A stretch of 64,000 bases of DNA from Candidatus Rokuibacteriota bacterium. Its GTDB lineage: Bacteria; Methylomirabilota; Methylomirabilia; Rokubacteriales; CSP1-6. The DNA is taken from assembly GCA_016193045.1 (NCBI GenBank), contig JACPSW010000012.1, positions 1 to 64,000 of the forward strand, written 5' to 3'. This document shows positions 1 to 64,000 of the stretch, piece by piece. The position numbers and the translations under genes are program-made. Each line of letters starts with the position of its first letter. Position 1 is the stretch's first letter. The notes beneath the pieces were generated by a model, which searched no databases, was not told where the DNA came from, and saw only the letters and a list, made by a program, of their open reading frames with translations.

Positions 1-1
1 G

Positions 2-40
2 ATTCTGGACGCGGCGTACCGGCGGGGGCCGGAGGCGTGA
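2..40 (+). CDS. 3' end of a gene cut by the window edge
   Basis: Only the last 12 codons and a TGA at 38-40 are visible (ILDAAYRRGPEA). The stop overlaps the GTG start of the following MoaB-type gene as GTGA, the coupling seen throughout this genome, so it probably belongs to the same operon. Because the next gene is a molybdopterin protein, a cofactor gene is possible, but the fragment is too short to identify. Confidence 0.4.
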   Translation: MLDAAYRRGPEA

Positions 41-564
41 CGCCAGGGGCCGACCCCGCTTCCGTTCCACGCGAGCACAAGGCCGGGGCGCCCACGCGGG
101 TCGCCTGCCTCGTGCTCACGATCTCCGACTCGAAGCGGCCCGAGACCGACACGAGCGGGCAGGTGATCCGGGAACTGCTGACGCGGGCCGGGCACGAGGT
201 CGTCAGGTCGGCCATCGTGAAGGACGACCCTGGCCAGGTCCGGGACGTGATCAGCCAGGCGTGCGAGGATCCGCGCGTTCAGGCGCTCATCCTGACGGGC
301 GGGACCGGGATTACCTCGCGCGATTCGACGTTCGAGGCGGTGGAAGGTATGCTGGACAAGCGCCTCCCGGGATTCGGAGAGCTCTTCCGCATGCTCTCCC
401 ACGCGGAGATCGGGGCGGCGGCGATGCTCTCCCGCGCCCAGGCCGGGGTGCGGCAGGGGCGGCTCCTCTTCTCCCTCCCCGGCTCGCCCAACGCCTGCCG
501 CCTCGCCCTGGAGAAGCTCATCCTCCCCGAGCTGGGCCACCTCCTGCGGGAAGTCTCGCGCTAG
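37..564 (+). CDS. moaB: MogA/MoaB family molybdenum cofactor biosynthesis protein
   Basis: This 175-residue protein matches the MoaB/MogA fold that binds molybdopterin and, in MogA-type members, adenylylates it before molybdate insertion in the cytoplasm. The family signature is visible around residues 87-97 (LTGGTGITSRD), with the downstream motif LPGSPNAC near residue 149. An N-terminal tail of about 20 residues precedes the first strand (VACLVLTISDS). Length is normal for MoaB. The GTG start overlaps the stop of the gene before it, implying translational coupling. A MoeB-like sulfurylase gene lies 1.7 kb downstream on the other strand, so the neighbourhood has a cofactor and sulfur-transfer theme. 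MoaB and MogA cannot be separated with certainty by eye. Confidence 0.9.
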   Translation: MTPGADPASVPREHKAGAPTRVACLVLTISDSKRPETDTSGQVIRELLTRAGHEVVRSAIVKDDPGQVRDVISQACEDPRVQALILTGGTGITSRDSTFEAVEGMLDKRLPGFGELFRMLSHAEIGAAAMLSRAQAGVRQGRLLFSLPGSPNACRLALEKLILPELGHLLREVSR

Positions 565-622
565 CGGGTTGCGGGTGGCGCTATACTGGGGGACAACGGC
601 TGTGGCTCAAGAGGAGGCTCGG

Positions 623-1750
623 ATGCGCGGGATGCGCCGGAAGGGAAGCTCGCTTGCCGTCGTGGCAGTTCTCTTGCTCGCGGGGTGCGCGGCCAGCGCG
701 CCGGCCGGGGGCCCGCTCTGGCGGGAGGGCGCCGCCGGGGCTGTTCCCGCCGAGATCGCCCGGCTCAACGACCACCTCGGTCAGCTGGCCGAGGGCCTGA
801 AGGCCGGGCTCGTCCAGGTGCGGGTCCAGCGGGACCAGCCGCCGGCCGGCGAGGGGCAGGAGCCGGGGGCGCCCGACGAGCCGCGGCGCACGACGGGCTC
901 GGGGTTCCTGATCCGCGAAGACGGGCTCCTCGTGACGAACGCCCACGTCGTCGCCGACGCCACACGCATCCAGGTGCGCCTGCAGGACGGGCGCCGCCTC
1001 CAGGGAACGCTGGTCGGCAAGGACACCCGCGTGGACCTGGCCCTGGTGAAGATCGACGGCGCCCGGGGGCTTCCCGTCCTGCCGCTGGGCGACTCCAACC
1101 GCCTGCGGGTCGGGGAGTTCGTCCTGGCCCTCGGCCATCCCTTCGGGCTCGAGCAGAGCGTCTCCTTCGGGATCGTCAGCCGCAAGGGCGCCCCCCTCCG
1201 CGTCGCCGCCCCCGGCTTCGATTTCATCCAGACCGACGCCTCTGTGAATCCCGGCAACTCCGGCGGCCCGCTGGTGAACATGGCCGGTGAGGTCGTGGGC
1301 GTCAACAGCATGGCGGCCCGGAACGGCTCCATCGGGTTCGCGATCCCGGTGAATCTCGTCAAATCCCTCCTCCCCCAGTTGGCCGAGAAGGGCAAGGTGG
1401 AGTGGGGGTGGCTCGGCGTCGGGATCGACGAGGTCTCCGAGGAGGACCTCGCCAAGCTCGGGCTGAAAGAGGCCCGTGGCGTGGTGATCCGCCGGGTCAT
1501 GCCGGGCGAGCCTGCCGACAAGGGCGGCGTCAAGGCCAACGACGTGATTCTCGCGGTGGACGGCGCCCGGGTTGACACCCCGCGCGACCTCCAGCGGATG
1601 ATCGCCACGGCCCCGGTGGGCAAGATCGTCAAGCTGACCGTTGTGCGCGAGGGGCAGGAGAAGGATCTCTCGGTGACGGTCGGGCTCTACCAGGAGCCCC
1701 CGGCCCGCCAGGAGCCCCCGGCTCGACCCCGCCCTCGCCCGACCCCGTAA
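623..1750 (+). CDS. HtrA/DegP-like serine protease, lipoprotein with one PDZ domain
   Basis: The ATG at 623 is chosen because AGAGGAGG lies just upstream and the protein then begins with a lipoprotein signal peptide: charged n-region, hydrophobic stretch, and lipobox LLAGC with the modified Cys at residue 22. The mature protein is probably anchored in an envelope membrane. The chymotrypsin-like domain covers about residues 45-270 with a complete triad: His108 (TNAHVV), Asp138 (VDLALVKID) and Ser213 (NPGNSGGPL). A single PDZ domain follows (about 275-355), then a Pro/Arg-rich tail containing a short tandem repeat (QEPPAR). The 375-residue length fits one-PDZ HtrA proteins of envelope quality control. 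TATACT at 582-587 is a possible -10. A second HtrA-like gene at 7396 has lost the triad. Confidence 0.9.
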   Translation: MRGMRRKGSSLAVVAVLLLAGCAASAPAGGPLWREGAAGAVPAEIARLNDHLGQLAEGLKAGLVQVRVQRDQPPAGEGQEPGAPDEPRRTTGSGFLIREDGLLVTNAHVVADATRIQVRLQDGRRLQGTLVGKDTRVDLALVKIDGARGLPVLPLGDSNRLRVGEFVLALGHPFGLEQSVSFGIVSRKGAPLRVAAPGFDFIQTDASVNPGNSGGPLVNMAGEVVGVNSMAARNGSIGFAIPVNLVKSLLPQLAEKGKVEWGWLGVGIDEVSEEDLAKLGLKEARGVVIRRVMPGEPADKGGVKANDVILAVDGARVDTPRDLQRMIATAPVGKIVKLTVVREGQEKDLSVTVGLYQEPPARQEPPARPRPRPTP

Positions 1751-1784
1751 CGCGCCGACACCGCGCCCCCCGCCCGAGGCCCCG

Positions 1785-1803
1785 CGTCCTCACGGGGAGG
1801 ACG
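1785..1803. terminator. Hairpin between convergent genes
   Basis: CGTCCTC and GAGGACG pair perfectly over 7 bp around a 5-nt loop between the converging protease and flavin-reductase-like genes. There is no T-run on either side, so it could be a weak bidirectional or Rho-assisted terminator. Confidence 0.35.
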
Positions 1804-1813
1804 TGCCTGAGGT

Positions 1814-2302
1814 CTAGCCCCGTCCCGGGGCCAGGGCCTTGAGTATGGCGCGGACCCGGGGCTCGTCCAGGGAGGGCGCCGGCGCGTACCGGAGCCCGTC
1901 GGTGATCCGGAGGCCACGCTCCCACTCGGCTGGCCTGTCCTCGAGGATATCCTCGATTCCGAGAACGAAGATCCCGCAGTCGGGCAGGTCCTCGACCGGG
2001 GCGGGGCCGGTCCGGGCTCTCGCCTTCACGTACACCGTCTGCTCGGGCTCCACGAGGAGGAGCGTGGCGACCCCCCGCTCGGCGAGGTTTCGCGCGCTCC
2101 GGCTCCCGGCGCCGATCACAATGCGGATCGTCCGCGCATCGGCGGCGCGGACTTCGAGGGAGGAGAGGAGCATCGGGTGGGGGCGCCCGTCGGCGTCGAG
2201 CGTGATCAGCGGAATGGCCTTCGCGAGGTGGGCCGGGAGGTCCGCCTCGGACAGGCGCGCCAGCAGTTCGGCAGGCAGGCTCGGGCCCAGGCTCCGGGAC
2301 AC
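1814..2302 (-). CDS. Pyridoxamine-phosphate-oxidase-like flavin-binding protein
   Basis: This 162-residue protein looks like the split-barrel PNPOx/flavin-reductase fold: an early segment with substrate-pocket character (IPLITLDADGRPHPMLLSS), a central strand-rich core, and a segment near residues 75-95 (RNLAERGVATLLLVEPEQTVYVKA) typical of PNPOx-like proteins. Such proteins bind FMN, F420 or haem; no residue here fixes the cofactor. The GTG start lies 15 nt after the end of the rhodanese-MoeB gene, so the two are likely co-transcribed. Specific function is unknown. Confidence 0.6.
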   Translation of the reverse strand: MSRSLGPSLPAELLARLSEADLPAHLAKAIPLITLDADGRPHPMLLSSLEVRAADARTIRIVIGAGSRSARNLAERGVATLLLVEPEQTVYVKARARTGPAPVEDLPDCGIFVLGIEDILEDRPAEWERGLRITDGLRYAPAPSLDEPRVRAILKALAPGRG

Positions 2303-2317
2303 GGCCGGCTCGGAAGG

Positions 2318-3568
2318 CTAGCCGCCGGGCTTGGCCGCGGGGGCTCCGGCGGCGGCGGCGGGGGTGCCCGCGCCGACCGCATGGGTCGGGCCGTTGTCTC
2401 CGATGGCGCAGACCAGGCCCCCGCTCTCCGTGTGGATCGAGAGATCCGTGATCCTCGGGGTCTTTCCGCAGAGCGGGCAGTTCGGGTCCCGCCGGAGCTT
2501 CACTTCCCTGAATCGCATGCCGAGCGCATCGAACGTCAAGAGGCGCCCGATGAGGGGCTCGCCGAAGCCCACGAGCAGCTTCACGGCTTCGGTCGCCTGC
2601 ACCAGCCCGATCACTCCTGGGAGCACGCCCAGGACGCCGGCTTCGCTTCAGGAGGGGACGAGCCCCGCCGGCGGGGGCACGGGGTAGAGGCAGCGGTAGC
2701 AGGGGCCCTGGTCGGGGGCGAACACGGTGGCCATCCCCTCGAACTGGAAGATGGAGCCGTGGACGTTGGTCTTGCGCTGGAGGTAGCAGGCGTCGTTGAC
2801 GAGGTACCGGGTCTCGAAGTTGTCCGAGCCGTCGATGATGAGGTCGTAGTCCTTGATGATCTCCGTCACGTTGTCCACCGTGATGCGGTGGGGGTACGGG
2901 ACGACCGTGACGTCGGGATTGAGGGCCCGGATCGTCTCGGTGGCCGACTCCACCTTGGGGCGGCCGATGTCGGAGGTTCGGTGGAGGATCTGGCGCTGGA
3001 GGTTGGTGATGTCCACGCGGTCGCCGTCCATGATCCCGAGCGTCCCGACGCCGGCGGCGGCAAGATAGTAGGCGGTGGGCGAGCCGAGGCCGCCGGCGCC
3101 GATCAGGAGGGCCTTCGAGCGCAGGAGCTTCCGCTGGCCCTTTTCGCCGACCTGGCCGAGGAGGAAATGGCGGCTGTAGCGCTGGATCTGATCCGTGGTG
3201 AGCGGCGAGTCCTTGACGGTCGGATGGCCGGACTGGATCCACCGCTGGTAGCCGCCCGCCAGGTTGATGACGTTGGGAAAGCCGAGATCCGTGAGTGCCT
3301 TGGCGGCCAGCGCCGACCGGAGGCCCGTCTGGCAGTAGAGGATGATGGGGACGCTGGGGTCGGGGGCGGCGGTGCCGATCCTGAACTCGAGAAAGCCGCG
3401 GCTGATGTTCACCGCCGGCTCGATGTAGCCATCGCGGTACTCGTCCGGGTCTCGCACGTCGATCAGGACCAGGGGCTCGCCCGACGCCAGGCGCGCCCGG
3501 AGTTCCTCCGGCCCCTCTTCCCGGATCGCCTGCCTGGCCTCCGCCAGCATCTCCCTCAGCGTCTTCAT
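2318..3568 (-). CDS. moeB: Rhodanese-MoeB/ThiF fusion, probable selenoprotein with in-frame TGA
   Basis: The frame runs from ATG at 3568 to TAG at 2318 with one internal TGA (2648-2650) at codon 307, giving 416 residues if it is read as selenocysteine. Residues 15-115 are a rhodanese domain with catalytic Cys79 (LYCQTGLRS). Residues 125-370 are an E1-like adenylation domain: glycine-rich ATP loop GAGGLGS (157-163), DGSDN near 246, zinc pair Cys290/Cys293 before the TGA and zinc pair Cys364/Cys367 after it. The context is VPS-TGA-SEAGVLGVLPGVIG, and MoeB relatives have a conserved Cys at the TGA position (Cys187 of E. coli MoeB). Conserved sequence, including a zinc pair, continues in the same frame. 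Such proteins adenylate the C-terminus of MoaD- or ThiS-like carriers for sulfur transfer. Domain order is reversed relative to MOCS3. A nonsense mutation or sequencing error is the alternative. Confidence 0.8.
2615..2650 (-). promoter_or_regulatory. Candidate bacterial SECIS element after the moeB TGA
   Basis: Reading the minus strand, 13 nt after the TGA a perfect 7-bp stem (TCCTGGG/CCCAGGA, 2628-2634 with 2615-2621) closes a 6-nt loop CGUGCU. The distance from UGA to the loop is 20 nt and a G is the second loop base. This agrees with the published bacterial SECIS pattern: a small loop with a G among its first two bases, about 16-37 nt after UGA. The element lies inside conserved coding sequence, as in fdhF. 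Confidence 0.65.
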
Positions 3569-3598
3569 TCTCTAACTCCTTGCCCTATTTGCGAAAAT

Positions 3599-3626
3599 AA
3601 AATAACACCATTTCCGATCAAGTCAA
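3599..3626 (-). promoter_or_regulatory. Promoter for the moeB-like gene
   Basis: On the minus strand TTGACT (3621-3626) and TATTTT (3599-3604) are separated by 16 bp in an unusually AT-rich patch. An AAGGAG ribosome site (3576-3581) precedes the ATG at 3568. Confidence 0.6.
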
Positions 3627-3646
3627 GTATATTCTAGCGATCGCCC

Positions 3647-3676
3647 TTGTTGCCCCCCAAGGCCCCCTGCTATACT
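3647..3676 (+). promoter_or_regulatory. Promoter for the rml operon
   Basis: TTGTTG (3647-3652), an 18-bp spacer and TATACT (3671-3676) lie 23 nt before the rmlA start, back to back with the moeB promoter. Confidence 0.6.
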
Positions 3677-3699
3677 CGCCTTATTTTAGGCGAACTTCT

Positions 3700-4761
3700 A
3701 TGAAAGGCCTCATCCTCTCCGGCGGCCGGGGCACCCGCCTCCGCCCGATCACGTATACCTCGGCCAAGCAGCTGGTCCCGGTGGCGAACAAGCCGATCCT
3801 ATTCTATGGGATCGAAGCCCTCGCCGCCTCCGGGATCAGGGAGCTCGGCATCGTAGTGGGGGACACCAAGCGCGAGATCATGGAGGCGGTCGGCGATGGC
3901 GCCCGCTTCGGGGTGCGCGTCACCTACATCGAGCAGGAGGCGCCGCTGGGGCTCGCCCACGCCGTCCTCGTGTCGGAGCCCTACCTCGGGGCCGAGCCCT
4001 TCGTCATGTACCTGGGCGACAACCTGATCCGGGAGCGGCTGGCGCCGCTCGTCCAGCGCTTCGGCGAGGACAAGCCGAACGCCCAGATCCTCCTGGCCCA
4101 CGTGCCCAACCCCCAGCAATTCGGCGTCGCCGAGCTCGCCGACGGCCGGGTGGTGCGCCTCGTGGAGAAGCCGAGCCGGCCGCCCTCCGACCTGGCCCTG
4201 GTCGGGGTGTACATGTTCGACCAGACCGTCTTCGAGGCGGTGAAGGCGATCACCCCGTCCGCCCGCGGCGAACTGGAGATCACCGACGCCATCCAGCGTC
4301 TGATCGACACCGGCCGCACGGTGCGGCCGCACGTGATCGCGGGGTGGTGGAAGGACACCGGGAAACTCGAGGACCTGCTCGAGGCCAACCGGATCATCCT
4401 GGACACGCTCGAGGCGCGGGTGGAGGGCGAGGTCGAGGCCTCGGAACTTCACGGAAAGGTGATCGTCGAGGCAGGGGCCAAGATCGTCCGGAGCGTGGTC
4501 CGCGGCCCCGCCATCATCGGCAAGGGCGCGAGCCTCGAGAACGCCTACATCGGCCCCTTCACGGCGGTGGGCGATCAGGTGGTGATCCGGGGGAGCGAGG
4601 TGGAGCATTCGATCATTCTGGAGGGCTCCAGCATCTCGGACGTCGGCGGGCGCATCGAGTCCAGCCTGGTGGGGCGCAATGTGGTGATCTACCGGTCCGA
4701 GTCCAAGCCCAAGTCCTACAACCTCATGCTCGGCGACCGGTCGCAGGTCGGCCTCGTCTGA
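3700..4761 (+). CDS. rmlA: Glucose-1-phosphate thymidylyltransferase, long form (RmlA)
   Basis: This cytoplasmic enzyme joins glucose-1-phosphate and dTTP to give dTDP-glucose, the first step to dTDP-L-rhamnose. The N-terminal nucleotidyltransferase signature is clear (MKGLILSGGRGTRLRP, residues 1-16), followed by the sugar-nucleotide pocket (VMYLGDN near residue 105, VEKPSRPPSDLALVGVY near 155-172). From about residue 245 the chain becomes a left-handed beta-helix (ASLENAYIGPFTAVGD and similar), as in the 350-residue long form of RmlA rather than the 290-residue short form. It opens a four-gene operon rmlA-rmlC-rmlB-rmlD, with its own promoter upstream. Confidence 0.93.
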   Translation: MKGLILSGGRGTRLRPITYTSAKQLVPVANKPILFYGIEALAASGIRELGIVVGDTKREIMEAVGDGARFGVRVTYIEQEAPLGLAHAVLVSEPYLGAEPFVMYLGDNLIRERLAPLVQRFGEDKPNAQILLAHVPNPQQFGVAELADGRVVRLVEKPSRPPSDLALVGVYMFDQTVFEAVKAITPSARGELEITDAIQRLIDTGRTVRPHVIAGWWKDTGKLEDLLEANRIILDTLEARVEGEVEASELHGKVIVEAGAKIVRSVVRGPAIIGKGASLENAYIGPFTAVGDQVVIRGSEVEHSIILEGSSISDVGGRIESSLVGRNVVIYRSESKPKSYNLMLGDRSQVGLV

Positions 4762-4780
4762 GCCGAGTGGGAGCGCGCCG

Positions 4781-5317
4781 ATGGAGCTGAGTGGTGAGGC
4801 CAAGCGGCGGTTCCGACTCCAGGACTACACGCCGAAACCCTCGATCCAGGGCGTGGAGGTCGTCGAGCTCCACCGCCACACCGACGACGGCGGCTCCTTC
4901 ACCGAGCTCGGCCGCTTCACGGCCGGCGTCAGCGCGGCGTTTGGGGGGTTCGCCCTGGCCCAGGTGAACTACAGCGAGCTGGAGCCGGGAGCGATCAAGG
5001 CCTTTCACCTTCACCGGCGGCAGACCGACGTCTGGTTCGTCCCGCCCGGGGACAAGATCCTCCTGGGGCTCGTGGACGTGCGGGCCGGCTCGCCCACTGA
5101 AGGGGTGCGCATACGCCTGGTCCTGGGCGATGGCCAGTCTCGCCTGGTGCGGATCCCGCCCGGGGTCGCGCACGGCTGTCGAAACCTCGCGCCGATGCGG
5201 GGCCGGATCGTCTACTTCACGGACACGCACTTCGCCCCCGCGCCGGAGGCCTCGGACGAAGGGCGCCTGTCCTGGGACTTCGCGGGCGCCGACCTCTGGG
5301 AGATCGCCCGTGAGTAG
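4781..5317 (+). CDS. rmlC: dTDP-4-dehydrorhamnose 3,5-epimerase family protein (RmlC-like cupin)
   Basis: Its position between rmlA and rmlB and its cupin core identify it as the RmlC-type epimerase of dTDP-4-keto-6-deoxyglucose. The sugar-facing segment AFHLHRRQTDVWFVPPGDK (residues 67-85) and IPPGVAHGCRNLA (about 124-136) match RmlC architecture, and length (178) is normal. The C-terminal catalytic-tyrosine region reads IVYFTDTHFAPAPEA and departs from the usual motif, so it is a divergent member and strict 3,5-epimerase activity is inferred mainly from context. A ribosome site is weak; the gene starts 19 nt after rmlA. Confidence 0.82.
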   Translation: MELSGEAKRRFRLQDYTPKPSIQGVEVVELHRHTDDGGSFTELGRFTAGVSAAFGGFALAQVNYSELEPGAIKAFHLHRRQTDVWFVPPGDKILLGLVDVRAGSPTEGVRIRLVLGDGQSRLVRIPPGVAHGCRNLAPMRGRIVYFTDTHFAPAPEASDEGRLSWDFAGADLWEIARE

Positions 5318-5530
5318 GTCGCTCAGGCCACCCGTGGTGGCGGCCCGTGGGTCCTGTCGCCGGGAACAGCCCCACGGTGCTCCCTCCCGCCAGCGCGGGG
5401 CGTTCCCCCGTCGCCATTCCGCATCCCGGAGGGGTGTCGCCTTGGCCGCGGTACGGTCCGCGCCGTGGGGCGCCCCGTTTCCCGCGCCACCCACGGGCCG
5501 CCCTCGCCGACTGTCCAGCGCCTGCCAGCC

Positions 5531-6532
5531 GTGAAACTGCTGGTGACGGGCGGCGCGGGCTTCATCGGCTCCCACTTCATCCGCCACATCCTCCGGAAGT
5601 ACCCCGGCGATTCCGTCGTCAACCTGGACAAGCTCACCTACGCCGGCAACCTCGAGAACCTCCGGGACGTGGCGGGCGATCCGCGTTACCGCTTCGTCCG
5701 CGGCGACATCTGCGATGGGCCGGCGGTCCGCGAGGCGATGCGCGGCGTGGACGCCGTGCTGAATTTCGCGGCCGAAAGTCACGTCGACAGGTCCATCCTG
5801 GGGGCGGACGAGTTCCTGAAGACGGACGTGCTGGGGACCTTCACGCTGCTGGAGGCGGCGCGGGAGCTCGGGATTTCCCGCTACGTGCAGATCTCGACGG
5901 ACGAGGTCTACGGCTCCCTCGAGCGCGGCGCCGCCAGGGAGAGCGCCCCGCTCCGGCCCTCGAACCCCTACTCGGCGTCGAAGGCCGGCGCGGATCTGCT
6001 CGTCAGCGCCGACTGGACGACCTACCGCCTGCCCGTGCTGATCACCCGGAGCTCGAACAACTTCGGGCCCAATCAGTATCCGGAGAAGATCATCCCCCTG
6101 TTCATCACCAATGCGCTGGAGGATCGTCCCCTCCCGCTCTACGGGGACGGGAGGAACGTGAGGGACTGGCTCTACGTTCTGGACAACTGCGCTGCCATCG
6201 ATCTGGTCCTCCGCGCGGGGGTGCCCGGCGAGATCTACAACATCGGGGGAGGGACGGAGATTGAGAACATCGTCCTGACCCGCCAGATCCTCCGGCTGGT
6301 GGGCAAGCCCGAGAGCCTGATCCAGCCGGTGAAGGACCGTCCTGGCCACGACCGCCGCTACGCGCTCGACTGCCACAAGATCCGGGCGCTCGGCTGGAGG
6401 CCGGCTCGCGAGTTCGGGGCGGCGCTGGCGGAGACGGTGCGCTGGTACGCGGAGCACGAGGCCTGGTGGCGGCCCATCAAGTCGGGCGAGTTCAAGGCCT
6501 ACTACGCGAGGCAGTACGCCAGCCGCGCATGA
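5531..6532 (+). CDS. rmlB: dTDP-glucose 4,6-dehydratase (RmlB)
   Basis: The GTG at 5531 is taken as start because the Rossmann strand begins at once (VKLLVTGGAGFIGSHF); the codons before it are low-complexity, and the roughly 210 nt between rmlC and this start show no gene, only a 6-bp hairpin at 5327-5341. The extended SDR motifs are present: NAD loop GGAGFIG at residues 8-14, STDEVYGS with the catalytic Thr/Asp/Glu, and YSASK holding the Tyr and Lys of the active site. The product is dTDP-4-keto-6-deoxyglucose. It has 333 residues, slightly short for RmlB. Its TGA overlaps the ATG of rmlD. Confidence 0.92.
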   Translation: MKLLVTGGAGFIGSHFIRHILRKYPGDSVVNLDKLTYAGNLENLRDVAGDPRYRFVRGDICDGPAVREAMRGVDAVLNFAAESHVDRSILGADEFLKTDVLGTFTLLEAARELGISRYVQISTDEVYGSLERGAARESAPLRPSNPYSASKAGADLLVSADWTTYRLPVLITRSSNNFGPNQYPEKIIPLFITNALEDRPLPLYGDGRNVRDWLYVLDNCAAIDLVLRAGVPGEIYNIGGGTEIENIVLTRQILRLVGKPESLIQPVKDRPGHDRRYALDCHKIRALGWRPAREFGAALAETVRWYAEHEAWWRPIKSGEFKAYYARQYASRA

Positions 6533-7380
6533 AGATCCTCATCACGGGCGCGGGGGGGATGCTGGGACGGGCGCTCGGGGACACCTTGAGCGCCGAGCAT
6601 GACGTCACGGCCGTCACCCGCGGGGATCTCGACGTCACCGATCTCGGCCGGACCCTGGCCGCGCTCGGCCGCGCGAAGCCCCAGGTGGTCATCCACGCGG
6701 GGGGGTGGGCCGACGTGGACGGCTGCGAGCGCGACCCGGACCGCGCCTGGCGCGTCAACGCGCTTGGCAGCCGCAACGTCGCCGTCGCCTGCCAGGAAGC
6801 CGGCGCGGCCTGCTGCTACATCTCCACCGACTACGTGTTCGACGGCGAGAAGCGCGATCCGTACACCGAGTTCGACGCGCCGAACCCCATCTCGTGCTAC
6901 GGGGCCTCGAAGCTGGCCGGCGAGCGCTACGTCCAGACCCTGACGCCCCGCCACTGGATCGTCCGCTCCTCCTGGCTCTTCGGCCCCGGCGGGAAGAACT
7001 TCGTCAAAACGCTTCTGACCAAAGCCCGCGCGGGGCAGGAGCTCAGGGTGGTGGACGATCAGGTCGGGTCGCCCACATATACCTCCGACCTGGCCCGCGC
7101 CATCTCCCGCCTCATCGGCGGGCCGCACTACGGCATCTGGCATCTGACGAACAACGGCGCCTGCTCGTGGCACCGCTTCGCCGCGGCTATCTTGGACGCC
7201 GCCGGGCCCAAGGGCACGCGTCTGGAGCCCATCGGCTCGAAGGACCTCCAGCGCCCGGCCCCGCGCCCGCGGAACTCGGTCCTCCGCAACTACTGCTGGA
7301 CCCTCGAGGGGTGGCCGCCGCTCCGCCCCTGGGGCGACGCCCTCCGGGAGTATCTGGCGCACCCCGAACTCTCCGCGTAG
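6529..7380 (+). CDS. rmlD: dTDP-4-dehydrorhamnose reductase (RmlD)
   Basis: This SDR-family reductase makes dTDP-L-rhamnose with NAD(P)H. It begins MKILITGAGGMLGRAL with the dinucleotide loop at residues 7-13, followed by the RmlD signature STDYVFDGEK (about 99-108) and catalytic Tyr/Lys in CYGASKLAGE (about 123-132). Length (283) is standard. The ATG overlaps the rmlB stop as ATGA. Rhamnose made here would feed surface polysaccharide; no dedicated rhamnosyltransferase lies next to the operon. Confidence 0.93.
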   Translation: MKILITGAGGMLGRALGDTLSAEHDVTAVTRGDLDVTDLGRTLAALGRAKPQVVIHAGGWADVDGCERDPDRAWRVNALGSRNVAVACQEAGAACCYISTDYVFDGEKRDPYTEFDAPNPISCYGASKLAGERYVQTLTPRHWIVRSSWLFGPGGKNFVKTLLTKARAGQELRVVDDQVGSPTYTSDLARAISRLIGGPHYGIWHLTNNGACSWHRFAAAILDAAGPKGTRLEPIGSKDLQRPAPRPRNSVLRNYCWTLEGWPPLRPWGDALREYLAHPELSA

Positions 7381-7395
7381 ACTGGGAGGCGACCC

Positions 7396-8412
7396 ATGAA
7401 GCGCTTGGGCCTGACGCTGTCCTTCTTGCTGGCGCTCCCGCTCGCCCTCGGGGCCGCGCCGCGCGGCACCGAGCAGAAGCCCGATCCCAAGACCGCCCCC
7501 GCCGCTCCCTCCTACGTCCAGCGGGTCGAGCCCGCCGTGGTGGGGATCAGGGTCCAGGTCCCGCGGAACCGCCCGTCGGTCCTGACGCTCGGCCCGGAGC
7601 GCTGGGGGAGCGGCGTCATCTTCGACCCCGCGGGCTACGCGCTGACCGTCAGCTACGTCCTGCTGGACGCGGGGCGCATCGAGGTGTCCCTGCGCGACGG
7701 GCGGACCGTCCCGGCCAAGCTGGTTGGGCTCGATCTGGAAGTCGGCCTTGGCGTCGTGAAGCTCGACGGGCCCGGGCCGTGGCCCGCGGCGGCGGTTGGA
7801 GATTCATCGGGCGTCAGCGTCGGCCAGACCACCGCCACCGTCGGGGTGGATGAGGACAACGCCCTGGTCGTCACGAGCGGGAGCGTCACGGCGGTCCGCG
7901 CCTTCGCCGGCTACTGGGAATACATGCTGGACCGGGCCTTCGTCATCGCTCCGTACAACCCGGCCTTCGGGGGAAGCCCGCTGGTGAACGTCAACGGGGA
8001 GGTCATCGGGATCACCTCCCTCCGGCTGGGCGAGCGCCCGGCCGTGAACCTGGCCATTCCCCTGGAGAAGTTCCTCCTGGGAAAGGACGAGCTGATCCAG
8101 AAGGGCCGGGTCGTGAGCCGGAAGCCGCGCCCCTGGCTCGGGCTCTACACCGTGCCCGTCGAGGGCGGCGGGGGGGTGATCGCGGGCGTCTCCCCCGTGG
8201 GGCCCGCCGGACGGGCGGGCTTCCAGCGCGGTGACGTCATCGTGCGCGTCAACGGCGAGAAGGTCGTGAGCCAGGAAGAGTTCTACATGCGGCTCTGGGC
8301 GGCCGAGGTCGGCCAGGAGCTCACCGTGATGGTGCTGCGCGGCTCGCGCTTCGAGGCCATCACCGTGCGGCCGGCGGACCGCTACCAGTTCTTCCACACC
8401 ACGGGGCCCTAG
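7396..8412 (+). CDS. HtrA-like PDZ protein lacking the catalytic triad (pseudoprotease)
   Basis: A signal peptide (residues 1-20, MKRLGLTLSFLLALPLALGA) leads to an HtrA-type double barrel and one C-terminal PDZ domain (about 245-330), so an envelope location is expected. Hand alignment with active HtrA proteins and the paralogue at 623 shows all three catalytic positions replaced. The TNxHVV motif has become TVSYVL (Tyr87 for His), DLALVK has become GLGVVK (Gly117 for Asp), and GNSGGP has become AFGGSP (Gly192 for Ser). Surrounding fold motifs survive (GSGVIFDPAGY, PLVNVNGEVIGI). The open frame suggests a maintained non-proteolytic role, perhaps a chaperone or peptide-binding scaffold. It follows rmlD by 15 nt. 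Confidence 0.85.
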   Translation: MKRLGLTLSFLLALPLALGAAPRGTEQKPDPKTAPAAPSYVQRVEPAVVGIRVQVPRNRPSVLTLGPERWGSGVIFDPAGYALTVSYVLLDAGRIEVSLRDGRTVPAKLVGLDLEVGLGVVKLDGPGPWPAAAVGDSSGVSVGQTTATVGVDEDNALVVTSGSVTAVRAFAGYWEYMLDRAFVIAPYNPAFGGSPLVNVNGEVIGITSLRLGERPAVNLAIPLEKFLLGKDELIQKGRVVSRKPRPWLGLYTVPVEGGGGVIAGVSPVGPAGRAGFQRGDVIVRVNGEKVVSQEEFYMRLWAAEVGQELTVMVLRGSRFEAITVRPADRYQFFHTTGP

Positions 8413-8416
8413 CGGC

Positions 8417-9820
8417 ATGAAAGGGGCGGACACCTATCAGGGGCGCGGGCTCATCGCCGACCCGATCCATCGCTACATTCTCTACACGCGGGCGGACGGC
8501 GTGCCCGGGGAGGCGACCGAGCAGGACCTGATGGACACCTCCTGGGTCCAGCGCCTCCGGCGGATCCCGCAGCTGCAGTCCGCGCGCTGGGTGTTCCCCG
8601 CCGCCGAGCACAGCCGCTTCCAGCACGCGCTGGGGGCCATGCACCTGGCCGGCCGGTTCGGCCAGCAGCTCTACCCCTCGCTCAAGGCTGTCTTCCCCGA
8701 CTGCCCGTCGGGGGCGCTGGTCGAGGAGCTGCTTCGCATGGCCGGCCTCCTCCACGACGTGGGCCACGGCCCCTTCGGGCACTTCTTCGACGACAACTTC
8801 CTCGTGGACTTCGACCTGACCCACGAGATGGTCGGCCAGCGCATCATCCGGGAGGAGCTGGGCGACATCGTCCGGGCGCTCCGGCGAAGCCCGGCCGCCC
8901 CCTTCGCCCCCGGGGAGGCCATCGATCCCGACTGGATCTGCTACCTGATGGGGAAAGCCTTCACCCGCCCGGAGGCCGGCCACCCCCGGTGGCTCGCCTT
9001 CCTGAAGCCGATCCTCTCGGGCATCTATACCGCGGACAACATGGATTACGTGCTCCGCGACTCCTACATGTGCGGCGTGGCGGTGGGCCCCATCGACATC
9101 GACCGGATCATCTATTACTCCTTCTTCACCGAGGAAGGGCTGACCCTGGACCGCGGGGGCACGCAGGCCTTCATCATGTTCCTCAACGCCCGGTTCTACA
9201 TGTACACCAACGTGTACTACCACCGGACCACGCGCGGCATCGACCTCCACCTGAAGGAGATCTTCCGGGACACCATGAAGATCGTGTTTCCGTACGACCT
9301 CAGGAAGGAGCTCCACCCCTACCTCCACCTGACGGAGTGGACGCTCCTGGAGGAGGTGGGGCGGTGGCACGACGCGGAGGACGCGGAGCAGAAGGCGCTG
9401 GGCGCGGAGTGGCGCCAGATCCTGGACCGGCGGCTCAAGTGGCGGATGTCCCACGAGGTGGTGCTGGACAAGTACCAGCTCCAGCGCGGGGTGGACTTCA
9501 TGAAGGCCGAGGAGGTGGAGGCGCGCGTGCGGAACCGGCTGCCGGCGCCGCTGAAGCGCTTCCCCTTCAAGATCGACATGGCGCTCCAGGACCCGCGCCC
9601 CCTGAACCCGCTGGCGATGGGCGACCGCCAGATCTACATCTACGACTCGGCCACGCGGCAGGTCTCCAAGGAGCGGCTCACGGAGCTGTTCCGGTATCTC
9701 CCGGGGAAGGTGGCCCAGTGCCGGATCTTCGCGGCGAGCCACGAGCACGACCAGCTCCTGGCCCAGGCCCTGGAGCAGGCGCTGGGCGAGGACGCGCCCG
9801 CCATCCCCACCAACGTGTGA
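8417..9820 (+). CDS. HD-domain phosphohydrolase (dGTPase-like)
   Basis: This 467-residue protein belongs to the HD superfamily of metal phosphohydrolases related to dNTP triphosphohydrolases. His70 lies in SRFQHALGAMH and the HD pair is His113-Asp114 in LLHDVGHGPFGH, with the later helical region YTADNMDYVLRDSYMCG (near 203) typical of this subfamily. These enzymes cleave nucleotides or nucleotide-like phosphate esters with divalent metal; the substrate cannot be told from sequence. The ATG lies 4 nt after the preceding gene, so it is probably in the same transcript. The next gene begins 16 nt downstream. Confidence 0.85.
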   Translation: MKGADTYQGRGLIADPIHRYILYTRADGVPGEATEQDLMDTSWVQRLRRIPQLQSARWVFPAAEHSRFQHALGAMHLAGRFGQQLYPSLKAVFPDCPSGALVEELLRMAGLLHDVGHGPFGHFFDDNFLVDFDLTHEMVGQRIIREELGDIVRALRRSPAAPFAPGEAIDPDWICYLMGKAFTRPEAGHPRWLAFLKPILSGIYTADNMDYVLRDSYMCGVAVGPIDIDRIIYYSFFTEEGLTLDRGGTQAFIMFLNARFYMYTNVYYHRTTRGIDLHLKEIFRDTMKIVFPYDLRKELHPYLHLTEWTLLEEVGRWHDAEDAEQKALGAEWRQILDRRLKWRMSHEVVLDKYQLQRGVDFMKAEEVEARVRNRLPAPLKRFPFKIDMALQDPRPLNPLAMGDRQIYIYDSATRQVSKERLTELFRYLPGKVAQCRIFAASHEHDQLLAQALEQALGEDAPAIPTNV

Positions 9821-9836
9821 GACGGTCGCCCTCCCC

Positions 9837-10388
9837 ATGGCGCGCCGACGCAAGGGTCCCGATCTTCGCTCCATCAAAGGGCGGATCGCCGAGGCGCTCG
9901 TCGAATCCATGTTCCGGCGAGCTCTCTACCGGATGACGCGGTTCGGGCGGGAGAGCGACCTCAGAGGGATGCTCAAGCTCGGAAAGGACGACGAGTTCGT
10001 CCCGGACTTCCTGGCGTTGAAGGAGAATCTGGGTAGCCGCGATGCGCCACGCGTGTATGGGACCTTCATGATCGAGGTGAAGTACCGGGCGGACCTGCCG
10101 CGCTACCTGGCGCTCCAGGAGCGTGGAGGGGCAGAAAGCCTGCTGGCAAAGAGCAAAGCGAAGTGGCCCAACCTGTACGTGATCTTCGTCACCGATCGGC
10201 CCGGAGAGGGGCGTTCATGCTTCCAGGCGCTCGATGTGAGCGCGTACGAACCGGGTGGGCCGGTCGCGACACGACCGCTGTACGAGATGCAGGCGCTGGA
10301 TATCTATCCGAACAACGTGATCGAGCACGAGGAGCTCACGAGGCAGCTGTTTGGCCTCCTCGCGTCCCTTTCGGCGCCCTCACGCTGA
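9837..10388 (+). CDS. Small protein with a possible PD-(D/E)XK nuclease core
   Basis: This 183-residue protein is not a recognised named family. It contains an ordered set resembling the restriction-endonuclease fold: a helix with Glu19, then VPDFLAL with Asp57, then the strand FMIEVKYR with Glu80 and Lys82. That spacing fits the D...ExK metal site. The rest is basic and probably globular (LYVIFVTDRPG strand near 150). Codon choice seems less GC-biased than in its neighbours, hinting at acquisition. It follows the HD gene closely and overlaps the converging gcdA gene by 9 nt. Nuclease activity is inference from the motif alone. Confidence 0.5.
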   Translation: MARRRKGPDLRSIKGRIAEALVESMFRRALYRMTRFGRESDLRGMLKLGKDDEFVPDFLALKENLGSRDAPRVYGTFMIEVKYRADLPRYLALQERGGAESLLAKSKAKWPNLYVIFVTDRPGEGRSCFQALDVSAYEPGGPVATRPLYEMQALDIYPNNVIEHEELTRQLFGLLASLSAPSR

Positions 10389-12167
10389 CGAGCCGCGTCC
10401 TTTCTTGGGTCGGTCCAGCCCTTTGACGATTTGGGACCGGATCAGCCGGGGCAGCAGCATGTGGTGATGGGGGCAGGTGGACGGCGGGTTCTGATAGGCG
10501 GCGCCGGCGAAGGCGCCCATATAGCGGCGGAGCTCCTCGAAGCGCACGACCTCGTCCACGAACCCGCGCCGGGCACAGTAGATCGGCCGGGATTGCTCGC
10601 GGTACTGCCTGGCCAGCGCGTTCATTTGATCAATTACCGGCTTCAGCGGTCGCCCGGCCTCCTTCTCCTTGACGAGCCGCCGGGAAAACGAGGCGACCGC
10701 GGCCGTTTCCCCGTGCATCACGTAAATCTCGGTGGTGGGCGTGCCGAGCGTGAACGCGTTGTGGTTGTTGGCGGTCGGGCCTCCCATGATGTAGTGCGCG
10801 GCGGCCGAGCCTTTCCGGAGCACCACGAGCATCATCGGCAGATCGGTCTGCTCGATGGAGTAGATCAGCGATTGGCCCAGGCCCAGCAACTCCGCCTTCT
10901 CGGCGGTGTCGCCCACGTCGATGCCGGTCGTGTCCTGAAACCAGATGAGGGGGACCCGGTCCCGCCCGCAGTGGGTCACGAACTCGCTCATCTTGATCAG
11001 GCCCTGCCGATAGAGCTTGCCGCCGATGCCGATGTAGTCGGTGGTGTACTCCGGATAGGTGGTCCCCAGCAGCCCCTGCCGGTTGCCGATCACCCCGACC
11101 AGGAATCCGTCGACCTTGACGAGACCGGTGTACACCTCCGGGCCGAAGCCCGGCTGGAACTCCAGGTGCTCGCTGCCGTCCACCAGGCGGGCCAGCACGT
11201 CTTCGAGGCTGTAGACGGCCTTCGGGTTGAGGGGAACGATGGAAGCGAGGTCCGAGAGCGGGTACTTCGGCTCGGCGGGTGCGGCGACCCGGAAGAACTT
11301 CGGGTGATACGCGGGGATCTGGGCCATGCACTCCTTCAGCGCGTCGAGAACCTCGGTCTCCTTCTCGAAGACGGCCCGGAAGAAGCCGGTGGAGTCGCAG
11401 TGAATGCGGGCGCTCCCCGGGGGCACTTCCTTGAACCGCCGGGCGGCCTCGATGATCTGCTCCGCCCCGGACTCGTCGAACGCCCCCTTGGGGCTCATGC
11501 CGCTGACGATCCCGCCGCCCCCGACCGCCATGTTGGCGTTCTTGTGGGCGAACAGGATCGTCGGGCTGATGCTCTGATAGCCCCCGCCGGCCGGATTCGT
11601 CCCGTAGATCCCCGCCAGGATCGGGATGCCGAGTTTCTCCAGCTCGGCGTGACGGAAAAACGTGGTGCCGCCGCCTCTGCGGTCGGGGTAGACCTCGTCC
11701 TGCTGCGTCAGCTTGACCCCGGAGCAATTGACCAGCCAGACCAGGGGCACCCGGAGCCGCTTGGCCAGGTCGGTGACCCGCAGGTTGTTGTCGGCCTGCC
11801 CGGCCAGCCACGCCCCGGCCATGACCTTGTTGTCGAACCCGATGAGGGCGCACCACTTGCCGCCGACCCGGGCCAGCCCATCCACGACGCCGGTCGTGCC
11901 TTCCTCGTTCTGGCGTGGATTGTAGAGCGTGTGCAGGGGACAGAACGTCCCGGGATCCACGAGGTACTCGATCCGGTCCCAGACCGTCAGCTCGCCCCGC
12001 TCGTGAATCTTCTCGGCGGGCAGCCCCGCGCTCTTCACGCGGCTCACCTCGGCGTCCAGCTCCTCGAGCACGGCCGCGATCTGGTCGCGGTTTTCGGCCA
12101 TCTCCTCCAGCTCGGCCCGTTTGAGGGGCTTGCCGAGCGCATCCATCTTCTCAAAGTACGGGCGCAT
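10380..12167 (-). CDS. gcdA: Glutaconyl-CoA decarboxylase alpha subunit (carboxyltransferase)
   Basis: The 595-residue chain has the two-part crotonase-like carboxyltransferase architecture of GcdA and matches its usual length of nearly 590. Characteristic stretches are ERGELTVWDRIEYLVDPGTF (residues 57-76), PLHTLYNPRQNEEGTTGVVDGL just after, the glycine-rich CoA-site region GGGIVSGMSPKGAFDESGA (near 220-240) and IGNRQGLLGT (near 365). It moves the carboxyl group of glutaconyl-CoA to biotin on the carrier subunit; GcdB then decarboxylates carboxybiotin and exports Na+. The ATG at 12167 lies 17 nt after the acyl-CoA dehydrogenase stop, so the two form one minus-strand transcript. The biotin and membrane subunits lie on the divergent plus-strand transcript. 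A general acyl-CoA carboxylase beta subunit is the alternative. Confidence 0.87.
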   Translation of the reverse strand: MRPYFEKMDALGKPLKRAELEEMAENRDQIAAVLEELDAEVSRVKSAGLPAEKIHERGELTVWDRIEYLVDPGTFCPLHTLYNPRQNEEGTTGVVDGLARVGGKWCALIGFDNKVMAGAWLAGQADNNLRVTDLAKRLRVPLVWLVNCSGVKLTQQDEVYPDRRGGGTTFFRHAELEKLGIPILAGIYGTNPAGGGYQSISPTILFAHKNANMAVGGGGIVSGMSPKGAFDESGAEQIIEAARRFKEVPPGSARIHCDSTGFFRAVFEKETEVLDALKECMAQIPAYHPKFFRVAAPAEPKYPLSDLASIVPLNPKAVYSLEDVLARLVDGSEHLEFQPGFGPEVYTGLVKVDGFLVGVIGNRQGLLGTTYPEYTTDYIGIGGKLYRQGLIKMSEFVTHCGRDRVPLIWFQDTTGIDVGDTAEKAELLGLGQSLIYSIEQTDLPMMLVVLRKGSAAAHYIMGGPTANNHNAFTLGTPTTEIYVMHGETAAVASFSRRLVKEKEAGRPLKPVIDQMNALARQYREQSRPIYCARRGFVDEVVRFEELRRYMGAFAGAAYQNPPSTCPHHHMLLPRLIRSQIVKGLDRPKKGRGSSA

Positions 12168-12184
12168 ACGCCGTCCCCCTCCGC

Positions 12185-13348
12185 TTACCGGTTCGCTTTG
12201 CGATAGCCGAGCTGATCCAGCGCGATGATCGATTTGCAGATGTTGGCCGAGCCCTCGACCATGAAGTAGGTCGGCGCGTCCCGGTAATAGCGGGCGACGG
12301 GATACTCGGTCGAGTAGCCGTAGGCGCCGAGGATGCGCATGGCGTAGTTGGCGGCCTTTGTCACCACCTCGGCGGCCAGGTACTTCGCCTGGGCCACTTC
12401 CAGCGTGTTTCCCAGGTTGCCCTGATCCTTCTGCCAGGCCGCCCGGTAGACCATCAGCCGGGCCGCCTCGATCTCGCTGACCATCTGCGCCACCATGTCC
12501 TGGTTCATCTGGAACCGGCCGATGGACTGCCCGAACTGCTCCCGCTCGTTGCAGTACTTGGTCACCTGATCCAGGCACGCCTGGGCGAGGCCGATCGCGC
12601 CGGCGGCCGCCGAGAGGCGAGTTTGGTCGAGCGAGCCGAAGACGATCCTGGCCCCGTCGCCCGGCTTGCCGAGGATGTTCTCTTTCGGAACTCGCACGTT
12701 CGTCAGCGTGAGCTCCCCCGTGGGCGACAGATGCGACCCCAGCTTGTCCAGATCGGAGGTGGCGACCCCATCGACGTTCTTGAGCTCGACGACGAACGCG
12801 GAGAGCCCCTTGCCGCGCGCGCCGCGGTCCGTGTAGGCGTAGTAGATGACCACGTCGGCCAGGGGCGCGTTGGAGATCCACGTCTTCGATCCGTTCAGGA
12901 GCCAGTGGTCTTCCTTGTCCGTGGCGGTGGACCGCATGGCCATCACATCGGACCCCGCGGTGGGCTCGGTGATGGCGAACCCCCCCATGGAGTCCGCGCT
13001 GACGAGCCCGGGGATGTACTTCCGCCGGAGCGCCTCGGAGCCGTACCGAAGAATCGGAAACGCGCACCCCACCGTTTGCATGTTGATCTGGACTCGGAGG
13101 GAGCTGCAGGCACGGCCAATCTCCTCGGACAAGATCATGGTCGCGAGCCAGCCCATGTTGTTTCCCCCATACTCCTCGGGGATCACCGTGCCGAAGAAGC
13201 CCAGCTGCGCCATGGGCTTGACGACTTCCTCGTAGGGGAAATAGTGCTCGTCGTCCCACTTCTTGACGAACGGCGCGATCTTCTCGGCGCCGAAGTCCCG
13301 GGCGATTTGCACGAGCGCTTTCAGTTCGTCAGACAACTCGAAATGCAT
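12185..13348 (-). CDS. Acyl-CoA dehydrogenase, probable non-decarboxylating glutaryl-CoA dehydrogenase
   Basis: A 387-residue FAD-dependent acyl-CoA dehydrogenase starting at ATG 13348 (MHFELSDELKALVQ). Family motifs are FAITEPTAGSD (124-134), WISNA (157-161), REQFGQSIGRFQ (269-280) and the catalytic base Glu365 in FMVEGSANI. By hand alignment Arg85 (SSLRVQ) matches the arginine that binds the distal carboxylate in glutaryl-CoA dehydrogenases, and Val364 sits where decarboxylating enzymes carry a Tyr just before the catalytic Glu. To my knowledge a Val there marks the non-decarboxylating type of anaerobes. Coupling to gcdA supports glutaryl-CoA to glutaconyl-CoA oxidation. Another acyl-CoA substrate remains possible. 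Confidence 0.75.
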   Translation of the reverse strand: MHFELSDELKALVQIARDFGAEKIAPFVKKWDDEHYFPYEEVVKPMAQLGFFGTVIPEEYGGNNMGWLATMILSEEIGRACSSLRVQINMQTVGCAFPILRYGSEALRRKYIPGLVSADSMGGFAITEPTAGSDVMAMRSTATDKEDHWLLNGSKTWISNAPLADVVIYYAYTDRGARGKGLSAFVVELKNVDGVATSDLDKLGSHLSPTGELTLTNVRVPKENILGKPGDGARIVFGSLDQTRLSAAAGAIGLAQACLDQVTKYCNEREQFGQSIGRFQMNQDMVAQMVSEIEAARLMVYRAAWQKDQGNLGNTLEVAQAKYLAAEVVTKAANYAMRILGAYGYSTEYPVARYYRDAPTYFMVEGSANICKSIIALDQLGYRKANR

Positions 13349-13388
13349 GGCGGCGATCCTCCCGGTTCGCGTGTCCGCCAAGGGCGGT

Positions 13389-13416
13389 ATGATAATACCA
13401 CGGCGACGGGGGGCAA
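13389..13416 (-). promoter_or_regulatory. Promoter for the acyl-CoA dehydrogenase-gcdA transcript
   Basis: Minus-strand TTGCCC (13411-13416) and TATCAT (13389-13394) are 16 bp apart, about 40 nt before the start at 13348. A CCGCC/GGCGG hairpin overlaps the downstream side. Confidence 0.45.
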
Positions 13417-13445
13417 ACGATCCGGAGCGTGCGAGGGCGTCGAGT

Positions 13446-13474
13446 TTGACTCGCTGGCCCGCGCGTGGTACGGT
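13446..13474 (+). promoter_or_regulatory. Promoter for gcdC-gcdD-gcdB
   Basis: TTGACT (13446-13451), 17-bp spacer, TACGGT (13469-13474), about 78 nt before the biotin-carrier gene; it faces away from the dehydrogenase promoter, allowing shared control of the two halves of the pathway. Confidence 0.5.
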
Positions 13475-13551
13475 GCCGCGGAGCCTCGACCCGATGGACG
13501 CCGAGGCGAAACCACGGGGCGAAGTAGGGCAGAGAGAGGAGGGAGGACACC

Positions 13552-13779
13552 ATGGCTGAACACGTCGTCGAGGCACCCGCGCCGGGGAAAATCCTCCGGG
13601 TTCACGTCGAAGAGGGAAAGCCCGTGGCCGCGGGCGACCGCCTCTGCGTTCTCGAGGCGTTGAAGATGGAGCTCCCGATGGTGGCCCCGGTGGGCGGCAC
13701 GGTCAAGGCGCTCCATATGTCCCCTGGCCAGACGGTCGAGGCTGGGGATCCGCTGGCCGTCATCGAGGCGTCGCCCTAG
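13552..13779 (+). CDS. gcdC: Biotin carrier protein of the decarboxylase (GcdC type)
   Basis: A 75-residue stand-alone biotinyl domain starting at ATG 13552 after the site GGAGGA. The biotin-accepting lysine is Lys38 in the motif EALKME; the common form is EAMKM, so Met is replaced by Leu. The half-repeat structure of two beta hammerheads is plain (APAPGKILRVHVEEGKPV and APVGGTVKALHMSPGQTV). Typical GcdC proteins carry a long Ala/Pro linker before this domain; here there is none. It carries carboxybiotin between GcdA and the membrane subunit GcdB. The next small gene starts 9 nt downstream. Confidence 0.9.
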   Translation: MAEHVVEAPAPGKILRVHVEEGKPVAAGDRLCVLEALKMELPMVAPVGGTVKALHMSPGQTVEAGDPLAVIEASP

Positions 13780-13788
13780 GATCCCTCG

Positions 13789-13938
13789 GTGCTCAAGGCC
13801 ACCTGGTTCGTCCTGGCCGGCATGGCCATCGTCTTCGCCACGTTGAGCCTCCTCGTCCTGGTGATGACTGCGCTGAACCGCTGGCTGCGCCCCACGCCGG
13901 AGGCCGGCGCCCACCCGACACGGGCGCGGGATGCTTGA
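13789..13938 (+). CDS. gcdD: Small membrane subunit of the Na+-pumping decarboxylase (GcdD/OadG-like)
   Basis: A GTG-started, 49-residue gene fills the gap between the biotin carrier and GcdB. It has one hydrophobic segment (about residues 6-27, WFVLAGMAIVFATLSLLVLVMT) followed by a short charged Pro-containing tail, the layout of the OadG/GcdD/MmdD assembly subunit that holds the soluble carboxyltransferase to the membrane beta subunit. It overlaps the GcdB start by 8 nt (ATGCTTGA). It is about half the usual length of GcdD. Assignment rests on topology, size and position. Confidence 0.75.
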   Translation: MLKATWFVLAGMAIVFATLSLLVLVMTALNRWLRPTPEAGAHPTRARDA

Positions 13939-15067
13939 AGGCGAGCTCCTGGGCGTCTTCGCCCTGACTTGGCAGGCCGCCGTCATGCTCGGGCTTGGCG
14001 GCCTCCTCATCTATCTGGGTATCGCCAAGGAGGTGGAGCCCGTGCTGCTCGTTCCCATTGGGACGGGCGTCATCCTGGCGAACGTCCCCCTCGGCGGGCT
14101 CACCGAACCGGGGGGCCTCTTCGCTGTGCTTCGCGCGGCCGGCATCGACACGGAGCTCTTCCCCCTCCTCATCTTCATCGGGGTGGGAGCCATGATCGAT
14201 TTCGGCTCCCTGCTGGAGCGTCCGTACACCGTCTTCCTGGGCGCCGCCGCCCAGTTCGGGATCTTCGGCACGTTCTTCCTGGCCTACTTCCTGGGCGATG
14301 GCGGCCTCCGCCTCTTCGACTTCAGCTTCACCGATGCGATCTCGATCGGCATCATCGGCTCCGCCGACGGCCCCACGTCCATCTACGTGGCCACGATGCT
14401 CGGCTCCAAGTACACGCCCGCCATCGTGGTGGCGGCGTACTCGTACATGGCCCTGGTGCCCATCATCCAGCCGCCCATCATGCGGGCGCTCACGACCGAA
14501 GCGGAGCGACGGCTTGCGATGCCCACGCGGGCGCAGAGAGTGTCCCGGCGCACCCGCGTCTTGTTCCCCATCCTGAGCATCCTCGTCGTGGGACTCATCG
14601 CCCCCAAGGCCACTCCCCTGATCGGGACCCTCATGTTCGGCAACCTCCTGAGGGAGTCGGGAGTGGTCGAACGGCTCTCGCGGGCGGCTCAGAACGAGAT
14701 GGCCAACATCGTCACGATCCTCCTCGGCCTCACCGTGGGGGGCATGATGACGGCTCGGGACTTCCTGCGGCCGGAAACGATCATGATCTATGTCATGGGG
14801 GTCGTGGCCTTCGCCCTTGGCACGGCCGCCGGGCTGATGTTGGGCAAAGTGATGTATCTCGCCTCCGGGAGGAGGATCAACCCCCTGATCGGGGCGGCTG
14901 GGATTTCCGCCTTTCCCATGTGTGCGCGCGTTGTCCAGCGGGTGGGACTCGAAGCCAACCCGCACAACCATCTGCTCATGCACGCGGCGGGAGCCAACAC
15001 GGCCGGCCAGATCGCCTCGGTGGTGGCCGGGGGCGCCGCGCTGGTGCTCGTGCCGTTCTTCGCCTAG
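13931..15067 (+). CDS. gcdB: Na+-transporting decarboxylase beta subunit (GcdB/OadB family)
   Basis: A 378-residue multi-pass inner-membrane protein with about ten hydrophobic segments, matching the decarboxylase beta subunit that decarboxylates carboxybiotin and exports Na+. The region with the essential aspartate is clear (IIGSADGPTSIYVATMLGSKY, about residues 142-162, split here by family convention around DGPTS), and the second ion-site region appears as GANTAGQIASVVAGG near the C-terminus. Length matches GcdB and MmdB rather than the longer OadB. Its start overlaps gcdD. With GcdA, GcdC and GcdD this completes the pump; the energy output would be a sodium gradient. Confidence 0.9.
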   Translation: MLEGELLGVFALTWQAAVMLGLGGLLIYLGIAKEVEPVLLVPIGTGVILANVPLGGLTEPGGLFAVLRAAGIDTELFPLLIFIGVGAMIDFGSLLERPYTVFLGAAAQFGIFGTFFLAYFLGDGGLRLFDFSFTDAISIGIIGSADGPTSIYVATMLGSKYTPAIVVAAYSYMALVPIIQPPIMRALTTEAERRLAMPTRAQRVSRRTRVLFPILSILVVGLIAPKATPLIGTLMFGNLLRESGVVERLSRAAQNEMANIVTILLGLTVGGMMTARDFLRPETIMIYVMGVVAFALGTAAGLMLGKVMYLASGRRINPLIGAAGISAFPMCARVVQRVGLEANPHNHLLMHAAGANTAGQIASVVAGGAALVLVPFFA

Positions 15068-15068
15068 T

Positions 15069-16316
15069 GTGAGTCGCGCGCGCGCGGCGCGCGGGCCGTG
15101 GAGCGTGGCGATCGCCGCGCTCACCATGGCCGTCCAGAACGGGATCGTCATGGCCTTCGCGGTGCTCTACCTGCCGCTCATCCAGGACTTCCGAGCCTCG
15201 CGCGCCGAGGTGGCGACTGTCCAATCCGCGGTGCTGCTTCTCGGAGGGTTCGGCGGGCCGGCGATCGGCTACGCCCTCGACCGGTTGGGGCCGCGCCGCC
15301 TGTTCCAGGGCGGGGCGCTCCTGGCGGCCCTGGGGCTCCTCCTGGCGAGCCGGGCCGGCAGCCTGCCGGTCCTGCTGCTGACCTACGGGATCCTCGCCGG
15401 CCTCGGCCTCTCGGCGCTCGGGAGCCAGCCCAACATGGTCGTGGCGGCGCTCTGGTATCCGGGGGCGCGCGGCAAGGCGATCGCCGTGGCGGACCTGGGG
15501 ACCGGCTTCGGCGCCTTTGTCTGCATCCCGCTCGCCCAGGCGGTTGTGGGGCCTTACGGCTGGCGCACCACTCTGGCCCTCTGGGCGGTTCTCCTCGTGG
15601 CCATCCTGATCCCCGCCAACGCCTTCCAGCGGGTGCCGCTTCCCGGCAATCCGCGAACCTCTGGAAGCAATCAGACGCGAGCGACGGGCGGGCGAAAGCC
15701 CGGGTACCCGTCGCTTGACAAAGACTGGACGCCCCGGAGCGCCGTGTGGACGCCGGCCTTCTGGTGGCTGGTGGCGGTGCGGTTTTTCTCTGCAATGGCT
15801 TTCCCGCTCATGAACGTTCACATGCTGGCCTTTGCCGTGGGCGCCGGGGTGTCCCCCCCCGCCGCGGCCACCGCCCTCGGCACCGTGAGCCTGGTGAGCC
15901 TGGCGGGGCGGCTCCTGACCGGGTGGCTCGCCGACCGGCTCGGGCGGGCGCCGACGCTCACGCTCACGTACGCCAGCGCCACTGTGGGGATCGGGAACCT
16001 GGGGCTCCTGGCGTGGACCGGCTGGCCGGGCTGGCTCGCCGGCTACGTCCTCTTTTACGGCCTGGCGCAGGGGTCGAGCGGGATCGTCACGGCGGCGCGA
16101 GCGGCGGATATCTTCGCGGGGGCGAGCTTCGGCACGATCTATGGCTGGATCGTGCTGGCCACCGGGCCCGGCGAGGCGATCGGGGCCTGGGCCGGGGGAG
16201 CGATCTTCGACCTGACGGGGAGCTACCTCTGGGCCTTTGGCTTCGTGGTGGTGGCGCTCCTGGGGGGGATCGCCGCGATCTGGCGGGTCGGTCCACCCGG
16301 GCGGAGATCCACGTAG
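15069..16316 (+). CDS. MFS transporter, monocarboxylate/oxalate-formate antiporter type
   Basis: A 415-residue, 12-segment major facilitator starting at GTG 15069, one base after the gcdB stop. The A-loop motif between TM2 and TM3 appears as GYALDRLGPRRLFQGG, and its counterpart in the second half as GWLADRLGRAPTL. TM4-5 (LGLSALGSQPNMVVAALWYPGARGKAIAVADLG) resembles the OFA/monocarboxylate branch. The link to the decarboxylase genes suggests an organic acid substrate, which is inference. The central cytoplasmic loop (about residues 200-218) is encoded by a palindromic sequence described separately. The last 94 nt overlap the oppositely directed VOC gene. Confidence 0.8.
   Translation: MSRARAARGPWSVAIAALTMAVQNGIVMAFAVLYLPLIQDFRASRAEVATVQSAVLLLGGFGGPAIGYALDRLGPRRLFQGGALLAALGLLLASRAGSLPVLLLTYGILAGLGLSALGSQPNMVVAALWYPGARGKAIAVADLGTGFGAFVCIPLAQAVVGPYGWRTTLALWAVLLVAILIPANAFQRVPLPGNPRTSGSNQTRATGGRKPGYPSLDKDWTPRSAVWTPAFWWLVAVRFFSAMAFPLMNVHMLAFAVGAGVSPPAAATALGTVSLVSLAGRLLTGWLADRLGRAPTLTLTYASATVGIGNLGLLAWTGWPGWLAGYVLFYGLAQGSSGIVTAARAADIFAGASFGTIYGWIVLATGPGEAIGAWAGGAIFDLTGSYLWAFGFVVVALLGGIAAIWRVGPPGRRST
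15680..15715. repeat. Palindromic hairpin embedded in-frame in the MFS gene
   Basis: AGCGACGGG (15680-15688) and CCCGTCGCT (15707-15715) pair perfectly; inside them CGGGC-GAAA-GCCCG forms a second stem closed by a GNRA-type tetraloop, leaving GGTA as a bulge. It encodes part of the loop between TM6 and TM7, where insertions are tolerated. Confidence 0.6.
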
Positions 16317-16696
16317 AGCTCGATCTCGTGGCCGTCGGGGTCGTGGATCGAGAAGGACGCGCTCGCGCCGGCGTTCATCTCGCCGAACGGGCCGAGGCCG
16401 TGGGCCTCCACCCAGCGGCGAGCCGCGTCGAGCGCCTCGCGCGTGGTGCCCACCTGGAAGGCGATGTGGTAGAGACCCGGCGCGCCCCTCGGGCGTTCGG
16501 GCCCGTCGGCCCTCGCCAGCTCGAGCGAGAGGTCATGGTGATGCGGGCCGGCCGAGAAGAACGCGATCCTGCCGGCCTTGCCTCTTCCCACGTCCTTCAA
16601 CCCGAGAACGTCCCGGTAAAAGCGAACGGACGCTTCCAGGTCCTTGACGAAGAGCGAGACGTGGCCCAGTGCCTCGACCTTCAGCGGGACGCTCAT
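16223..16696 (-). CDS. VOC (glyoxalase/bleomycin-resistance/dioxygenase) superfamily protein
   Basis: A 157-residue single-module VOC protein starting MSVPLKVEALGHVSLFVKDLEASVRFYRDVLG. The paired beta-alpha-beta motifs end with a metal-site strand DPDGHEIELYVDL (about residues 119-131), and His12 (GHVSLFV) and Glu in EIELY are plausible metal ligands. Such proteins act as dioxygenases, isomerases, lyases or drug-binding proteins. The frame runs 94 nt into the 3' end of the opposing MFS gene; the extra C-terminal residues beyond the VOC domain are Arg/Pro-rich. Its 5' end lies 27 nt from the divergent Fsr-like gene, so both share a very short promoter region. Confidence 0.85.
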   Translation of the reverse strand: MSVPLKVEALGHVSLFVKDLEASVRFYRDVLGLKDVGRGKAGRIAFFSAGPHHHDLSLELARADGPERPRGAPGLYHIAFQVGTTREALDAARRWVEAHGLGPFGEMNAGASASFSIHDPDGHEIELYVDLRPGGPTRQIAAIPPRSATTTKPKAQR

Positions 16697-16723
16697 GGCG
16701 GAGTTAGTGTAGCATAGAGGCTC

Positions 16724-17941
16724 ATGACCCCGGACCGGACCGCCTCCGCAGTCCCCCTGTCCGCTCCCGTCGCCGCGGCCCCGGCGGGGCGCGTCAAGCC
16801 CGATATGCGGCTGCTGGGCCTCCTGGCCCTGGGGCACTTCGTTGTCGACACCAACCAGGGGTCGCTGCCCGCGCTGTTGCCGTTTCTCCGGACGGCGCTC
16901 GACCTCTCCTACGCGGCCACGGGCGCCATCGTCCTCATGGCCAACGTGACGTCGTCCCTCACCCAGCCCCTCTTCGGCTATCTCGCCGACCAGACCGCCC
17001 GGCGCTGGCTGTTGCCGCTCTCCGTCTTCCTCTCGTCGCTCGGGTTCGCGCTGACGGGGCTCGCCCCGTCCTACGGGGTCGTGCTGCTCCTCGTGCTCGT
17101 GTCGGGCTTCGGGATCGCCGCGTACCACCCTGAGGGGTATCGCACCGCGACTCGAGTCGCCGGCGATCGAAAGGCGACGGGATTGTCGATCTTCTCCACG
17201 GGCGGCAATATCGGGATCTCCGTCGGTCCCCCTTTCATCACGGCGCTCGTCACGGGGTTCGGGCTCTGGGGGAGCTTGGGGCTCCTCCTCCCGGGCATCC
17301 TGGTGGCGGCGCTGCTGACGGCCGTCCTCCCCCGCCTCTCCCTGCCGCCGGCGCCCCGCCCCCAGGAGGCCGCCCTGCCGGCGGCCAGGACGATGGCCGG
17401 GGCCATGACCCTGCTGATCCTCGTGGTGACGGTCCGCTCCTGGACCCAGCTCGGCCTGACGACGTTCGTCCCGTTCTACTATCTGGACGTGCTGGGGGGC
17501 GACCCGCGGATGATCGGGACGCTGCTCTTCGTCTTCCTGGGCGCCGGGGCCCTGGGCACCCTGGTCGCCGGGCCCATCGCCGACCGGGTGGGCATGCGCC
17601 GCTACGTCGTCAGCGTCTTTCTCCTCGCGACGCCCATCGGCATCGGCTTCCTCCTGGTTCGGGGGGTGTTGAGCTTCATTCTCCTGGGGGCGCTGGGCTT
17701 CGTCCTGGTGTCCACCTTCACGGTGTCGGTCGTGCTGGGGCAGGCCTACATGCCGCGCAACCCCGGCATGGCGTCGGGGCTCATCGTGGGCTTCGCCATC
17801 GGCGCCGGCGGCGTGGGGGCCACGGTGCTCGGTTGGGTGGCGGACCACCTGGGGCTGATGAGCGCGCTCTGGATTTCGGCGCTGATGCCGCTGGCCGGGT
17901 TCTTCGTGGCGCTGTTTCTCCCGGAGCCCCGCCGCGCGTGA
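16724..17941 (+). CDS. MFS transporter of the fosmidomycin-resistance (Fsr) family
   Basis: A 405-residue, 12-segment MFS protein with Fsr-type signatures: HFVVDTNQGSLPALLPFL at the end of TM1 (about 38-55), the loop LFGYLADQTARRWLLP, and GFGIAAYHPEGYRTA in TM4-5 (about 130-144), where Fsr proteins have the HPE motif. Fsr of E. coli exports fosmidomycin; the natural substrate of most relatives is unknown. A TAGCAT -10-like box at 16710-16715 lies so close to the ATG that the message would be nearly leaderless. Confidence 0.85.
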   Translation: MTPDRTASAVPLSAPVAAAPAGRVKPDMRLLGLLALGHFVVDTNQGSLPALLPFLRTALDLSYAATGAIVLMANVTSSLTQPLFGYLADQTARRWLLPLSVFLSSLGFALTGLAPSYGVVLLLVLVSGFGIAAYHPEGYRTATRVAGDRKATGLSIFSTGGNIGISVGPPFITALVTGFGLWGSLGLLLPGILVAALLTAVLPRLSLPPAPRPQEAALPAARTMAGAMTLLILVVTVRSWTQLGLTTFVPFYYLDVLGGDPRMIGTLLFVFLGAGALGTLVAGPIADRVGMRRYVVSVFLLATPIGIGFLLVRGVLSFILLGALGFVLVSTFTVSVVLGQAYMPRNPGMASGLIVGFAIGAGGVGATVLGWVADHLGLMSALWISALMPLAGFFVALFLPEPRRA

Positions 17942-17996
17942 TCGGCGACTTCCCTCCGCGGGGCGCCCTGTGTTATAACTTGCGTCGGATCGCCCG

Positions 17997-18794
17997 ATGA
18001 GCGTCCTCGAAGCTTTCCAGGACGGCGAGCAGGTCCTCCTCATCGATCAGCGGGGGAAGCGCCACCTCCTCACCCTCAGAAAAGGCGAGGCCTTCCACTC
18101 GGACCGCGGCTGGATCCCCCACGACGCCATCATCGGCCACCCGGACGGGAGCTGGGTGCGGTCGTCCCTCGGCCTGCGGCACCTGGCCCTCCGTCCCACG
18201 CTGGCCGAGTACGTGCTCGAGATGCCCCGCGGCGCCCAGGTGATCTACCCGAAGGACCTGGCGATGATCCTGTTCTGGGCGGATGTCTATCCGGGGTGTC
18301 GCGTGCTGGAGGCGGGGACCGGGTCGGGCGCCCTGACGCTGGCGCTGCTCCGGGCGGTCGGGCCCGAGGGCAAGGTCATCACCTACGAGCAGCGCGAGGA
18401 GTTCGCCCGCCGGGCGTTGGCCAACATCCACGCGCGGATGGGGGAGGTCACGAACCTGGCGGTGCGGTTCGGGCCCGTGGAGGAGGGGCTGGCGGACGAG
18501 GAGCGGGTGGACCGGGTGATCCTGGACTTGCCGGAGCCCTGGCGGCTCGTCGAGCCCGTGCTCCGGCCCCTCCGCCCCGGGGGCATCTTCCTCTGTTACG
18601 TGCCGACCATCATCCAGTCCCAGCAGGTGGCCGAGGCCCTCCAGCGGCACCCGGCCTACGGGCTCGTGGAGACCTTCGAGACGCTCGTCCGCCCGTGGAA
18701 CATCGAGGGGCCCTCGGTCCGCCCCTTCCACCGGATGGTGGCGCATACCGGGTTCATCACCCTGGCCCGGCGCGTCGTGCCCGAGGATGCTTGA
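17997..18794 (+). CDS. trmI: tRNA (adenine-N1)-methyltransferase TrmI
   Basis: This SAM-dependent enzyme methylates A58 (and A57 in some lineages) in the tRNA T-loop. The N-terminal barrel precedes the motif YPKDLAMILFWADVYPGCRVLEAGTGSG, split as the entry to the class I fold (motif I EAGTGSGA near residues 103-110), and the TrmI-specific DLPEPWRLVEPVL occurs near 177-189. Length (265) fits. A TATAAC -10 box at 17974-17979 lies 17 nt before the ATG. The gene ends by overlapping the next permease by 8 nt. Confidence 0.9.
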   Translation: MSVLEAFQDGEQVLLIDQRGKRHLLTLRKGEAFHSDRGWIPHDAIIGHPDGSWVRSSLGLRHLALRPTLAEYVLEMPRGAQVIYPKDLAMILFWADVYPGCRVLEAGTGSGALTLALLRAVGPEGKVITYEQREEFARRALANIHARMGEVTNLAVRFGPVEEGLADEERVDRVILDLPEPWRLVEPVLRPLRPGGIFLCYVPTIIQSQQVAEALQRHPAYGLVETFETLVRPWNIEGPSVRPFHRMVAHTGFITLARRVVPEDA

Positions 18795-20172
18795 TCGCTT
18801 CTTCGGCCTGAGCGAGCGCCGCACCACGGTCGGGGCCGAGCTGATGGGCGGCCTCACCACGTTCATGGTGATGGCCTACATCATCTTCGTCAACCCGGCC
18901 ATCCTCTCCTTCGCCGGGATCAAGGGGCTCGAGGGGCAGGGCCCGCCGTTCGCCCCCACGCTGGCCGCCACGTGTCTCGTGGCCGGGCTCACCACGATCG
19001 CCATGGGGGTGGTCGCCAACTACCCGCTGGCCGTCGCCTCCGGTATGGGGCTCAACGCCGTCGTGGCCTTCCAACTGGTGGCCGGCATGAAGCTTCCCTG
19101 GCAGGCCGCCATGGGCGTGGTCTTCCTCGAAGGCGTCGCGATCACCATCCTGGTGCTCAGCGGCTTCCGCGAGGCGATCATGAACGCGATCCCCCGGGCC
19201 CTGAAGCAGGCGATCAGCGTGGGGATCGGGCTCTTCATCCTCTTCATCGGTCTCGTGTCTGGGGGGTTCGTCAAACCGGGGCCGCCGGGCGTGCCCGTGA
19301 CGCTCGGCGACCTGACCACGGCGCCCGTCGTCGTCGCGGCGGTGGGGCTCTTCCTGACGCTCTGGCTCCAGGCCGCGCGCGTGCGGGGCGCGCTCCTGAT
19401 CGGGATCCTTCTCACGACGCTCGTCGCGATCGCGGTCAATGCCGCCGCCGGGGGGACGGCCTTCCCGACGCCGGGGCAGGCGGCGATTCCCCCCAACGTC
19501 TGGGCCCTTCCCGATCTCTCCTCGGTCGGCGCCGGGCTCAACGTCGAGGTGTTCTGGCGCGTGGGCGTGGTGGCCGCGGCGGTCACCATCTTCTCCATCA
19601 TGCTCTCCGACTTCTTCGACACGATGGGGACGGTGATCGGGATCGGCGGGGAGGCGGGGTGGCTCGACCGCGACGGGAAGCTCCCGCGGCTCAACCGCGT
19701 GCTGCTCGTGGACTCCCTCGCCGCCGCCGCCGGGGGCCTCGCCGGCGCCTCGTCGGCGACGACGTACATCGAGTCCGCCGCCGGCGTGTCGGAAGGCGCC
19801 AAGACCGGCCTGGCCTCGGTGATGACCGGCTTGTGTTTCCTGCTGGCGCTCTTCTTCGCCCCCGTGGCGGGGGTGGTGCCACCCCAGGCGACGGCCGCGG
19901 CGCTCATCGTCGTGGGCTACCTCATGTGCAAGATCGTCCGCGAGATCCCGTTCGGGGATCTGGAAGAGGGCTTCCCCGCCCTCCTCACGCTGACCGTGAT
20001 GCCGTTCACCTACTCCATCACCAACGGCATCGGCGCGGGGTTCGTCGCCTACTGCTTCGTGAAGCTGGCGCGCGGCAAGGGCCTCGAGGTGCACCCGATG
20101 ATGTACGGCGCCACGCTGGCCTTCCTCGTGTACTTCGCCTTACCCTGGCTCCGCCCCCGCTTCGCCTTCTAG
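18787..20172 (+). CDS. NCS2 purine permease (AzgA/GhxP-like)
   Basis: A 461-residue inner-membrane protein with about 12-14 hydrophobic segments, beginning MLDRFFGLSERRTTVGAEL, a start very typical of the adenine/guanine/hypoxanthine permease family. Family motifs include TTFMVMAYIIFVNP (residues 20-33), NYPLAVASGMGLNAVVAF (near 78-95), and SDFFDTMGTVIGIGGEAG (about 277-294). It would import purine bases by proton symport. The ATG overlaps the trmI stop (ATGCTTGA), so purine salvage and tRNA modification genes are co-transcribed. Confidence 0.88.
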   Translation: MLDRFFGLSERRTTVGAELMGGLTTFMVMAYIIFVNPAILSFAGIKGLEGQGPPFAPTLAATCLVAGLTTIAMGVVANYPLAVASGMGLNAVVAFQLVAGMKLPWQAAMGVVFLEGVAITILVLSGFREAIMNAIPRALKQAISVGIGLFILFIGLVSGGFVKPGPPGVPVTLGDLTTAPVVVAAVGLFLTLWLQAARVRGALLIGILLTTLVAIAVNAAAGGTAFPTPGQAAIPPNVWALPDLSSVGAGLNVEVFWRVGVVAAAVTIFSIMLSDFFDTMGTVIGIGGEAGWLDRDGKLPRLNRVLLVDSLAAAAGGLAGASSATTYIESAAGVSEGAKTGLASVMTGLCFLLALFFAPVAGVVPPQATAAALIVVGYLMCKIVREIPFGDLEEGFPALLTLTVMPFTYSITNGIGAGFVAYCFVKLARGKGLEVHPMMYGATLAFLVYFALPWLRPRFAF

Positions 20173-20217
20173 CGTCGCCGCGCGTGTGGTAGGCTTGAAG
20201 GGTTCCGAGAGCCGCCG

Positions 20218-22116
20218 ATGATCCAGGCACTGAGACGGAACCTGAAAGCTCTTTCGATCACCCTGTGGGTGGTGATTGCCGCCTTCATCGGGACCTCCAT
20301 CTTTGTCTGGGGGAAGGGGAGCATCCCAGGCGGCGACGCCAACGCCGTGGCCACGGTCAATGGCGAGGAGATTCCCCTCGAGCGCTACCAGCGCCTCTAC
20401 CGCTCCTACCTCGAGTTCTACCGGCAGCTCTTGAAGGACCGCTTCACCACGGAGACCGCCGAGCGCCTCGGGATCTCCCAGCAGGTCGTGGATTTCCTGG
20501 TGGAAGAGGTGCTGGTCCTCCAGCGCGCCGAGGCGGAGGGGGTCCAGGTGGGCGACGACGAGCTCCGGGCCAAGATCCAGGCCATCCCCGCCTTCCAGGA
20601 GGACGGGAAGTTCTCGCGGGATCGCTACGTGGCCATCCTGAATCGCGCCCAGATCGACCCGGCCACCTTCGAGGCCGACCAGCGGCGGGAACTCGTCCGG
20701 AAGAAGCTGGAGGCCACCGTCAAGGAGGGGATCAAGGTTTCCGACGCGGAGATCCGCCAGGCGTACGAGTTCAGGCGGGAGAAGGTCCGGGCCGCCTGGG
20801 CCCAGGTCGAGATTTCCCCCCTCATGGCGGACGTCAAGGTGACCGACGCGGAGCTGGAGGACTTCCTGAAGAGCAACGCGCTCCGGTTCCAGGAGCCCGA
20901 GCGGCGTCGGCTCCAGTACGTGCTGGTGAGCCCCAAGGGCTTCATCAAGGCCGCCACCGACGCGGAGGTGGAGCGGTATTACAAGGAACACGCCGCCGAG
21001 TTCGAGAAGCCGCGGCGCGTGAAGGTGGCACACATCCTGGTCCGCGTGCCTCCGGTGGGGGGGAGCGAGGCCGAAGAGAAAGCCAAGGCCAAGGTCCAGG
21101 AGGTCCTCGAGCGGGTGCGGGCGGGGGAGGATTTCGCCAAGCTCGCGAAGGACGTGTCCGAAGACCCGGCGTCGGCCGGTTCGGGCGGCGACCTCGGCTA
21201 CGTCGCGCGCGGCGAAGTGGTGCCGGCCTTCGAGCAGGCGGCCTTCGCCCTGAAGAAGGGCGAGGTCTCGCGAGAGCCGGTGCGGACGCCGTTCGGCTAT
21301 CACGCCATCAAGGTCACGGACATCCAGGAGGGCGGGCGGCGGCCGCTGAAGGAGGTCGCCGGGGAGATCAAGGAAAGGCTCCAGGGCGAGCAGGGCGAGC
21401 GCGCCGCCCTGGCCCAGGCGGAGGGGGCCAAGGGCCCGCTCCAGGGCGCCAAGGATTTCCCCGCCGAGGCGCGGCAGCGCGGTCTCGAGCCGAAGACGGC
21501 GCTCCTGGCGCGCGGCGAACCCCTCGAAGGAATCGGCCGGGCCCAGGCGGTGGAAGAGGCCGTGTTCGCGGCGGCGCCGGGCGGCGTGCTGGGCCCCCTC
21601 AAGACCCCGGGGGGGTACGCGGTCCTCAAGGTGGTCGAGCAGCTGCCCGCCGCCGTCCCGCCGTTCGGCGAGATCAAGTGGAAGGTCGCGGACGCCGTCA
21701 AGCGGCAGAAGGCTGAGGCCCTCGCGCTCGGCCGGGCCCGGGCGCTCGCCACGGGGGCGGAGAAGGGGGAAGATCTCCTGGCCGCGGCGAGGAAGCAGGG
21801 GCTCCCCTCGGGCGACACCGGCTTCCTCTCACGCTCGGAGCCCGCCGCCGACCGGCGGGTGCCGGGCGAGGTCATGCGCGCGGCCCTGCAGCTGGCGGTG
21901 GGCCAGGTGGCCGAGCCCGTCACCCTCCCTCAAGGCATTTACGTGGTGAAGGCCCTGGAGCGCCGGGCTCCGGACCCGAGCGGGATCGAGAAGGAGCGCG
22001 AGGAGCTTCGCCAGCAGGTGCTGGAGCAGAAGCGCAACCAGGCGTGGGAGCAGTGGGTCAAGGGCCTGAGGGCGGGCGCCAAGATCCAGATCACCTCTCG
22101 GCTCGCGGCGCCGTGA
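20218..22116 (+). CDS. ppiD: Membrane-anchored peptidyl-prolyl isomerase, PpiD/SurA-like
   Basis: A 632-residue protein with one N-terminal transmembrane anchor (about residues 13-32) and the start MIQALRRNLKALSITLWVVIAAFIG typical of PpiD. SurA_N-like chaperone segments precede a parvulin domain (about residues 262-368, with VKVAHILVRV, GGDLGYVARGEVVPAFEQAAF and TPFGYHAIKV). A second, more divergent parvulin-like region follows (about 410-510), and the C-terminal part is helical. It would help fold exported proteins on the outer face of the inner membrane. ATG at 20218 is preceded by a GAAGGGTTCCGAG purine stretch. Confidence 0.87.
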   Translation: MIQALRRNLKALSITLWVVIAAFIGTSIFVWGKGSIPGGDANAVATVNGEEIPLERYQRLYRSYLEFYRQLLKDRFTTETAERLGISQQVVDFLVEEVLVLQRAEAEGVQVGDDELRAKIQAIPAFQEDGKFSRDRYVAILNRAQIDPATFEADQRRELVRKKLEATVKEGIKVSDAEIRQAYEFRREKVRAAWAQVEISPLMADVKVTDAELEDFLKSNALRFQEPERRRLQYVLVSPKGFIKAATDAEVERYYKEHAAEFEKPRRVKVAHILVRVPPVGGSEAEEKAKAKVQEVLERVRAGEDFAKLAKDVSEDPASAGSGGDLGYVARGEVVPAFEQAAFALKKGEVSREPVRTPFGYHAIKVTDIQEGGRRPLKEVAGEIKERLQGEQGERAALAQAEGAKGPLQGAKDFPAEARQRGLEPKTALLARGEPLEGIGRAQAVEEAVFAAAPGGVLGPLKTPGGYAVLKVVEQLPAAVPPFGEIKWKVADAVKRQKAEALALGRARALATGAEKGEDLLAAARKQGLPSGDTGFLSRSEPAADRRVPGEVMRAALQLAVGQVAEPVTLPQGIYVVKALERRAPDPSGIEKEREELRQQVLEQKRNQAWEQWVKGLRAGAKIQITSRLAAP

Positions 22117-22139
22117 GGCTGAAAAAGGCGGGGGAGGTT

Positions 22140-22163
22140 GCGCCGGCAAAGCAAAGCCGGCGC
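22140..22163. repeat. Palindrome between converging genes; partial copy of a dispersed repeat
   Basis: GCGCCGGC and GCCGGCGC pair perfectly over 8 bp around AAAGCAAA. On the minus strand it is almost the same as the left half of the element at 35658 (TTCGAGCGCCGGCTTT then GCCGGCGCAACC), differing by a 5-bp duplication. It may also terminate the ppiD and RND transcripts. Confidence 0.65.
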
Positions 22164-22185
22164 TCGAAGCGGTCCTTCCTTGGCG

Positions 22186-25100
22186 CTAGCTCGACGGGCG
22201 GCGGCCGTTGGCCACGCGGCCGGTGACCCAGCGCGCGGCGATCGCGTCCTTCCAGCGGGGGAAGCGGATCCGGGAGAAGATGCGCAGCCCGCGCAGGTCG
22301 TCGAACATCGAGTAGATCACCGGCGTCACCAGCAGCGTGACGAGCAGGCAGAGCGCCTGGCCGCCGACCACGACGGTGGCCAGCGAGGCGCGCGAGGCCG
22401 CGCCGTCCCCCCGCCCCAGGGCCACCGGCAGCATCCCCGCGATGATGGCGAGGGTCGTCATGAGGATGGGCCGCAGTCTGGCCCGGTCCGCCTGCAGCTG
22501 CGCCTCGAAGCGCTCCAGGCCCCGCTCGCGAAGCACATTGGTGTAGTCCACCTGGAGGATCGCGTTCTTCTTCACCACCCCCATCAGGAGGAAGAGGCCC
22601 ATGATCGAGTAGATGTTCAGGGTTTTCCCGACGATCAGGAGCGTCAGGAGACCGAAGGGGATCGAGAGGAACAGGGAGACCATGATCGTGACCGGATGGA
22701 TGAACGACTCGAACTGGGCGGCGAGGACGATGTAGATGAAGGCCAGCGAGAGAACGAAGGCGATGAGGAAGTTCTGCATGGCCTCCTGCCAGAGCTTGCC
22801 GCGCCCGAGCGTGACGATGCCGTACTCCTGGGGCATCTGGATCTCCCCCACGGCTGCGTACCCCTCCTGGAGGGCCGCGACCAGCGGCTTCTGATAGAGG
22901 TTGGAGATGATCGTGACGGAGCGCTCCTGGGCGTAGCGCTCGATCTGCCCCGGGCTCATCCCGGGGGCGAGGGAGGTGACGTTGGAGAGCTTGACGAGCT
23001 GGCCCCCGGCTCCCGGGGCGGTCAGGGTGGAGATGACCGAAGCGTCCTTCCGAAACGGCTCCCGGAGCCGGATGCGGACGTCGTACTGCTCGCCCGCCTC
23101 GCGGTAGAAGCCCGCCTTCTCGCCGCCGACCATGGTTCGGAGCGCCGAGGCGATGCTGTCCACCCGGACGCCGAGGTCTGAAGCCTTTTGCCGGTCGATC
23201 AGGACCTGAAGCTCGGGCTGGCGCTGGGTCTGGGCCGTGTCCACGTCCACGAAGCCGGGCTTGGCGGCGAGCGTCCGGATGACCTGGGCGGCATACCCGT
23301 CCAGCTTTGCAAGGTCGGGGCCGCGAAGGATCAGGTTGAACGGGGTCTGCCGGAAGCCCCCGCCGCCGATCAGGTTGATCTGCTGGGCGCTGATCCTGAG
23401 CCCGGGAAATACCGCCAAGCGAGTTCTGGCGTCCTGCTTGATCTCGTCCTGGGTGCGCTTGCGCTCGGAGAGGTGCGTGAGGCCGACGTACATCGAGACG
23501 TCCGTGACGTTGGACTGATACTGCCCCCGGACCCCGATCGTCGTGAAGAGCGTCCGCACCTCGGGAATCTTCCGGAGCTCTGCCTCCAGGGCCCGCGCGA
23601 TCTCGGTGGCGCGCTCGAGGGAAGAGCCGGGTGGGGCCTCGGCGAGGACCTCGAACTCGCTCATGTCGTCGTCCGCCACGAACTCCTTGGGGGTGGTGGC
23701 CAGGAAGTAGAAGCCGCTGACCAGGATCAGGAGGGAGCCCCCGAGCACCAGGAAGCGATGGCGGAGGCACCGCGCCAGCGCCACCTCGTACCACCGCTCC
23801 ACCGTCGCGTAGAGGACGGACTCCTTCGAGGTCCGGGCGGTCTCCTCCTCCCGGCGAGCCGACAAGATCCGGGCCGCCAGCATGGGGGTGAGGGTGAAGG
23901 CCACCACGAGCGAGACGATGATGGCGAAGGTGGCGGTGAGGCCGAAGGAGTTCCAGAACTTCCCCACGAGCCCGCCCATGAACGCGACGGGGAGAAAGAT
24001 CACGACGAGGGAGAGGGTCGTGGCCGTGACGGCGAGGGCGATCTCGCGGGTGCCGGTGATGGCGGCCTCGAAGGGCGATCGCCCCTCCTCCTCGGTGTGG
24101 CGGAAGATGTTCTCGAGCACGATGATGGCGTCGTCGATGACGATGCCCGTGGAGAGGCTGAGGCCGAGCATCGTCAGGTTGTTCAGCGTAAAGCCCGCGA
24201 TCCGCATGGCCGTGAAGGTGGCGATGATGGAGCAGGGGATGGCCAGCGCCGCCACGAAGGCGGGGCGCAGCCTGCGGACGGCCAGGAAGAAGATCATGGT
24301 CGCAAGGATGGCCAGGCCGGTGACCTGGAGGACAAGCTGGGGGTCGCCCTGGAGGAAGGCGGCGCCCACCGCCCCCACGATGGCGGTGATAGCGGCGGTC
24401 TCCCACCAGAGCAGGCGGCCGATGAAGACGGCGACGATGAGGCTCGCGAGGAGGCCGCCCAGCAGGAGGTGGTCCTGGACCTCGTGGAAGGAGCGCTTGA
24501 TGAAGCGGGAGAGATCGCGGACGACCTCGAACTGGATGTCCGGCGGCAGCCGCGTCTGGATCTCCGTGAGCTTCTTCTTGACGGCGTCCGCCACCGCCAC
24601 CGTGTTGGTGCCCGACTGCTTGCGGATGAGGAGGCTGACGGCGTTCTGGCCGTTGAGCCGGGAGAGCGTCCGGGCCTCCTCCTCTCCGTCTTCCACGGCG
24701 GCCACGTCCCGGATCCGGACGGGGCTCCCCTTGAAGTCGGCCACGATCAGGTCGTTGAAGGCCGCCGGTGACTCGATCCGGCCCAGGGTGCGAAGACCTT
24801 CTTCGCGGCCGCCCTCGGTGACGCGCCCTCCGGGGATCTCGACGTTCTGGCGGAGGAGGGCGTCCTTGACCTGCTGGACGGAGAGCCCGAAGGCCCCCAG
24901 CTTGTGGGGGTCCACCAGGACCTGGATCTCCCGCTTGCGGTCGCCCACGAGCGTGATGGCGCCCACGTCCTTGACGGTCTCCAGTTGGCGCTTGATCCGC
25001 TTGTCGGCGATCTCGGTGACCTCGCGGGCGGAGCGCTGGCCGGAGACCACCACCGCCATCACCGGGGCCGAGTCCGGGTCGAACTTCTCGATGACCGGCG

Positions 25101-25473
25101 CCTCGGTCCCCGCGGGGAAGCGGGAGACGACGGTGGCGACCTTCTCCCTGACGTCGTTGGCCGCCTCCTGCACGTTTCGGTCGAGCACGAACGTGGCGAA
25201 GACCTGCGATTGGCCCTCGATGGTGGTCGAGCGGAGCTCGTCGAGACCGCTGATCGTGTTGACGACCTCCTCGATGGGCTTGGTGATCTGGCTCTCGATC
25301 TCCTCGGGGCTCGCCCCCGGCAGGCGGGTGGTGATCGTGATGGTGGGGAGATCCACCTTGGGAAAGATGTCCACGCCGAGCTGGAGGAAGGAGGCCGCCC
25401 CCAGGACCACGAGGGAGACGATGAGCATCGTGGTGAAGACCGGGCGCCGGACGAAGACCTCGAGAAAGCCCAT
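22186..25473 (-). CDS. RND multidrug efflux inner-membrane transporter (AcrB/HAE1 type)
   Basis: A 1095-residue resistance-nodulation-division pump with two sets of six transmembrane segments and two large periplasmic loops. The start MGFLEVFVRRPVFTTMLIVSLVVLG and IFPKVDLPTITITTRLPGASPEEIE are classic. The proton relay is intact: adjacent aspartates in GIVIDDAIIVLENIF (TM4) and a lysine in GVVKKNAILQVDYTN (TM10). These mark the hydrophobic/amphiphilic drug-efflux class rather than heavy-metal pumps. It is translated 3 nt after the adaptor gene on the same transcript. No outer-membrane TolC-type gene lies in the window. Confidence 0.93.
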   Translation of the reverse strand: MGFLEVFVRRPVFTTMLIVSLVVLGAASFLQLGVDIFPKVDLPTITITTRLPGASPEEIESQITKPIEEVVNTISGLDELRSTTIEGQSQVFATFVLDRNVQEAANDVREKVATVVSRFPAGTEAPVIEKFDPDSAPVMAVVVSGQRSAREVTEIADKRIKRQLETVKDVGAITLVGDRKREIQVLVDPHKLGAFGLSVQQVKDALLRQNVEIPGGRVTEGGREEGLRTLGRIESPAAFNDLIVADFKGSPVRIRDVAAVEDGEEEARTLSRLNGQNAVSLLIRKQSGTNTVAVADAVKKKLTEIQTRLPPDIQFEVVRDLSRFIKRSFHEVQDHLLLGGLLASLIVAVFIGRLLWWETAAITAIVGAVGAAFLQGDPQLVLQVTGLAILATMIFFLAVRRLRPAFVAALAIPCSIIATFTAMRIAGFTLNNLTMLGLSLSTGIVIDDAIIVLENIFRHTEEEGRSPFEAAITGTREIALAVTATTLSLVVIFLPVAFMGGLVGKFWNSFGLTATFAIIVSLVVAFTLTPMLAARILSARREEETARTSKESVLYATVERWYEVALARCLRHRFLVLGGSLLILVSGFYFLATTPKEFVADDDMSEFEVLAEAPPGSSLERATEIARALEAELRKIPEVRTLFTTIGVRGQYQSNVTDVSMYVGLTHLSERKRTQDEIKQDARTRLAVFPGLRISAQQINLIGGGGFRQTPFNLILRGPDLAKLDGYAAQVIRTLAAKPGFVDVDTAQTQRQPELQVLIDRQKASDLGVRVDSIASALRTMVGGEKAGFYREAGEQYDVRIRLREPFRKDASVISTLTAPGAGGQLVKLSNVTSLAPGMSPGQIERYAQERSVTIISNLYQKPLVAALQEGYAAVGEIQMPQEYGIVTLGRGKLWQEAMQNFLIAFVLSLAFIYIVLAAQFESFIHPVTIMVSLFLSIPFGLLTLLIVGKTLNIYSIMGLFLLMGVVKKNAILQVDYTNVLRERGLERFEAQLQADRARLRPILMTTLAIIAGMLPVALGRGDGAASRASLATVVVGGQALCLLVTLLVTPVIYSMFDDLRGLRIFSRIRFPRWKDAIAARWVTGRVANGRRPSS

Positions 25474-25476
25474 TGG

Positions 25477-26775
25477 CTACTTCTGGAGGACGGTGACCGG
25501 CGCTCCGTTGAAGAGCTGCGGGAGGTTGGTCGTGGCGACCGCCTCGCCGGCCTTGACCCCGCCGACAATCTCGACCCAGCCGCCCTGGCGGGCCCCGGGC
25601 TTCACCAGCCGCTCCTCAGCCTTGCCGTCGGTCACGACGAAGACCTTGGTGATCCCCACGAAGTACGTGACCGCCTCGGCGGGGACGAAGGTCACGGCCT
25701 CGTCCCGCCGGGTCATGACCGAGCCCTTGGCGAAGAAGCCGGGGCGGAGGCGCCCGTGGGCGTTCGGCACGCGGGCCTCCAGGGAGAGGCTCCGCGTCTG
25801 GACCTCCACCGCCGGGGCCACGCGTGTCACCTGGCCGGAGAACGTCTGCCCGGGGTGCGCCTCCACGCTGAGGTCGAGCCCCTGGCCGCTCCGGAGCTCC
25901 GTGGCGTACCGCTCGGACACCGTCCCCGTGTACTTGAGCGGGTCGGCGACGACGAGGGTGAAGAGGGCCACGTTCTCCTTCACGTACTCGCCAGCCGAGA
26001 CGTGCCGGCGGGCCACCAGCCCCGCCAGCGGGGCGCGCACGGTGGTGTCTCCCCTCCGTTTCTGGGCCAGGCCGAGGGCGGCTTCCCGCTGCTTGACCTG
26101 GGCCTCGGTGACCTTCAGGGCGGCCAGGTCGGATCCCAGCTGGGCCTGGGCCATGCGCACCTGGTCCGGGTGCTGGTTCAGCGCCGTCTCCGCCATGCGC
26201 ACCTGGGCGAGGGCGACCTGGTTCAGGATCCGGGCATTGTCCATGTCGCGCGTCGCGATGAGCTCTCTGGCCACGAGCTGGCGGCTTCGCTCGAGCTCCA
26301 GGCTCGCCCACTCGGCCTGAGCCCGGGCCCGGGCGACCTCGGCCTGGAGGCTCACCTGTTGCTCTTGCACACGCGTCACGTTGGCCCGGCTCGATTCGGT
26401 GGCGGCGCGCGCCCGGGCCAAGGACTCGCGGGTCGCCAGGAGGTCGGCCTCAGCCTGCTCGACGGCGAGCCGGGCTTCGCGCTTGTCGAATTCGCCGAGG
26501 ATGGTGCCCGCCGCCACACGGTCGCCCAGATCCACCAGGAGCCGGGCGATGGTCCCGGCCAGCTCGGACTTGACCTGGACCTCGTCCCAGGCGAGGAGGC
26601 TGCCCACGGTCTCGACGCTTCGCTGGACGGCCCGCGTCTCGACCCGCGCCACCGTGACGGGGAGCGGTTTCCGCTCCGCCGCCTTCTTCGCGGGATCCTG
26701 GGCCTGGCCCTGCCCGCACCCCCAGAGGAGGAGGGAGAGGGCGAGGAGCGAGAGGCCCCGGCGCATAGAGCTCAT
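25477..26775 (-). CDS. RND periplasmic adaptor (membrane fusion) lipoprotein
   Basis: A 432-residue AcrA-like adaptor. The N-terminus has a lipoprotein signal (SLLLWGC, Cys about residue 20), followed by the half-lipoyl domain (ETVGSLLAWDEVQVKSELAG), a long coiled-coil hairpin rich in Ala, Arg and Glu (about 105-235), the second half-lipoyl segment (RAPLAGLVARRHVSAGEYV), and beta-barrel and membrane-proximal domains. It links the inner-membrane pump to an outer-membrane channel. A second possible ATG is at 26766. A candidate promoter (TTCCCT, 17 bp, GATAGT) would start transcription almost at the start codon. Confidence 0.92.
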   Translation of the reverse strand: MSSMRRGLSLLALSLLLWGCGQGQAQDPAKKAAERKPLPVTVARVETRAVQRSVETVGSLLAWDEVQVKSELAGTIARLLVDLGDRVAAGTILGEFDKREARLAVEQAEADLLATRESLARARAATESSRANVTRVQEQQVSLQAEVARARAQAEWASLELERSRQLVARELIATRDMDNARILNQVALAQVRMAETALNQHPDQVRMAQAQLGSDLAALKVTEAQVKQREAALGLAQKRRGDTTVRAPLAGLVARRHVSAGEYVKENVALFTLVVADPLKYTGTVSERYATELRSGQGLDLSVEAHPGQTFSGQVTRVAPAVEVQTRSLSLEARVPNAHGRLRPGFFAKGSVMTRRDEAVTFVPAEAVTYFVGITKVFVVTDGKAEERLVKPGARQGGWVEIVGGVKAGEAVATTNLPQLFNGAPVTVLQK

Positions 26776-26857
26776 TGTAAACTATCCCGCGGGCCCTCGC
26801 CGGAGGGAACTCGACGGCCGGGGGGTGGGTGCCGTAAAATGGGAATTCGTCTGACCG

Positions 26858-27355
26858 ATGGCTATCCAGCGGACCCCCATGACCCGTCAGGGCTTCGACC
26901 GTCTCAAGGGCGACCTCGAGCGGCTCCGGCGGGAGGAGCGTCCCCGGATCACCAAGGCGATCGCCGAAGCCCGCAGCCACGGGGACCTGGCGGAGAACGC
27001 CGAATACCACGCGGCCCGGGAGAAGCAGTCCTTCATCGAAGGGCGCATCAAGGACCTCGAAGCCAAGGTGGCCCACGCCGAAGTCATCGAGCCACCGACC
27101 AACGGAGACCGGGTGACCTTCGGTTCCACCGTTCGCCTCCAGGACGGGGACGGCAAGGAAGTGTGCTACTGGATCGTGGGCTCCGATGAGGCGGAGCCGG
27201 CGAAGGGCAGGATCTCGATCATGTCGCCCTTGGCCCGGACGCTGATCGGCAAGGAAGTCGGCCAGGCCGTGACCGCCCAGCTGCCTGGTGGGAAGAAGAC
27301 CTACGAGATCCTCGCGGTCAACTTCCCCTGGGAGGAGGGCGCGAGCCGGGCTTAG
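26858..27355 (+). CDS. greA: Transcription elongation factor GreA
   Basis: A 165-residue Gre factor that enters the RNA polymerase secondary channel and stimulates cleavage of backtracked RNA. The N-terminal coiled coil (residues 10-85) carries the acidic tip in HGDLAENAEYHAAREKQ (about 42-58), with the catalytic Asp and Glu conserved, and the C-terminal FKBP-like domain runs from VTFGSTVRL to the end, including ISIMSPLARTLIGKEVGQ. A TAAAAT -10-like box (26835-26840) lies 17 nt before the ATG. It diverges from the efflux genes. Confidence 0.93.
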   Translation: MAIQRTPMTRQGFDRLKGDLERLRREERPRITKAIAEARSHGDLAENAEYHAAREKQSFIEGRIKDLEAKVAHAEVIEPPTNGDRVTFGSTVRLQDGDGKEVCYWIVGSDEAEPAKGRISIMSPLARTLIGKEVGQAVTAQLPGGKKTYEILAVNFPWEEGASRA

Positions 27356-27512
27356 TTCTCCGCGCCGCGACGAGAACCGAGCAGCCCAAGGCTCGAGGGA
27401 GGAGGCGGCTGGAGGTGTACGACCAAGCTCGCCTGCGGCGGGACTCGGTGCTCGCAAAGGAGCGACCGCCGACGACCGAGAACGCCGGGATGCGATGGTT
27501 ATCGGCGCGGTG

Positions 27513-28646
27513 CTAGCTGCGGAGGGCCTCGCGCAGCTCCCGCGTGAGCGTCTCGACCGTTCCCCGCGTGCCGCCCGCCAGCTTCTGCCGCCACTCCCCC
27601 TCCGTCTCGAAACGGCGGTCGCCCAGCCGGGTTGCCCAGGGTTTGATGGCCTCGCGGATGGCGTGCAGGTCGAGGGGGTCCTTCCGGAGCTCTCGCGCCC
27701 GCGCCATCACGTCGGGGGCTACCCGGATGAAGGCCCGGAGCGCCGCGCCCGTCTTGATCGAGTATTTCCGGCCCGCCCATGCGCTCGGGAAGACGCCGGC
27801 CAGAGCCTTCACGTAGTTCAGGAAGAACCGCTTGGCGCCTTGCCGGAGTTCCGAGATCCGGGCGCTGCCGCCGACGTTCTCGACCGTCTCGAGGAAGTCC
27901 ACGATCTCCTCGGCGAGCGGGGCCTGGGAGACCTTCCCCCGCCCGGTGCCGAGCATCTTGATCTCGCCGTGAAGCGGGGACGTCTCGTCCTCGTTCAGCG
28001 AGCGGATGACGTCGTGGGCCAGCGCCTGATTGGGGTCCGGGTAGAGCTTGCGCCCGGCGAGGCTCACGATATGGGAGGGGTTGAGCCGCGTGTGCTTGGC
28101 GTTGATCGTGACGAAGAGCTCCACCGTCTGCCGAGCGTCCAGCGTGTCGAAGAGCACCGCCGGGACCTCGATCCCCATGACCTCTCCGGCCTGGGTCAGG
28201 GCGTGCAGCGCCAAGAGCCGGTGCTGGCCGTCGAGGACGCGGAGCACCCCGTGCTCCTCGGGGATCTGGAGCAGCCCGAGGTCGTGGTGGCTCGCCATCG
28301 GGGTGAAGGTGAAGCGCTTCTCCGAGGTGATGATGACCGCCCCCGGGATCGCCGGCAGGGTGCCGGCCTCCTTGCACTCCCGGTAGTACGTGGCGAGCTC
28401 TTCGATCTTCCGGCGGATCACCGGCCGCTGGTAGGCCCCCTCGCTCTCCGCGATGCGCTTTTCCAGCATCTCCCAGTTGACCCGCGCCCGGGAGGCGCGC
28501 TTGGCCTTCGGGGGCTCTTTGGGCATCCCGCCCGCGTAGCCCAGGACCTCGAATTTCACCAGGCGGTCGATGTCCTTGGCGGAGAACGACGCCTGATAGA
28601 ACTCGAGCCCGAATTGTTTTACGCGATGGGCAGGAACCGTGATCAT
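27513..28646 (-). CDS. DGQHR-domain protein (DndB-like family)
   Basis: A 377-residue protein with the motif DGQHR at residues 139-143, preceded by VLRVL and followed by LLALHAL, the hallmark of DGQHR-domain proteins, a ParB/sulfiredoxin-like fold. A second conserved stretch is ELFVTINAKHTRLNPS (near 185-200). DndB, which regulates DNA phosphorothioation, is the best known relative, but no dndACDE or 7-deazaguanine genes lie nearby, so it is an orphan. It has its own near-consensus promoter and a 157-nt spacer to greA with no recognisable feature. DNA binding or regulation is a family-level guess. Confidence 0.75.
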   Translation of the reverse strand: MITVPAHRVKQFGLEFYQASFSAKDIDRLVKFEVLGYAGGMPKEPPKAKRASRARVNWEMLEKRIAESEGAYQRPVIRRKIEELATYYRECKEAGTLPAIPGAVIITSEKRFTFTPMASHHDLGLLQIPEEHGVLRVLDGQHRLLALHALTQAGEVMGIEVPAVLFDTLDARQTVELFVTINAKHTRLNPSHIVSLAGRKLYPDPNQALAHDVIRSLNEDETSPLHGEIKMLGTGRGKVSQAPLAEEIVDFLETVENVGGSARISELRQGAKRFFLNYVKALAGVFPSAWAGRKYSIKTGAALRAFIRVAPDVMARARELRKDPLDLHAIREAIKPWATRLGDRRFETEGEWRQKLAGGTRGTVETLTRELREALRS

Positions 28647-28667
28647 GGGCGTTTTCCCCGATCACCC

Positions 28668-28696
28668 ACTTTAGACGAAGCCCAAACCCCTGTCAA
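28668..28696 (-). promoter_or_regulatory. Strong promoter of the DGQHR gene
   Basis: Minus-strand consensus TTGACA (28691-28696), a 17-bp spacer and TAAAGT (28668-28673) lie 21 nt upstream of the ATG. It is one of the best sigma-70 matches in the window. Confidence 0.7.
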
Positions 28697-28755
28697 CAGA
28701 GGACTTTCTGGCCTCCACCCTGTCTTGACACGAGACCTTGGGTTAAATGGTCGAG

Positions 28756-28788
28756 TTATCCACGATATGTGGGGGATTTTGTGAATAA
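28756..28788. other. Two DnaA-box-like sites in opposite orientation
   Basis: TTATCCACG (28756-28764, plus) and TTATTCACA (28780-28788, minus) lie 15 bp apart in the 250-bp space between the DGQHR gene and the divergent small secreted-protein gene. Both agree with the DnaA box TTATNCACA, the second perfectly and the first with one mismatch. The local sequence is less GC-rich than average. Confidence 0.5.
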
Positions 28789-28898
28789 GCCGAATGAGTC
28801 GAACTTCGTTTGAAGCCGGCGAATGTGAAGGTTTCCTGGGGGTTTGGGGGTAGAATCGATCGCGGGAGGTCCAAGACCGTGCAGATCGGGAGGGAAGG

Positions 28899-29300
28899 AT
28901 GATTGGTCTCTGGACGTTCGTGACCATCGCGCTGGCGCTGCTGCTCCCTGTCGCCTCCGCTTCGGCCCAGGCGCCCCCGCACATCCAGGCGGCCCACGAG
29001 TTCCTGCTGGGCTGGGGCCAGGCAAACTGGGACGCGGTGAAGGCTCACGCGGCGGACAAGGTGACCGTGAGGGTCGGCGGTGCCGACTACGCGCTTGACG
29101 TGGCGGAGAAGAAGGCCGAGGTCCAGCTGATCTTTCCTTTCCGCGGCCTCGCCGCCGTCCGGGTGGGGCCGGACGTCAAAGGCGTCACGGTCGAGGAGAT
29201 CACGGTCAGGGCCGGCGGTGCCGAGCGGAAGGGCAAGGGGACGGTGACGCTCGAGGAGAAAGACGGCAAGTTTACCGTGACGAGCGTCGCCGTCGAATAG
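28899..29300 (+). CDS. Small secreted protein of unknown function
   Basis: A 133-residue protein with a cleavable signal peptide (residues 1-24, ending ASAQA). The mature part has one N-terminal helix (HIQAAHEFLLGWGQANWDAVKAHAADKVTVRVGG) followed by alternating strands, a layout that recalls NTF2/SnoaL-like proteins, but it is short and the family is not certain. GGGAGGGAAGG immediately upstream is a strong ribosome site. A possible -10 box TAGAAT lies at about 28850. No partner gene suggests a job. Confidence 0.7.
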   Translation: MIGLWTFVTIALALLLPVASASAQAPPHIQAAHEFLLGWGQANWDAVKAHAADKVTVRVGGADYALDVAEKKAEVQLIFPFRGLAAVRVGPDVKGVTVEEITVRAGGAERKGKGTVTLEEKDGKFTVTSVAVE

Positions 29301-29336
29301 GCGCCGCCACCCCGACGGCCCCTGACCCGCTTGCCT

Positions 29337-29492
29337 GCATTATTCACGAACCATAGTCGAGTGTAGCCGGCGGGGCCTGTCGCAGGGCGCAGCCCCCGTG
29401 GGTCCGGCTCCGTCACCCACTGCGCGCGGCCCCGTGGGGACTGCACCCCGCGCCACCCGCCCGGTCGCGCCATCGCCGTTCGTGAATAATGC
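29337..29492. mobile_element. MITE-like element with 15-bp perfect terminal inverted repeats
   Basis: GCATTATTCACGAAC (29337-29351) and its exact reverse complement GTTCGTGAATAATGC (29478-29492) flank 126 bp of GC-rich, potentially folding sequence with no gene. The AT-rich ends stand out from their surroundings. No clear target duplication is seen. The right end reaches to 4 bp from the stop codon of the flavoprotein gene, and the left end lies 37 bp after the secreted-protein gene. Confidence 0.6.
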
Positions 29493-29495
29493 GCG

Positions 29496-30911
29496 CTAAT
29501 AGGCGCGTTCCCTCACCAGCGCCTTCGCGCAGTGCTCGCCTGCGATCCTGCCGTAGCCCAGCGCGGTCAGGAGCCCGTTGCCTGAGAGGTAGCCTGCCGG
29601 GCCATGGCCGGAGACCCCGGCGGCGACCCCACCCCCCGCGTAGAGGTTCGGAATCGGCGAGCCATCGGGCGTCACCACCTGCGCGTGCTGGTTGACCACG
29701 AGCCCGCCCTGGGTGTGGATGAGGGCCGCGGTCACCTCCACAGCGTAGAACGGCGGCGTCAGCGGCCTTCCTGACGGCGGCCGGCCCACCTCGTCAGGCG
29801 CGAGGGTTCGGTTGGCGGCGTTGTAGCCCTCGACGGTCCGCTCCAGCTCGGCGGCCGGCAGCCCGAACAGGCTGGCCAGCTCGGCGACGGTCGTGGCGCG
29901 CTTGACCACGCCCTGCTCCACGCACGCCCGGAAGTCGGGAAACTGGAGCGCCTGGTCATAGATCGGCTGGTCGAAGACCTCGACGGCGATGCGATCGGGT
30001 TGGCGGGCCAGCTCGACGGCGTGCTCCGAGTACCCCAGAGTCTCGTCGGCGAAGCGCCGGCCGAGGCGGTTGACCTGGATGCCGCCCTGCATGATGACCG
30101 CGTAGGAAACCAGCGTGCCGCCGGGCTGGGCCACCGAGGCGTGGGCCTGGTAGGCGTCCATGAAGGCAGTGGCCGCGCCGAGCGCCTGGCCCCAGCGAAT
30201 CCCCTCGCCGGTGGATTCCTCGCCGCCGAAGTAGAGGACGCCCGCCATCTCCGGGATGTGCTGGGCCACCAGGGGGGGATTCCCGCCGAAGCCGTTGAGC
30301 GCCAGGATGACCTTCCGGGCCCGAACGAACTCCACGGCCGAGCCGATCTCGACGGACACGCCGCCGACGGCGCCGCGGTCGGCCACCAGGCCCTGGCCGT
30401 TGGCGCCGAGCGCGACCTGGATGTTGGCTTCGCGGTGCACGGCCTCCCGCAGCATGGCGAAGAGCGCCGCCCCGGTGCGCTCGGGCGGGGTGTGCATGCG
30501 GTACTCGGTGTGGCCCGGATACTTGAAGTCGGTCACGAGCTCGAGCCGCACGCGCTGGCGGTCCACGAGCCAGTGGACCAGCTCCGGGGCCCGGCGACAG
30601 AGGGCGAAGGTGAGCTCCCGCGGGCTCTGGCCGCCGTTCTTGGCCAGGATCTCCAGGGCGAAGTCTTCGGGGGACTCGGCGATCCCGGCAGCGCGCTGGA
30701 AGCGGGTCCCTCCGGCCGGGATCATCCCGCCGCTGCGCGCCGTGTTGCACGCGCCCGTCCGGTCGCGGTCGATCAGCAGCACCTGGGCGCCGAGCTCTGC
30801 CGCCGACAGGGCGGCCACCATGCCGCAGCCGCCGGCGCCGACGACCGCGACGTCGGCCTCGTACTCCCAGCTCCTGACGGCCTCCGCCGGCACGACCAGC
30901 GGGTCCGTCAT
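29496..30911 (-). CDS. FAD-dependent oxidoreductase, fumarate-reductase/tricarballylate-dehydrogenase-like
   Basis: A 471-residue flavoprotein of the succinate dehydrogenase/fumarate reductase superfamily. The FAD loop is GAGGCG (residues 25-30) in ADVAVVGAGGCGMVAALSAAELGAQVLLIDRD, and the C-terminal FAD-binding segment is GGLVVNQHAQVVTPDGSPIPNLYAGGGVAAGVSG, split around residues 400-435. It probably oxidises or reduces a C=C bond next to a carboxylate. It is the last gene of the first Liv transcript and starts 2 nt after livF, so its substrate may be the imported compound. ATG 30911 fits the family start. Confidence 0.8.
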   Translation of the reverse strand: MTDPLVVPAEAVRSWEYEADVAVVGAGGCGMVAALSAAELGAQVLLIDRDRTGACNTARSGGMIPAGGTRFQRAAGIAESPEDFALEILAKNGGQSPRELTFALCRRAPELVHWLVDRQRVRLELVTDFKYPGHTEYRMHTPPERTGAALFAMLREAVHREANIQVALGANGQGLVADRGAVGGVSVEIGSAVEFVRARKVILALNGFGGNPPLVAQHIPEMAGVLYFGGEESTGEGIRWGQALGAATAFMDAYQAHASVAQPGGTLVSYAVIMQGGIQVNRLGRRFADETLGYSEHAVELARQPDRIAVEVFDQPIYDQALQFPDFRACVEQGVVKRATTVAELASLFGLPAAELERTVEGYNAANRTLAPDEVGRPPSGRPLTPPFYAVEVTAALIHTQGGLVVNQHAQVVTPDGSPIPNLYAGGGVAAGVSGHGPAGYLSGNGLLTALGYGRIAGEHCAKALVRERAY

Positions 30912-30913
30912 CG

Positions 30914-31624
30914 TCAGCGGCCGAGGTAGGCCTTGAGCGTCTGCTCACTCTCCAGCAGCTCCTGGCCGGTGCCGGAGAGGACGATCCGCCCGGTCTCGAG
31001 GACGTAGCCGCGCCGGGAGGTCGCGAGCGCCTGGCGGACGTTCTGCTCGACCAGGAGCACCGTCACGCCGCGGCCGTTGATCTCCCGGATGATCCGGAAG
31101 ATCTCCTGCACCACCATGGGTGCCAGGCCGAGGGACGGCTCGTCCAGCATCAGGAGGGAGGGCCGGGCCATCAGCGCGCGGGCGATGACGCACATCTGCT
31201 GCTCGCCGCCCGAGAGGCTGCCCGCGCGCTGGCCCGCCCGCTCGCGGAGGATCGGGAAGCGGGCCATCACGTCCTCCAGCGTCCGCGCGCGCGCGGGGCG
31301 CGCCCGGCGCGTGTAGGCGCCCAGGTCCAGGTTCTCGCGCACCGTCAGCGAGGGAAAGAGCCTCCGCCCCTCCGGAACCTGGACCACCCCCGCCTCGACG
31401 ATCCGGTCCGGCGTCAGCCGGTCCAGGCGCCGGCCCTCGAAGCGGATCTCGCCGCGCCGGGGACGGAGAAGGCCCGACACCGTCCGGAGCATGGTGGTCT
31501 TGCCGGCGCCGTTGCCGCCGACGAGGGTCACGATCTCGCTGGCCTCGACCGTGAGGGAGACACCGTGGAGCGCCTGGAGATCCCCGTAGAAGACGTCCAC
31601 CCCCTCCAGCTCGAGCACGCTCAA
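30914..31624 (-). CDS. livF: Branched-chain amino acid-type ABC transporter ATPase LivF (system 1)
   Basis: A 236-residue ABC ATPase of the LivF branch: Walker A GGNGAGKTT (about 37-45), Q-loop, signature LSGGEQQM (about 138-145) and Walker B LLMLDEPSLGL (about 158-168), ending with the LivF-like tail QTLKAYLGR. With LivG it powers uptake through LivH/LivM. The start overlaps the amidohydrolase stop by 4 nt. Confidence 0.92.
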   Translation of the reverse strand: MSVLELEGVDVFYGDLQALHGVSLTVEASEIVTLVGGNGAGKTTMLRTVSGLLRPRRGEIRFEGRRLDRLTPDRIVEAGVVQVPEGRRLFPSLTVRENLDLGAYTRRARPARARTLEDVMARFPILRERAGQRAGSLSGGEQQMCVIARALMARPSLLMLDEPSLGLAPMVVQEIFRIIREINGRGVTVLLVEQNVRQALATSRRGYVLETGRIVLSGTGQELLESEQTLKAYLGR

Positions 31625-33093
31625 GCTTCGCGCGCGGGACGTCTGACGTACCGCCCCAGGGGGGGACCCAGGATCCTGCCGCGCTCATACACGAGGCGGC
31701 CCCGCAGGAACGTCGCCTGCACCTGCCCGGTCAGTTCCTGGCCCTCGAACGGGCTATAGCCCTGTCCCGAGGGGGACTCCGCGGCCCTGACGGTGAACGG
31801 GCGCGCGGGATCGAGCAGGGCGAGGTCGGCGTCGTACCCGACGGCGATGTCCCCCTTGTGCGTGAGGCCGAAGCGGCGGGCCGGGTTCCACGCGAGCAGC
31901 TCCGCCATCCGGTGGAGAGCGAGCCCCCGGCGGCCGCCCTCGCTGAAGACGCCGGCGAGGAGGTATTCGGTGCCGCCGAAGCCCGACTTGGTGAGCCAGA
32001 TGTCGTCAGGCCGCGCGGCGGCCACCTTGAGCTCCCGCGCGCAGCAGGCGTGGTCGCTCACGATCCAGTCGACCCGGCCCTCGAGGACGGCCTGCCACAA
32101 ACGCTCCACATCCTCGCGCGGGCGGATGGGCGGGTTCACCTTGGCCCAGGAGCCCGGCGCGGAGTCGCAGTCGAGCAGCAGGTGGCCGACGGTGACCTCG
32201 CGGCGGAAGTCGATGTGGGGGAAGGTCTGCGCGGCCAGCAGCGCCGCCTCGATCGCCTTGCGAGAGCTGAGATGCAGCAGGTTGATGTTGCGACAGCCCG
32301 TCTCGTGGGCGAGGTACGCCGCGACCCAGACGGCGAGGCCCTCGGCGTGCGGCGGGCGCGCGGCGCTGTAGGCGCGGAGCCCGGCGAGCCCGGCATCGCG
32401 CTGGACGAGCTTCGTGTAGGCATTGAGGATGTCGGCCATCTCGCAGTGCAGGCTGACGCTGACGGCGTCGGCGAGGTCGGGCCGTCGCTCCCGCAGGCGG
32501 GCCGCCGCGCGCATGACGAACTCGAAGTGCGCGAGGTCGTAGCTGTCGTCGGGGTCGAGCAGGAGGAAGCGGCGCTGGGCGTCGGGGTCGGCCGTGCCGT
32601 GCAGGCCGTGGCCGCCGTAGAACATGAAGATCTTGAACGAGGGCACGCCGTGCTCCGTCGCCAGTAGCTCCATCTCGTCGACATGGGAGCCCTGGATCGG
32701 GGCCAGGTGGTAGGCATAATCGCACCGGTAGCGACCCTCCGACAGGCGGAGTACCTCGGGGAAGAACTCGCGGTACGGCCCCCCTTTATTCAGGTAGTAC
32801 TGACCCGTCCGGAAGTACGTCAGCATCGTCGTGACGCCGCCCGTGACCGCCGCCGTGCTCTCGGTGACCGCGTCCTCGGGGAGGGGCGCGTAGATGCCGA
32901 CGTGAGTGTGGGCGTCGACCACTCCGGGGAAGCCGAGGAGATGCCGGGCGTCGAGGGTTTCCCTGGCCTCCGCCGCGGGGATCTCCGGTGCGATCCGGGC
33001 GAAGCGACCGTCCTTGACCCCGACGTCGAGCAGGGCCACCTCGGGCTCCCGGGGGCGGACGACGCGCACGTGCTTGATCACGAGGTCGAGCAT
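31621..33093 (-). CDS. Cyclic amidohydrolase (dihydropyrimidinase/hydantoinase/allantoinase-like)
   Basis: A 490-residue TIM-barrel amidohydrolase with all binuclear metal ligands visible: His62 and His64 (DAHTHVG), a lysine for carbamylation Lys154 (SFKIFMFYGG), His216 (SLHCE), His274 (LLHLSS) and Asp347 (SDHACC). It would hydrolyse a cyclic amide such as a hydantoin, dihydropyrimidine or allantoin. It lies between livG and livF of system 1, so the transporter probably imports a cyclic amide or its product; the exact substrate is unknown. The start ATG 33093 lies 12 nt after the livG stop. Confidence 0.85.
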   Translation of the reverse strand: MLDLVIKHVRVVRPREPEVALLDVGVKDGRFARIAPEIPAAEARETLDARHLLGFPGVVDAHTHVGIYAPLPEDAVTESTAAVTGGVTTMLTYFRTGQYYLNKGGPYREFFPEVLRLSEGRYRCDYAYHLAPIQGSHVDEMELLATEHGVPSFKIFMFYGGHGLHGTADPDAQRRFLLLDPDDSYDLAHFEFVMRAAARLRERRPDLADAVSVSLHCEMADILNAYTKLVQRDAGLAGLRAYSAARPPHAEGLAVWVAAYLAHETGCRNINLLHLSSRKAIEAALLAAQTFPHIDFRREVTVGHLLLDCDSAPGSWAKVNPPIRPREDVERLWQAVLEGRVDWIVSDHACCARELKVAAARPDDIWLTKSGFGGTEYLLAGVFSEGGRRGLALHRMAELLAWNPARRFGLTHKGDIAVGYDADLALLDPARPFTVRAAESPSGQGYSPFEGQELTGQVQATFLRGRLVYERGRILGPPLGRYVRRPAREA

Positions 33094-33105
33094 GCTCTCC
33101 TCTCC

Positions 33106-33831
33106 CTACGCTGCCAGGAAGGGCTCGCCGAGATACGCGGCCACGACCTTGGGGTCCCGGGCCACCTCCGCCGGCGACCCCTCGGCGATCAGCTCGCCGT
33201 GGTGCAGCACGGCGATCCGGTCCGACAACCCCATCACGGCCGCCATGACGTGCTCGATGACCAGGATCGCGATCCCGGAGGCGCGGATGGCGCGGATGAT
33301 CGCCACGGTGGCCTCGACCTCCGCCGGATTCAGCCCCGCCATGACCTCGTCGAGCAGGAGGATGCGCGGCTCGGTCGCCAGGGCCCGCGCGAGCTCGAGC
33401 CGCTTGCGCAAGCCGATGGGAAGCACGTGGGCAGGACGATCGGCGACGGGCCCCAGGCCGGTCCGCGCGAGCACATCGAGCGCCTGTTGGCGCGCCCGAC
33501 GGCCGTCGCTCCGGCGGTTGAAGGCGCCGATCATCACGTTGTCCACCACCGAAAGGTGCGGGAAGGGCTGGACGATCTGGAAGGTCCGGGCCAGCCCGAG
33601 CCGGCAGATCTGGTGGGGCCTGAGCCCAAGGAGCTCGCGGCCGTCCAGGTGGACGCTCCCCGCGTCGGGCCGGAGAAACCCCGAGATCACAGAGAAGAGC
33701 GTGGTCTTGCCGGCGCCGTTCGGGCCGATCAGGCCCAGGATCTCGGCGTCCCCGAGGCGGAGGTCGATTCCCGAGAGCGCCCGGAGCCCGCCGAAGTGCT
33801 TGGAGACCCCCCGGACCTCCAGCGCCGCCAC
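33106..33831 (-). CDS. livG: Branched-chain amino acid-type ABC transporter ATPase LivG (system 1)
   Basis: A 241-residue ATPase from GTG 33831, which lies 2 nt after the livM stop. It has Walker A GPNGAGKTT (near 36-44) and Walker B ILLLDEVMAGLNP (near 162-174); the LivG-type motif LARTFQIVQPFPHLSVVDNV is clear. The signature region reads LPIGLRKRLELARAL in place of the usual LSYGxQ, a departure from the canonical LSGGQ-type C-loop that may reduce cooperativity. Confidence 0.9.
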   Translation of the reverse strand: MAALEVRGVSKHFGGLRALSGIDLRLGDAEILGLIGPNGAGKTTLFSVISGFLRPDAGSVHLDGRELLGLRPHQICRLGLARTFQIVQPFPHLSVVDNVMIGAFNRRSDGRRARQQALDVLARTGLGPVADRPAHVLPIGLRKRLELARALATEPRILLLDEVMAGLNPAEVEATVAIIRAIRASGIAILVIEHVMAAVMGLSDRIAVLHHGELIAEGSPAEVARDPKVVAAYLGEPFLAA

Positions 33832-33833
33832 GC

Positions 33834-34775
33834 CTAGCCCCTGACGCCCCGCCGGCGGAGCCAGCCCATCACCCCGTGGGGCAGGAAGACCACGGCGGCC
33901 ATCAGGATCACCCCGTAGATCATGAGGTGGACGCCCGCGTAGCTCTTCACGAGCCCGCGCGTGCCCTCGCCGAGGCCCCCCAGGAGGAACGAGCCCAGGA
34001 GCGGGCCCCACACGGTGCCGGCGCCCCCGATAATCGGCCGGAGCAGGATCTCGATGGAGTTGGTGGGGCCGAAGCCGATCGCGGGATCCACGTAGGAGAA
34101 GTACTGGGCGTAGAAGGAGCCGCCGCGCGCGGTGAGGCCGGCCGAGAGCGCCATCGCGGTGAGCTTCACCCGGTAGGCGTTGACGCCGAGCCCCTCGGCG
34201 GCGCTCTCGTTCTCGCGGATCGCCGCCATCTGGTAGCCGAGCTTGGAGCTCTCGAGCCGCCGCACCCCGTAGGTAGCCCCCGCGAGCATGAGGAGGATGA
34301 TGTAGTAGAAGTAGCGCTTGTCGCCGAACTGGAAGAGCGCGGGGGCGTGTCCCCGGAGCGGCACCAGGATCCCGAAGGAGCCGCCCACCCAGTCGAGGTT
34401 GGTCGCCGCCACGCGGAAGATCTCGGCGAAGGCCAGCATGATCAGGGCGAAGTAGGCGCCGCGAAGGCCGAAGCGAAAGGAGAGGTGGCCGGTGAGGAGC
34501 CCGGCGAGGACGGCCAAGGCGGCCCCGCACCACATTCCCACCCACGGCGTGAGGCCGGCCTTCACGAAGAGCAGGCTCGACGTGTAGGCGCCGATCCCGA
34601 AGAAGAGGGCGTGGCCGAAGGAGAACTGGCCGGCGTAGCCGCCCAGGATGTTCCAGCCCTGGCCCACGAAGGCGAAGAAGTAGATGAGGGTGAGCGTACC
34701 GATCACGTACTCGGAGCGGACCAGGAGCGGGATCACCGCGCCGACGGCCAGGAGCAGCAGCGGCAGCCTACGCAC
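33834..34775 (-). CDS. livM: Branched-chain amino acid-type ABC permease LivM (system 1)
   Basis: A 313-residue inner-membrane permease. The GTG at 34775 overlaps the livH stop by 8 nt and gives a clean start at the first membrane segment (VRRLPLLLLAVGAVIPLLV). LivM motifs include GQGWNILGGYAGQFSFGHALFFGIGAYTS, split over about residues 40-68, and the coupling-helix region AIRENESAAEGLGVNAYRVKL. It pairs with LivH to form the translocation path. Confidence 0.9.
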   Translation of the reverse strand: MRRLPLLLLAVGAVIPLLVRSEYVIGTLTLIYFFAFVGQGWNILGGYAGQFSFGHALFFGIGAYTSSLLFVKAGLTPWVGMWCGAALAVLAGLLTGHLSFRFGLRGAYFALIMLAFAEIFRVAATNLDWVGGSFGILVPLRGHAPALFQFGDKRYFYYIILLMLAGATYGVRRLESSKLGYQMAAIRENESAAEGLGVNAYRVKLTAMALSAGLTARGGSFYAQYFSYVDPAIGFGPTNSIEILLRPIIGGAGTVWGPLLGSFLLGGLGEGTRGLVKSYAGVHLMIYGVILMAAVVFLPHGVMGWLRRRGVRG

Positions 34776-35640
34776 TGGGGGCGCCGAGGAGGCCCGAGGG
34801 CTTGAAGAGCAGCACCAGGATGAACAGGGCGAAGATCCCGATCTGGGCCAGCGAGCCGTGGACGAAGAGCCCACCCAGCGACTCCACGACGCCCACGAGC
34901 AGGCCGCCCGCCAGCGCCCCCGCGAAGGAGCCCATGCCGCCCAGCACCACGACGACGAATGCGGTGATGACGAGGGTGTTGCCGACCTCGGGGGAGACGT
35001 AGAAGAAGGGCACCGCCATCGCGCCGGCCGCCGTCACGCACGCCGTCCCGATCCCGAAGGCGACGGCATAGACCCGCCGGACCGGGATCCCCACGAGCGC
35101 GGCGCCGTCCCGTTCCTCGGCGGCCGCGCGGAGGGCTTTGCCCAGGTCCGTGAACTTCAGAAAGAGGAAGAGGAGGAGCGTGACGGCCAGGGCCCCCGCG
35201 AAGGCCAGGAGGCGGGGCAGGCTCAGGAGGATCGGCCCGAGCGAGACCGAGGCCTGCGAGTAGGACACGAGCAGCGTGCGGGGGTCGGCCTTGAACGCGA
35301 GGAGCGCCAGGTTTTCCAGGAAGAGCGCCAGCCCCAGGGTCATCAGGAGCTGGTTGTGCTCGGGAGCCTCGAGCACCGGGGTGATCACGGCGCGCTGGAT
35401 CGCGTAGCCCGCCGCGAAGCCCACGGGGAGGGTGACGGCCAGCGAGAGGTAGGGATCCACGCCCCCGAGCTTGGCCAGCCAGAAGGAGGCGTACATGGCC
35501 CACATCATCAGCGCGCCGTGGGCGAAGTTGATGATCTTCATCACCCCGAAGATCAGGGTGAGGCCGAGGGCGACCAGGGCGTAGAGGCCGCCCAGCATGA
35601 CGCCGTTGGCCAGGCTCGACAGGACGACCGACGCGCTCAC
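34768..35640 (-). CDS. livH: Branched-chain amino acid-type ABC permease LivH (system 1)
   Basis: A 290-residue inner-membrane permease with the LivH start LANGVMLGGLYALVALGLTLIFGVMKIINFAHGALMM, read in two parts over residues 10-46, and the coupling-loop region AAAEERDGAALVGIPVRRVYAVAF. About eight hydrophobic segments are visible. The gene is separated from its binding-protein gene by 91 nt that carry a strong palindromic repeat. Confidence 0.92.
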   Translation of the reverse strand: MSASVVLSSLANGVMLGGLYALVALGLTLIFGVMKIINFAHGALMMWAMYASFWLAKLGGVDPYLSLAVTLPVGFAAGYAIQRAVITPVLEAPEHNQLLMTLGLALFLENLALLAFKADPRTLLVSYSQASVSLGPILLSLPRLLAFAGALAVTLLLFLFLKFTDLGKALRAAAEERDGAALVGIPVRRVYAVAFGIGTACVTAAGAMAVPFFYVSPEVGNTLVITAFVVVVLGGMGSFAGALAGGLLVGVVESLGGLFVHGSLAQIGIFALFILVLLFKPSGLLGAPSA

Positions 35641-35657
35641 CCGCTGCCTCGCGCCCG

Positions 35658-35728
35658 TTCGAGCGCCGGCTTTGCCGGCGCAACCCTCGGGGGGAGGTAT
35701 CGGAAGGGGGGCGGAGCCCCCCTCCGAG
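35658..35728. repeat. Two-module palindromic intergenic repeat (full copy)
   Basis: The left module (35658-35685) has a perfect 8-bp stem GCGCCGGC/GCCGGCGC with loop TTT; the right module (35701-35728) folds as CGGA-a-GGGGGGC, loop GGA, GCCCCCC-TCCG. The same two modules in the same order occur at 63160-63254, and the left module alone at 22140. Lying between the binding-protein and permease genes, the hairpins could attenuate or protect the upstream message. Confidence 0.75.
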
Positions 35729-35731
35729 CCT

Positions 35732-36952
35732 TCAGACGCGCCCCGCCCAGGCGGGCATGGGGATGACGGGCTTGGCCTCCGCGAACTCGTTCGGGTACAC
35801 GACCGCGATCTTCTGGTCCAGCACCTGCATGAGCAGCGTGCGGGCGTGCGGGTTCTGGCCCTTGTCGTTGAAGGCGATCGGGTAGGGGACGATCTGGTCC
35901 TTGAGGTTGGTCGCCGCCAGGGCGTCCCGCACCTTGTCCCGATCGGTGGAGGCCGCGCGCTCGAGCGCGTCCTTCAGGACGTACGCGGACTGGTAGGCCA
36001 GCATCCACTCGTAGGCGAAGGGGTGCTGGTAGGCCTTCTCGAAGGCGGCGATGATCCCCTTGATCCGGGGGTGCTTGGGGTTGTACCAGTGGTTGCCGTC
36101 CATCATGTAGTCGGCGAGCTTGGCCACGTCCTTGATGAAGCGGTACTGGCTGCCCGCCCCGCCGTAGACGGAGAGGATCGCCGCCACGTCCACCCGCTGC
36201 TCGGCCATGGTCCGGAGCAGGAGGGAATGCGGGCCGTAGTACGTAGACGGGATGACGATGTCCGCCTTGGCCGCCTTGATCCTGAGCACCTCGTTCGCCA
36301 GGCTCTGCGTCGCCGCGCTGTGCGGGATCCGCTCGACGACGTCCATGCCGATTCCCGGCAGGAGCTTCTGGAGGGTGTCGGCGGTGCTCTTGCCGAAGAT
36401 CCCGTCCTCGTGGATCAGCACCACGCGCTTCACCGAGAGCTTCAAATCCTTTGCCATGGCGCCCAGATAGTCCACGGTGTGCTTGGCGCCCATGCCGGCG
36501 TTCGGGCAGGCGCGGAACGTGTACCTGAAGCCGCGCTCGGTGATCTGGTCGGCGATTGCCACGTCGAGGACGTGCGGGATCTTGTACTTTTCGGCTTCCT
36601 GGGTGGTGACGAAGGCGAGTCCCGAGGCGTAGGGCCCGAGGATCGCCGCCGCGCCGGCGTCCTTCAGCCGCTCGATGGTGGAGATGGCCACGGGTGGCTT
36701 CGACTCGTTGTCCAGGACCATGAGCCGGAGCCTGGCGCCGCCCATGGACCTGATCCCGCCGCCGGCGTTGATCTCGTTGACGGCCAGCTCGATGCCGTTC
36801 TTCCCGAGGTTGCCCTCCCGGGCCAGCCCGCCGGTCAGCGGGTGGGTCTCGCCGACCAGGATCTCCTTGGGCTGGGCGCGCAGGACCGCCGGGAAGCCGA
36901 GGCCGCCGGTCACGGCCGCGGCGCCTTTGACAAACGCTCTGCGTGTGATCAT
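35732..36952 (-). CDS. livK: ABC transporter substrate-binding protein, Liv type (system 1)
   Basis: A 406-residue periplasmic binding protein (peripla_BP_6 class) with a Tat-like N-terminus, MITRRAFVKGAAAVTGGLGFPAVLRA (TRRAFVKG is close to the twin-arginine motif). The mature chain begins EILVGETHPLTGGLAREGNLGKNGIELA, split by the usual ligand-pocket loop, and contains ILGPYASGLAF and NHWYNPKHPRIKGI. Ligands of this class range from branched-chain amino acids to aromatics and amides; the neighbouring amidohydrolase points to a cyclic amide. The ATG overlaps the stop of the upstream lyase-like gene as ATGA. Confidence 0.9.
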   Translation of the reverse strand: MITRRAFVKGAAAVTGGLGFPAVLRAQPKEILVGETHPLTGGLAREGNLGKNGIELAVNEINAGGGIRSMGGARLRLMVLDNESKPPVAISTIERLKDAGAAAILGPYASGLAFVTTQEAEKYKIPHVLDVAIADQITERGFRYTFRACPNAGMGAKHTVDYLGAMAKDLKLSVKRVVLIHEDGIFGKSTADTLQKLLPGIGMDVVERIPHSAATQSLANEVLRIKAAKADIVIPSTYYGPHSLLLRTMAEQRVDVAAILSVYGGAGSQYRFIKDVAKLADYMMDGNHWYNPKHPRIKGIIAAFEKAYQHPFAYEWMLAYQSAYVLKDALERAASTDRDKVRDALAATNLKDQIVPYPIAFNDKGQNPHARTLLMQVLDQKIAVVYPNEFAEAKPVIPMPAWAGRV

Positions 36953-37815
36953 GAGTGGGTCTCCTTTGAGAAACGATCGGCCAGGTCGAGCAGGTCCTCG
37001 AGTCCGAGGAGGCGATTCAACTCGGTGAAGGACAGCATCCGGGAAGCGAGCTCCGCCGTGGTGCCGCTCAGCGCCAGCGCGGCCAGGGCCTCAAGAGCCG
37101 CCTTAGCCATGACGCGCGTGAGCAGGTTCGGGAAGATCACCAGCCGGAACCCGAGCCCCTGGAGGCGCGCGACGGGCAGCGACGGGGTCTTTCCTCCCTC
37201 CACCAGGTTGGCCATGGCCGCGCCGGGGAATTCGGCGGCGATCCGCGCCAGCTCGTCGGCGCTCTCGGGGGCCTCGACGAAGACCAGTTCCGCCCCGGCG
37301 GCGGCATAGCGCCGCGCCCGGTCGAGGGCCGCCTCGAGACCCTCGACGTCCCGCGCATCCGTCCGGCCGATGATCACGGTGTCCGGGTTCGCGCGGGCCC
37401 AGCAGGCCGCCTCGATCTTGCCGCACATCTCCTCCGCGCTCACGAGGGCCTTCCGCGCCAGGTGGCCGCAGCGCTTCGGGAGCGTCTGATCCTCCAGCTG
37501 GATCGCGGCGACCCCGGCCCGCTCGTACTCCCGGACCGTGCGGACGACGTTCAGGGGGCCTCCGTACCCGGTGTCGGCGTCGGCGATCACGGGGATGCCC
37601 ACGGCCTGGACGACGCGCGTGGCCCGCTCCGCCATCTCGGCGAAGGAGATCAGGCCCAGGTCGGGCTGGCCCAGCGCCGAGTAGGAGACCCCCGCCCCGG
37701 TCAGGTAGACGGCGGGGAATCCGGCGTGCTCGACCAGTCGGGCCGTCAGGCTGTCGTAGGCTCCGGGAGCCACGACGATCTCGGGCCGGGAAAGAAGGCG
37801 GCGGAGGGACGTCAA
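36949..37815 (-). CDS. Isocitrate lyase/PEP mutase family protein (PrpB- or oxaloacetate-hydrolase-like)
   Basis: A 288-residue TIM-barrel enzyme of the ICL/PEPM superfamily. The Mg2+-binding DADTGYGG and the later EDQTLPKRCGHL (with the Cys of the KRCGH motif, about residues 110-120) are present, as in methylisocitrate lyase and related C-C lyases. It opens the first Liv operon. TTG at 37815 is the only sensible start; the frame is closed just upstream. The promoter at 37825-37853 would begin transcription 3-4 nt before it. Whether it cleaves methylisocitrate, dimethylmalate or another 2-hydroxy acid cannot be told. Confidence 0.82.
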   Translation of the reverse strand: MTSLRRLLSRPEIVVAPGAYDSLTARLVEHAGFPAVYLTGAGVSYSALGQPDLGLISFAEMAERATRVVQAVGIPVIADADTGYGGPLNVVRTVREYERAGVAAIQLEDQTLPKRCGHLARKALVSAEEMCGKIEAACWARANPDTVIIGRTDARDVEGLEAALDRARRYAAAGAELVFVEAPESADELARIAAEFPGAAMANLVEGGKTPSLPVARLQGLGFRLVIFPNLLTRVMAKAALEALAALALSGTTAELASRMLSFTELNRLLGLEDLLDLADRFSKETHS

Positions 37816-37824
37816 AGCGGTTCA

Positions 37825-37853
37825 TTGATAAGCCGTTTGTCTCCGGCTGTCAA
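37825..37853 (-). promoter_or_regulatory. Promoter of the first Liv operon
   Basis: Minus-strand consensus TTGACA (37848-37853), 17-bp spacer, TATCAA (37825-37830). The expected start of transcription lies 3-4 nt before the TTG start codon at 37815, so the message would be almost leaderless. Confidence 0.65.
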
Positions 37854-37868
37854 GCGGCAGCACGGGGC

Positions 37869-37897
37869 TTGCCGACCGGGCGCGGGGCGGCTACCCT
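37869..37897 (+). promoter_or_regulatory. Promoter of the MaoC-CitE-DJ-1 operon
   Basis: TTGCCG (37869-37874), 17-bp spacer, TACCCT (37892-37897), with the predicted transcription start about 3 nt before the ATG at 37907. Confidence 0.4.
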
Positions 37898-37906
37898 AAG
37901 GCAGCT

Positions 37907-38371
37907 ATGCCGGGGAAGCTCTTCGAGGAGTTGGTCGTCGGCCAGGTGTTCCAGCATCAGCCCGGGCGCACCATCACCGAGGCGGACAACGTGTTCTTCA
38001 CCTGCCTCAGCATGAACCCTCAGCCGCTCCACCTGGACTTCGAGGCGGCGTCCAAGGCGGAGTTCGGCAAGCCCCTGGTCAACAGTATCCTGACGCTCGG
38101 GATCGCCGTGGGGCTCTCCGTGGGGGACACCACGCTCGGCACGACGGTCGGGAACCTGGGCTTCGAGAAGGTGGAGTTTCCCAAGCCGGTGTTCCACGGC
38201 GACACCATCTACGCCGAGACCGAGGTGATCGAGAAGCGCGAATCGCGCTCGCGCCCCCAGTGGGGAATCGTGATCTTCGAGCACCGGGCCAAGAACCAGC
38301 GCGGCGAGGTCGTCATGCGCTGCCGGCGCGCCGCCATGATGCGCCGCCGGGTCCCTGCTCCCCCGGCATGA
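37907..38371 (+). CDS. MaoC-family hydratase (mesaconyl/itaconyl-CoA hydratase-like)
   Basis: A 154-residue hot-dog-fold protein. Its catalytic region reads [24 protein letters not shown] (near residues 24-47, quoted here only as motif landmarks NPQPLH and HLD). Classical R-specific enoyl-CoA hydratases have GDxNPLH; the altered form with an inserted residue resembles the branch acting on C5 dicarboxyl-CoA esters such as mesaconyl- or itaconyl-CoA. It is followed with ATGA overlap by a CitE-like lyase, and a CaiB CoA-transferase faces the cluster, the same trio as in itaconate degradation. Substrate is inference. Confidence 0.75.
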
Positions 38372-39261
38372 GTGGGCCAAGGCGCTCGTTCCACTTCGTC
38401 CCGGGCGGGAATGAGAAGATGATCGCCAAGGCGCTGACGCTCCCGGCCGACGCCCTGATCCTGGACTTGGAGGACGCGGTCACCGTGGAGAAGAAGGCCG
38501 AGGCCCGGGGGATCGTGCTCCGGTGGCTCCAGACGCTGGACTTCGGCGGGCGGGAGCGGTGGGTCCGCATGAACCCCCTGGCCACCGGCTTCGGCGAGGC
38601 GGACCTGGAGGGGACCATCGCCGGGCGGCCGGACGGCTACGTCGTGCCCAAGCCGCGGAGCGCGGCCGACATCCGCGCCATCGCTTCGATCCTGGACCGG
38701 CTGGAGGAGAGGCATGGCGTGGCGTTCGGCTCCACCCACCTCCTGCTGATCGCCACCGAGACGCCCGAGGGCCTGCTGAACATCGCCGAGGTGGCCAGCG
38801 CCAGCGCCCGCATCGCGGCCGTCTCGTGGGGGATCGAGGACCTCTCGGCGGCCATGGGATTGCCCCGCACGCGGGACGCCGAGGGGCGCTACCTCGATAT
38901 CCCGCGCTACGCTCGGGTGATGACGGCGCTGGCGGCGGCGGCCGCCGGCGTCCAGGCCGTCGATACCGTGTACACGGACATCCCCAACCTCGAGGGGCTG
39001 CGGCGGGAGTGTCAGGAGGGCGTCTGGATGGGGTTCACCGGGAAGATTTCCATCCATCCGGGCCAGATCCCGGTGATCAACGATGTCTTCACGCCGTCGA
39101 AGGAGGACGTCCAGGAGGCCCAGGAGCTGATCGCGGCCTTCGACGAGCGCCGGGAGAAGGGGAGCGGGGCCTTCGCCTTCAAGGGCCAGATGGTGGACAT
39201 GCCTCACCTGACGCGCGCCCGGAAGATCCTCGAGCGGGCGCGGCGCGCCGGCGTTCCGTGA
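38368..39261 (+). CDS. CitE-like CoA-ester lyase (citramalyl/malyl-CoA lyase family)
   Basis: A 297-residue HpcH/HpaI aldolase-family enzyme. [18 protein letters not shown] opens the barrel, [14 protein letters not shown] (about residues 30-43) holds acidic metal ligands, and the barrel continues with [28 protein letters not shown] and [14 protein letters not shown]. These enzymes cleave malyl-, methylmalyl- or citramalyl-CoA into two CoA or acid products. The ATG overlaps the MaoC stop, and a MaoC hydratase would supply exactly such a hydroxyacyl-CoA. Citramalyl-CoA lyase is the best guess. Confidence 0.82.
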
Positions 39262-39935
39262 GCCAGCCTGGGCGCCCGATCAAGCGGATCGCGTTCTTCG
39301 CCTTTCCCGGTCTCACCCTCCTGGATTTGATCGGCGCCTACGACGGCCTCCGTCGCGTCGCCCTCATGGGGATCGATCCGGAGGTCACCCATCGGATCAT
39401 CGGCACGCAGTCGGAGATCGCCGACGAGACCGGATTCAGGTTCGCCCCCGACGCGGTCTACGGCGACCTCTCGGACTTCGACCTTCTCTACATCCCAGGG
39501 GGGCTCGGGACCCGGCGGCTGATGGGGGACGACTGGTGCGTCGACTACCTGAAGCGGTGGGGGACCGAGCGGCCCATCGCGAGCGTGTGCACCGGGGCAC
39601 TCCTCCTCGGCAAGGCCGGCTACCTCCAGGGCAAGCGGGCGGCCACCCATCGCAATGCCTACGAGCTCCTGGCTCCGTACTGCGGCGAGGTCGTCCGTGA
39701 GGGCAGGATCGTGGACGAGGGCAACGTGATCACGGCCGGGGGCGTGACGTCCGCGCTGGACCTGGGGCTCTATCTCGTGGAGCGGTTCTGGGGGGAGAAG
39801 GCGCGGGAGCGCATCAGCCAGCAGATGGAGTACCGCGCCTACGACCTCGCCCGTCCCCGCGCGGGGGCCGCGCGCGGGGCTCGCCCCAACGCGCGCCGCC
39901 GCGGCGGCCGGTCGGCGCGGCCCTCTACCCGATAA
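39258..39935 (+). CDS. DJ-1/PfpI family protein (isonitrile hydratase-like)
   Basis: A 225-residue GATase1-like protein starting at GTG 39258, overlapping the CitE stop as GTGA. The nucleophile elbow is ASVCTGALLLGKAG with Cys111, and Asp23 in LTLLDLIGAYD matches the residue used with Cys and Thr in isonitrile hydratase; GGVTSALDLGLYLVERFWG follows near residue 165-184. It could be an isonitrile hydratase or a stress-related amidase. The last 30 residues are a low-complexity Arg/Ala/Gly tail whose DNA overlaps the end of the converging CaiB gene by 11 nt. Confidence 0.8.
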   Translation: MSQPGRPIKRIAFFAFPGLTLLDLIGAYDGLRRVALMGIDPEVTHRIIGTQSEIADETGFRFAPDAVYGDLSDFDLLYIPGGLGTRRLMGDDWCVDYLKRWGTERPIASVCTGALLLGKAGYLQGKRAATHRNAYELLAPYCGEVVREGRIVDEGNVITAGGVTSALDLGLYLVERFWGEKARERISQQMEYRAYDLARPRAGAARGARPNARRRGGRSARPSTR

Positions 39936-41127
39936 CCGCCCCGGCTCTCAGCCGGGCCACCTCGCCGTCGGCGTACCCGAGGCCCTTCAGAATGTCCGTC
40001 GAGTGCTGGCCGAGGGTGGGGGCGGGCCGCCGGACCGCGGCCCGGGTCTCGGAGAGCTTGATCGGCACCCCCAGCACCCGGGACCGCCCCGCCACGGGAT
40101 GGTCCACCTCCACCACCATCTCGCGGTGGCGCACCTGGGGATCGGCGAAGACCTGGTCGTAGGTGAGGACCGGCCCCGCGGGGACGCCGGCGGCCTCGAG
40201 GCGCGCCAGCCAGCGGGCGGTGGGTTCCCGATCGAAGCGGGCCTGGAGGAGCGCGGCGAGCTCCTTCCGGTGCTTCACGCGCTCCGCGCCGGTCACGAAC
40301 CGCGGATCCTTCGTGAGCTCGGGCAGCTCGAGCACGGCGCAGAGTTTCTCCCACAGCGGCTGGGAGGCCGCGCCCAGGTTGAGCCACCCGTCTTTCGTCC
40401 GAAACGGCTGGTACGGGGCGCTGGCCCGGTGGCCGGCGCCGAGCCGCGGCGGGACCCGGCCGGTGGCGAAGTACCCCGCGGCCTCGTACACCGACCAGGC
40501 GATCGGCGTCTCGAGCAGCGAGGTGTCCACCCACTGGCCCCGCCCGCTCTGCTCGCGCGCCCGGAGGGCGGCGAGGATGCCGATCGCGGCGAACATCCCG
40601 GCCCCGAGATCGGAGAGGGGGATGGGGACCCGGAGCGGCGGCCCGTCCTCCTCCCCCGTGATGGACATCAACCCGGACATGCCCTGGGCGATCAGATCGA
40701 AGCCGCCGCGCTCCCGGTAGGGGCCCGTCTGGCCGAAGCCGGAGATCGAGGCGTAGACGATGCGGGGATTGACGGCCGAGACGTGTCCGTAGCCGACGCC
40801 GAGGCGCTCGGCCACGCCCGGCCGGAAGTTTTCGAGGAACACGTCGGCGCCCACCGCCAGCCGGAGGCAGATCTCCCGGCCCGCGGCCTGCTTCAAGTCC
40901 AGGGCGAGGCTCCGCTTGTTCCGGTTGAAGGTCATGAACGGCGCGCTCTGGCCGTTGACGAACGGCGGGAAGGCGCGCGCGTCGTCGCCCGTGCCCGGCC
41001 GCTCCACCTTGATCACGTCGGCCCCGAGGTCGCCCAGGAGCATGGAGCAGTAGGGGCCGGAGAGCTGGGTCGAGAGGTCGAGGACCGTGAGGCCGTCGAG
41101 CGGCGGCGGGCCACCCGGGGAGGTCAT
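39925..41127 (-). CDS. Class III CoA-transferase (CaiB/BaiF family)
   Basis: A 400-residue CaiB/BaiF CoA-transferase with the usual landmarks: LDGLTVLDLSTQLSGPYCSMLLGDLGADVIKVERP at the N-terminus (read as two parts), VFLENFRPGVAERLG (near 93-107), and YASISGFGQTGPY (near 122-134). Such enzymes move CoA between carboxylic acids through a ping-pong or ternary mechanism with an active-site Asp. It faces the MaoC-CitE operon, so an itaconate or mesaconate CoA-transferase role is attractive but unproven. Confidence 0.87.
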   Translation of the reverse strand: MTSPGGPPPLDGLTVLDLSTQLSGPYCSMLLGDLGADVIKVERPGTGDDARAFPPFVNGQSAPFMTFNRNKRSLALDLKQAAGREICLRLAVGADVFLENFRPGVAERLGVGYGHVSAVNPRIVYASISGFGQTGPYRERGGFDLIAQGMSGLMSITGEEDGPPLRVPIPLSDLGAGMFAAIGILAALRAREQSGRGQWVDTSLLETPIAWSVYEAAGYFATGRVPPRLGAGHRASAPYQPFRTKDGWLNLGAASQPLWEKLCAVLELPELTKDPRFVTGAERVKHRKELAALLQARFDREPTARWLARLEAAGVPAGPVLTYDQVFADPQVRHREMVVEVDHPVAGRSRVLGVPIKLSETRAAVRRPAPTLGQHSTDILKGLGYADGEVARLRAGAVIG

Positions 41128-41179
41128 GGGCCGCAGTGTAGGGACTGCGGTCGAGGGCTGTCAAGACCAGCCCCTTGCC

Positions 41180-41208
41180 TTGACAGGGCGGGGGGAATCT
41201 GTTATTTC
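41180..41208 (+). promoter_or_regulatory. Promoter of the second Liv operon
   Basis: Consensus TTGACA (41180-41185), 17-bp spacer, TATTTC (41203-41208). The transcript would have a roughly 50-nt leader ending with the near-perfect ribosome site AAAGGAGG (41252-41259) before ATG 41267. Confidence 0.65.
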
Positions 41209-41266
41209 TGTTGCGCGTTTCCGCACGCGAGTGTTCCCATTGGAGCTCAGCAAAGGAGGATCATCC

Positions 41267-42448
41267 ATGAGGACGGCTTTCAGGAGCGTGACGGGGCTGG
41301 TGACGGCCCTGGTGATTCTGGCGGGGTCGTGGACGCCGGCGTTGGCGCAGGAGTGGACGGTCGGGGCCTCCATCTCGCTGACGGGCACGTACGCCAAGCC
41401 CGGGAAGTACACGCAGGAGGGGTACCTGCTCTGCGAGAAGGACATCAACGACAAGGGCGGTCTTCTCGGCCGGAAGATCCGGTTCGTCGTCTACGACGAC
41501 AAGTCCGACCCGCCCACGGCCATCAAGCTCTACGAGAAGCTCATCACGGAGGACAAGGTGGACCTGGTCATGGGGCCCTACTCGAGCCCCGTGACGAACG
41601 CCGCCTCCACGGTGAGCGAGAAGTACAAGAAGCTGATGATGGCCTCCCTGGCCGCGACCACCTCCATCTGGGAGCGCGGCTTCAAGTATCTCTTCATGAC
41701 CATTTCCCCCGCCGAGGTCTACCTGGAGGGGCTGGTTGATCTCGCCGTGGAGCGCGGGCTCAAGACCGTCGCGGTCATCAACGAGGACACCCTGTTCTCC
41801 AAGGCGGCGGCCAAGGGGACCATCGAGCTGGCCAAGAAGAAGGGGATGCAGGTGGTCTTCCACGAAGCCTACCCCAAAGGGACCACCGACTTCTCGGCGC
41901 TGCTGATCAAGATCAAGTCGCTGAACCCCGACGTGATCGCCGCGGGCTCCTACTTCGACGACGCGGTGGCCACGACCCGGCAGATGAAGGAGCTGGACGT
42001 CAACCCCAAGATGTACGGAGTCACCGTGGGGGGCGACCTGCCGGAGTTCTACAAGCTCCTGGGGAAGACGGCGGAGTACGTGTACGGGTCCAGCCAGTGG
42101 GAGAAGGGCCTGCCCTACCCGGGCATCAAAGAGTTCGTGACGAACTACGAGAAGATGTGGAACCGGGAGCCCGTCTACCACTCGGCGGCCGCCTACGGTG
42201 CGTGTCAGGTGTACGCCGAGGCGATCAAGCGGGCCGGCTCACTGGACTCGGACAAGCTCCGGGCCGAGCTCCTCAAGATCAAGATGAAGACGATCTTCGG
42301 CGACTACCAGGTGGACGAGCGCGGCTTTCAGGTCGCGCACAAGATGGTGCTCCACCAGTGGCAGGACGCGAAGAAGGTGACGGTCTGGCCCGCCGCCGTG
42401 TCGGAGGGGAAGCCGCTCTATCCCACCCCTCCCTGGCAGCGCCGGTAG
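41267..42448 (+). CDS. livK: ABC transporter substrate-binding protein, Liv type (system 2)
   Basis: A 393-residue periplasmic binding protein with a Sec signal peptide (residues 1-25, ending PALAQ). ATG 41267 is fixed by the strong AAAGGAGG site. The mature protein starts EWTVGASISLTGTYAKPGKY, then VMGPYSSPVTNA and KTVAVINEDTLFSKAAAKG typify the class. The ligand is unknown. A strong intrinsic terminator directly follows, so this protein should be made in excess over the permease genes downstream. Confidence 0.92.
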   Translation: MRTAFRSVTGLVTALVILAGSWTPALAQEWTVGASISLTGTYAKPGKYTQEGYLLCEKDINDKGGLLGRKIRFVVYDDKSDPPTAIKLYEKLITEDKVDLVMGPYSSPVTNAASTVSEKYKKLMMASLAATTSIWERGFKYLFMTISPAEVYLEGLVDLAVERGLKTVAVINEDTLFSKAAAKGTIELAKKKGMQVVFHEAYPKGTTDFSALLIKIKSLNPDVIAAGSYFDDAVATTRQMKELDVNPKMYGVTVGGDLPEFYKLLGKTAEYVYGSSQWEKGLPYPGIKEFVTNYEKMWNREPVYHSAAAYGACQVYAEAIKRAGSLDSDKLRAELLKIKMKTIFGDYQVDERGFQVAHKMVLHQWQDAKKVTVWPAAVSEGKPLYPTPPWQRR

Positions 42449-42476
42449 CCGAGGGGCGTTGCCGCTAGTGGTCGAG

Positions 42477-42506
42477 GGGGTCTCCCCGCGCGGGGAGACC
42501 CCTTTT
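42477..42506 (+). terminator. Intrinsic terminator between livK and livH (system 2)
   Basis: GGGGTCTCCCC (42477-42487), loop GCGC, GGGGAGACCCC (42492-42502), then TTTT: a perfect 11-bp stem. It lies inside the operon, so partial read-through probably sets a high ratio of binding protein to permease. Confidence 0.85.
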
Positions 42507-42529
42507 CACGCCGAGCCCTCCGCGACGAG

Positions 42530-43408
42530 ATGACGACCGTCCACATCACGGGGAGCATGCTGCTCCAGCTGGTCGTCTCCGGCCTGCTCGCCGGGGGCCT
42601 GTACGCCCTGGTCGCCCTGGGCCTCTCCCTCATCTTCGGGGTCATGCGGGTGATCAACGTGGCCCACGGAACGCTCCTGATGCTCGGCGCGTACACGACC
42701 TACTGGCTGTTTACCCTCACCGGGCTGAACCCCTTTGTCTCGCTCGTGGTCTCGATGCCGGTCCTGTTCGTCGTGGGGGTGGTCCTTCAGCGTCTCTTCG
42801 TCCATCGGGTGGTGGAGGCTCCGGAGCTTTCCTCCCTGCTCCTCACCTTCGGCATCTCCATCTTCATCGCCAACGTGGCCATGCTGGCCTGGAGCGCCGA
42901 TTATCGGTCGGTGGAGTTCCTGACGGGGTCCTTCCTCCTGGGGCCGATCGCGCTCTCCAAGCCCCGCCTGGTGAGCTTCGTCGTCGCCCTCGGCCTGACG
43001 GGCCTGGCCTTTCTCTTCCTCCACCGGACCAAGACCGGCAAGGCCATCCGGGCCACCTCCCAGCACCGCGACGTCGCCCAGGTCTGCGGGATCAATGTGC
43101 GGCGGATCGACCTGATCACCTTCGGCCTCGGGGCCGGGTTGGCCGGCGCCGGCGGAAGCCTGGTGTCCGTCATGTTCGCCGTCTATCCTGAAATGGGCCA
43201 GGTGTACGTCTTCAAGTCCTTCCTGGTGATCGTGCTGGGCGGGGCGGGCAACTATCCCGGGGCCTTCTTCGGCGGCCTGCTGCTCGGGCTGGTCGAGGGC
43301 CTGGCCTCCCTCTTCCTGACCGCCCAACTCAGCGAGGTCATCGCCTACGTCCTCCTCGTGATCGTCCTGCTGGTGCGTCCCACGGGGCTCCTGGGAGGCC
43401 GGACGTGA
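42530..43408 (+). CDS. livH: Branched-chain amino acid-type ABC permease LivH (system 2)
   Basis: A 292-residue inner-membrane permease with LLAGGLYALVALGLSLIFG and VINVAHGTLLMLGAY near the N-terminus and the coupling region ATSQHRDVAQVCGINVRRIDL around residue 175-195. Eight or so hydrophobic segments. It starts 24 nt after the intercistronic terminator and overlaps livM by 4 nt. Confidence 0.92.
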   Translation: MTTVHITGSMLLQLVVSGLLAGGLYALVALGLSLIFGVMRVINVAHGTLLMLGAYTTYWLFTLTGLNPFVSLVVSMPVLFVVGVVLQRLFVHRVVEAPELSSLLLTFGISIFIANVAMLAWSADYRSVEFLTGSFLLGPIALSKPRLVSFVVALGLTGLAFLFLHRTKTGKAIRATSQHRDVAQVCGINVRRIDLITFGLGAGLAGAGGSLVSVMFAVYPEMGQVYVFKSFLVIVLGGAGNYPGAFFGGLLLGLVEGLASLFLTAQLSEVIAYVLLVIVLLVRPTGLLGGRT

Positions 43409-44331
43409 CGGCGAGGGCCGGGGTGCTTGCGTTCCTCTTGGTCGCCGTCGCCGGCCTGGCGGTGGTGCCGCTCTTCGCCTCCGGGTATCACGTGACCTTC
43501 ATCATCCAGGTCTTCATGTGGATGGCCCTGGCCGGGAGCTGGAATCTCATCTCCGGCTTCACCGGCTACGTCTCCTTCGGCCACGTGGCGTTCTTCGGCG
43601 TCGGGGCCTATACCGGGGCCTTGCTCATCACCAAGGCCGGCTGGCACTGGCTGCCGGCCGGGGTGGCCGGGGCGGCGCCGGCTGCGGCGCTGGCGCTCGT
43701 GATCGGCTACCCCTGCCTCCGGCTGAAGGGGCCGTACTTCGCCATCGCCATGCTCGGGCTCAACGAGGTGGTGCGCGCCCTGGTCTCCTACTTCGAGGGC
43801 TTCACCGGGGGCGGCTCCGGGCTCTCCTTGCCGCCCATCCTCTCCATCGCGCCGGTCTACTATGCGATGGGGGGGACCGCCGCGGCCGTGACGCTCCTGA
43901 CCTATCGGATCATCACCTCCCAGTTCGGCCTCCGCCTCCTCTCCATCCGCGAGGATGAGGTCGCCGCGGAGGTGATGGGGATCAACACCGCGCGCCTCAA
44001 GCTCTACGCCTTCCTCCTCTCCGCCGCCTTCCCGGGGATCGTGGGAGGCTTCTACGCCTGGTACGCGAGCCACGTCGAGCCGCTCAGCGTCTTTCCCCTG
44101 CTGACCACGATCACGATGATCATCATGTGCCTGTTCGGCGGGAAGGGCACGGTGTTCGGGCCCGTCCTGGGCGCCGGGCTCCTGTCGGTGTTCCAGGAGC
44201 TCGTGTGGGCCCGCTTTCTGTTCGTCCACCAGGCGATCTTCGGCGCCCTCATCGTGGGTGTCGTGCTCCTGATCCCCCGGGGGATCCTGGGGGTTCTCCA
44301 GCAGCGCTACCAGCTGCCCCGGTCCATCTGA
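43405..44331 (+). CDS. livM: Branched-chain amino acid-type ABC permease LivM (system 2)
   Basis: A 308-residue inner-membrane permease; GTG 43405 overlaps the livH stop (GTGA). LivM landmarks: MALAGSWNLISGFTGYVSFG (about 36-55), HVAFFGVGAYTGALLITKAG, and the coupling region SIREDEVAAEVMGINTARLKLYAF near residue 180-203. It is followed after one base by livG. Confidence 0.92.
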   Translation: MTARAGVLAFLLVAVAGLAVVPLFASGYHVTFIIQVFMWMALAGSWNLISGFTGYVSFGHVAFFGVGAYTGALLITKAGWHWLPAGVAGAAPAAALALVIGYPCLRLKGPYFAIAMLGLNEVVRALVSYFEGFTGGGSGLSLPPILSIAPVYYAMGGTAAAVTLLTYRIITSQFGLRLLSIREDEVAAEVMGINTARLKLYAFLLSAAFPGIVGGFYAWYASHVEPLSVFPLLTTITMIIMCLFGGKGTVFGPVLGAGLLSVFQELVWARFLFVHQAIFGALIVGVVLLIPRGILGVLQQRYQLPRSI

Positions 44332-44332
44332 G

Positions 44333-45043
44333 ATGCGCGACAGCCCGATCCTCGAGGTCAGGGAGGTCGTCAAGCGCTTCGGTGGGGTCACCGCCGTCAA
44401 CCGCTGCTCGCTGTCGCTCGCCCCCGGCAAGATCTACGGGCTGATCGGGCCGAACGGGTCGGGGAAGACCACCCTCTTCAACTGCATCACGGGGGTTGAG
44501 GTGCGCGACGCCGGAGAGATCCGCTTCAAAGGGGGCCGCATCGACGGGCTCAAGCCCCACCAGGTGGCCCGCCGCGGCATCGGGCGCACGTTCCAGATCA
44601 TCCGGGTGTTCCCGGAGCTGACCGCGCTGGAAAACCTCCTGGTGGTGACGCGCGGGCCGTCTGAGGCGGCCCGGCGCCGAGCGCAGGAGTTGCTCCGGTT
44701 CGTCACCCTGGACCGGCTCCAGCACGAGTACGCCGGCAACCTCTCCTACGGGCAGCAGAAGCTCCTGGAGTTCATCCGCGTGCTGATAACGGACCCGGAG
44801 CTGATCCTCCTGGACGAGCCGGCGGCCGGGGTGAACCGCACGCTCCTGAACGAGCTCCTGGCGGCCATCAGCCAACTCCGGGACCAGGGGAAGACCGTCC
44901 TGATCGTCGAGCACGACATGAAGGTCGTCATGGGGCTCTGCGAGACGGTCTTCGTCCTGGACTACGGGGAGAAGATCGCCGAGGGGCCGCCCGGTGTCAT
45001 CCAGACGGACGAGCGGGTGATCGAGGCGTACTTTGGCCGATAA
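44333..45043 (+). CDS. livG: Branched-chain amino acid-type ABC transporter ATPase LivG (system 2)
   Basis: A 236-residue ATPase with Walker A GPNGSGKTT (about 39-47), signature LSYGQQKLLEF (about 139-149), Walker B LILLDEPAAGVN and the LivG motif RRGIGRTFQIIRVFPELTALENL. Unlike the system 1 LivG, its C-loop is of the normal LSYGQ type. Its stop overlaps the start of a membrane glycosyltransferase-like gene by 11 nt. Confidence 0.93.
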   Translation: MRDSPILEVREVVKRFGGVTAVNRCSLSLAPGKIYGLIGPNGSGKTTLFNCITGVEVRDAGEIRFKGGRIDGLKPHQVARRGIGRTFQIIRVFPELTALENLLVVTRGPSEAARRRAQELLRFVTLDRLQHEYAGNLSYGQQKLLEFIRVLITDPELILLDEPAAGVNRTLLNELLAAISQLRDQGKTVLIVEHDMKVVMGLCETVFVLDYGEKIAEGPPGVIQTDERVIEAYFGR

Positions 45044-46427
45044 CGCGCTGGTCGAGGCCTCGCCCTCCTCCGCGGGGGAGATCGGCTGGGTGCGCGCGGC
45101 CACCGGGCTGCTCCTGGGCGGGCTCTCGGCGCTGACGCTCTTCCTCGCCTGGCGCTCCCTCGGCTGGCCGCTGATCCACGATGCCCCGCTCATGCACTAC
45201 GTGGCGTGGCGGATCGGCGAGGGCGCGGTGCCGTACCGGGACCTCTTCGACATGAACTTCCCCGCCGCGTATCTCCTCCACGCCGGCGTTCTGGCGCTGC
45301 TGGGGAGCGGCGACCTGGGGTTTCGCCTCTTCGACCTCGCCTGGCTCGGGGGGACCTGCGCCCTGCTGGGGGCGTACGCGAGGCCCTTCGGGGACGGCGC
45401 GAGCCTTCGTCCGCTGGCCCTGGCCGGCCTGGCGCTGGGCGCCGGCGTGACCCTCAAGCCTCACGCCGGGCTGTTCTGGCTCGTCCTCGCGGCGACGGCG
45501 GCTGAAGGGGCCCGTCGCTCAGGGCGGCACTGGTGGAATGCCGCGGCGACGGTCATCGGGTTCGGCCTCCTGGTTCCCGCGGCCGTGGCCCTCTGGCTCT
45601 GGAGGGGGGGCGGCCTCCCGTCGTTTCTCGATATCCTCACCGGCTACGTGCTTCCCCTCTATTCGGGTCTCGAGCGCGCGTCCCTCTGGCGGGCGCTCGG
45701 CGGGCATTCCTATGGCAAGGAAATCTTGATCCTCGTCGGGGCGCTGGCGGCGCTCTCGCTCTGGCGCGCGTGGGCCGGCCGGGAGTTCGACATCCGGCGG
45801 GGCCTCCTCTTGCTGGGACTCGGCTACGGCGCCGTCCATTACGGGGTCCAGGGCAAGGGCTGGGAGTATCACCTGTACCCGCTGATGGGCTTTGCCGCTC
45901 CCCTGGCGACCTCCTGGCTCGATCACCTCTCGGGTGAAGGCCGCCGCCGCGCCTCGGCTACCATCCTGGCCGGGTTGTTCCTCCTGACCGTCGTCGTCGG
46001 CCTCAAGGGCGTGGAGGCCGCCGAGCCTCAGTGGATCCCCGAGAAGGAGCGAAGGGTTCAGTCGCTCGTCCAGGACCTGGCAGGGCGGGCGGAGCCCGGC
46101 GGCACCGTGCAGGTCCTGGACACGACCGACGGCGGGGTCCATGCCCTCTTCCTCCTCCGGCGGAGCCAGCCGACCCGCTTCCTCTACGATTTCCACTTCT
46201 TCCACGACGTCGGGCACCCGTACGTCCAGGCCCTCAGGCAGGAATTCCTGAGCGCCCTCGGCCGGCGGCCGCCCGCGTTCCTGGTGGTCTCCGAGCGCGG
46301 CTGGCCGCGGGGCGGCTACGAGCGCCTGGCGAGCTTTCCCGCGCTGAGCGCGTGGATCCAACGGGAATACGTCCTGGAGCGGGAGCGCGACGGGTACCGG
46401 ATCTATGCGCGGCGACGCCGTCCTTAG
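45033..46427 (+). CDS. Polytopic membrane protein, GT39/PMT-like glycosyltransferase candidate
   Basis: A 464-residue protein with about nine to ten hydrophobic segments and a soluble C-terminal domain (about 330-464). The first external loop, HDAPLMHYVAWRIGEGAVPYRDLFDMNFP (described here by its landmarks Asp49, GEGAVPYRD and MNFPAAYLL), matches the loop found in lipid-linked-sugar glycosyltransferases of the GT39/PMT clan. TTG 45033 overlaps livG by 11 nt; GTG 45090, preceded by GGGGGAGA, is an equally good start. It lies between livG and livF, an unusual place. Donor and acceptor are unknown. Confidence 0.6.
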   Translation: MADNALVEASPSSAGEIGWVRAATGLLLGGLSALTLFLAWRSLGWPLIHDAPLMHYVAWRIGEGAVPYRDLFDMNFPAAYLLHAGVLALLGSGDLGFRLFDLAWLGGTCALLGAYARPFGDGASLRPLALAGLALGAGVTLKPHAGLFWLVLAATAAEGARRSGRHWWNAAATVIGFGLLVPAAVALWLWRGGGLPSFLDILTGYVLPLYSGLERASLWRALGGHSYGKEILILVGALAALSLWRAWAGREFDIRRGLLLLGLGYGAVHYGVQGKGWEYHLYPLMGFAAPLATSWLDHLSGEGRRRASATILAGLFLLTVVVGLKGVEAAEPQWIPEKERRVQSLVQDLAGRAEPGGTVQVLDTTDGGVHALFLLRRSQPTRFLYDFHFFHDVGHPYVQALRQEFLSALGRRPPAFLVVSERGWPRGGYERLASFPALSAWIQREYVLERERDGYRIYARRRRP

Positions 46428-47052
46428 GGTCATCCGGGCCTACGACGATCGGGTCGTACGCGCCTACTGCTGGGGGCGGTTCTGGATCCTCCGCCAGCGC
46501 TTCCTCGACGCGATCGGCCGCCACCTTCCCGCCGAGGGGCCCGTCCTCGACGTCGGCTGCGGCTTCGGCCTCTTCTCCCTCTACTACGCCCAGGTGCTGC
46601 CCGGTCTCTCGCTGCGCGGGCTGGACATCAATCCCCGCCGCATCGAGATGGCCCGGTGCGCGGCCGCGCGGCTCGGCCTCTCGAACGTGACCTACGAGCT
46701 CGGGGACGCCATGGCCTACCACGCCGACGGGGAGTACGCGGGCGCCTACATGCTCGACATCGTCCACCACATCCCGGAGGACGCGGTCCGGCCTCTCGTC
46801 GAGCAGCTGTTCAAGGCCCTCGCCATGGGCGGCAGGCTGATCATCAAGGACGTGGATACCCGGCCCGCCTACAAGCGCTGGTTCACCCACGCCCTCGACC
46901 GGCTCATGGACCCGACGACGCCGGTTCGCTACTGGAGCGCCGACGAGCTGGAGGCGCTCCTGGCCGAGGTGGGGTTCCGCGTCGGGCGCCAGCGCCTGCC
47001 GGACTATCTGCCGTACCCGCACGTCCTCTACGTCTGCGAGCGGCAAGACTAG
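46405..47052 (+). CDS. Class I SAM-dependent methyltransferase
   Basis: A 215-residue methyltransferase with motif I VLDVGCGFGLF (residues 47-57), the acidic post-I LRGLDINPRRIEMAR, and motif IV-like AYMLDIVHHIPED (about 112-124), followed by GGRLIIKDVD. The substrate is unknown; size and motifs resemble small-molecule or lipid methyltransferases. It overlaps the glycosyltransferase-like gene by 23 nt, and both sit inside the second Liv operon before livF. Confidence 0.82.
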   Translation: MRGDAVLRVIRAYDDRVVRAYCWGRFWILRQRFLDAIGRHLPAEGPVLDVGCGFGLFSLYYAQVLPGLSLRGLDINPRRIEMARCAAARLGLSNVTYELGDAMAYHADGEYAGAYMLDIVHHIPEDAVRPLVEQLFKALAMGGRLIIKDVDTRPAYKRWFTHALDRLMDPTTPVRYWSADELEALLAEVGFRVGRQRLPDYLPYPHVLYVCERQD

Positions 47053-47085
47053 CGCCATGCCGCCTTGGGCTGCTCGGTTCTCGCC

Positions 47086-47823
47086 ATGGCGCCGGAAGAC
47101 CCGATGATGGAGGGGGCGCTGCTCCAGGCGGAGGCCGTCTCCGCCGGCTACGGAAAGATGGAGATCCTCCACGGCGTGAGCCTCGCCGTGCGACCCGGGG
47201 AGATGGTGAGCGTCATCGGCCCCAACGGCGCCGGCAAGTCCACCGCCTTCAAGACCATCGTCGGGCTCCTCCACCCGCGGGCCGGCCGGATTCTCTTCGA
47301 CGGCCGGGAGATCACCGGGCTCAGGCCGGATCAGGTGCTGCGGCTGGGCTTGGCCTATGTCCCGCAGGGCCGCATCGTCTTTCCCCAGATGACCGTGCTC
47401 GAGACCCTCGAGATGGGAGCGTACATCGAGCGCGATCCGGCCCACGTTCGGGACGCGCTGGACCGCGTCTATGCGCTCTTTCCCATCCTCGATGAGCGGC
47501 AGCGCCAGAAGGCGGGGACCATGTCCGGCGGCGAGCAGCAGATGGTGGCGATCGCGCGCGCCCTCATGACGACTCCCAAGCTGATCCTCCTGGACGAGCC
47601 ATCGCTCGGGCTCTCCCCGAAGTTCGTCGCGCTGATCTTCGAGAAGCTCACCGAGATGAAGCGCGCCGGCTACACGTTGATGGTGGTGGAGCAGAACGCG
47701 GCGAAGGCGCTGTCGGTGGCGGACCGGGGGTATGTGCTCGAGCTGGGACGGAACCGCTTCGAGGGGACCGGCCCCTCTCTCCTGGCCGATCCCGAAGTCA
47801 AACGCCTTTACCTCGGCGGCTAA
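47086..47823 (+). CDS. livF: Branched-chain amino acid-type ABC transporter ATPase LivF (system 2)
   Basis: An ATPase of about 245 residues with Walker A GPNGAGKST, signature MSGGEQQMVAIARAL, Walker B LILLDEPSLGLSP and the LivF tail EVKRLYLGG. ATG 47086 is used here; TTG 47065 upstream and ATG 47104/47107 downstream are alternatives and no ribosome site is decisive. It is separated from livG by the glycosyltransferase-like and methyltransferase genes, though LivG and LivF normally form the working ATPase pair. Confidence 0.9.
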   Translation: MAPEDPMMEGALLQAEAVSAGYGKMEILHGVSLAVRPGEMVSVIGPNGAGKSTAFKTIVGLLHPRAGRILFDGREITGLRPDQVLRLGLAYVPQGRIVFPQMTVLETLEMGAYIERDPAHVRDALDRVYALFPILDERQRQKAGTMSGGEQQMVAIARALMTTPKLILLDEPSLGLSPKFVALIFEKLTEMKRAGYTLMVVEQNAAKALSVADRGYVLELGRNRFEGTGPSLLADPEVKRLYLGG

Positions 47824-47833
47824 GGGATTCTTT

Positions 47834-47880
47834 CCCCCCTCACCCTGCCTCTCCCCAGGGGGGAGAGGGGAAGAGGTGAG
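47834..47880. terminator. Large imperfect hairpin at the end of the second Liv operon
   Basis: CCTCTCCCC (47848-47856) pairs with GGGGAGAGG (47860-47868) around AGG, and outside it CTCACC (47839-47844) pairs with GGTGAG (47875-47880). It lies between converging genes. The sequence type (CCCTCACCCTGCCTCTCCCC) is a widespread intergenic repeat in many GC-rich genomes and may be a REP-like copy. Confidence 0.6.
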
Positions 47881-47892
47881 AAGCGGCGTCTA

Positions 47893-49251
47893 TCAGGGGC
47901 GGAGGAGGACGGTCAGGCTGCGGAGGTCGGGGCACCCCTCGAGCCCCTCGAGCATCTCGGCGAGGGAGTCCACGCGGTCGCGGGCGAGCACGCGGCCGGC
48001 GCAGTCGGCGAACTTGGCTAGGAGCGCCTCCCGCGAGGGCGGGGCGCCCGGGTGGCCCGGAACCTCGCGCGGCGGAATCTCCAGCGTCCGGCCGTCCCCG
48101 AGCCGCACCCCGACCCGCGTCCACACGTGGTGCTCCAGGTCTCCCGGGATGGTCGGGTCCACGACCATTTTCACCCGCCCCATGAGGCGCCGCAGCGCGG
48201 GATCGGCGGTGCGCTCGTCCTGGAAGGTCGTGATTCCCACGTGACCGTCCGCCAACGCCGCGGCGGCGCAGAACTCGGCCGAGAACTTTCCCTCGAGGCC
48301 GGTGCGCGCGTCGTGGTGGATCAGGATGTCGGGGACAAGGGCGTTGACGCCGATGGTCACCTCGGCCACGTCCTCGGGGCGGAGCGCGTGGGCCCGGCGA
48401 AGCTCCAGGAGCGCCGCGATGATCGAGTGGGTGCAGGCGCAGGACGGGTAGGGCTTGACCGCGATCCCAGTGGTGAGGATCTTCCACGGCGAGCCGAGGC
48501 GCTCGAGCGTCGTGGTCGGATCCTCGGTCTGGCTTCCCAGCAGGCGCAGGTATCCCTGCGCGCCTTCGAGCGCGACGCCCGATCCCGTGAAGCCCTCGCG
48601 CGCCAGCAGCGCGGCGAGCACGCCGCCGCGCGCCGCGTGGCCGGCGTGGAACGGCTTGGTCATCGTCCCGAAATTCTCCTTGAGCCCGGAGGCCTGGGAT
48701 GCCGCGATGGCCAGCGCGTGGCGTGTCTCGCCCGGATCGAGGCCCAGGAGCTTCGCCGAGGCCGCCCCGGCGCCCAGGGTGCCGAGGGTCGAGGTGGCGT
48801 GCCACCCGCGCGCGTAGTGACCGGGGTTCATCGCCTCGGCCAGCGTGGTCTCGACCTCGAAGCCCACGAGGAACGCGTGGATCAGCGCGCGCCCGTCGGC
48901 CAGCGCCAGCTCGCCGGCCGCCAGGGCGGCGGCGAGGACCGGCGTGCTCGGATGGCCCAGCATGGCGAAGTTGGTGTCGTCGAAGTCGAGGGCGTGGCCC
49001 GCCGTGCCGTTCGCCAGGGCGGCCCACATGCCTCCGGTCCGAAGCCGCGCGCCGACGACCGTGCAGAGGGGCGCCCCGCCTTCGGCCTCGGCGAGGCGCT
49101 GGACGATGAGGGCCGGGGGCTCCACCGACCCGGCGAGCGTGACGCCCATGGTGTCCAGGATCGCGCGCTTGGCGGCGTCGAGGGCGGCCGGGGGGAGGTC
49201 CTCCCACCGGCTCTTGACGATGAACTCCGCGAGACGGGCCGTGGCGCCCAA
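47893..49251 (-). CDS. MmgE/PrpD family protein
   Basis: A 452-residue MmgE/PrpD protein from TTG 49251, 2 nt after the preceding hydrolase stop. Family landmarks are KRAILDTMGVTLAGS (about 28-42), AALANGTAGHALDFDDTN (near 83-100), HPSTPVLAAALAAGE, GWHATSTLGTLGAGAA and KPYPSCACTHS. Members include 2-methylcitrate dehydratase and cis-aconitate decarboxylase, the enzyme that makes itaconate. Which reaction applies here is not evident. Nearby CitE, MaoC and CaiB genes are all of C5-dicarboxylate type. Confidence 0.87.
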   Translation of the reverse strand: MGATARLAEFIVKSRWEDLPPAALDAAKRAILDTMGVTLAGSVEPPALIVQRLAEAEGGAPLCTVVGARLRTGGMWAALANGTAGHALDFDDTNFAMLGHPSTPVLAAALAAGELALADGRALIHAFLVGFEVETTLAEAMNPGHYARGWHATSTLGTLGAGAASAKLLGLDPGETRHALAIAASQASGLKENFGTMTKPFHAGHAARGGVLAALLAREGFTGSGVALEGAQGYLRLLGSQTEDPTTTLERLGSPWKILTTGIAVKPYPSCACTHSIIAALLELRRAHALRPEDVAEVTIGVNALVPDILIHHDARTGLEGKFSAEFCAAAALADGHVGITTFQDERTADPALRRLMGRVKMVVDPTIPGDLEHHVWTRVGVRLGDGRTLEIPPREVPGHPGAPPSREALLAKFADCAGRVLARDRVDSLAEMLEGLEGCPDLRSLTVLLRP

Positions 49252-49253
49252 AC

Positions 49254-50036
49254 TCAGAGCCTCGCGGCGAGGAAGTCGAGGATGGCGCGGTTGAAGGCCT
49301 CGGGCTGATCCACGTTGGCGCCGTGGCCGGCCTTGGGGATGACGACGTGCGCGGCACCCGGGATCTTGCGGGCCATGACTTCCGAGGCCGCGAGGAAGTC
49401 CGTGTCGTCGGCGCCCACAAGCACCAGCGTGGGGACGGCGACCTCCGGGAGCCGGTCGAGGAGCCGGCTGTCGGGCATGACGAGCACCTTCCGGTTCACG
49501 TGGGCCAGGCCGATCGGGTCGTGCTTGAGCATGATGTCCGGCGCCGTGTAGTAATCCAGCTCGGCGTGCTTGCTGCGGGCGAAAGCCGCCATGCCGCCCT
49601 CCTCGAGGAGCCGGGCCACGGCCTCCCGGGAGCGCGTCCACGTCGCGCGGCGCTCCGGGTTTCTAAATCCCGGCCCCGTGTCGGCCAGGATCAGCGCCCT
49701 GACGCGCTGGGGGTGCGCGAAGTAGAAGGTGAGCGCGATGACCCCGCCCATCGAGAGCCCGCCAACGACGGCGGTCTCCGCGCCCAGGTGGTCGAGCAGC
49801 GCGCGGAGGTCTTCGGCGAAGATCTCGTGGGAATAGAGGTCGGCGCTTCGGGGGCTCTCGCTCCGCCAGTGCCCGCGGGCGTCGTACAGGATCAGCCGGT
49901 AGCCGGCGGACAGATGGGGGATCTGCGGCTTCCAGCTCTCGGCGGTTCCCGCGAAGCCGTGCATCAGGACGAGCGGCGTGCCCCGGCCGTGGACCTCGTA
50001 GTAGAGCCTGATGCCGTTGAGCGCCGCTGTTGGCAT
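49254..50036 (-). CDS. Alpha/beta hydrolase (enol-lactonase/esterase-like)
   Basis: A 260-residue alpha/beta hydrolase with oxyanion HGFAGTAESW, nucleophile Ser95 in GLSMGG, acid Asp210/Asp211 in VGADD and His238 in KAGHGANVDQP. The shape resembles 3-oxoadipate enol-lactonases and related esterases. It is the first gene of a two-gene minus-strand unit with MmgE/PrpD and diverges from the dienelactone-hydrolase-like gene 45 bp away. Confidence 0.87.
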   Translation of the reverse strand: MPTAALNGIRLYYEVHGRGTPLVLMHGFAGTAESWKPQIPHLSAGYRLILYDARGHWRSESPRSADLYSHEIFAEDLRALLDHLGAETAVVGGLSMGGVIALTFYFAHPQRVRALILADTGPGFRNPERRATWTRSREAVARLLEEGGMAAFARSKHAELDYYTAPDIMLKHDPIGLAHVNRKVLVMPDSRLLDRLPEVAVPTLVLVGADDTDFLAASEVMARKIPGAAHVVIPKAGHGANVDQPEAFNRAILDFLAARL

Positions 50037-50069
50037 AGCGGGCCTATGCTAGCACACGCCCGGTCATCC

Positions 50070-50075
50070 TATAAT
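50070..50075 (+). promoter_or_regulatory. Consensus -10 box placing transcription start at the ATG
   Basis: A perfect TATAAT ends 6 nt before the ATG at 50082, so transcription should begin at the start codon and give a leaderless message. No convincing -35 box is seen 16-18 bp upstream. Confidence 0.55.
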
Positions 50076-50081
50076 CGGGCG

Positions 50082-50867
50082 ATGCGACTAGGGCTCGTCG
50101 TGCTGGGCGTGCTGGCGTGGTGGGCTGGGCAGGCTCCGGTGGAGGCCGGGGGGGTCAGGGAAGCCGACGTGGAGTACACCGGGAGCGAGGGGGCCATGCC
50201 GGCGCGCCTCTACATCCCGGAGGGCGTCGGCCGCCGGCCCGGGGTCCTGGTGCTCCACGGAATCGACGGCCCGCAGCCGGCGATTGAGGCGTTCGCGCGG
50301 AACCTTACGGCCGAGGGGTTCGTCAGCTTGACGCCGGATCTCTTCAGCCTGCATGAGTTCGGGTCGGAGGGGCGGGTGGACCACCCGCTCGTCCTGGGCG
50401 ATCTGGCCGGGGCGCTGGCGTTTCTGAAGCAGCTCCCCGAGGTGGATCCGGCCCGCATCGGTGTGGTTGGATTCTCATTCAGCGGCAGGCTCGCGGTGCT
50501 GGCGGCGGCGCTCCACCCGGAGATCCGGGCGGCAGTGGACTACTACGGGGTGGCCTCCTTCCAGGCGCTCGCCGGCCGGCGCGAGATCGGCGGCCGCGCG
50601 CTCCGCAGCACGCCTCTCACCGAGCGCATGGGCGCCATCGGGGCCGCCGTCCTCATCCAGCACGGCGAGGCGGACCAGACGGTTCCCGTCGAGCAGGGAC
50701 GCCTCCTCCATGGGGCGCTGACCGGGGCCGGGAGGCGGAGCCTCCTCTACACCTATCCGGGGGCCGATCACGTCTTCAACTTCCCGGGCGGCCGGCACCA
50801 CGCCGAGGCGGCGCGGCTGTCCTGGGAGCGGACCCTGGCCTTCCTCCGCGAGCACCTCGCGCGCTAG
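50082..50867 (+). CDS. Exported dienelactone hydrolase-family protein with Ser nucleophile
   Basis: A 261-residue dienelactone hydrolase-like alpha/beta hydrolase with a signal peptide (residues 1-23). The nucleophile region reads GVVGFSFSG with Ser132 where true dienelactone hydrolases have Cys (GFCxGG); the acid is in QHGEADQTVP and the His in YPGADHVFNF. The Cys-to-Ser change and the export signal suggest an esterase or carboxylesterase-like role outside the cytoplasm. The ATG is nearly on the predicted transcription start. Confidence 0.82.
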   Translation: MRLGLVVLGVLAWWAGQAPVEAGGVREADVEYTGSEGAMPARLYIPEGVGRRPGVLVLHGIDGPQPAIEAFARNLTAEGFVSLTPDLFSLHEFGSEGRVDHPLVLGDLAGALAFLKQLPEVDPARIGVVGFSFSGRLAVLAAALHPEIRAAVDYYGVASFQALAGRREIGGRALRSTPLTERMGAIGAAVLIQHGEADQTVPVEQGRLLHGALTGAGRRSLLYTYPGADHVFNFPGGRHHAEAARLSWERTLAFLREHLAR

Positions 50868-51028
50868 AGGCGGCCCCCCAGCTCGGTCGCGGCGCGGATG
50901 GCGTCCCCGATCGAGCCCGCCCCCGCGCAGTCGCCGACGGCGTGCACCCTCCACCCCTCCGCCTCGAGGGCCCGCCGGAGCGTGTCCTCCGTGACGACGC
51001 CGAGGGCCGCGACCACGACGGCGTTCAT
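50864..51028 (-). pseudogene. C-terminal remnant of an FadH/enoate-reductase-type flavoenzyme
   Basis: The minus strand encodes 54 residues (MNAVVVAALGVVTEDTLRRA and onward, ending AATELGGRL) that look like the very end of an NADH:flavin oxidoreductase/2,4-dienoyl-CoA reductase: a PDAVVVA-like strand, then VHAVGDCAGAGSIGDAI, the FAD-binding GDC segment near the C-terminus. Upstream the frame is closed by a TAG and resemblance stops, about 65 bp from tRNA-Ala. The rest of the 650-residue enzyme is missing. It shares 4 bp of its stop region with the opposing hydrolase gene. Confidence 0.6.
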
Positions 51029-51057
51029 GGCTCTCGCCCTCGAGCGGAGAGGGAAAC

Positions 51058-51083
51058 GGGGCTACGGATTGCTCCGCAGCCCC
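51058..51083 (-). terminator. Terminator of the tRNA-Ala transcript
   Basis: On the minus strand GGGGCT and AGCCCC enclose CGGA-GCAA-TCCG, followed by GTTTCCCT. The hairpin lies 11 nt past the 3' end of tRNA-Ala. Confidence 0.55.
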
Positions 51084-51093
51084 GCAGGAGACC

Positions 51094-51169
<76 letters not shown>

Positions 51170-51289
51170 ACCGCGTCGGCTACGTTACCGGGCAGGGGTG
51201 GATTTGTCAAGGATTGGCCGCAACTTGCAGGCGTGTGAGGGGTTGGTCCAGGGGCGTCAGGACACGCTGTGACCTGGAGAACATCCGAG

Positions 51290-51376
51290 TGGTGCCGGGG
51301 AGGGGATTCGAACCCCTACGCCCTCGCGGGCACCGCGTTTTGAGCGCGGCGAGTCTACCAGTTTCTCCACCCCGGC
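51290..51376 (-). tRNA. tRNA-Leu (anticodon CAA)
   Basis: Minus-strand class II cloverleaf: acceptor GCCGGGG/CCCCGGC, anticodon stem CCGCG/CGCGG with loop CTCAAAA (anticodon CAA), long variable arm TGCCCGCGAGGGCGT, T-arm AGGGG-TTCGAAT-CCCCT, discriminator A and encoded CCA (51290-51292). Confidence 0.95.
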
Positions 51377-51409
51377 TCTTTTCCGTTCGGCGGACCTTGA
51401 GGCAGTGAC

Positions 51410-51772
51410 TGGTATAGTACCGCCAGGCGAATCGTACAGCCAGCCAACCCTCGGCCTTCCAACGGGATGTTTGCCAATGTGTCCGAGCGGCTTGCCGTGC
51501 CCATACGAATCGCGGCGCCGCGGCGCGCCGGTTCCGTGGGTCGAACGCTCTAGGTCGTTTTCCGCCTTGACTTCCTGGAGGCCACGGCGTTGACTGGGGG
51601 TGTGGAGAGTCCACCGGACATAGTCGGCGCGCCGTCGGTGGTTCAGTCCCCGGCGGCGCGCAACGGATAGCCCGAGAGGGTTGAGTTCCCGGCTCGTGCC
51701 GGGACGCGCGCGGGCAGAGTTCCGCGCCATCAATCGCGAAAGCCCGGTGCCTGTTCACCGGGCTTTTCCTTT
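51410..51772 (+). other. Gene-free stretch with promoter and terminator: candidate non-coding RNA
   Basis: Between tRNA-Leu and nuoA, 495 bp hold no convincing protein gene. On the plus strand an extended -10 box TGGTATAGT (51410-51418) and a strong terminator at 51739-51772 bracket about 350 nt with several GC-rich inverted segments (for example around 51510-51535 and 51685-51705). No plus-strand gene ends just before this terminator, so a stable RNA is a reasonable guess. It does not show the conserved cores of tmRNA, RNase P RNA or SRP RNA that I could recognise. Confidence 0.35.
51739..51772 (+). terminator. Intrinsic terminator before the nuo operon
   Basis: AAAGCCCGGTG (51739-51749) and CACCGGGCTTT (51756-51766) form an 11-bp stem with a 6-nt loop, followed by T-rich sequence to 51772. 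The T-tail favours plus-strand termination. Confidence 0.8.
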
Positions 51773-51827
51773 GTCCGGCGGGCGTTTCGGGCGCGCCGGC
51801 GACCGCCTTCCGGGGGTCTGGCCGGTG

Positions 51828-51836
51828 TGGTATAGT
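51828..51836 (+). promoter_or_regulatory. Extended -10 promoter of the nuo operon
   Basis: TGGTATAGT lies 35 nt upstream of the nuoA GTG, with TTCCGG 17 bp before it as a weak -35. The same 9-mer occurs at 51410. Confidence 0.5.
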
Positions 51837-51871
51837 CGGGCGGATTTCCGAGTCGCCCGGGGAGGAACGCT

Positions 51872-52221
51872 GTGTCTGGCTACCTGCCTGTGCTGATCTA
51901 CGGAGTGATCATCCTCGCGTTCGCGGTCCTTTCTCTCGCCTTGGCCGCGCTGCTCCGGCCGAGCCGGTCCTACGACGCCAAGCTGCAGAACTATGAATGC
52001 GGCGCCGAGCCCATCGGGGAGGCATGGGTCCAGTTCCCCGTCGGGTTCTACCTGGTGGCGCTGGTGTTCCTCCTCTTCGACGTCCTGGCGGTCTTTCTCT
52101 TCCCCTGGGCGCTGACGCTGCGAGGCCTGGGGATGGCGGCCTTCTGGGCCATGGCGCTGTTCCTCGGCATCCTCTCTCTCGGCTGGTTGTACGCCTACCG
52201 CGAAGGGCTCCTCGATTGGAA

Positions 52222-52225
<4 letters not shown>
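51872..52225 (+). CDS. nuoA: NADH-quinone oxidoreductase subunit A
   Basis: A 117-residue membrane subunit with three hydrophobic segments and the family motif [33 protein letters not shown] (landmarks YECG and the acidic FDV) in its central part. It belongs to the quinone-proximal membrane arm of complex I. GTG 51872 follows GGGGAGGAA. Its stop overlaps the nuoB GTG. Confidence 0.95.
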
Positions 52226-52854
<629 letters not shown>

Positions 52855-52858
52855 CGCC

Positions 52859-53311
52859 GTGACCCCCGACCGCGCGATCTCCCTGATCAAGGAGCGGTTT
52901 GGCCTGGAGGCCGCCGGCGAAGGCCGGTCGCTTACGGTCGAAGGGGTTCCCGTCGAGGGCTGGCAGGAGTTCTTCGACTTCGCCAAGGAAACGCTCGGTT
53001 GCCGCTTCTTCTCGTTCCTCACGGCGGTGGACTGGAAGGAGCAGGGGGTCGAGGTGGTCTGCCGCGTCGAGAATCTGGACGAGGGCGTGGGGATCCTGGC
53101 CAAGTGCCGGCTGGGGGCCGACCTCCGCTGTCCGACGCTCACCGGGCGCTACCGGGGCGCGGACTGGATGGAGCGCGAGTGCTACGACATGTTCGGGGTG
53201 CGCTTCGAGGGCCACCCCGATCTGCGCCGCATCCTGCTGTCGCAGGACTGGGAGGGCCACCCGCTCCGGAAGGACTACGCGGTGGACACGCCTCATGCGC
53301 CCTACCGATAG
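52859..53311 (+). CDS. nuoC: NADH-quinone oxidoreductase subunit C
   Basis: A 150-residue 30-kDa-type subunit of the complex I connecting module, from GTG 52859. Conserved end: [32 protein letters not shown], with DWxERExxDMFG as the family signature (about residues 100-112), then GHPLRKDY. It is not fused to NuoD. The following gene is not a nuo gene. Confidence 0.93.
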
Positions 53312-53320
53312 GAGTGAGCC

Positions 53321-53965
53321 ATGATTTATGAGCTGCGGACCTACACGCTGATCCCCGGCACGCAGGCCGAGTACCTCCAGCTCTCGCGCGACATCGGGCG
53401 CAAGGTCCGCGGCGACAGGTACGGCAAGCTCGAAGGCGCCTGGACGACCGAGTTCGGCACCCTGAACCAGTACGTGCACCTCTGGAGCTTCGCCGATCTG
53501 AACGAGCGGGAGCGGCTGCGCCGGGCGCTGGGGCAGGACGAGCGATGGACGAAGGAGTACCTCCCGAAGATCCGCCCCCTGTTGCTCGCCCAGGAGAACA
53601 AGATCCTGTACGCCGTGGACGGCGTTCCGCTCACGCGCCCCATCGGCGTCGGCAGCCACGTGTTCGAGCTCCGGACCTATCGGACCCACGTGGGCAAGGC
53701 GCCCGCGTGGCTCGGCCACTTCAAGGAGATTCTGCCGGTCCGGGAGAGACACTCGAAGATCGTCGGCATGTGGACCACCGACGTCGCCCAGCTCAACCAG
53801 GTCGTCCATCTCTGGGCGTACAACGACCTGAATCACCGCGCCGAGGTGCGCGCGAAGGTCATGCAGGAGCCGGAGTGGCAGGCGTTTCTCAACAAGGGAT
53901 TACCGCTGCTGGCGGAGATGCAATCCATCATTCTGACTCCGACGGAAACGTCGCCGCTCAAGTAG
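53321..53965 (+). CDS. Double NIPSNAP-domain protein inside the nuo operon
   Basis: A 214-residue protein made of two NIPSNAP repeats (about residues 1-104 and 112-213). Each begins with an ELRTY strand (YELRTYTLIPG, FELRTYRTHVG) and has a matching middle (GAWTTEFGTLNQYVHLWSFADL, GMWTTDVAQLNQVVHLWAYNDL), showing internal duplication of a ferredoxin-like dimeric alpha/beta barrel fold. Biochemical roles of bacterial NIPSNAP proteins are poorly known. It sits between nuoC and nuoD, 9 nt after nuoC and 3 nt before nuoD, so it is certainly co-transcribed with complex I. Confidence 0.88.
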   Translation: MIYELRTYTLIPGTQAEYLQLSRDIGRKVRGDRYGKLEGAWTTEFGTLNQYVHLWSFADLNERERLRRALGQDERWTKEYLPKIRPLLLAQENKILYAVDGVPLTRPIGVGSHVFELRTYRTHVGKAPAWLGHFKEILPVRERHSKIVGMWTTDVAQLNQVVHLWAYNDLNHRAEVRAKVMQEPEWQAFLNKGLPLLAEMQSIILTPTETSPLK

Positions 53966-53968
53966 CAC

Positions 53969-55132
53969 ATGCCCGACCTGGAAGCCCGCAAGGTCATCGA
54001 GCTCGGCTACGGGGGGAGCGAGCGCCTCGTGATGAACATGGGGCCCCAGCACCCCTCCGCCCACGGGGTCTTCCGGATGATCCTCACCCTCGAGGGGGAG
54101 ACCATCGCGGCCATGGACTCGGTGATCGGCTACCTCCACCGCTGCCACGAGAAGCTCGGCGAGACGCTCACCTACGCCCAGTACCCGTCCATCGCGTCCA
54201 AGACGGACTATGTGGCCGCCATGACGTCGGAGCTCGCCTACGTCCTGGCCGCCGAGAACATCGGGAAGATCGAGGTTCCCAAGCGCGCCCAGCACCTTCG
54301 AGTGCTCGTCGCGGAATTGCAGCGGATCGCCTCGCATTGCCTCTGGCTCGGCACGTGGTGCCTGGACATGGGGGGCGCGCTCGGCGGCGGCGCCACCGTG
54401 TTCCTCTACTGCTTCCGGGAGCGGGAAAATGTCTTGGACCTGTTCGAGTCCCTGACGGGCGCGCGCCTCCTCTACGGCTTCCACCAGGTCGGGGGGACGC
54501 GCTACGACCTGCCGGAGGGCTGGGCCCAGCGCTGCCGCGACACGATGACCGTCATCGACCGGCGGCTCGACGAATACGAGGACATGCTCGAAACGAACAC
54601 GGCGTTCCAGGTCCGCTCCCAGGGCGTCGGCGTCGTCTCGAGGGAGCTGGCCCAGGAAGTCGGCATCGCGGGTCCGCTCCTCCGCGGGTCGGGGGTGGAT
54701 TTCGACATCCGACGCGACGACCCGTACTCGTCCTACGGGGATTTCGACTTCAGGATTCCCGTGGAGACGGCCGGCGATTGCTACGCGAGATACCGGGTGA
54801 GGATGCAGGAGTTCAGGGAGTCCAGCAAGATCGTCCGCCAGGTCCTGGACGGGCTGCCCGAGGGGCCCATCTCCTCCAAGCCGGCGTTGAAGTCGGTGGG
54901 ACAGGTGAGGATCCCGAAGGGCGAGGGCTACGCCCGGGTCGAGGGGCCGCGCGGCGAGGTCGGGTGCTACCTGATCGCCGACGGCGGGCCCAAGCCGTAC
55001 CGGATGAAGTGGCGCGGGGCGTCCTTCTCGAACCTCGCGATCCTTCCCCACATCGTGCCGGGCCACAAGGTGGCCGACGTGGTCGCGATCATGGGATCGG
55101 TGGACCCGGTCTTCGGCGAGGTGGATCGCTGA
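53969..55132 (+). CDS. nuoD: NADH-quinone oxidoreductase subunit D
   Basis: A 387-residue 49-kDa-type subunit, descended from a [NiFe]-hydrogenase large subunit and lining the quinone pocket. Conserved landmarks: MNMGPQHPSAHGVFRM (residues 22-37, with the quinone-site His), GYLHRCHEKLGE, QRIASHCLWLG and the C-terminal GSVDPVFGEVDR. Its stop overlaps the nuoH ATG. Confidence 0.95.
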   Translation: MPDLEARKVIELGYGGSERLVMNMGPQHPSAHGVFRMILTLEGETIAAMDSVIGYLHRCHEKLGETLTYAQYPSIASKTDYVAAMTSELAYVLAAENIGKIEVPKRAQHLRVLVAELQRIASHCLWLGTWCLDMGGALGGGATVFLYCFRERENVLDLFESLTGARLLYGFHQVGGTRYDLPEGWAQRCRDTMTVIDRRLDEYEDMLETNTAFQVRSQGVGVVSRELAQEVGIAGPLLRGSGVDFDIRRDDPYSSYGDFDFRIPVETAGDCYARYRVRMQEFRESSKIVRQVLDGLPEGPISSKPALKSVGQVRIPKGEGYARVEGPRGEVGCYLIADGGPKPYRMKWRGASFSNLAILPHIVPGHKVADVVAIMGSVDPVFGEVDR

Positions 55133-56109
55133 TGCGGGACGTCATCGCCGCCTTCATTCTTCTCAACGCGGTCGTCCTCATCGTCACGTACCTCACCTAC
55201 GTCGAGCGCAAGTTCGCCGCCCGGATGCAGTCGCGGATCGGGCCCTACCGCGTGGGGCGCCCCCACGGCTGGCTCCAGCCCATCGCCGATGCCATCAAGC
55301 TCTTGATCAAGGAGGACATCATTCCGGCCCTGGCGGACCGCCCGGTCTACAACCTGGCGCCGATCGTCTTCCTGATCCCGTCGCTCCTCATCTTCGCCAC
55401 GATCCCCTTCGCCCCGGGACTCGGCCTGGCGGACCTGAATATCGGGATCCTGTTCTTCCTGGCCGTCTCGTCCCTGGAGATCGTGGGGTTGTTCATGGCC
55501 GGCTGGGGCTCCAACAACAAGTACGCGCTCCTGTCCGTCATGCGGGCGGTCAACCAGATCATCTCCTACGAGGTGCCCTTTGTCCTGACCGCGCTGATTC
55601 CGGTGGTCCTGGCCGGGTCGCTCCAGCTTTCCGCCATCGTCGAGGCGCAGCGGGGGCTTTGGTTCGTAGCCTATCCTGTCATCGGACAACTGGCGTTCGT
55701 CGCGTTCATCGTCGCCACCATCGCCTCGGAGAACCGGGTGCCCTTCGACATCCTCGAGGCCGAGTCGGAGCTGGTGGCGGGCTTTCGCGTCGAGTACAGC
55801 GGGATGAAGTTCGCGCTGATCCAGCTGGCGGAATACACCCACATGTTCGGGGTCTCCTGCCTCGGCACGCTGCTCTTCCTCGGCGGCTGGCTCGGGCCGG
55901 GGAGCGCCCACCCCGGCTGGGGGGCCGTCTGGTTCCTCCTCAAGGCCCTCTTCATCTTCCTCCTCGTGACGTGGGTGCGCTGGAGCTTCGTCCGGATCCG
56001 GGTGGATCAGATCCTGGGGCTCTCCTGGAAGGTGCTGCTGCCGGCGACATTGATCCTCCTCATGGCCACCGGGTTCTGGGTGGCGTGGAGCAGCGGCCAT
56101 GTCGCGTAA
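55132..56109 (+). CDS. nuoH: NADH-quinone oxidoreductase subunit H
   Basis: A 325-residue membrane subunit joining peripheral and membrane arms. Landmarks: YVERKFAARMQSRIGPYRVG (about residues 24-43), the quinone-site loop NRVPFDILEAESELVAGF (about 205-222; many homologues have DLPEAE at this place), and FVRIRVDQILGLSWK. ATG 55132 shares the A of the nuoD TGA. It overlaps nuoI by 11 nt. Confidence 0.95.
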   Translation: MRDVIAAFILLNAVVLIVTYLTYVERKFAARMQSRIGPYRVGRPHGWLQPIADAIKLLIKEDIIPALADRPVYNLAPIVFLIPSLLIFATIPFAPGLGLADLNIGILFFLAVSSLEIVGLFMAGWGSNNKYALLSVMRAVNQIISYEVPFVLTALIPVVLAGSLQLSAIVEAQRGLWFVAYPVIGQLAFVAFIVATIASENRVPFDILEAESELVAGFRVEYSGMKFALIQLAEYTHMFGVSCLGTLLFLGGWLGPGSAHPGWGAVWFLLKALFIFLLVTWVRWSFVRIRVDQILGLSWKVLLPATLILLMATGFWVAWSSGHVA

Positions 56110-56629
56110 CGGGACGACGGGCTTCTGGGGGGACACCTGGCAGACGGCCCGCGCCGTGGCCTGGGCCATGTCGGTGACCCTGAAGAACCTGTTCAGAAAG
56201 CCCGTGACGGTCCACTACCCGGACGTCGTCCGCCCCTACCCCGACCGCCTGCGCGGGATCCTGGCGCTCGCCTACGACGAGACGGGGGAGGAGGCCTGCA
56301 TCGGCTGCCGGCTCTGCGAGTACGTCTGCCCGCCCCAGGTGATCAAGGTGGAGATGCTGAAGCGGGAGAAGCGCAATTACGCGAAGACCTTCACCCTGGA
56401 GCTCTACGCCTGCGAGTTCTGCGAGCTCTGCGTCCAGGTCTGCCCCACGGACGCCATCATCATGCTGAAGAGCTTCGACCTGGCCACGGGGGACCGCCGC
56501 GAGCTGCTCCTCGACAAGGACCGCCTCCACGCCCTGGGCAAGCAGTTCGAGCCGTCGTGGGCGACGGGGAACAAACTCAGGGAGATGCAGCGGCCGCCCA
56601 AAGCGGCCAAGGCGGAGGCCCAAGAGTGA
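56099..56629 (+). CDS. nuoI: NADH-quinone oxidoreductase subunit I
   Basis: A 176-residue ferredoxin-type subunit with two [4Fe-4S] motifs: CIGCRLCEYVCP (about residues 66-77) and CEFCELCVQVCP (about 105-116), carrying clusters N6a and N6b. The amphipathic N-terminal helix docks on NuoH. The C-terminus is Lys/Ala-rich. The stop overlaps the nuoJ GTG. Confidence 0.95.
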   Translation: MSRNGTTGFWGDTWQTARAVAWAMSVTLKNLFRKPVTVHYPDVVRPYPDRLRGILALAYDETGEEACIGCRLCEYVCPPQVIKVEMLKREKRNYAKTFTLELYACEFCELCVQVCPTDAIIMLKSFDLATGDRRELLLDKDRLHALGKQFEPSWATGNKLREMQRPPKAAKAEAQE

Positions 56630-57120
56630 GCCTCGAGGCGGCGGGCTTCTGGGGGCTGGCCCTGGTGCTCCTGGCCTCCAGTCTCGCCGTCGTCCTTTCC
56701 AAGAATCTCTTCCACTCGGTCCTCTACCTGGCCGTCGCGCTCGTCGCCACGGCCGGCGTGTTCCTCCTCCTCCAGGCCGAGTTCCTGGCCGCGGTCCAGG
56801 TCCTCCTCTACGCCGGCGGCGTGGTCACGATCGTGGTCTTCGCCATCGTGGTCACGGAGCGGCTGGTGGGGGAGCGGCTGGCCCAGACCAACCGGGGCGT
56901 CTTCACCGGGGGCCTCGTCTCCCTCGTCGTGCTGGTCATCCTGGTGCTCTCCCTTTGGCGCGCGGACCTCCCCCGGACCGCGCCCCCCCCGCCGGCGGAT
57001 CTGACCCAGGCCATCGGGCGCGACCTCCTGACCCGCTTCGTGCTCCCGTTCGAGCTCCTGGCGGTGCTCTTCCTGGCGGGGCTCCTCGGCGCGCTCTTCT
57101 TCGCGCGGAAGGAGGAGTGA
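56626..57120 (+). CDS. nuoJ: NADH-quinone oxidoreductase subunit J
   Basis: A 164-residue membrane subunit with five hydrophobic segments; landmarks NLFHSVLYLAVALVATAGVFLLLQAEFLAAVQVLLYAGGVV (the pi-bulge TM3 region, residues about 24-64). GTG 56626 overlaps nuoI (GTGA), and its TGA shares an A with nuoK. Confidence 0.93.
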   Translation: MSLEAAGFWGLALVLLASSLAVVLSKNLFHSVLYLAVALVATAGVFLLLQAEFLAAVQVLLYAGGVVTIVVFAIVVTERLVGERLAQTNRGVFTGGLVSLVVLVILVLSLWRADLPRTAPPPPADLTQAIGRDLLTRFVLPFELLAVLFLAGLLGALFFARKEE

Positions 57121-57419
57121 TGGGGCTCCAGCCCTACCTCATCCTGGCGGCCTGCCTCTTCACGATCGGCCTCTTCGGCGTCTTGACGCGGCGGAACGCC
57201 ATCGGGATCCTCCTGGGCATCGAGCTGATGCTGAACGCGGTCAACGTGAATCTCGTCGCTTTCGCGCGCTTCACGGGCGAGACGGCGGGACTGATCTTCA
57301 CGCTGTTCACCATTTCCATCACCGTCGCCGAGGTCGCGCTGGGGCTTGCCATCGTCATTTTGATCTTCCGGGTCCGGCGCACGGTGGAAGCGGATCAGTT
57401 GCATCTCTTAAAAGGCTGA
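57120..57419 (+). CDS. nuoK: NADH-quinone oxidoreductase subunit K
   Basis: A 99-residue three-helix MrpC-like subunit. The proton-channel glutamates are visible in LLGIELMLNAVNVNLVAF (about residues 31-48) and TVAEVALGLAIVI. The last codons already belong to the first unit of the 16-bp tandem repeat that fills the space to nuoL. Confidence 0.95.
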   Translation: MGLQPYLILAACLFTIGLFGVLTRRNAIGILLGIELMLNAVNVNLVAFARFTGETAGLIFTLFTISITVAEVALGLAIVILIFRVRRTVEADQLHLLKG

Positions 57420-57536
57420 TTTCACTAAAGGCTGATTTCACTAAAGGCTGGTTTCACTAAAGGCTGATCTCACTAGGCTGAGTTCACGAAGGGCTGAGTT
57501 CACGAAGGGCTGAGTTCACTCAAAGGCTGATCGCGC
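57411..57536 (+). repeat. 16-bp tandem repeat array between nuoK and nuoL
   Basis: Eight consecutive units of the type AAAGGCTGATTTCACT: units 1 and 2 identical, 3 and 4 with single changes, 5 shortened to 14 bp, 6 and 7 of the form AAGGGCTGAGTTCACG/T, and a last diverged unit ending at 57536. The array starts within the nuoK stop region and ends 4 bp before the nuoL ATG. Every unit contains TGA and an AAGG core. Confidence 0.93.
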
Positions 57537-57540
57537 CCAC

Positions 57541-59364
57541 ATGAATGCCGGCACGCTGGCCCTGGCGGCCCTGGGGCTGCCGTTTTGCTCGTTCGTCCTC
57601 TTGGCGGTGGCGCTCCCGCTCCGGCGCGCCGGCCGGGCCGCCGGGGCCCTCTCCATCGCCGCGATCGGCGGCTCCCTCTTGGCCTCGCTGGTGCTCTGGC
57701 GAACGCTTCCGGGCGAGAGCGTCGAGCTGACTTGGACGTGGCTCCCCGCCGAGGGCGGGCCCATGGCGACCGTGGGCATCCTCGTGGACCACTTGACCGC
57801 GAGCATGCTCGTCCTGGTGGCGCTCGTTTCGTTCCTCGTCCAGCTCTACTCGCTGGGCTACCTGGAGCACGAAACGCCGCCCGCCCTCGGCCGCTACTAC
57901 GCCTACCACTCGCTCTTCGCGTTCTCGATGCTGGGCCTGGTCCTCGCCTCGAACTTCCTCCAGATGTTCATCTTCTGGGAGCTCGTCGGGCTCTGCTCCT
58001 ACCTCCTGATCGGCTTCTGGTACACGAAGCCCGAGGCGGCGCGGGCCGCGGTAAAGGCGTTCTGGGTGACGAAGGCCGGGGACCTCGGCTTCATCATCGG
58101 CATCGTCCTGCTCTGGGGGCAGGCCGGAACCTTCCAGTTCTCCCGCCTCTTCCAGATGGCGGGGGACAGGACGCTGCCGACGGCGGGGCTCGCGCTCATC
58201 ATGTTCCTCATCTATCTGGGGGCCGTGGGCAAGAGCGCCCAGTTCCCCCTGCACGTCTGGCTCCCGGATGCCATGGAGGGGCCCACCCCGGTCTCCGCCC
58301 TGATCCACGCCGCCACCATGGTGGCGGCCGGCGTTTACCTCGTCAGCCGCGTCTATCCGCTCTTCCTGCTGACGCCCGACGTACTGGCGCTGATCGGCTG
58401 GGTGGGGGCCTTCACCGCGCTCCTCGCCGCCACGCTGGGCCTCGTCCAGGCCGACATCAAGCGGGTCCTCGCGTACTCCACGGTCTCCCAGCTGGGGTTC
58501 ATGATGGCGGCGCTCGGGGCCGGCGCGAGCGACGCGGGATTCTTCCACCTCTTGACCCACGGCCTCTTCAAGGCGCTCCTCTTTCTCGGCGCGGGCGCGG
58601 TGATCCATGCGGTGGGCACCAACGACATCTGGCAGATGGGGCGCCTCGCCCGCGCGATGCCCCAGACGATGATCGTCTTCCTCGTGGGGACTCTGGCGCT
58701 CGCCGGGATCTGGCCGTTCGCCGGCTTCTTCTCCAAGGATGCGGTGCTCGCCGGCGTCTGGGAGGGCGGGCTTGCGATCCCCTTCCTGATGCTGGCGCTC
58801 AGCGTCTTTCTCACGGCCTTCTACATGTTTCGCGTCGTCTTTGTCGTGTTCTTTGGTCCCCGCCACGCGGAGGGGCATGCCCATGACGCCCCGCCGGTGA
58901 TGGCGGCGCCGCTCTGGATTCTGGCGGTCCTCACCGTGGGCTGGGGGATCGGCCTGGCGACCCGCGGCGGGGGCGAAAAGGCTCACGGGCCGGAGTGGGT
59001 GCCGTGGCTCGCGACGGCGCTGGCCGTGGCCGGCATCGGCTTCGCCTGGCTCACCTACCAGAAGCGCGTGGTCACCCCCGAGACGCTGGCGCGGGCCTTC
59101 GCGCCGGTCTACACGGCCGCCGTCGGCAAATTTTGGCTCGACGACCTCTACGGCGGCCTCTACCGCAGCACCCTCCTCGGCTTCTCGCGCCTCGTGGGAT
59201 GGGTGGACCGGTACCTGGTGGACGGCCTCGTGAATCTGGCCAGCGCCTGGACGCTCCGCTGGGGCGACGGCCTCCGGCGGATCCAGACCGGGCGGGCCCA
59301 GGACTACCTCTACGGCATCGCCTTCGGTCTCCTCCTCGTCATCGTCTGGGGTTACTGGCGCTGA
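57541..59364 (+). CDS. nuoL: NADH-quinone oxidoreductase subunit L
   Basis: A 607-residue antiporter-like proton-pumping subunit with about 15-16 membrane segments. Landmarks: ETPPALGRYYAYHSLFAFSMLGLVLASNF, FWELVGLCSYLLIGFWY, the TM7-8 region VGKSAQFPLHVWLPDAMEGPTPVSALIHAATMVAAGVYL and DIKRVLAYSTVSQLGFMM. The C-terminal lateral helix is short. Upstream sequence CAAAGG in the last tandem repeat unit may be its ribosome site. Its stop overlaps nuoM. Confidence 0.95.
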   Translation: MNAGTLALAALGLPFCSFVLLAVALPLRRAGRAAGALSIAAIGGSLLASLVLWRTLPGESVELTWTWLPAEGGPMATVGILVDHLTASMLVLVALVSFLVQLYSLGYLEHETPPALGRYYAYHSLFAFSMLGLVLASNFLQMFIFWELVGLCSYLLIGFWYTKPEAARAAVKAFWVTKAGDLGFIIGIVLLWGQAGTFQFSRLFQMAGDRTLPTAGLALIMFLIYLGAVGKSAQFPLHVWLPDAMEGPTPVSALIHAATMVAAGVYLVSRVYPLFLLTPDVLALIGWVGAFTALLAATLGLVQADIKRVLAYSTVSQLGFMMAALGAGASDAGFFHLLTHGLFKALLFLGAGAVIHAVGTNDIWQMGRLARAMPQTMIVFLVGTLALAGIWPFAGFFSKDAVLAGVWEGGLAIPFLMLALSVFLTAFYMFRVVFVVFFGPRHAEGHAHDAPPVMAAPLWILAVLTVGWGIGLATRGGGEKAHGPEWVPWLATALAVAGIGFAWLTYQKRVVTPETLARAFAPVYTAAVGKFWLDDLYGGLYRSTLLGFSRLVGWVDRYLVDGLVNLASAWTLRWGDGLRRIQTGRAQDYLYGIAFGLLLVIVWGYWR

Positions 59365-60908
59365 TGGGCTGGAACGGCCTCCCTATCCTCACGCTCATCA
59401 CCTGGGCGCCCTTCGTGGGCGCGGTGCTCATCATGTTCACCGCCCGGCACCACCCCCTGGCGGTGCGCCTGATCGGGGCGGTGACCACCGGCATCTCGCT
59501 CGTCCTGTCGGTCGCGGTCTATCTCGCCTATGACACGGAAGCGGCGGGGTTCCAGTTCTACGAGAAGATCCCGCTGGTGCCGGCCCTGGGAATTTCGTAC
59601 GAGGTGGCGGTAGACGGCATCGGCCTCATCCTGGTGCTGCTCACGGCCATCATCATCTTCTCCGGCGTATTCGCCTCCTGGACGGTCCAGACGCGGAGCC
59701 AGGAGTTCTACGCGCTGCTGCTGGTCCTCGTCACCGGTGTCTTCGGCGTCTTCGTCTCGCTGGACCTCTTCGTCTTCTTCCTGTTCTACGAGCTGGCCGT
59801 GCTGCCCATGTACCTCCTGATCGGGATCTGGGGGTCCTCGGCCCAGGTGCGCCCGCGGGGCATCTTCGGCTGGGCGATGCGGGAGACGGGGGTCGGGTCC
59901 AAGGAGTACGCCGCGATGAAGCTGACCCTGTACCTGCTTCTCGGGTCCGCCTTCATTCTCGTGGGGATCCTCGCCCTCTACATGGCCGCGGGCGGTTCGT
60001 CGTTCTCCTTCCTCGAGCTGGAGGGCGCCGCCTTCGACCCGGTCCTCCAGCGCTGGGTGTTTCTGCTCTTCTACGTGGGGTTCGGGGTGCTGGCGGGTAT
60101 CTGGCCGCTCCACACCTGGTCCCCGGACGGCCACGCGTCCGCTCCCACCGCCGTCTCGATGCTCCACGCCGGCGTCCTGATGAAGCTCGGCGCCTACGGG
60201 ATCGTGCGGCTGGGGATGGGGCTGCTCCCCGAGGGCACGCACGACTGGGTGTGGCTCGTGGGGACGATCGCGACCATCAACATCGTCTATGGCGCGCTGT
60301 CGGCCATGGCCCAGACGGATCTCAAGTACGTCATCGCCTACTCCTCCGTGTCCCACATGGGGATCGTGCTGCTGGGGGCGGCCACGCTGACGGAGGCGGG
60401 GCTGAACGGCTCGGTCTTCCAGATGTTCGCCCACGGGATCATGACCGGCCTGTTCTTCGCCCTGGTCGGCCTGGTGTACGAGAAGGCGCACTCGCGGGAG
60501 ATCTTCAAGATGGGCGGCTTCGGCCGGATGATGCCCGGCATCGCCACGGCGTTCACCCTCGGCGGTCTCTCGTCGCTCGGCCTGCCCGCCACCTCGGGCT
60601 TCGTGGCCGAGTTTCTCACGTTCCTGGGCGCCTGGCGCTCGGCCCACTCCTGGTGGCTCTTCCCGGCGGTGGCGGGGACCTTCCTCACCGCCGTGTACGT
60701 CCTCCGGGTGGTGAAGCAGATCTTCTGGGGCGAGATCCCGGCGCACGGCGAGTTCCACGACCTGCCCGATGCCCGGGGGCCCGAATGGGTGGCGCTCGGG
60801 CTTCTCATGTTCGTGATCGTCCTCTTCGGCATGGTTCCGTGGATCGCCGTTTACCCGATCGATACGGCCACAGTGCCGCTGCTGATCCGGCTGGGGATCC
60901 GCCCGTGA
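59364..60908 (+). CDS. nuoM: NADH-quinone oxidoreductase subunit M
   Basis: A 514-residue antiporter-like proton-pumping subunit, 14 membrane segments. Landmarks: FVFFLFYELAVLPMYLLIGIWG (TM5, with the key Glu), GVLAGIWPLHTWSPDGHASAPTAVSMLHAGVLMKLGAYG (TM7-8), TDLKYVIAYSSVSHMGIV. ATG 59364 shares its A with the nuoL TGA. Confidence 0.95.
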   Translation: MGWNGLPILTLITWAPFVGAVLIMFTARHHPLAVRLIGAVTTGISLVLSVAVYLAYDTEAAGFQFYEKIPLVPALGISYEVAVDGIGLILVLLTAIIIFSGVFASWTVQTRSQEFYALLLVLVTGVFGVFVSLDLFVFFLFYELAVLPMYLLIGIWGSSAQVRPRGIFGWAMRETGVGSKEYAAMKLTLYLLLGSAFILVGILALYMAAGGSSFSFLELEGAAFDPVLQRWVFLLFYVGFGVLAGIWPLHTWSPDGHASAPTAVSMLHAGVLMKLGAYGIVRLGMGLLPEGTHDWVWLVGTIATINIVYGALSAMAQTDLKYVIAYSSVSHMGIVLLGAATLTEAGLNGSVFQMFAHGIMTGLFFALVGLVYEKAHSREIFKMGGFGRMMPGIATAFTLGGLSSLGLPATSGFVAEFLTFLGAWRSAHSWWLFPAVAGTFLTAVYVLRVVKQIFWGEIPAHGEFHDLPDARGPEWVALGLLMFVIVLFGMVPWIAVYPIDTATVPLLIRLGIRP

Positions 60909-62317
60909 GCGTGCTGGCGCTCGAGATCGGGCTGGGGCTCCTCATGCTGGGTGTCTTCGCCGTGGGTCTCGTCACCCGCGGCGACGAGCGCCGGATCGTC
61001 GGCCTCCTCTCGGCCCTCGGGGTCCTGGTCCTCGCCGTCGGCTCGTTCTTCCTGGAGCCCTCGCCCGCCCCCGCCGGCGGGGCCTTCGTGCTGGACGGCC
61101 TGGCGCTCTTCGGCAAGCAGCTCTTTCTCGTCGCCACCTTCATCGGGATCCTGGGCTCGCTGTCGCTCTCCGATCCGGCGTTCCGGCGAAGGGCTCCGGA
61201 GTACTACCTGCTCCTGCTGGCCTCGCTCCTGGGGATGCTGGTCCTCGCCTCGGCGCGCGAGCTGATCCTGCTCTTCGTGGCCTTCGAGCTGATGTCCATC
61301 CCGCTCTATGTGCTCTCGGGCTTCGTGAAGCGAGAGGATGTCGCCGTGGAGGCCGCGCTGAAATTCTTCCTGGTCGGGACCGTCTCCTCGGCCATCCTGG
61401 CCTACGGCCTGTCCTTCGTGTACGGCGCGACGGGGACCACCGACCTGGCCGGCGTCGCGCGAGCCCTGGCGGCGCCCGGCCCGCTCCTGATGCTCGGCAT
61501 GCTGCTCGTGCTGGCCGGGCTCGGGTTCAAGATCGCGGCCTTTCCGTTCCACATGTGGGTGCCGGACACCTACGAGGCGGCCAGCACGCCCTTCGTGGCG
61601 TGGCTCTCGGTGGCGCCGAAGGCGGCGGGGTTCGTGGCGATCTTCCGCGTGTACCTCGAGGGGGTCGGCGACCCGGTCGCGCTGTGGGTCCCGATCGTGG
61701 CCGGGCTCGCGGCCATCACGATGGTGGCCGGGAACCTGATGGCGCTCCCCCAGCGGAACTCGAAGCGCCTGCTGGCCTACTCGGGGATCGCCCACATCGG
61801 CTACATGCTGGTGGGCCTCGCCGCCGTGTCGGCGTCGGGCACGGCGATGGTGCTCTTCTACCTGGTCGCCTACGTTTTCGGGAACATGGGCGCGTTTCTG
61901 GTGGTCGAGAGCGTGGCTCAGGCGGAGGGGGGCTCCACGCACCTGGACGCGCTGCGCGGTCTGGCCCAGCGTTCACCGCTCCTGGCCCTGGCCATGCTGC
62001 TCTGTCTCCTCTCGCTGGGGGGGATCCCGTTCGTCGCGGGCTTCTGGGCTAAGCTCTACGTCTTCTGGGCCGCCGCCCAGGTCGGGCTCTACTGGCTCGT
62101 GCTGGTGGGCGCGGTCCTGACGGTGGTGGCCCTCTTTTACTACCTGATCCTGGCCCGGCGCATGTACATCGAGGCCCCCCAACGGACCGGCCGGATCGCC
62201 GTCGCGCCGTCCCTGGCGCTGGCCATCCTGATCTGCACCCTCGGCGTCGTGGGCCTCGGGGTTTATCCGAAGCCGCTGGTGGAGGTTGCCCTCCGGGTCG
62301 CCAACGGCTTGTTCTAG
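60905..62317 (+). CDS. nuoN: NADH-quinone oxidoreductase subunit N
   Basis: A 470-residue antiporter-like proton-pumping subunit, last gene of the operon. Landmarks: LFVAFELMSIPLYVLSGF, KIAAFPFHMWVPDTYEAASTPFVAWLSVAPKAAGF and SKRLLAYSGIAHIGYMLVG. GTG 60905 overlaps nuoM (GTGA). No nuoE, nuoF or nuoG follows; the next 205 bp lead to an unrelated regulator. Confidence 0.95.
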   Translation: MSVLALEIGLGLLMLGVFAVGLVTRGDERRIVGLLSALGVLVLAVGSFFLEPSPAPAGGAFVLDGLALFGKQLFLVATFIGILGSLSLSDPAFRRRAPEYYLLLLASLLGMLVLASARELILLFVAFELMSIPLYVLSGFVKREDVAVEAALKFFLVGTVSSAILAYGLSFVYGATGTTDLAGVARALAAPGPLLMLGMLLVLAGLGFKIAAFPFHMWVPDTYEAASTPFVAWLSVAPKAAGFVAIFRVYLEGVGDPVALWVPIVAGLAAITMVAGNLMALPQRNSKRLLAYSGIAHIGYMLVGLAAVSASGTAMVLFYLVAYVFGNMGAFLVVESVAQAEGGSTHLDALRGLAQRSPLLALAMLLCLLSLGGIPFVAGFWAKLYVFWAAAQVGLYWLVLVGAVLTVVALFYYLILARRMYIEAPQRTGRIAVAPSLALAILICTLGVVGLGVYPKPLVEVALRVANGLF

Positions 62318-62414
62318 GCGCCGTCGCCGTAGGCCCGGCCTCGCGTCAAGGCCCCCAGCGCGGAGGGTTAGGGAACGGCGGGCGGCTAAAGTCATGCTGA
62401 CGCCAGCCGAAACC

Positions 62415-62438
62415 ACTTGAAATAATAGATTTTTAAGT
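62415..62438. other. AT-rich inverted repeat between nuoN and the tetR gene
   Basis: ACTTGAAA (62415-62422) and TTTTAAGT (62431-62438) pair with one G-T in the only AT-rich patch of the 205-bp spacer. It may be the nuo terminator or an upstream promoter element for the regulator; neither is clear. Confidence 0.3.
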
Positions 62439-62466
62439 CGATCCGCTCCGGTGCCGAATCTTCCAG

Positions 62467-62495
62467 TTGACCGCTGCCATCTCACCGTGTAAGGA
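62467..62495 (+). promoter_or_regulatory. Promoter of the tetR-sigma operon
   Basis: TTGACC (62467-62472), 17-bp spacer, TAAGGA (62490-62495). The predicted transcription start falls within the operator immediately downstream. Confidence 0.55.
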
Positions 62496-62497
62496 TA

Positions 62498-62517
62498 TGT
62501 ACCGACTGGTTGGTACA
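62498..62517. promoter_or_regulatory. TetR-family operator
   Basis: TGTACCGACTGGTTGGTACA is a 20-bp imperfect palindrome (TGTACC.AC..GT.GGTACA) between the -10 box and the ATG at 62523. Position and shape match autoregulated TetR-family operators. Confidence 0.7.
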
Positions 62518-62522
62518 GGACC

Positions 62523-63260
62523 ATGAGCGCCGTGCTCAAAACCGAGAAACCGACGCGGGAACACATCCTGGACGCCGCCACCCGGCTCATGCATGTGAGC
62601 GGGTACCGCGGCACATCCCTCGACGACGTCCTGAGGGAGAGCGGGGTCGGCAAGGGCAACTTCTACTACTACTTCAAGAGCAAGGAGGAGCTCGGCTACG
62701 CGATTCTCGACCGGCTCGTCCGGGGGTTCGTCGAACGGACGCTCGAGCCGAGCTTCGCCGATCCGAGCCTTCCGCCGCTCGATCGGATCCATCGCTTCCT
62801 CGATGGCGTGCTGGAGACCCAGCGGCAGCGCAACTGTGTGGGCGGCTGCCCCATGGGCAACCTGGCCTCGGAGCTGTCGGATGTGCACGAGGGGTTTCGC
62901 CGACGGCTGGCCGAGATCTTCATGCGCTGGGGCGAGCGGTTGACGGAGGCGGTGAGGGAAGCGCAGTCCGACGGGAGCCTGGCCCCGGCGTGCGACGCGG
63001 GGCGGCTCGCCCAGTTCCTCGTCGCGTCCCTCGAGGGCGCGATCCTGATGAGCAAGGTGACGAAGGAAATCCAGGTGATGGAAACGTGCGTGTGCGAGCT
63101 CAAGGCCCACCTCACGCATTACGCGACCGGGGCCCCCGCATCGATCAACCCCGGGCTTGGTCGAGCGCGCACCCCCGGCTTCGCCGCGGGTACCGGGCCC
63201 GCGCAATCCGTGGGGGGAGCGATCGGAAGGGTGGGGGCGGAGCCCCCCTCCGAGTTATGA
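62523..63260 (+). CDS. TetR/AcrR family transcriptional regulator
   Basis: A 245-residue repressor-type protein. The helix-turn-helix domain (residues 10-60) reads TREHILDAATRLMHVSGYRGTSLDDVLRESGVGKGNFYYYFKSKEEL in outline, with the recognition helix at VGKGNFYYYF. The ligand domain contains CVGGCPMGNLASELSD (about residues 101-116), typical of the LmrA/YxaF/AcuR-like branch, with redox- or electrophile-accessible cysteines. About the last 35 residues (from GLGRARTPGF) are encoded by the dispersed palindromic repeat, which also supplies the stop. The stop overlaps the sigma factor ATG. Confidence 0.9.
   Translation: MSAVLKTEKPTREHILDAATRLMHVSGYRGTSLDDVLRESGVGKGNFYYYFKSKEELGYAILDRLVRGFVERTLEPSFADPSLPPLDRIHRFLDGVLETQRQRNCVGGCPMGNLASELSDVHEGFRRRLAEIFMRWGERLTEAVREAQSDGSLAPACDAGRLAQFLVASLEGAILMSKVTKEIQVMETCVCELKAHLTHYATGAPASINPGLGRARTPGFAAGTGPAQSVGGAIGRVGAEPPSEL
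63160..63254. repeat. Two-module palindromic repeat (second full copy), overlapping tetR 3' end
   Basis: Same order as the copy at 35658: a left part TCGAGCGC...CCGGCTTCGCCG...GCGCAA and a right part ATCGGAAGGGTGGGGGCGGA then GCCCCCCTCCGAG, folding as a GC hairpin with loop GGA. Here it is coding sequence for the tail of the TetR protein. Confidence 0.75.
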
Positions 63261-63907
63261 GCCCGCTGACGCTGGAGGGTCAACCGATGGTTCGGCGTAC
63301 CCCTCGGGAGGGGACCAGGCGCGACCGCGACGAGGTCCTGGTGCGACGGCTCCGGCGCGAGGAGCCCGGCGCGGCCGAGTCGCTGGTGGGCGAGTACGGA
63401 GAGCGGGTCTACCGGCTGGCGTTTCGGATCACGGGCAATCCCCAGGACGCGGAGGAAGTGGCCCAGGACGCGCTCTGGACGGCGGCCCGCAAGATCGGGA
63501 CCTTCAAGGGGGAGTCGGCGTTCGGCAGCTGGCTCTACCGGATCACGGCCAACACCGCCTACCAGAAGCTCCGGGGGCGGCGCGGCCGGGATCACGCGGA
63601 AATTTCTTGGGATGCGTTGCTGCCGCAGTTCAACGAGAACGGCCGCCACGCCGAGCCGGTGGAAGACTGGTCCGGAAAGGTGGCGGAGCCGATCCTCGAC
63701 CGGGAGCTCCGGGACGTCCTCAGTTCAGCCGTAGAGGCTCTGCCGACGGACTACCGCACGGCGTTTCTCCTGCACGACGTGGAGGGGATGCCTAACCGGG
63801 AGATTGCCAAGTCCCTTGGTATCAGTCTCCCGGCAGTGAAGTCCCGCGTGCACCGGTCGCGGCTCTTTCTCCGCCAGCGGCTGGGTCGTTACCTGACGGT
63901 GGCGTGA
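63257..63907 (+). CDS. ECF-type RNA polymerase sigma factor
   Basis: A 216-residue sigma-70 of the extracytoplasmic function class. Region 2 spans about residues 35-105 (VYRLAFRITGNPQDAEEVAQDALWTAARKI, with the DAEEVAQD core-binding motif, and FGSWLYRITANTAYQKLR), and region 4 about 145-205 (LPTDYRTAFLLHDVEGMPNREIAKSLGISLPAVKSRVHRSR). ATG 63257 overlaps the TetR stop as ATGA; ATG 63287 is an alternative. The gene after it may encode a partner or anti-sigma protein but is cut off. Confidence 0.9.
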   Translation: MSPLTLEGQPMVRRTPREGTRRDRDEVLVRRLRREEPGAAESLVGEYGERVYRLAFRITGNPQDAEEVAQDALWTAARKIGTFKGESAFGSWLYRITANTAYQKLRGRRGRDHAEISWDALLPQFNENGRHAEPVEDWSGKVAEPILDRELRDVLSSAVEALPTDYRTAFLLHDVEGMPNREIAKSLGISLPAVKSRVHRSRLFLRQRLGRYLTVA

Positions 63908-63919
63908 AGGGGAACCGCA

Positions 63920-64000
63920 ATGCTCGACCAATGGGTGCAACTCTTTCCCCTCGGGCTGGGCGACCCGGCGTCGGCCTTTGTGTCCCTCGGGGGCGGCTGG
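63920..64000 (+). CDS. Start of a gene cut by the window edge
   Basis: An open frame from ATG 63920, preceded by GAAGGGGA, runs off the window after 27 codons (MLDQWVQLFPLGLGDPASAF and on). It starts 12 nt after the sigma factor stop, so it is likely co-transcribed. The family is not recognisable from this fragment. Confidence 0.45.
   Translation, partial: MLDQWVQLFPLGLGDPASAFVSLGGGW

Follow-up and report, generated by a model that had tools for sequence, protein, structure and literature searches.

A tandem repeat array built on the nuoK stop codon and the nuoL Shine-Dalgarno-like sequence in the complex I operon of a Rokubacteria genome

Intergenic minisatellites, or variable-number tandem repeats (VNTRs), are familiar from bacterial MLVA typing as short head-to-tail units that grade into variants and differ in number between close relatives. 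MIRU units, which are longer (roughly 50–100 bp), are dispersed as a family. Arrays of MIRUs lie between neighbouring genes of one operon in the senX3-regX3 gap of the Mycobacterium tuberculosis complex and M. leprae, and this gap has been reported to drive senX3-independent regX3 expression (PMC4213456). Tandem repeats in M. tuberculosis also arise from duplicated promoters, for which phase-variable copy number and variation within populations have been documented (PMC12817950). We analyzed a 64,000-nt stretch of DNA (the window) in which a 16-bp array lies between nuoK and nuoL of a complex I operon. The host genome, a Rokubacteria MAG of 3.86 Mb in 181 contigs (G000), belongs to a soil or groundwater bacterium, and a search of the literature for tandem repeats or repetitive elements in Rokubacteria found nothing. 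The array is like bacterial VNTRs in its short head-to-tail units, its graded variants, and its unequal number among close relatives, but its variation is known between species only. It resembles the MIRU arrays in its place between neighbouring genes of one operon, but differs in having a 16-bp unit, in carrying the full unit at one locus, and in that no promoter-like sites were found in 57000–58000. As in the M. tuberculosis promoter repeats, the unit is made of a local gene-control element and its copy number changes; here, however, the repeated segment is a stop codon/Shine-Dalgarno (SD) junction, and copy number varies between rather than within species. The kind of repeat is thus already known, and its setting is a respiratory operon of an understudied phylum. 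We consider it likely (probability of about 0.78) that the array is a genuine, lineage-specific intercistronic minisatellite in which an ancestral stop/SD segment was duplicated and then expanded, with probable loss of coupling.

The nuo genes are arranged on the plus strand in the order nuoA-B-C-[NIPSNAP]-D-H-I-J-K-L-M-N; the identities of nuoJ, nuoK, nuoL, and NIPSNAP were checked with Pfam, the remaining nuo names being assigned from gene order and sequence. Seven junctions overlap (A/B, D/H, H/I, I/J, J/K, L/M, and M/N) and three are short gaps (B/C, 4 nt; C/NIPSNAP, 9 nt; NIPSNAP/D, 3 nt), leaving the 121-nt nuoK-nuoL gap as the sole long junction in the operon, in line with the preliminary description, which had the other junctions mostly overlapping. 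The array spans 57411–57530 and consists of seven full units and a 9-nt partial unit of AAAGGCTGATTTCACT (Table 1). Its core, AAAGGCTGA, plays two parts: it encodes the last two codons of nuoK (AAA GGC, Lys-Gly) and the stop TGA, and at the same time it constitutes the SD-like sequence for nuoL. The preliminary description had counted eight units filling the whole gap, each with a TGA and an AAGG. The count of eight stands if the partial unit is included; the array begins inside nuoK and stops 10 nt short of nuoL, occupying the rest of the gap; and both motifs are present in most units, but unit 3 lacks the TGA and unit 5 the AAGG. The units fall into two types, one comprising units 1–4 and the other units 5–7, which together with the two identical units on the nuoK side agrees with the gradation described earlier. 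Two side observations concern complex I genes. The NIPSNAP-family gene lies inside the operon in the nuoC-nuoD interval (window 53321–53965; Pfam PF07978, E 8e-52), and alignments of this DNA with G002 and G016 show no large gap. A further nuoK-like gene, 47% identical, is located downstream at L130 (G000:C105:95011-95289) on the same contig, suggesting that another operon of complex I-like or antiporter type is present.

Table 1. Features of the nuoK-nuoL junction, in window coordinates; G001 is a third species of the genus, and CSP1-6 is the closest relative
Feature	Position	Strand	Description
nuoK	57120..57419	+	99 aa, C-terminal end LLKG-stop; Pfam PF00420, E 2e-27; last 9 nt AAAGGCTGA, the core of unit 1
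Repeat unit 1	57411..57426	+	AAAGGCTGATTTCACT; includes nuoK stop TGA 57417-57419
Repeat unit 2	57427..57442	+	AAAGGCTGATTTCACT; identical to unit 1
Repeat unit 3	57443..57458	+	AAAGGCTGGTTTCACT; TGG replaces TGA
Repeat unit 4	57459..57474	+	AAAGGCTGATCTCACT
Repeat unit 5	57475..57488	+	14 nt, AGGCTGAGTTCACG; short spacing as in second unit of G001
Repeat unit 6	57489..57504	+	AAGGGCTGAGTTCACG
Repeat unit 7	57505..57521	+	17 nt, AAGGGCTGAGTTCACTC
Partial unit 8	57522..57530	+	AAAGGCTGA; SD-like sequence nearest nuoL; identical to single copy of CSP1-6
Spacer	57531..57540	+	10 nt, TCGCGCCCAC; identical in array-less CSP1-6; nuoL ATG at 57541
nuoL	57541..59364	+	607 aa; Pfam PF00361, E 4e-81, and PF00662

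The array received a TRF score of 156 with a period of 16 or 177 with a period of 62, compared with 55 for the next-best row in the window and a top score of 76 (mean 53) in 60 dinucleotide shuffles of the window, upholding the original observation of a 16-bp tandem array within the complex I operon. The array has a GC content of 46.7%, the window one of 69.1%, and only 0.17% of 120-bp windows are equally AT-rich. The baseline for tandem repeats across the genome was a 383-kb sample comprising the window and a further 319 kb. The full repeat unit was found nowhere else in the G000 genome, and what recurs is an 11–14 nt core at two further intergenic places, rather than the same unit at many loci as in MIRU-like dispersed repeats. 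As expected of a minisatellite or VNTR, the locus has head-to-tail tandem units in the range of about 10–100 bp beyond chance, and the number of units at the same site is unequal among close relatives.

The closest relative is Candidatus Rokubacteria CSP1-6 (L032), with a nuoK 97% identical; other Rokubacteria MAGs are also among the nearest in the genome collection. Within the genus, three species were compared with one genome per species, namely G000, CSP1-6 (which has the same nuoK-nuoL junction as G002, L003), and G001 (L005, L034). Trees of the flanking DNA group G000 with G002 (support 100/100 upstream and 99/99 downstream); G001 is placed next to this pair in the upstream tree only (93/94), its position being left unresolved by the downstream tree. 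The CSP1-6 junction has a single copy of AAAGGCTGA followed by the same spacer and ATG, so that its gap is 10 nt; it reads TTAAAAGGCTGA-TCGCGCCCACATG, which is the window locus minus the repeats, cut exactly between two copies of AAAGGCTGA. The G001 junction, AAAGGTTGATTTCACTGGGCTGATC, contains two units, shares TTTCACT with the window, and has the short second spacing noted for unit 5. Three species of one genus thus have 1 (CSP1-6), 2 (G001), and 8 (G000) units, and these numbers, together with the identical units on the nuoK side, favor the simple expanding minisatellite that had been one of the readings first offered. The array looks to have grown recently, starting from the nuoK end. The unit pattern was absent from other genera among 57 family genomes. 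A match to the motif in G001 at C135 lies within an apparent long coding frame and was judged to be due to chance.

Across the Rokubacteria junctions examined, the nuoK-nuoL gap is mostly 1–13 nt, and several genomes have inserts of 110–186 nt, mostly containing hairpin elements unrelated to the array. In L041, from another genus (junction as in L016), the gap holds an unrelated insert and, after it, 27 nt of the nuoK 3' end repeated with one mismatch, an arrangement in which the stop of nuoK and the start context of nuoL are again both retained. Insertions in several lineages indicate that the nuoK-nuoL junction accepts them, in at least some cases retaining a copy of the common stop/SD segment on either side.

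Under the minisatellite reading, AAAGGCTGA would in the ancestor have formed the end of nuoK and, lying 10 nt before the nuoL ATG, would also have provided the SD-like region for that gene. A short tandem duplication with a unit of 14–16 nt and an added TTTCACT would then have arisen within the genus, and replication slippage, as we infer, or unequal recombination could have produced about eight units here, with loss in the sister species. After every such duplication, nuoK would still finish with its stop and nuoL would still be preceded by its SD-like context. Expansion may have been tolerated for this reason, whereas most other insertions would disrupt one or the other. The simplest history would be a two-unit ancestor with contraction in CSP1-6 and expansion in G000; independent gain is also possible. 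The array may be actively varying in length within species, the variation seen so far being that between the three species. If this account is right, the locus would illustrate clearly how a junction in which stop codon and SD overlap may constrain the insertions that an operon accepts: both genes remain functional when their common segment is duplicated, and gaps of this type can therefore grow into arrays.

The nuoL start lies within about 13 nt of the nuoK stop in most relatives, a spacing that fits translational coupling. According to a review, coupling is strongest when stop and start are separated by −4 to +3 nt, and there is little or none beyond 30–40 nt in several systems; some E. coli constructs kept it at +50 to +350 nt (PMC12548453). 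At a spacing of 121 nt, nuoK-nuoL coupling is probably reduced. Tight stop-start coupling would have been lost, nuoL probably being initiated de novo and independently from the AAAGG of the last unit, and the remaining units would be neutral or weakly modulating.

An improbable alternative gives those units a dedicated function: their AAGG cores would be tandem SD sites or standby sites for ribosomes, and the nuoL:nuoK ratio would depend on how many units are present, in the manner of a VNTR rheostat. Were nuoL supply altered by unit number, the stoichiometry of complex I could follow from the repeat count. AAGG is retained in seven of the eight units, and nuoL's own SD-like sequence is the seed, but the AAAGG of the last unit is 14 nt from the nuoL ATG, a long spacing, and CSP1-6 manages with one unit. 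The in-silico cost of opening the nuoL RBS is 13.7 kcal/mol for a single unit and drops to 9.7–10.7 kcal/mol for five to eight; the natural junction of CSP1-6 has a lower cost still (5.2 kcal/mol). This predicted change with unit number is modest, and we regard it as neutral, speaking neither for nor against a modest tuning role. The array region is AT-rich, as such a role might favor, but its RNA fold is ordinary (z = +1.1 compared with shuffles). Complex I subunits are required in fixed stoichiometry, given which a rheostat has no obvious benefit, and there is no positive evidence for a regulatory role of the array.

A counterpoint to purely local slippage is that part of the array sequence recurs in two other operon gaps. 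This recurrence raises a second alternative, which we consider unlikely, that operon gaps of this lineage received copies of a short sequence around CTGATTTCACT(N)AAA, which is prone to tandem duplication there. The whole genome has five copies of the word CTGATTTCACT, each of them located in an operon gap or at the start of a gene: two in the nuo array, two in the ilvB-ilvN gap, and one between hslU and argB (the names ilv, arg, and hslU were assigned from sequence without a family search). The shared word is short, with about 0.04 copies of the 11-mer expected in the 383-kb sample or roughly 0.4 when scaled to the genome, so that two extra loci would be only mildly surprising if the longer match were left aside. 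That longer pattern gave eight matches at ≤2 mismatches, seven of which are at these three places, against zero in the reversed control, but it was found post hoc, having been extended after it was seen. The ilvB-ilvN gap is the top tandem repeat in the 319 kb sampled outside the window, and its unit is duplicated in the sister G002 as well; the exact 11-mer, however, is absent from both G001 and G002, and the motif in nuo is oriented oppositely, relative to transcription, to that in ilv and arg. The argB copy overlaps a possible upstream GTG start of argB and may be partly coding. Because the word is short and was extended after its sighting, a common seed for the nuo, ilv, and arg motifs is regarded as no more than possible. 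The bolder proposal, that a lineage-specific CTGATTTCACT(N)AAA entered the nuo, ilv, and arg gaps and nucleates junction duplication, leading to repeat-number-dependent uncoupling of housekeeping subunits, strikes us as very unlikely. The ilvB-ilvN array itself, at L127:1450-1570 (G000:C178:78472-78592), consists of repeats of about 27 bp with CTGATTTCACT and is absent from G001.

Short repeats are prone to misassembly and the MAG is in 181 contigs, but an assembly artefact is extremely unlikely given the ordered differences among units, an array length below that of a typical read, and the two-unit version with the same TTTCACT in the MAG of another species (G001).

Several other candidates were tried and set aside. 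A structured RNA or riboswitch leader was rejected, with no Rfam match and a fold no stronger than that of shuffles; two terminator-like sites considered as internal terminators are both inside nuoL and at chance level; and the repeat string had no match in a viral collection, where a mobile element of viral contigs was sought. Two further dispersed elements were observed in the window. The first, at 35657–35728, is a two-hairpin element of about 70–90 bp, GTTCGAGCGCNGGCTTNGCCNGCGCAA ... GGGGGAGG ... followed by a second GGGGGGC/GCCCCCC hairpin, with other copies at L129:1954, L133:10016, L141:6444, L142:899 (minus strand), and L144:12611 (minus strand). Its window copy matched no Rfam family at threshold, and its exact core occurs 34 times in the G000 genome and in 48 of the 57 family genomes, compared with 0 in the reversed control. 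This element is also found in the nuoK-nuoL and ilvB-ilvN gaps of other genera; in both L007 and L033 it stops immediately short of the start codon. The second, TTATTCACGAA, is present at window positions 29340 and 29479 and in L130, L133, L137, L140, and L144, the 383 kb containing 10 copies in all. Its copies in the window and L137 are arranged as inverted pairs about 140–190 bp apart and resemble the termini of a small inverted-repeat element.
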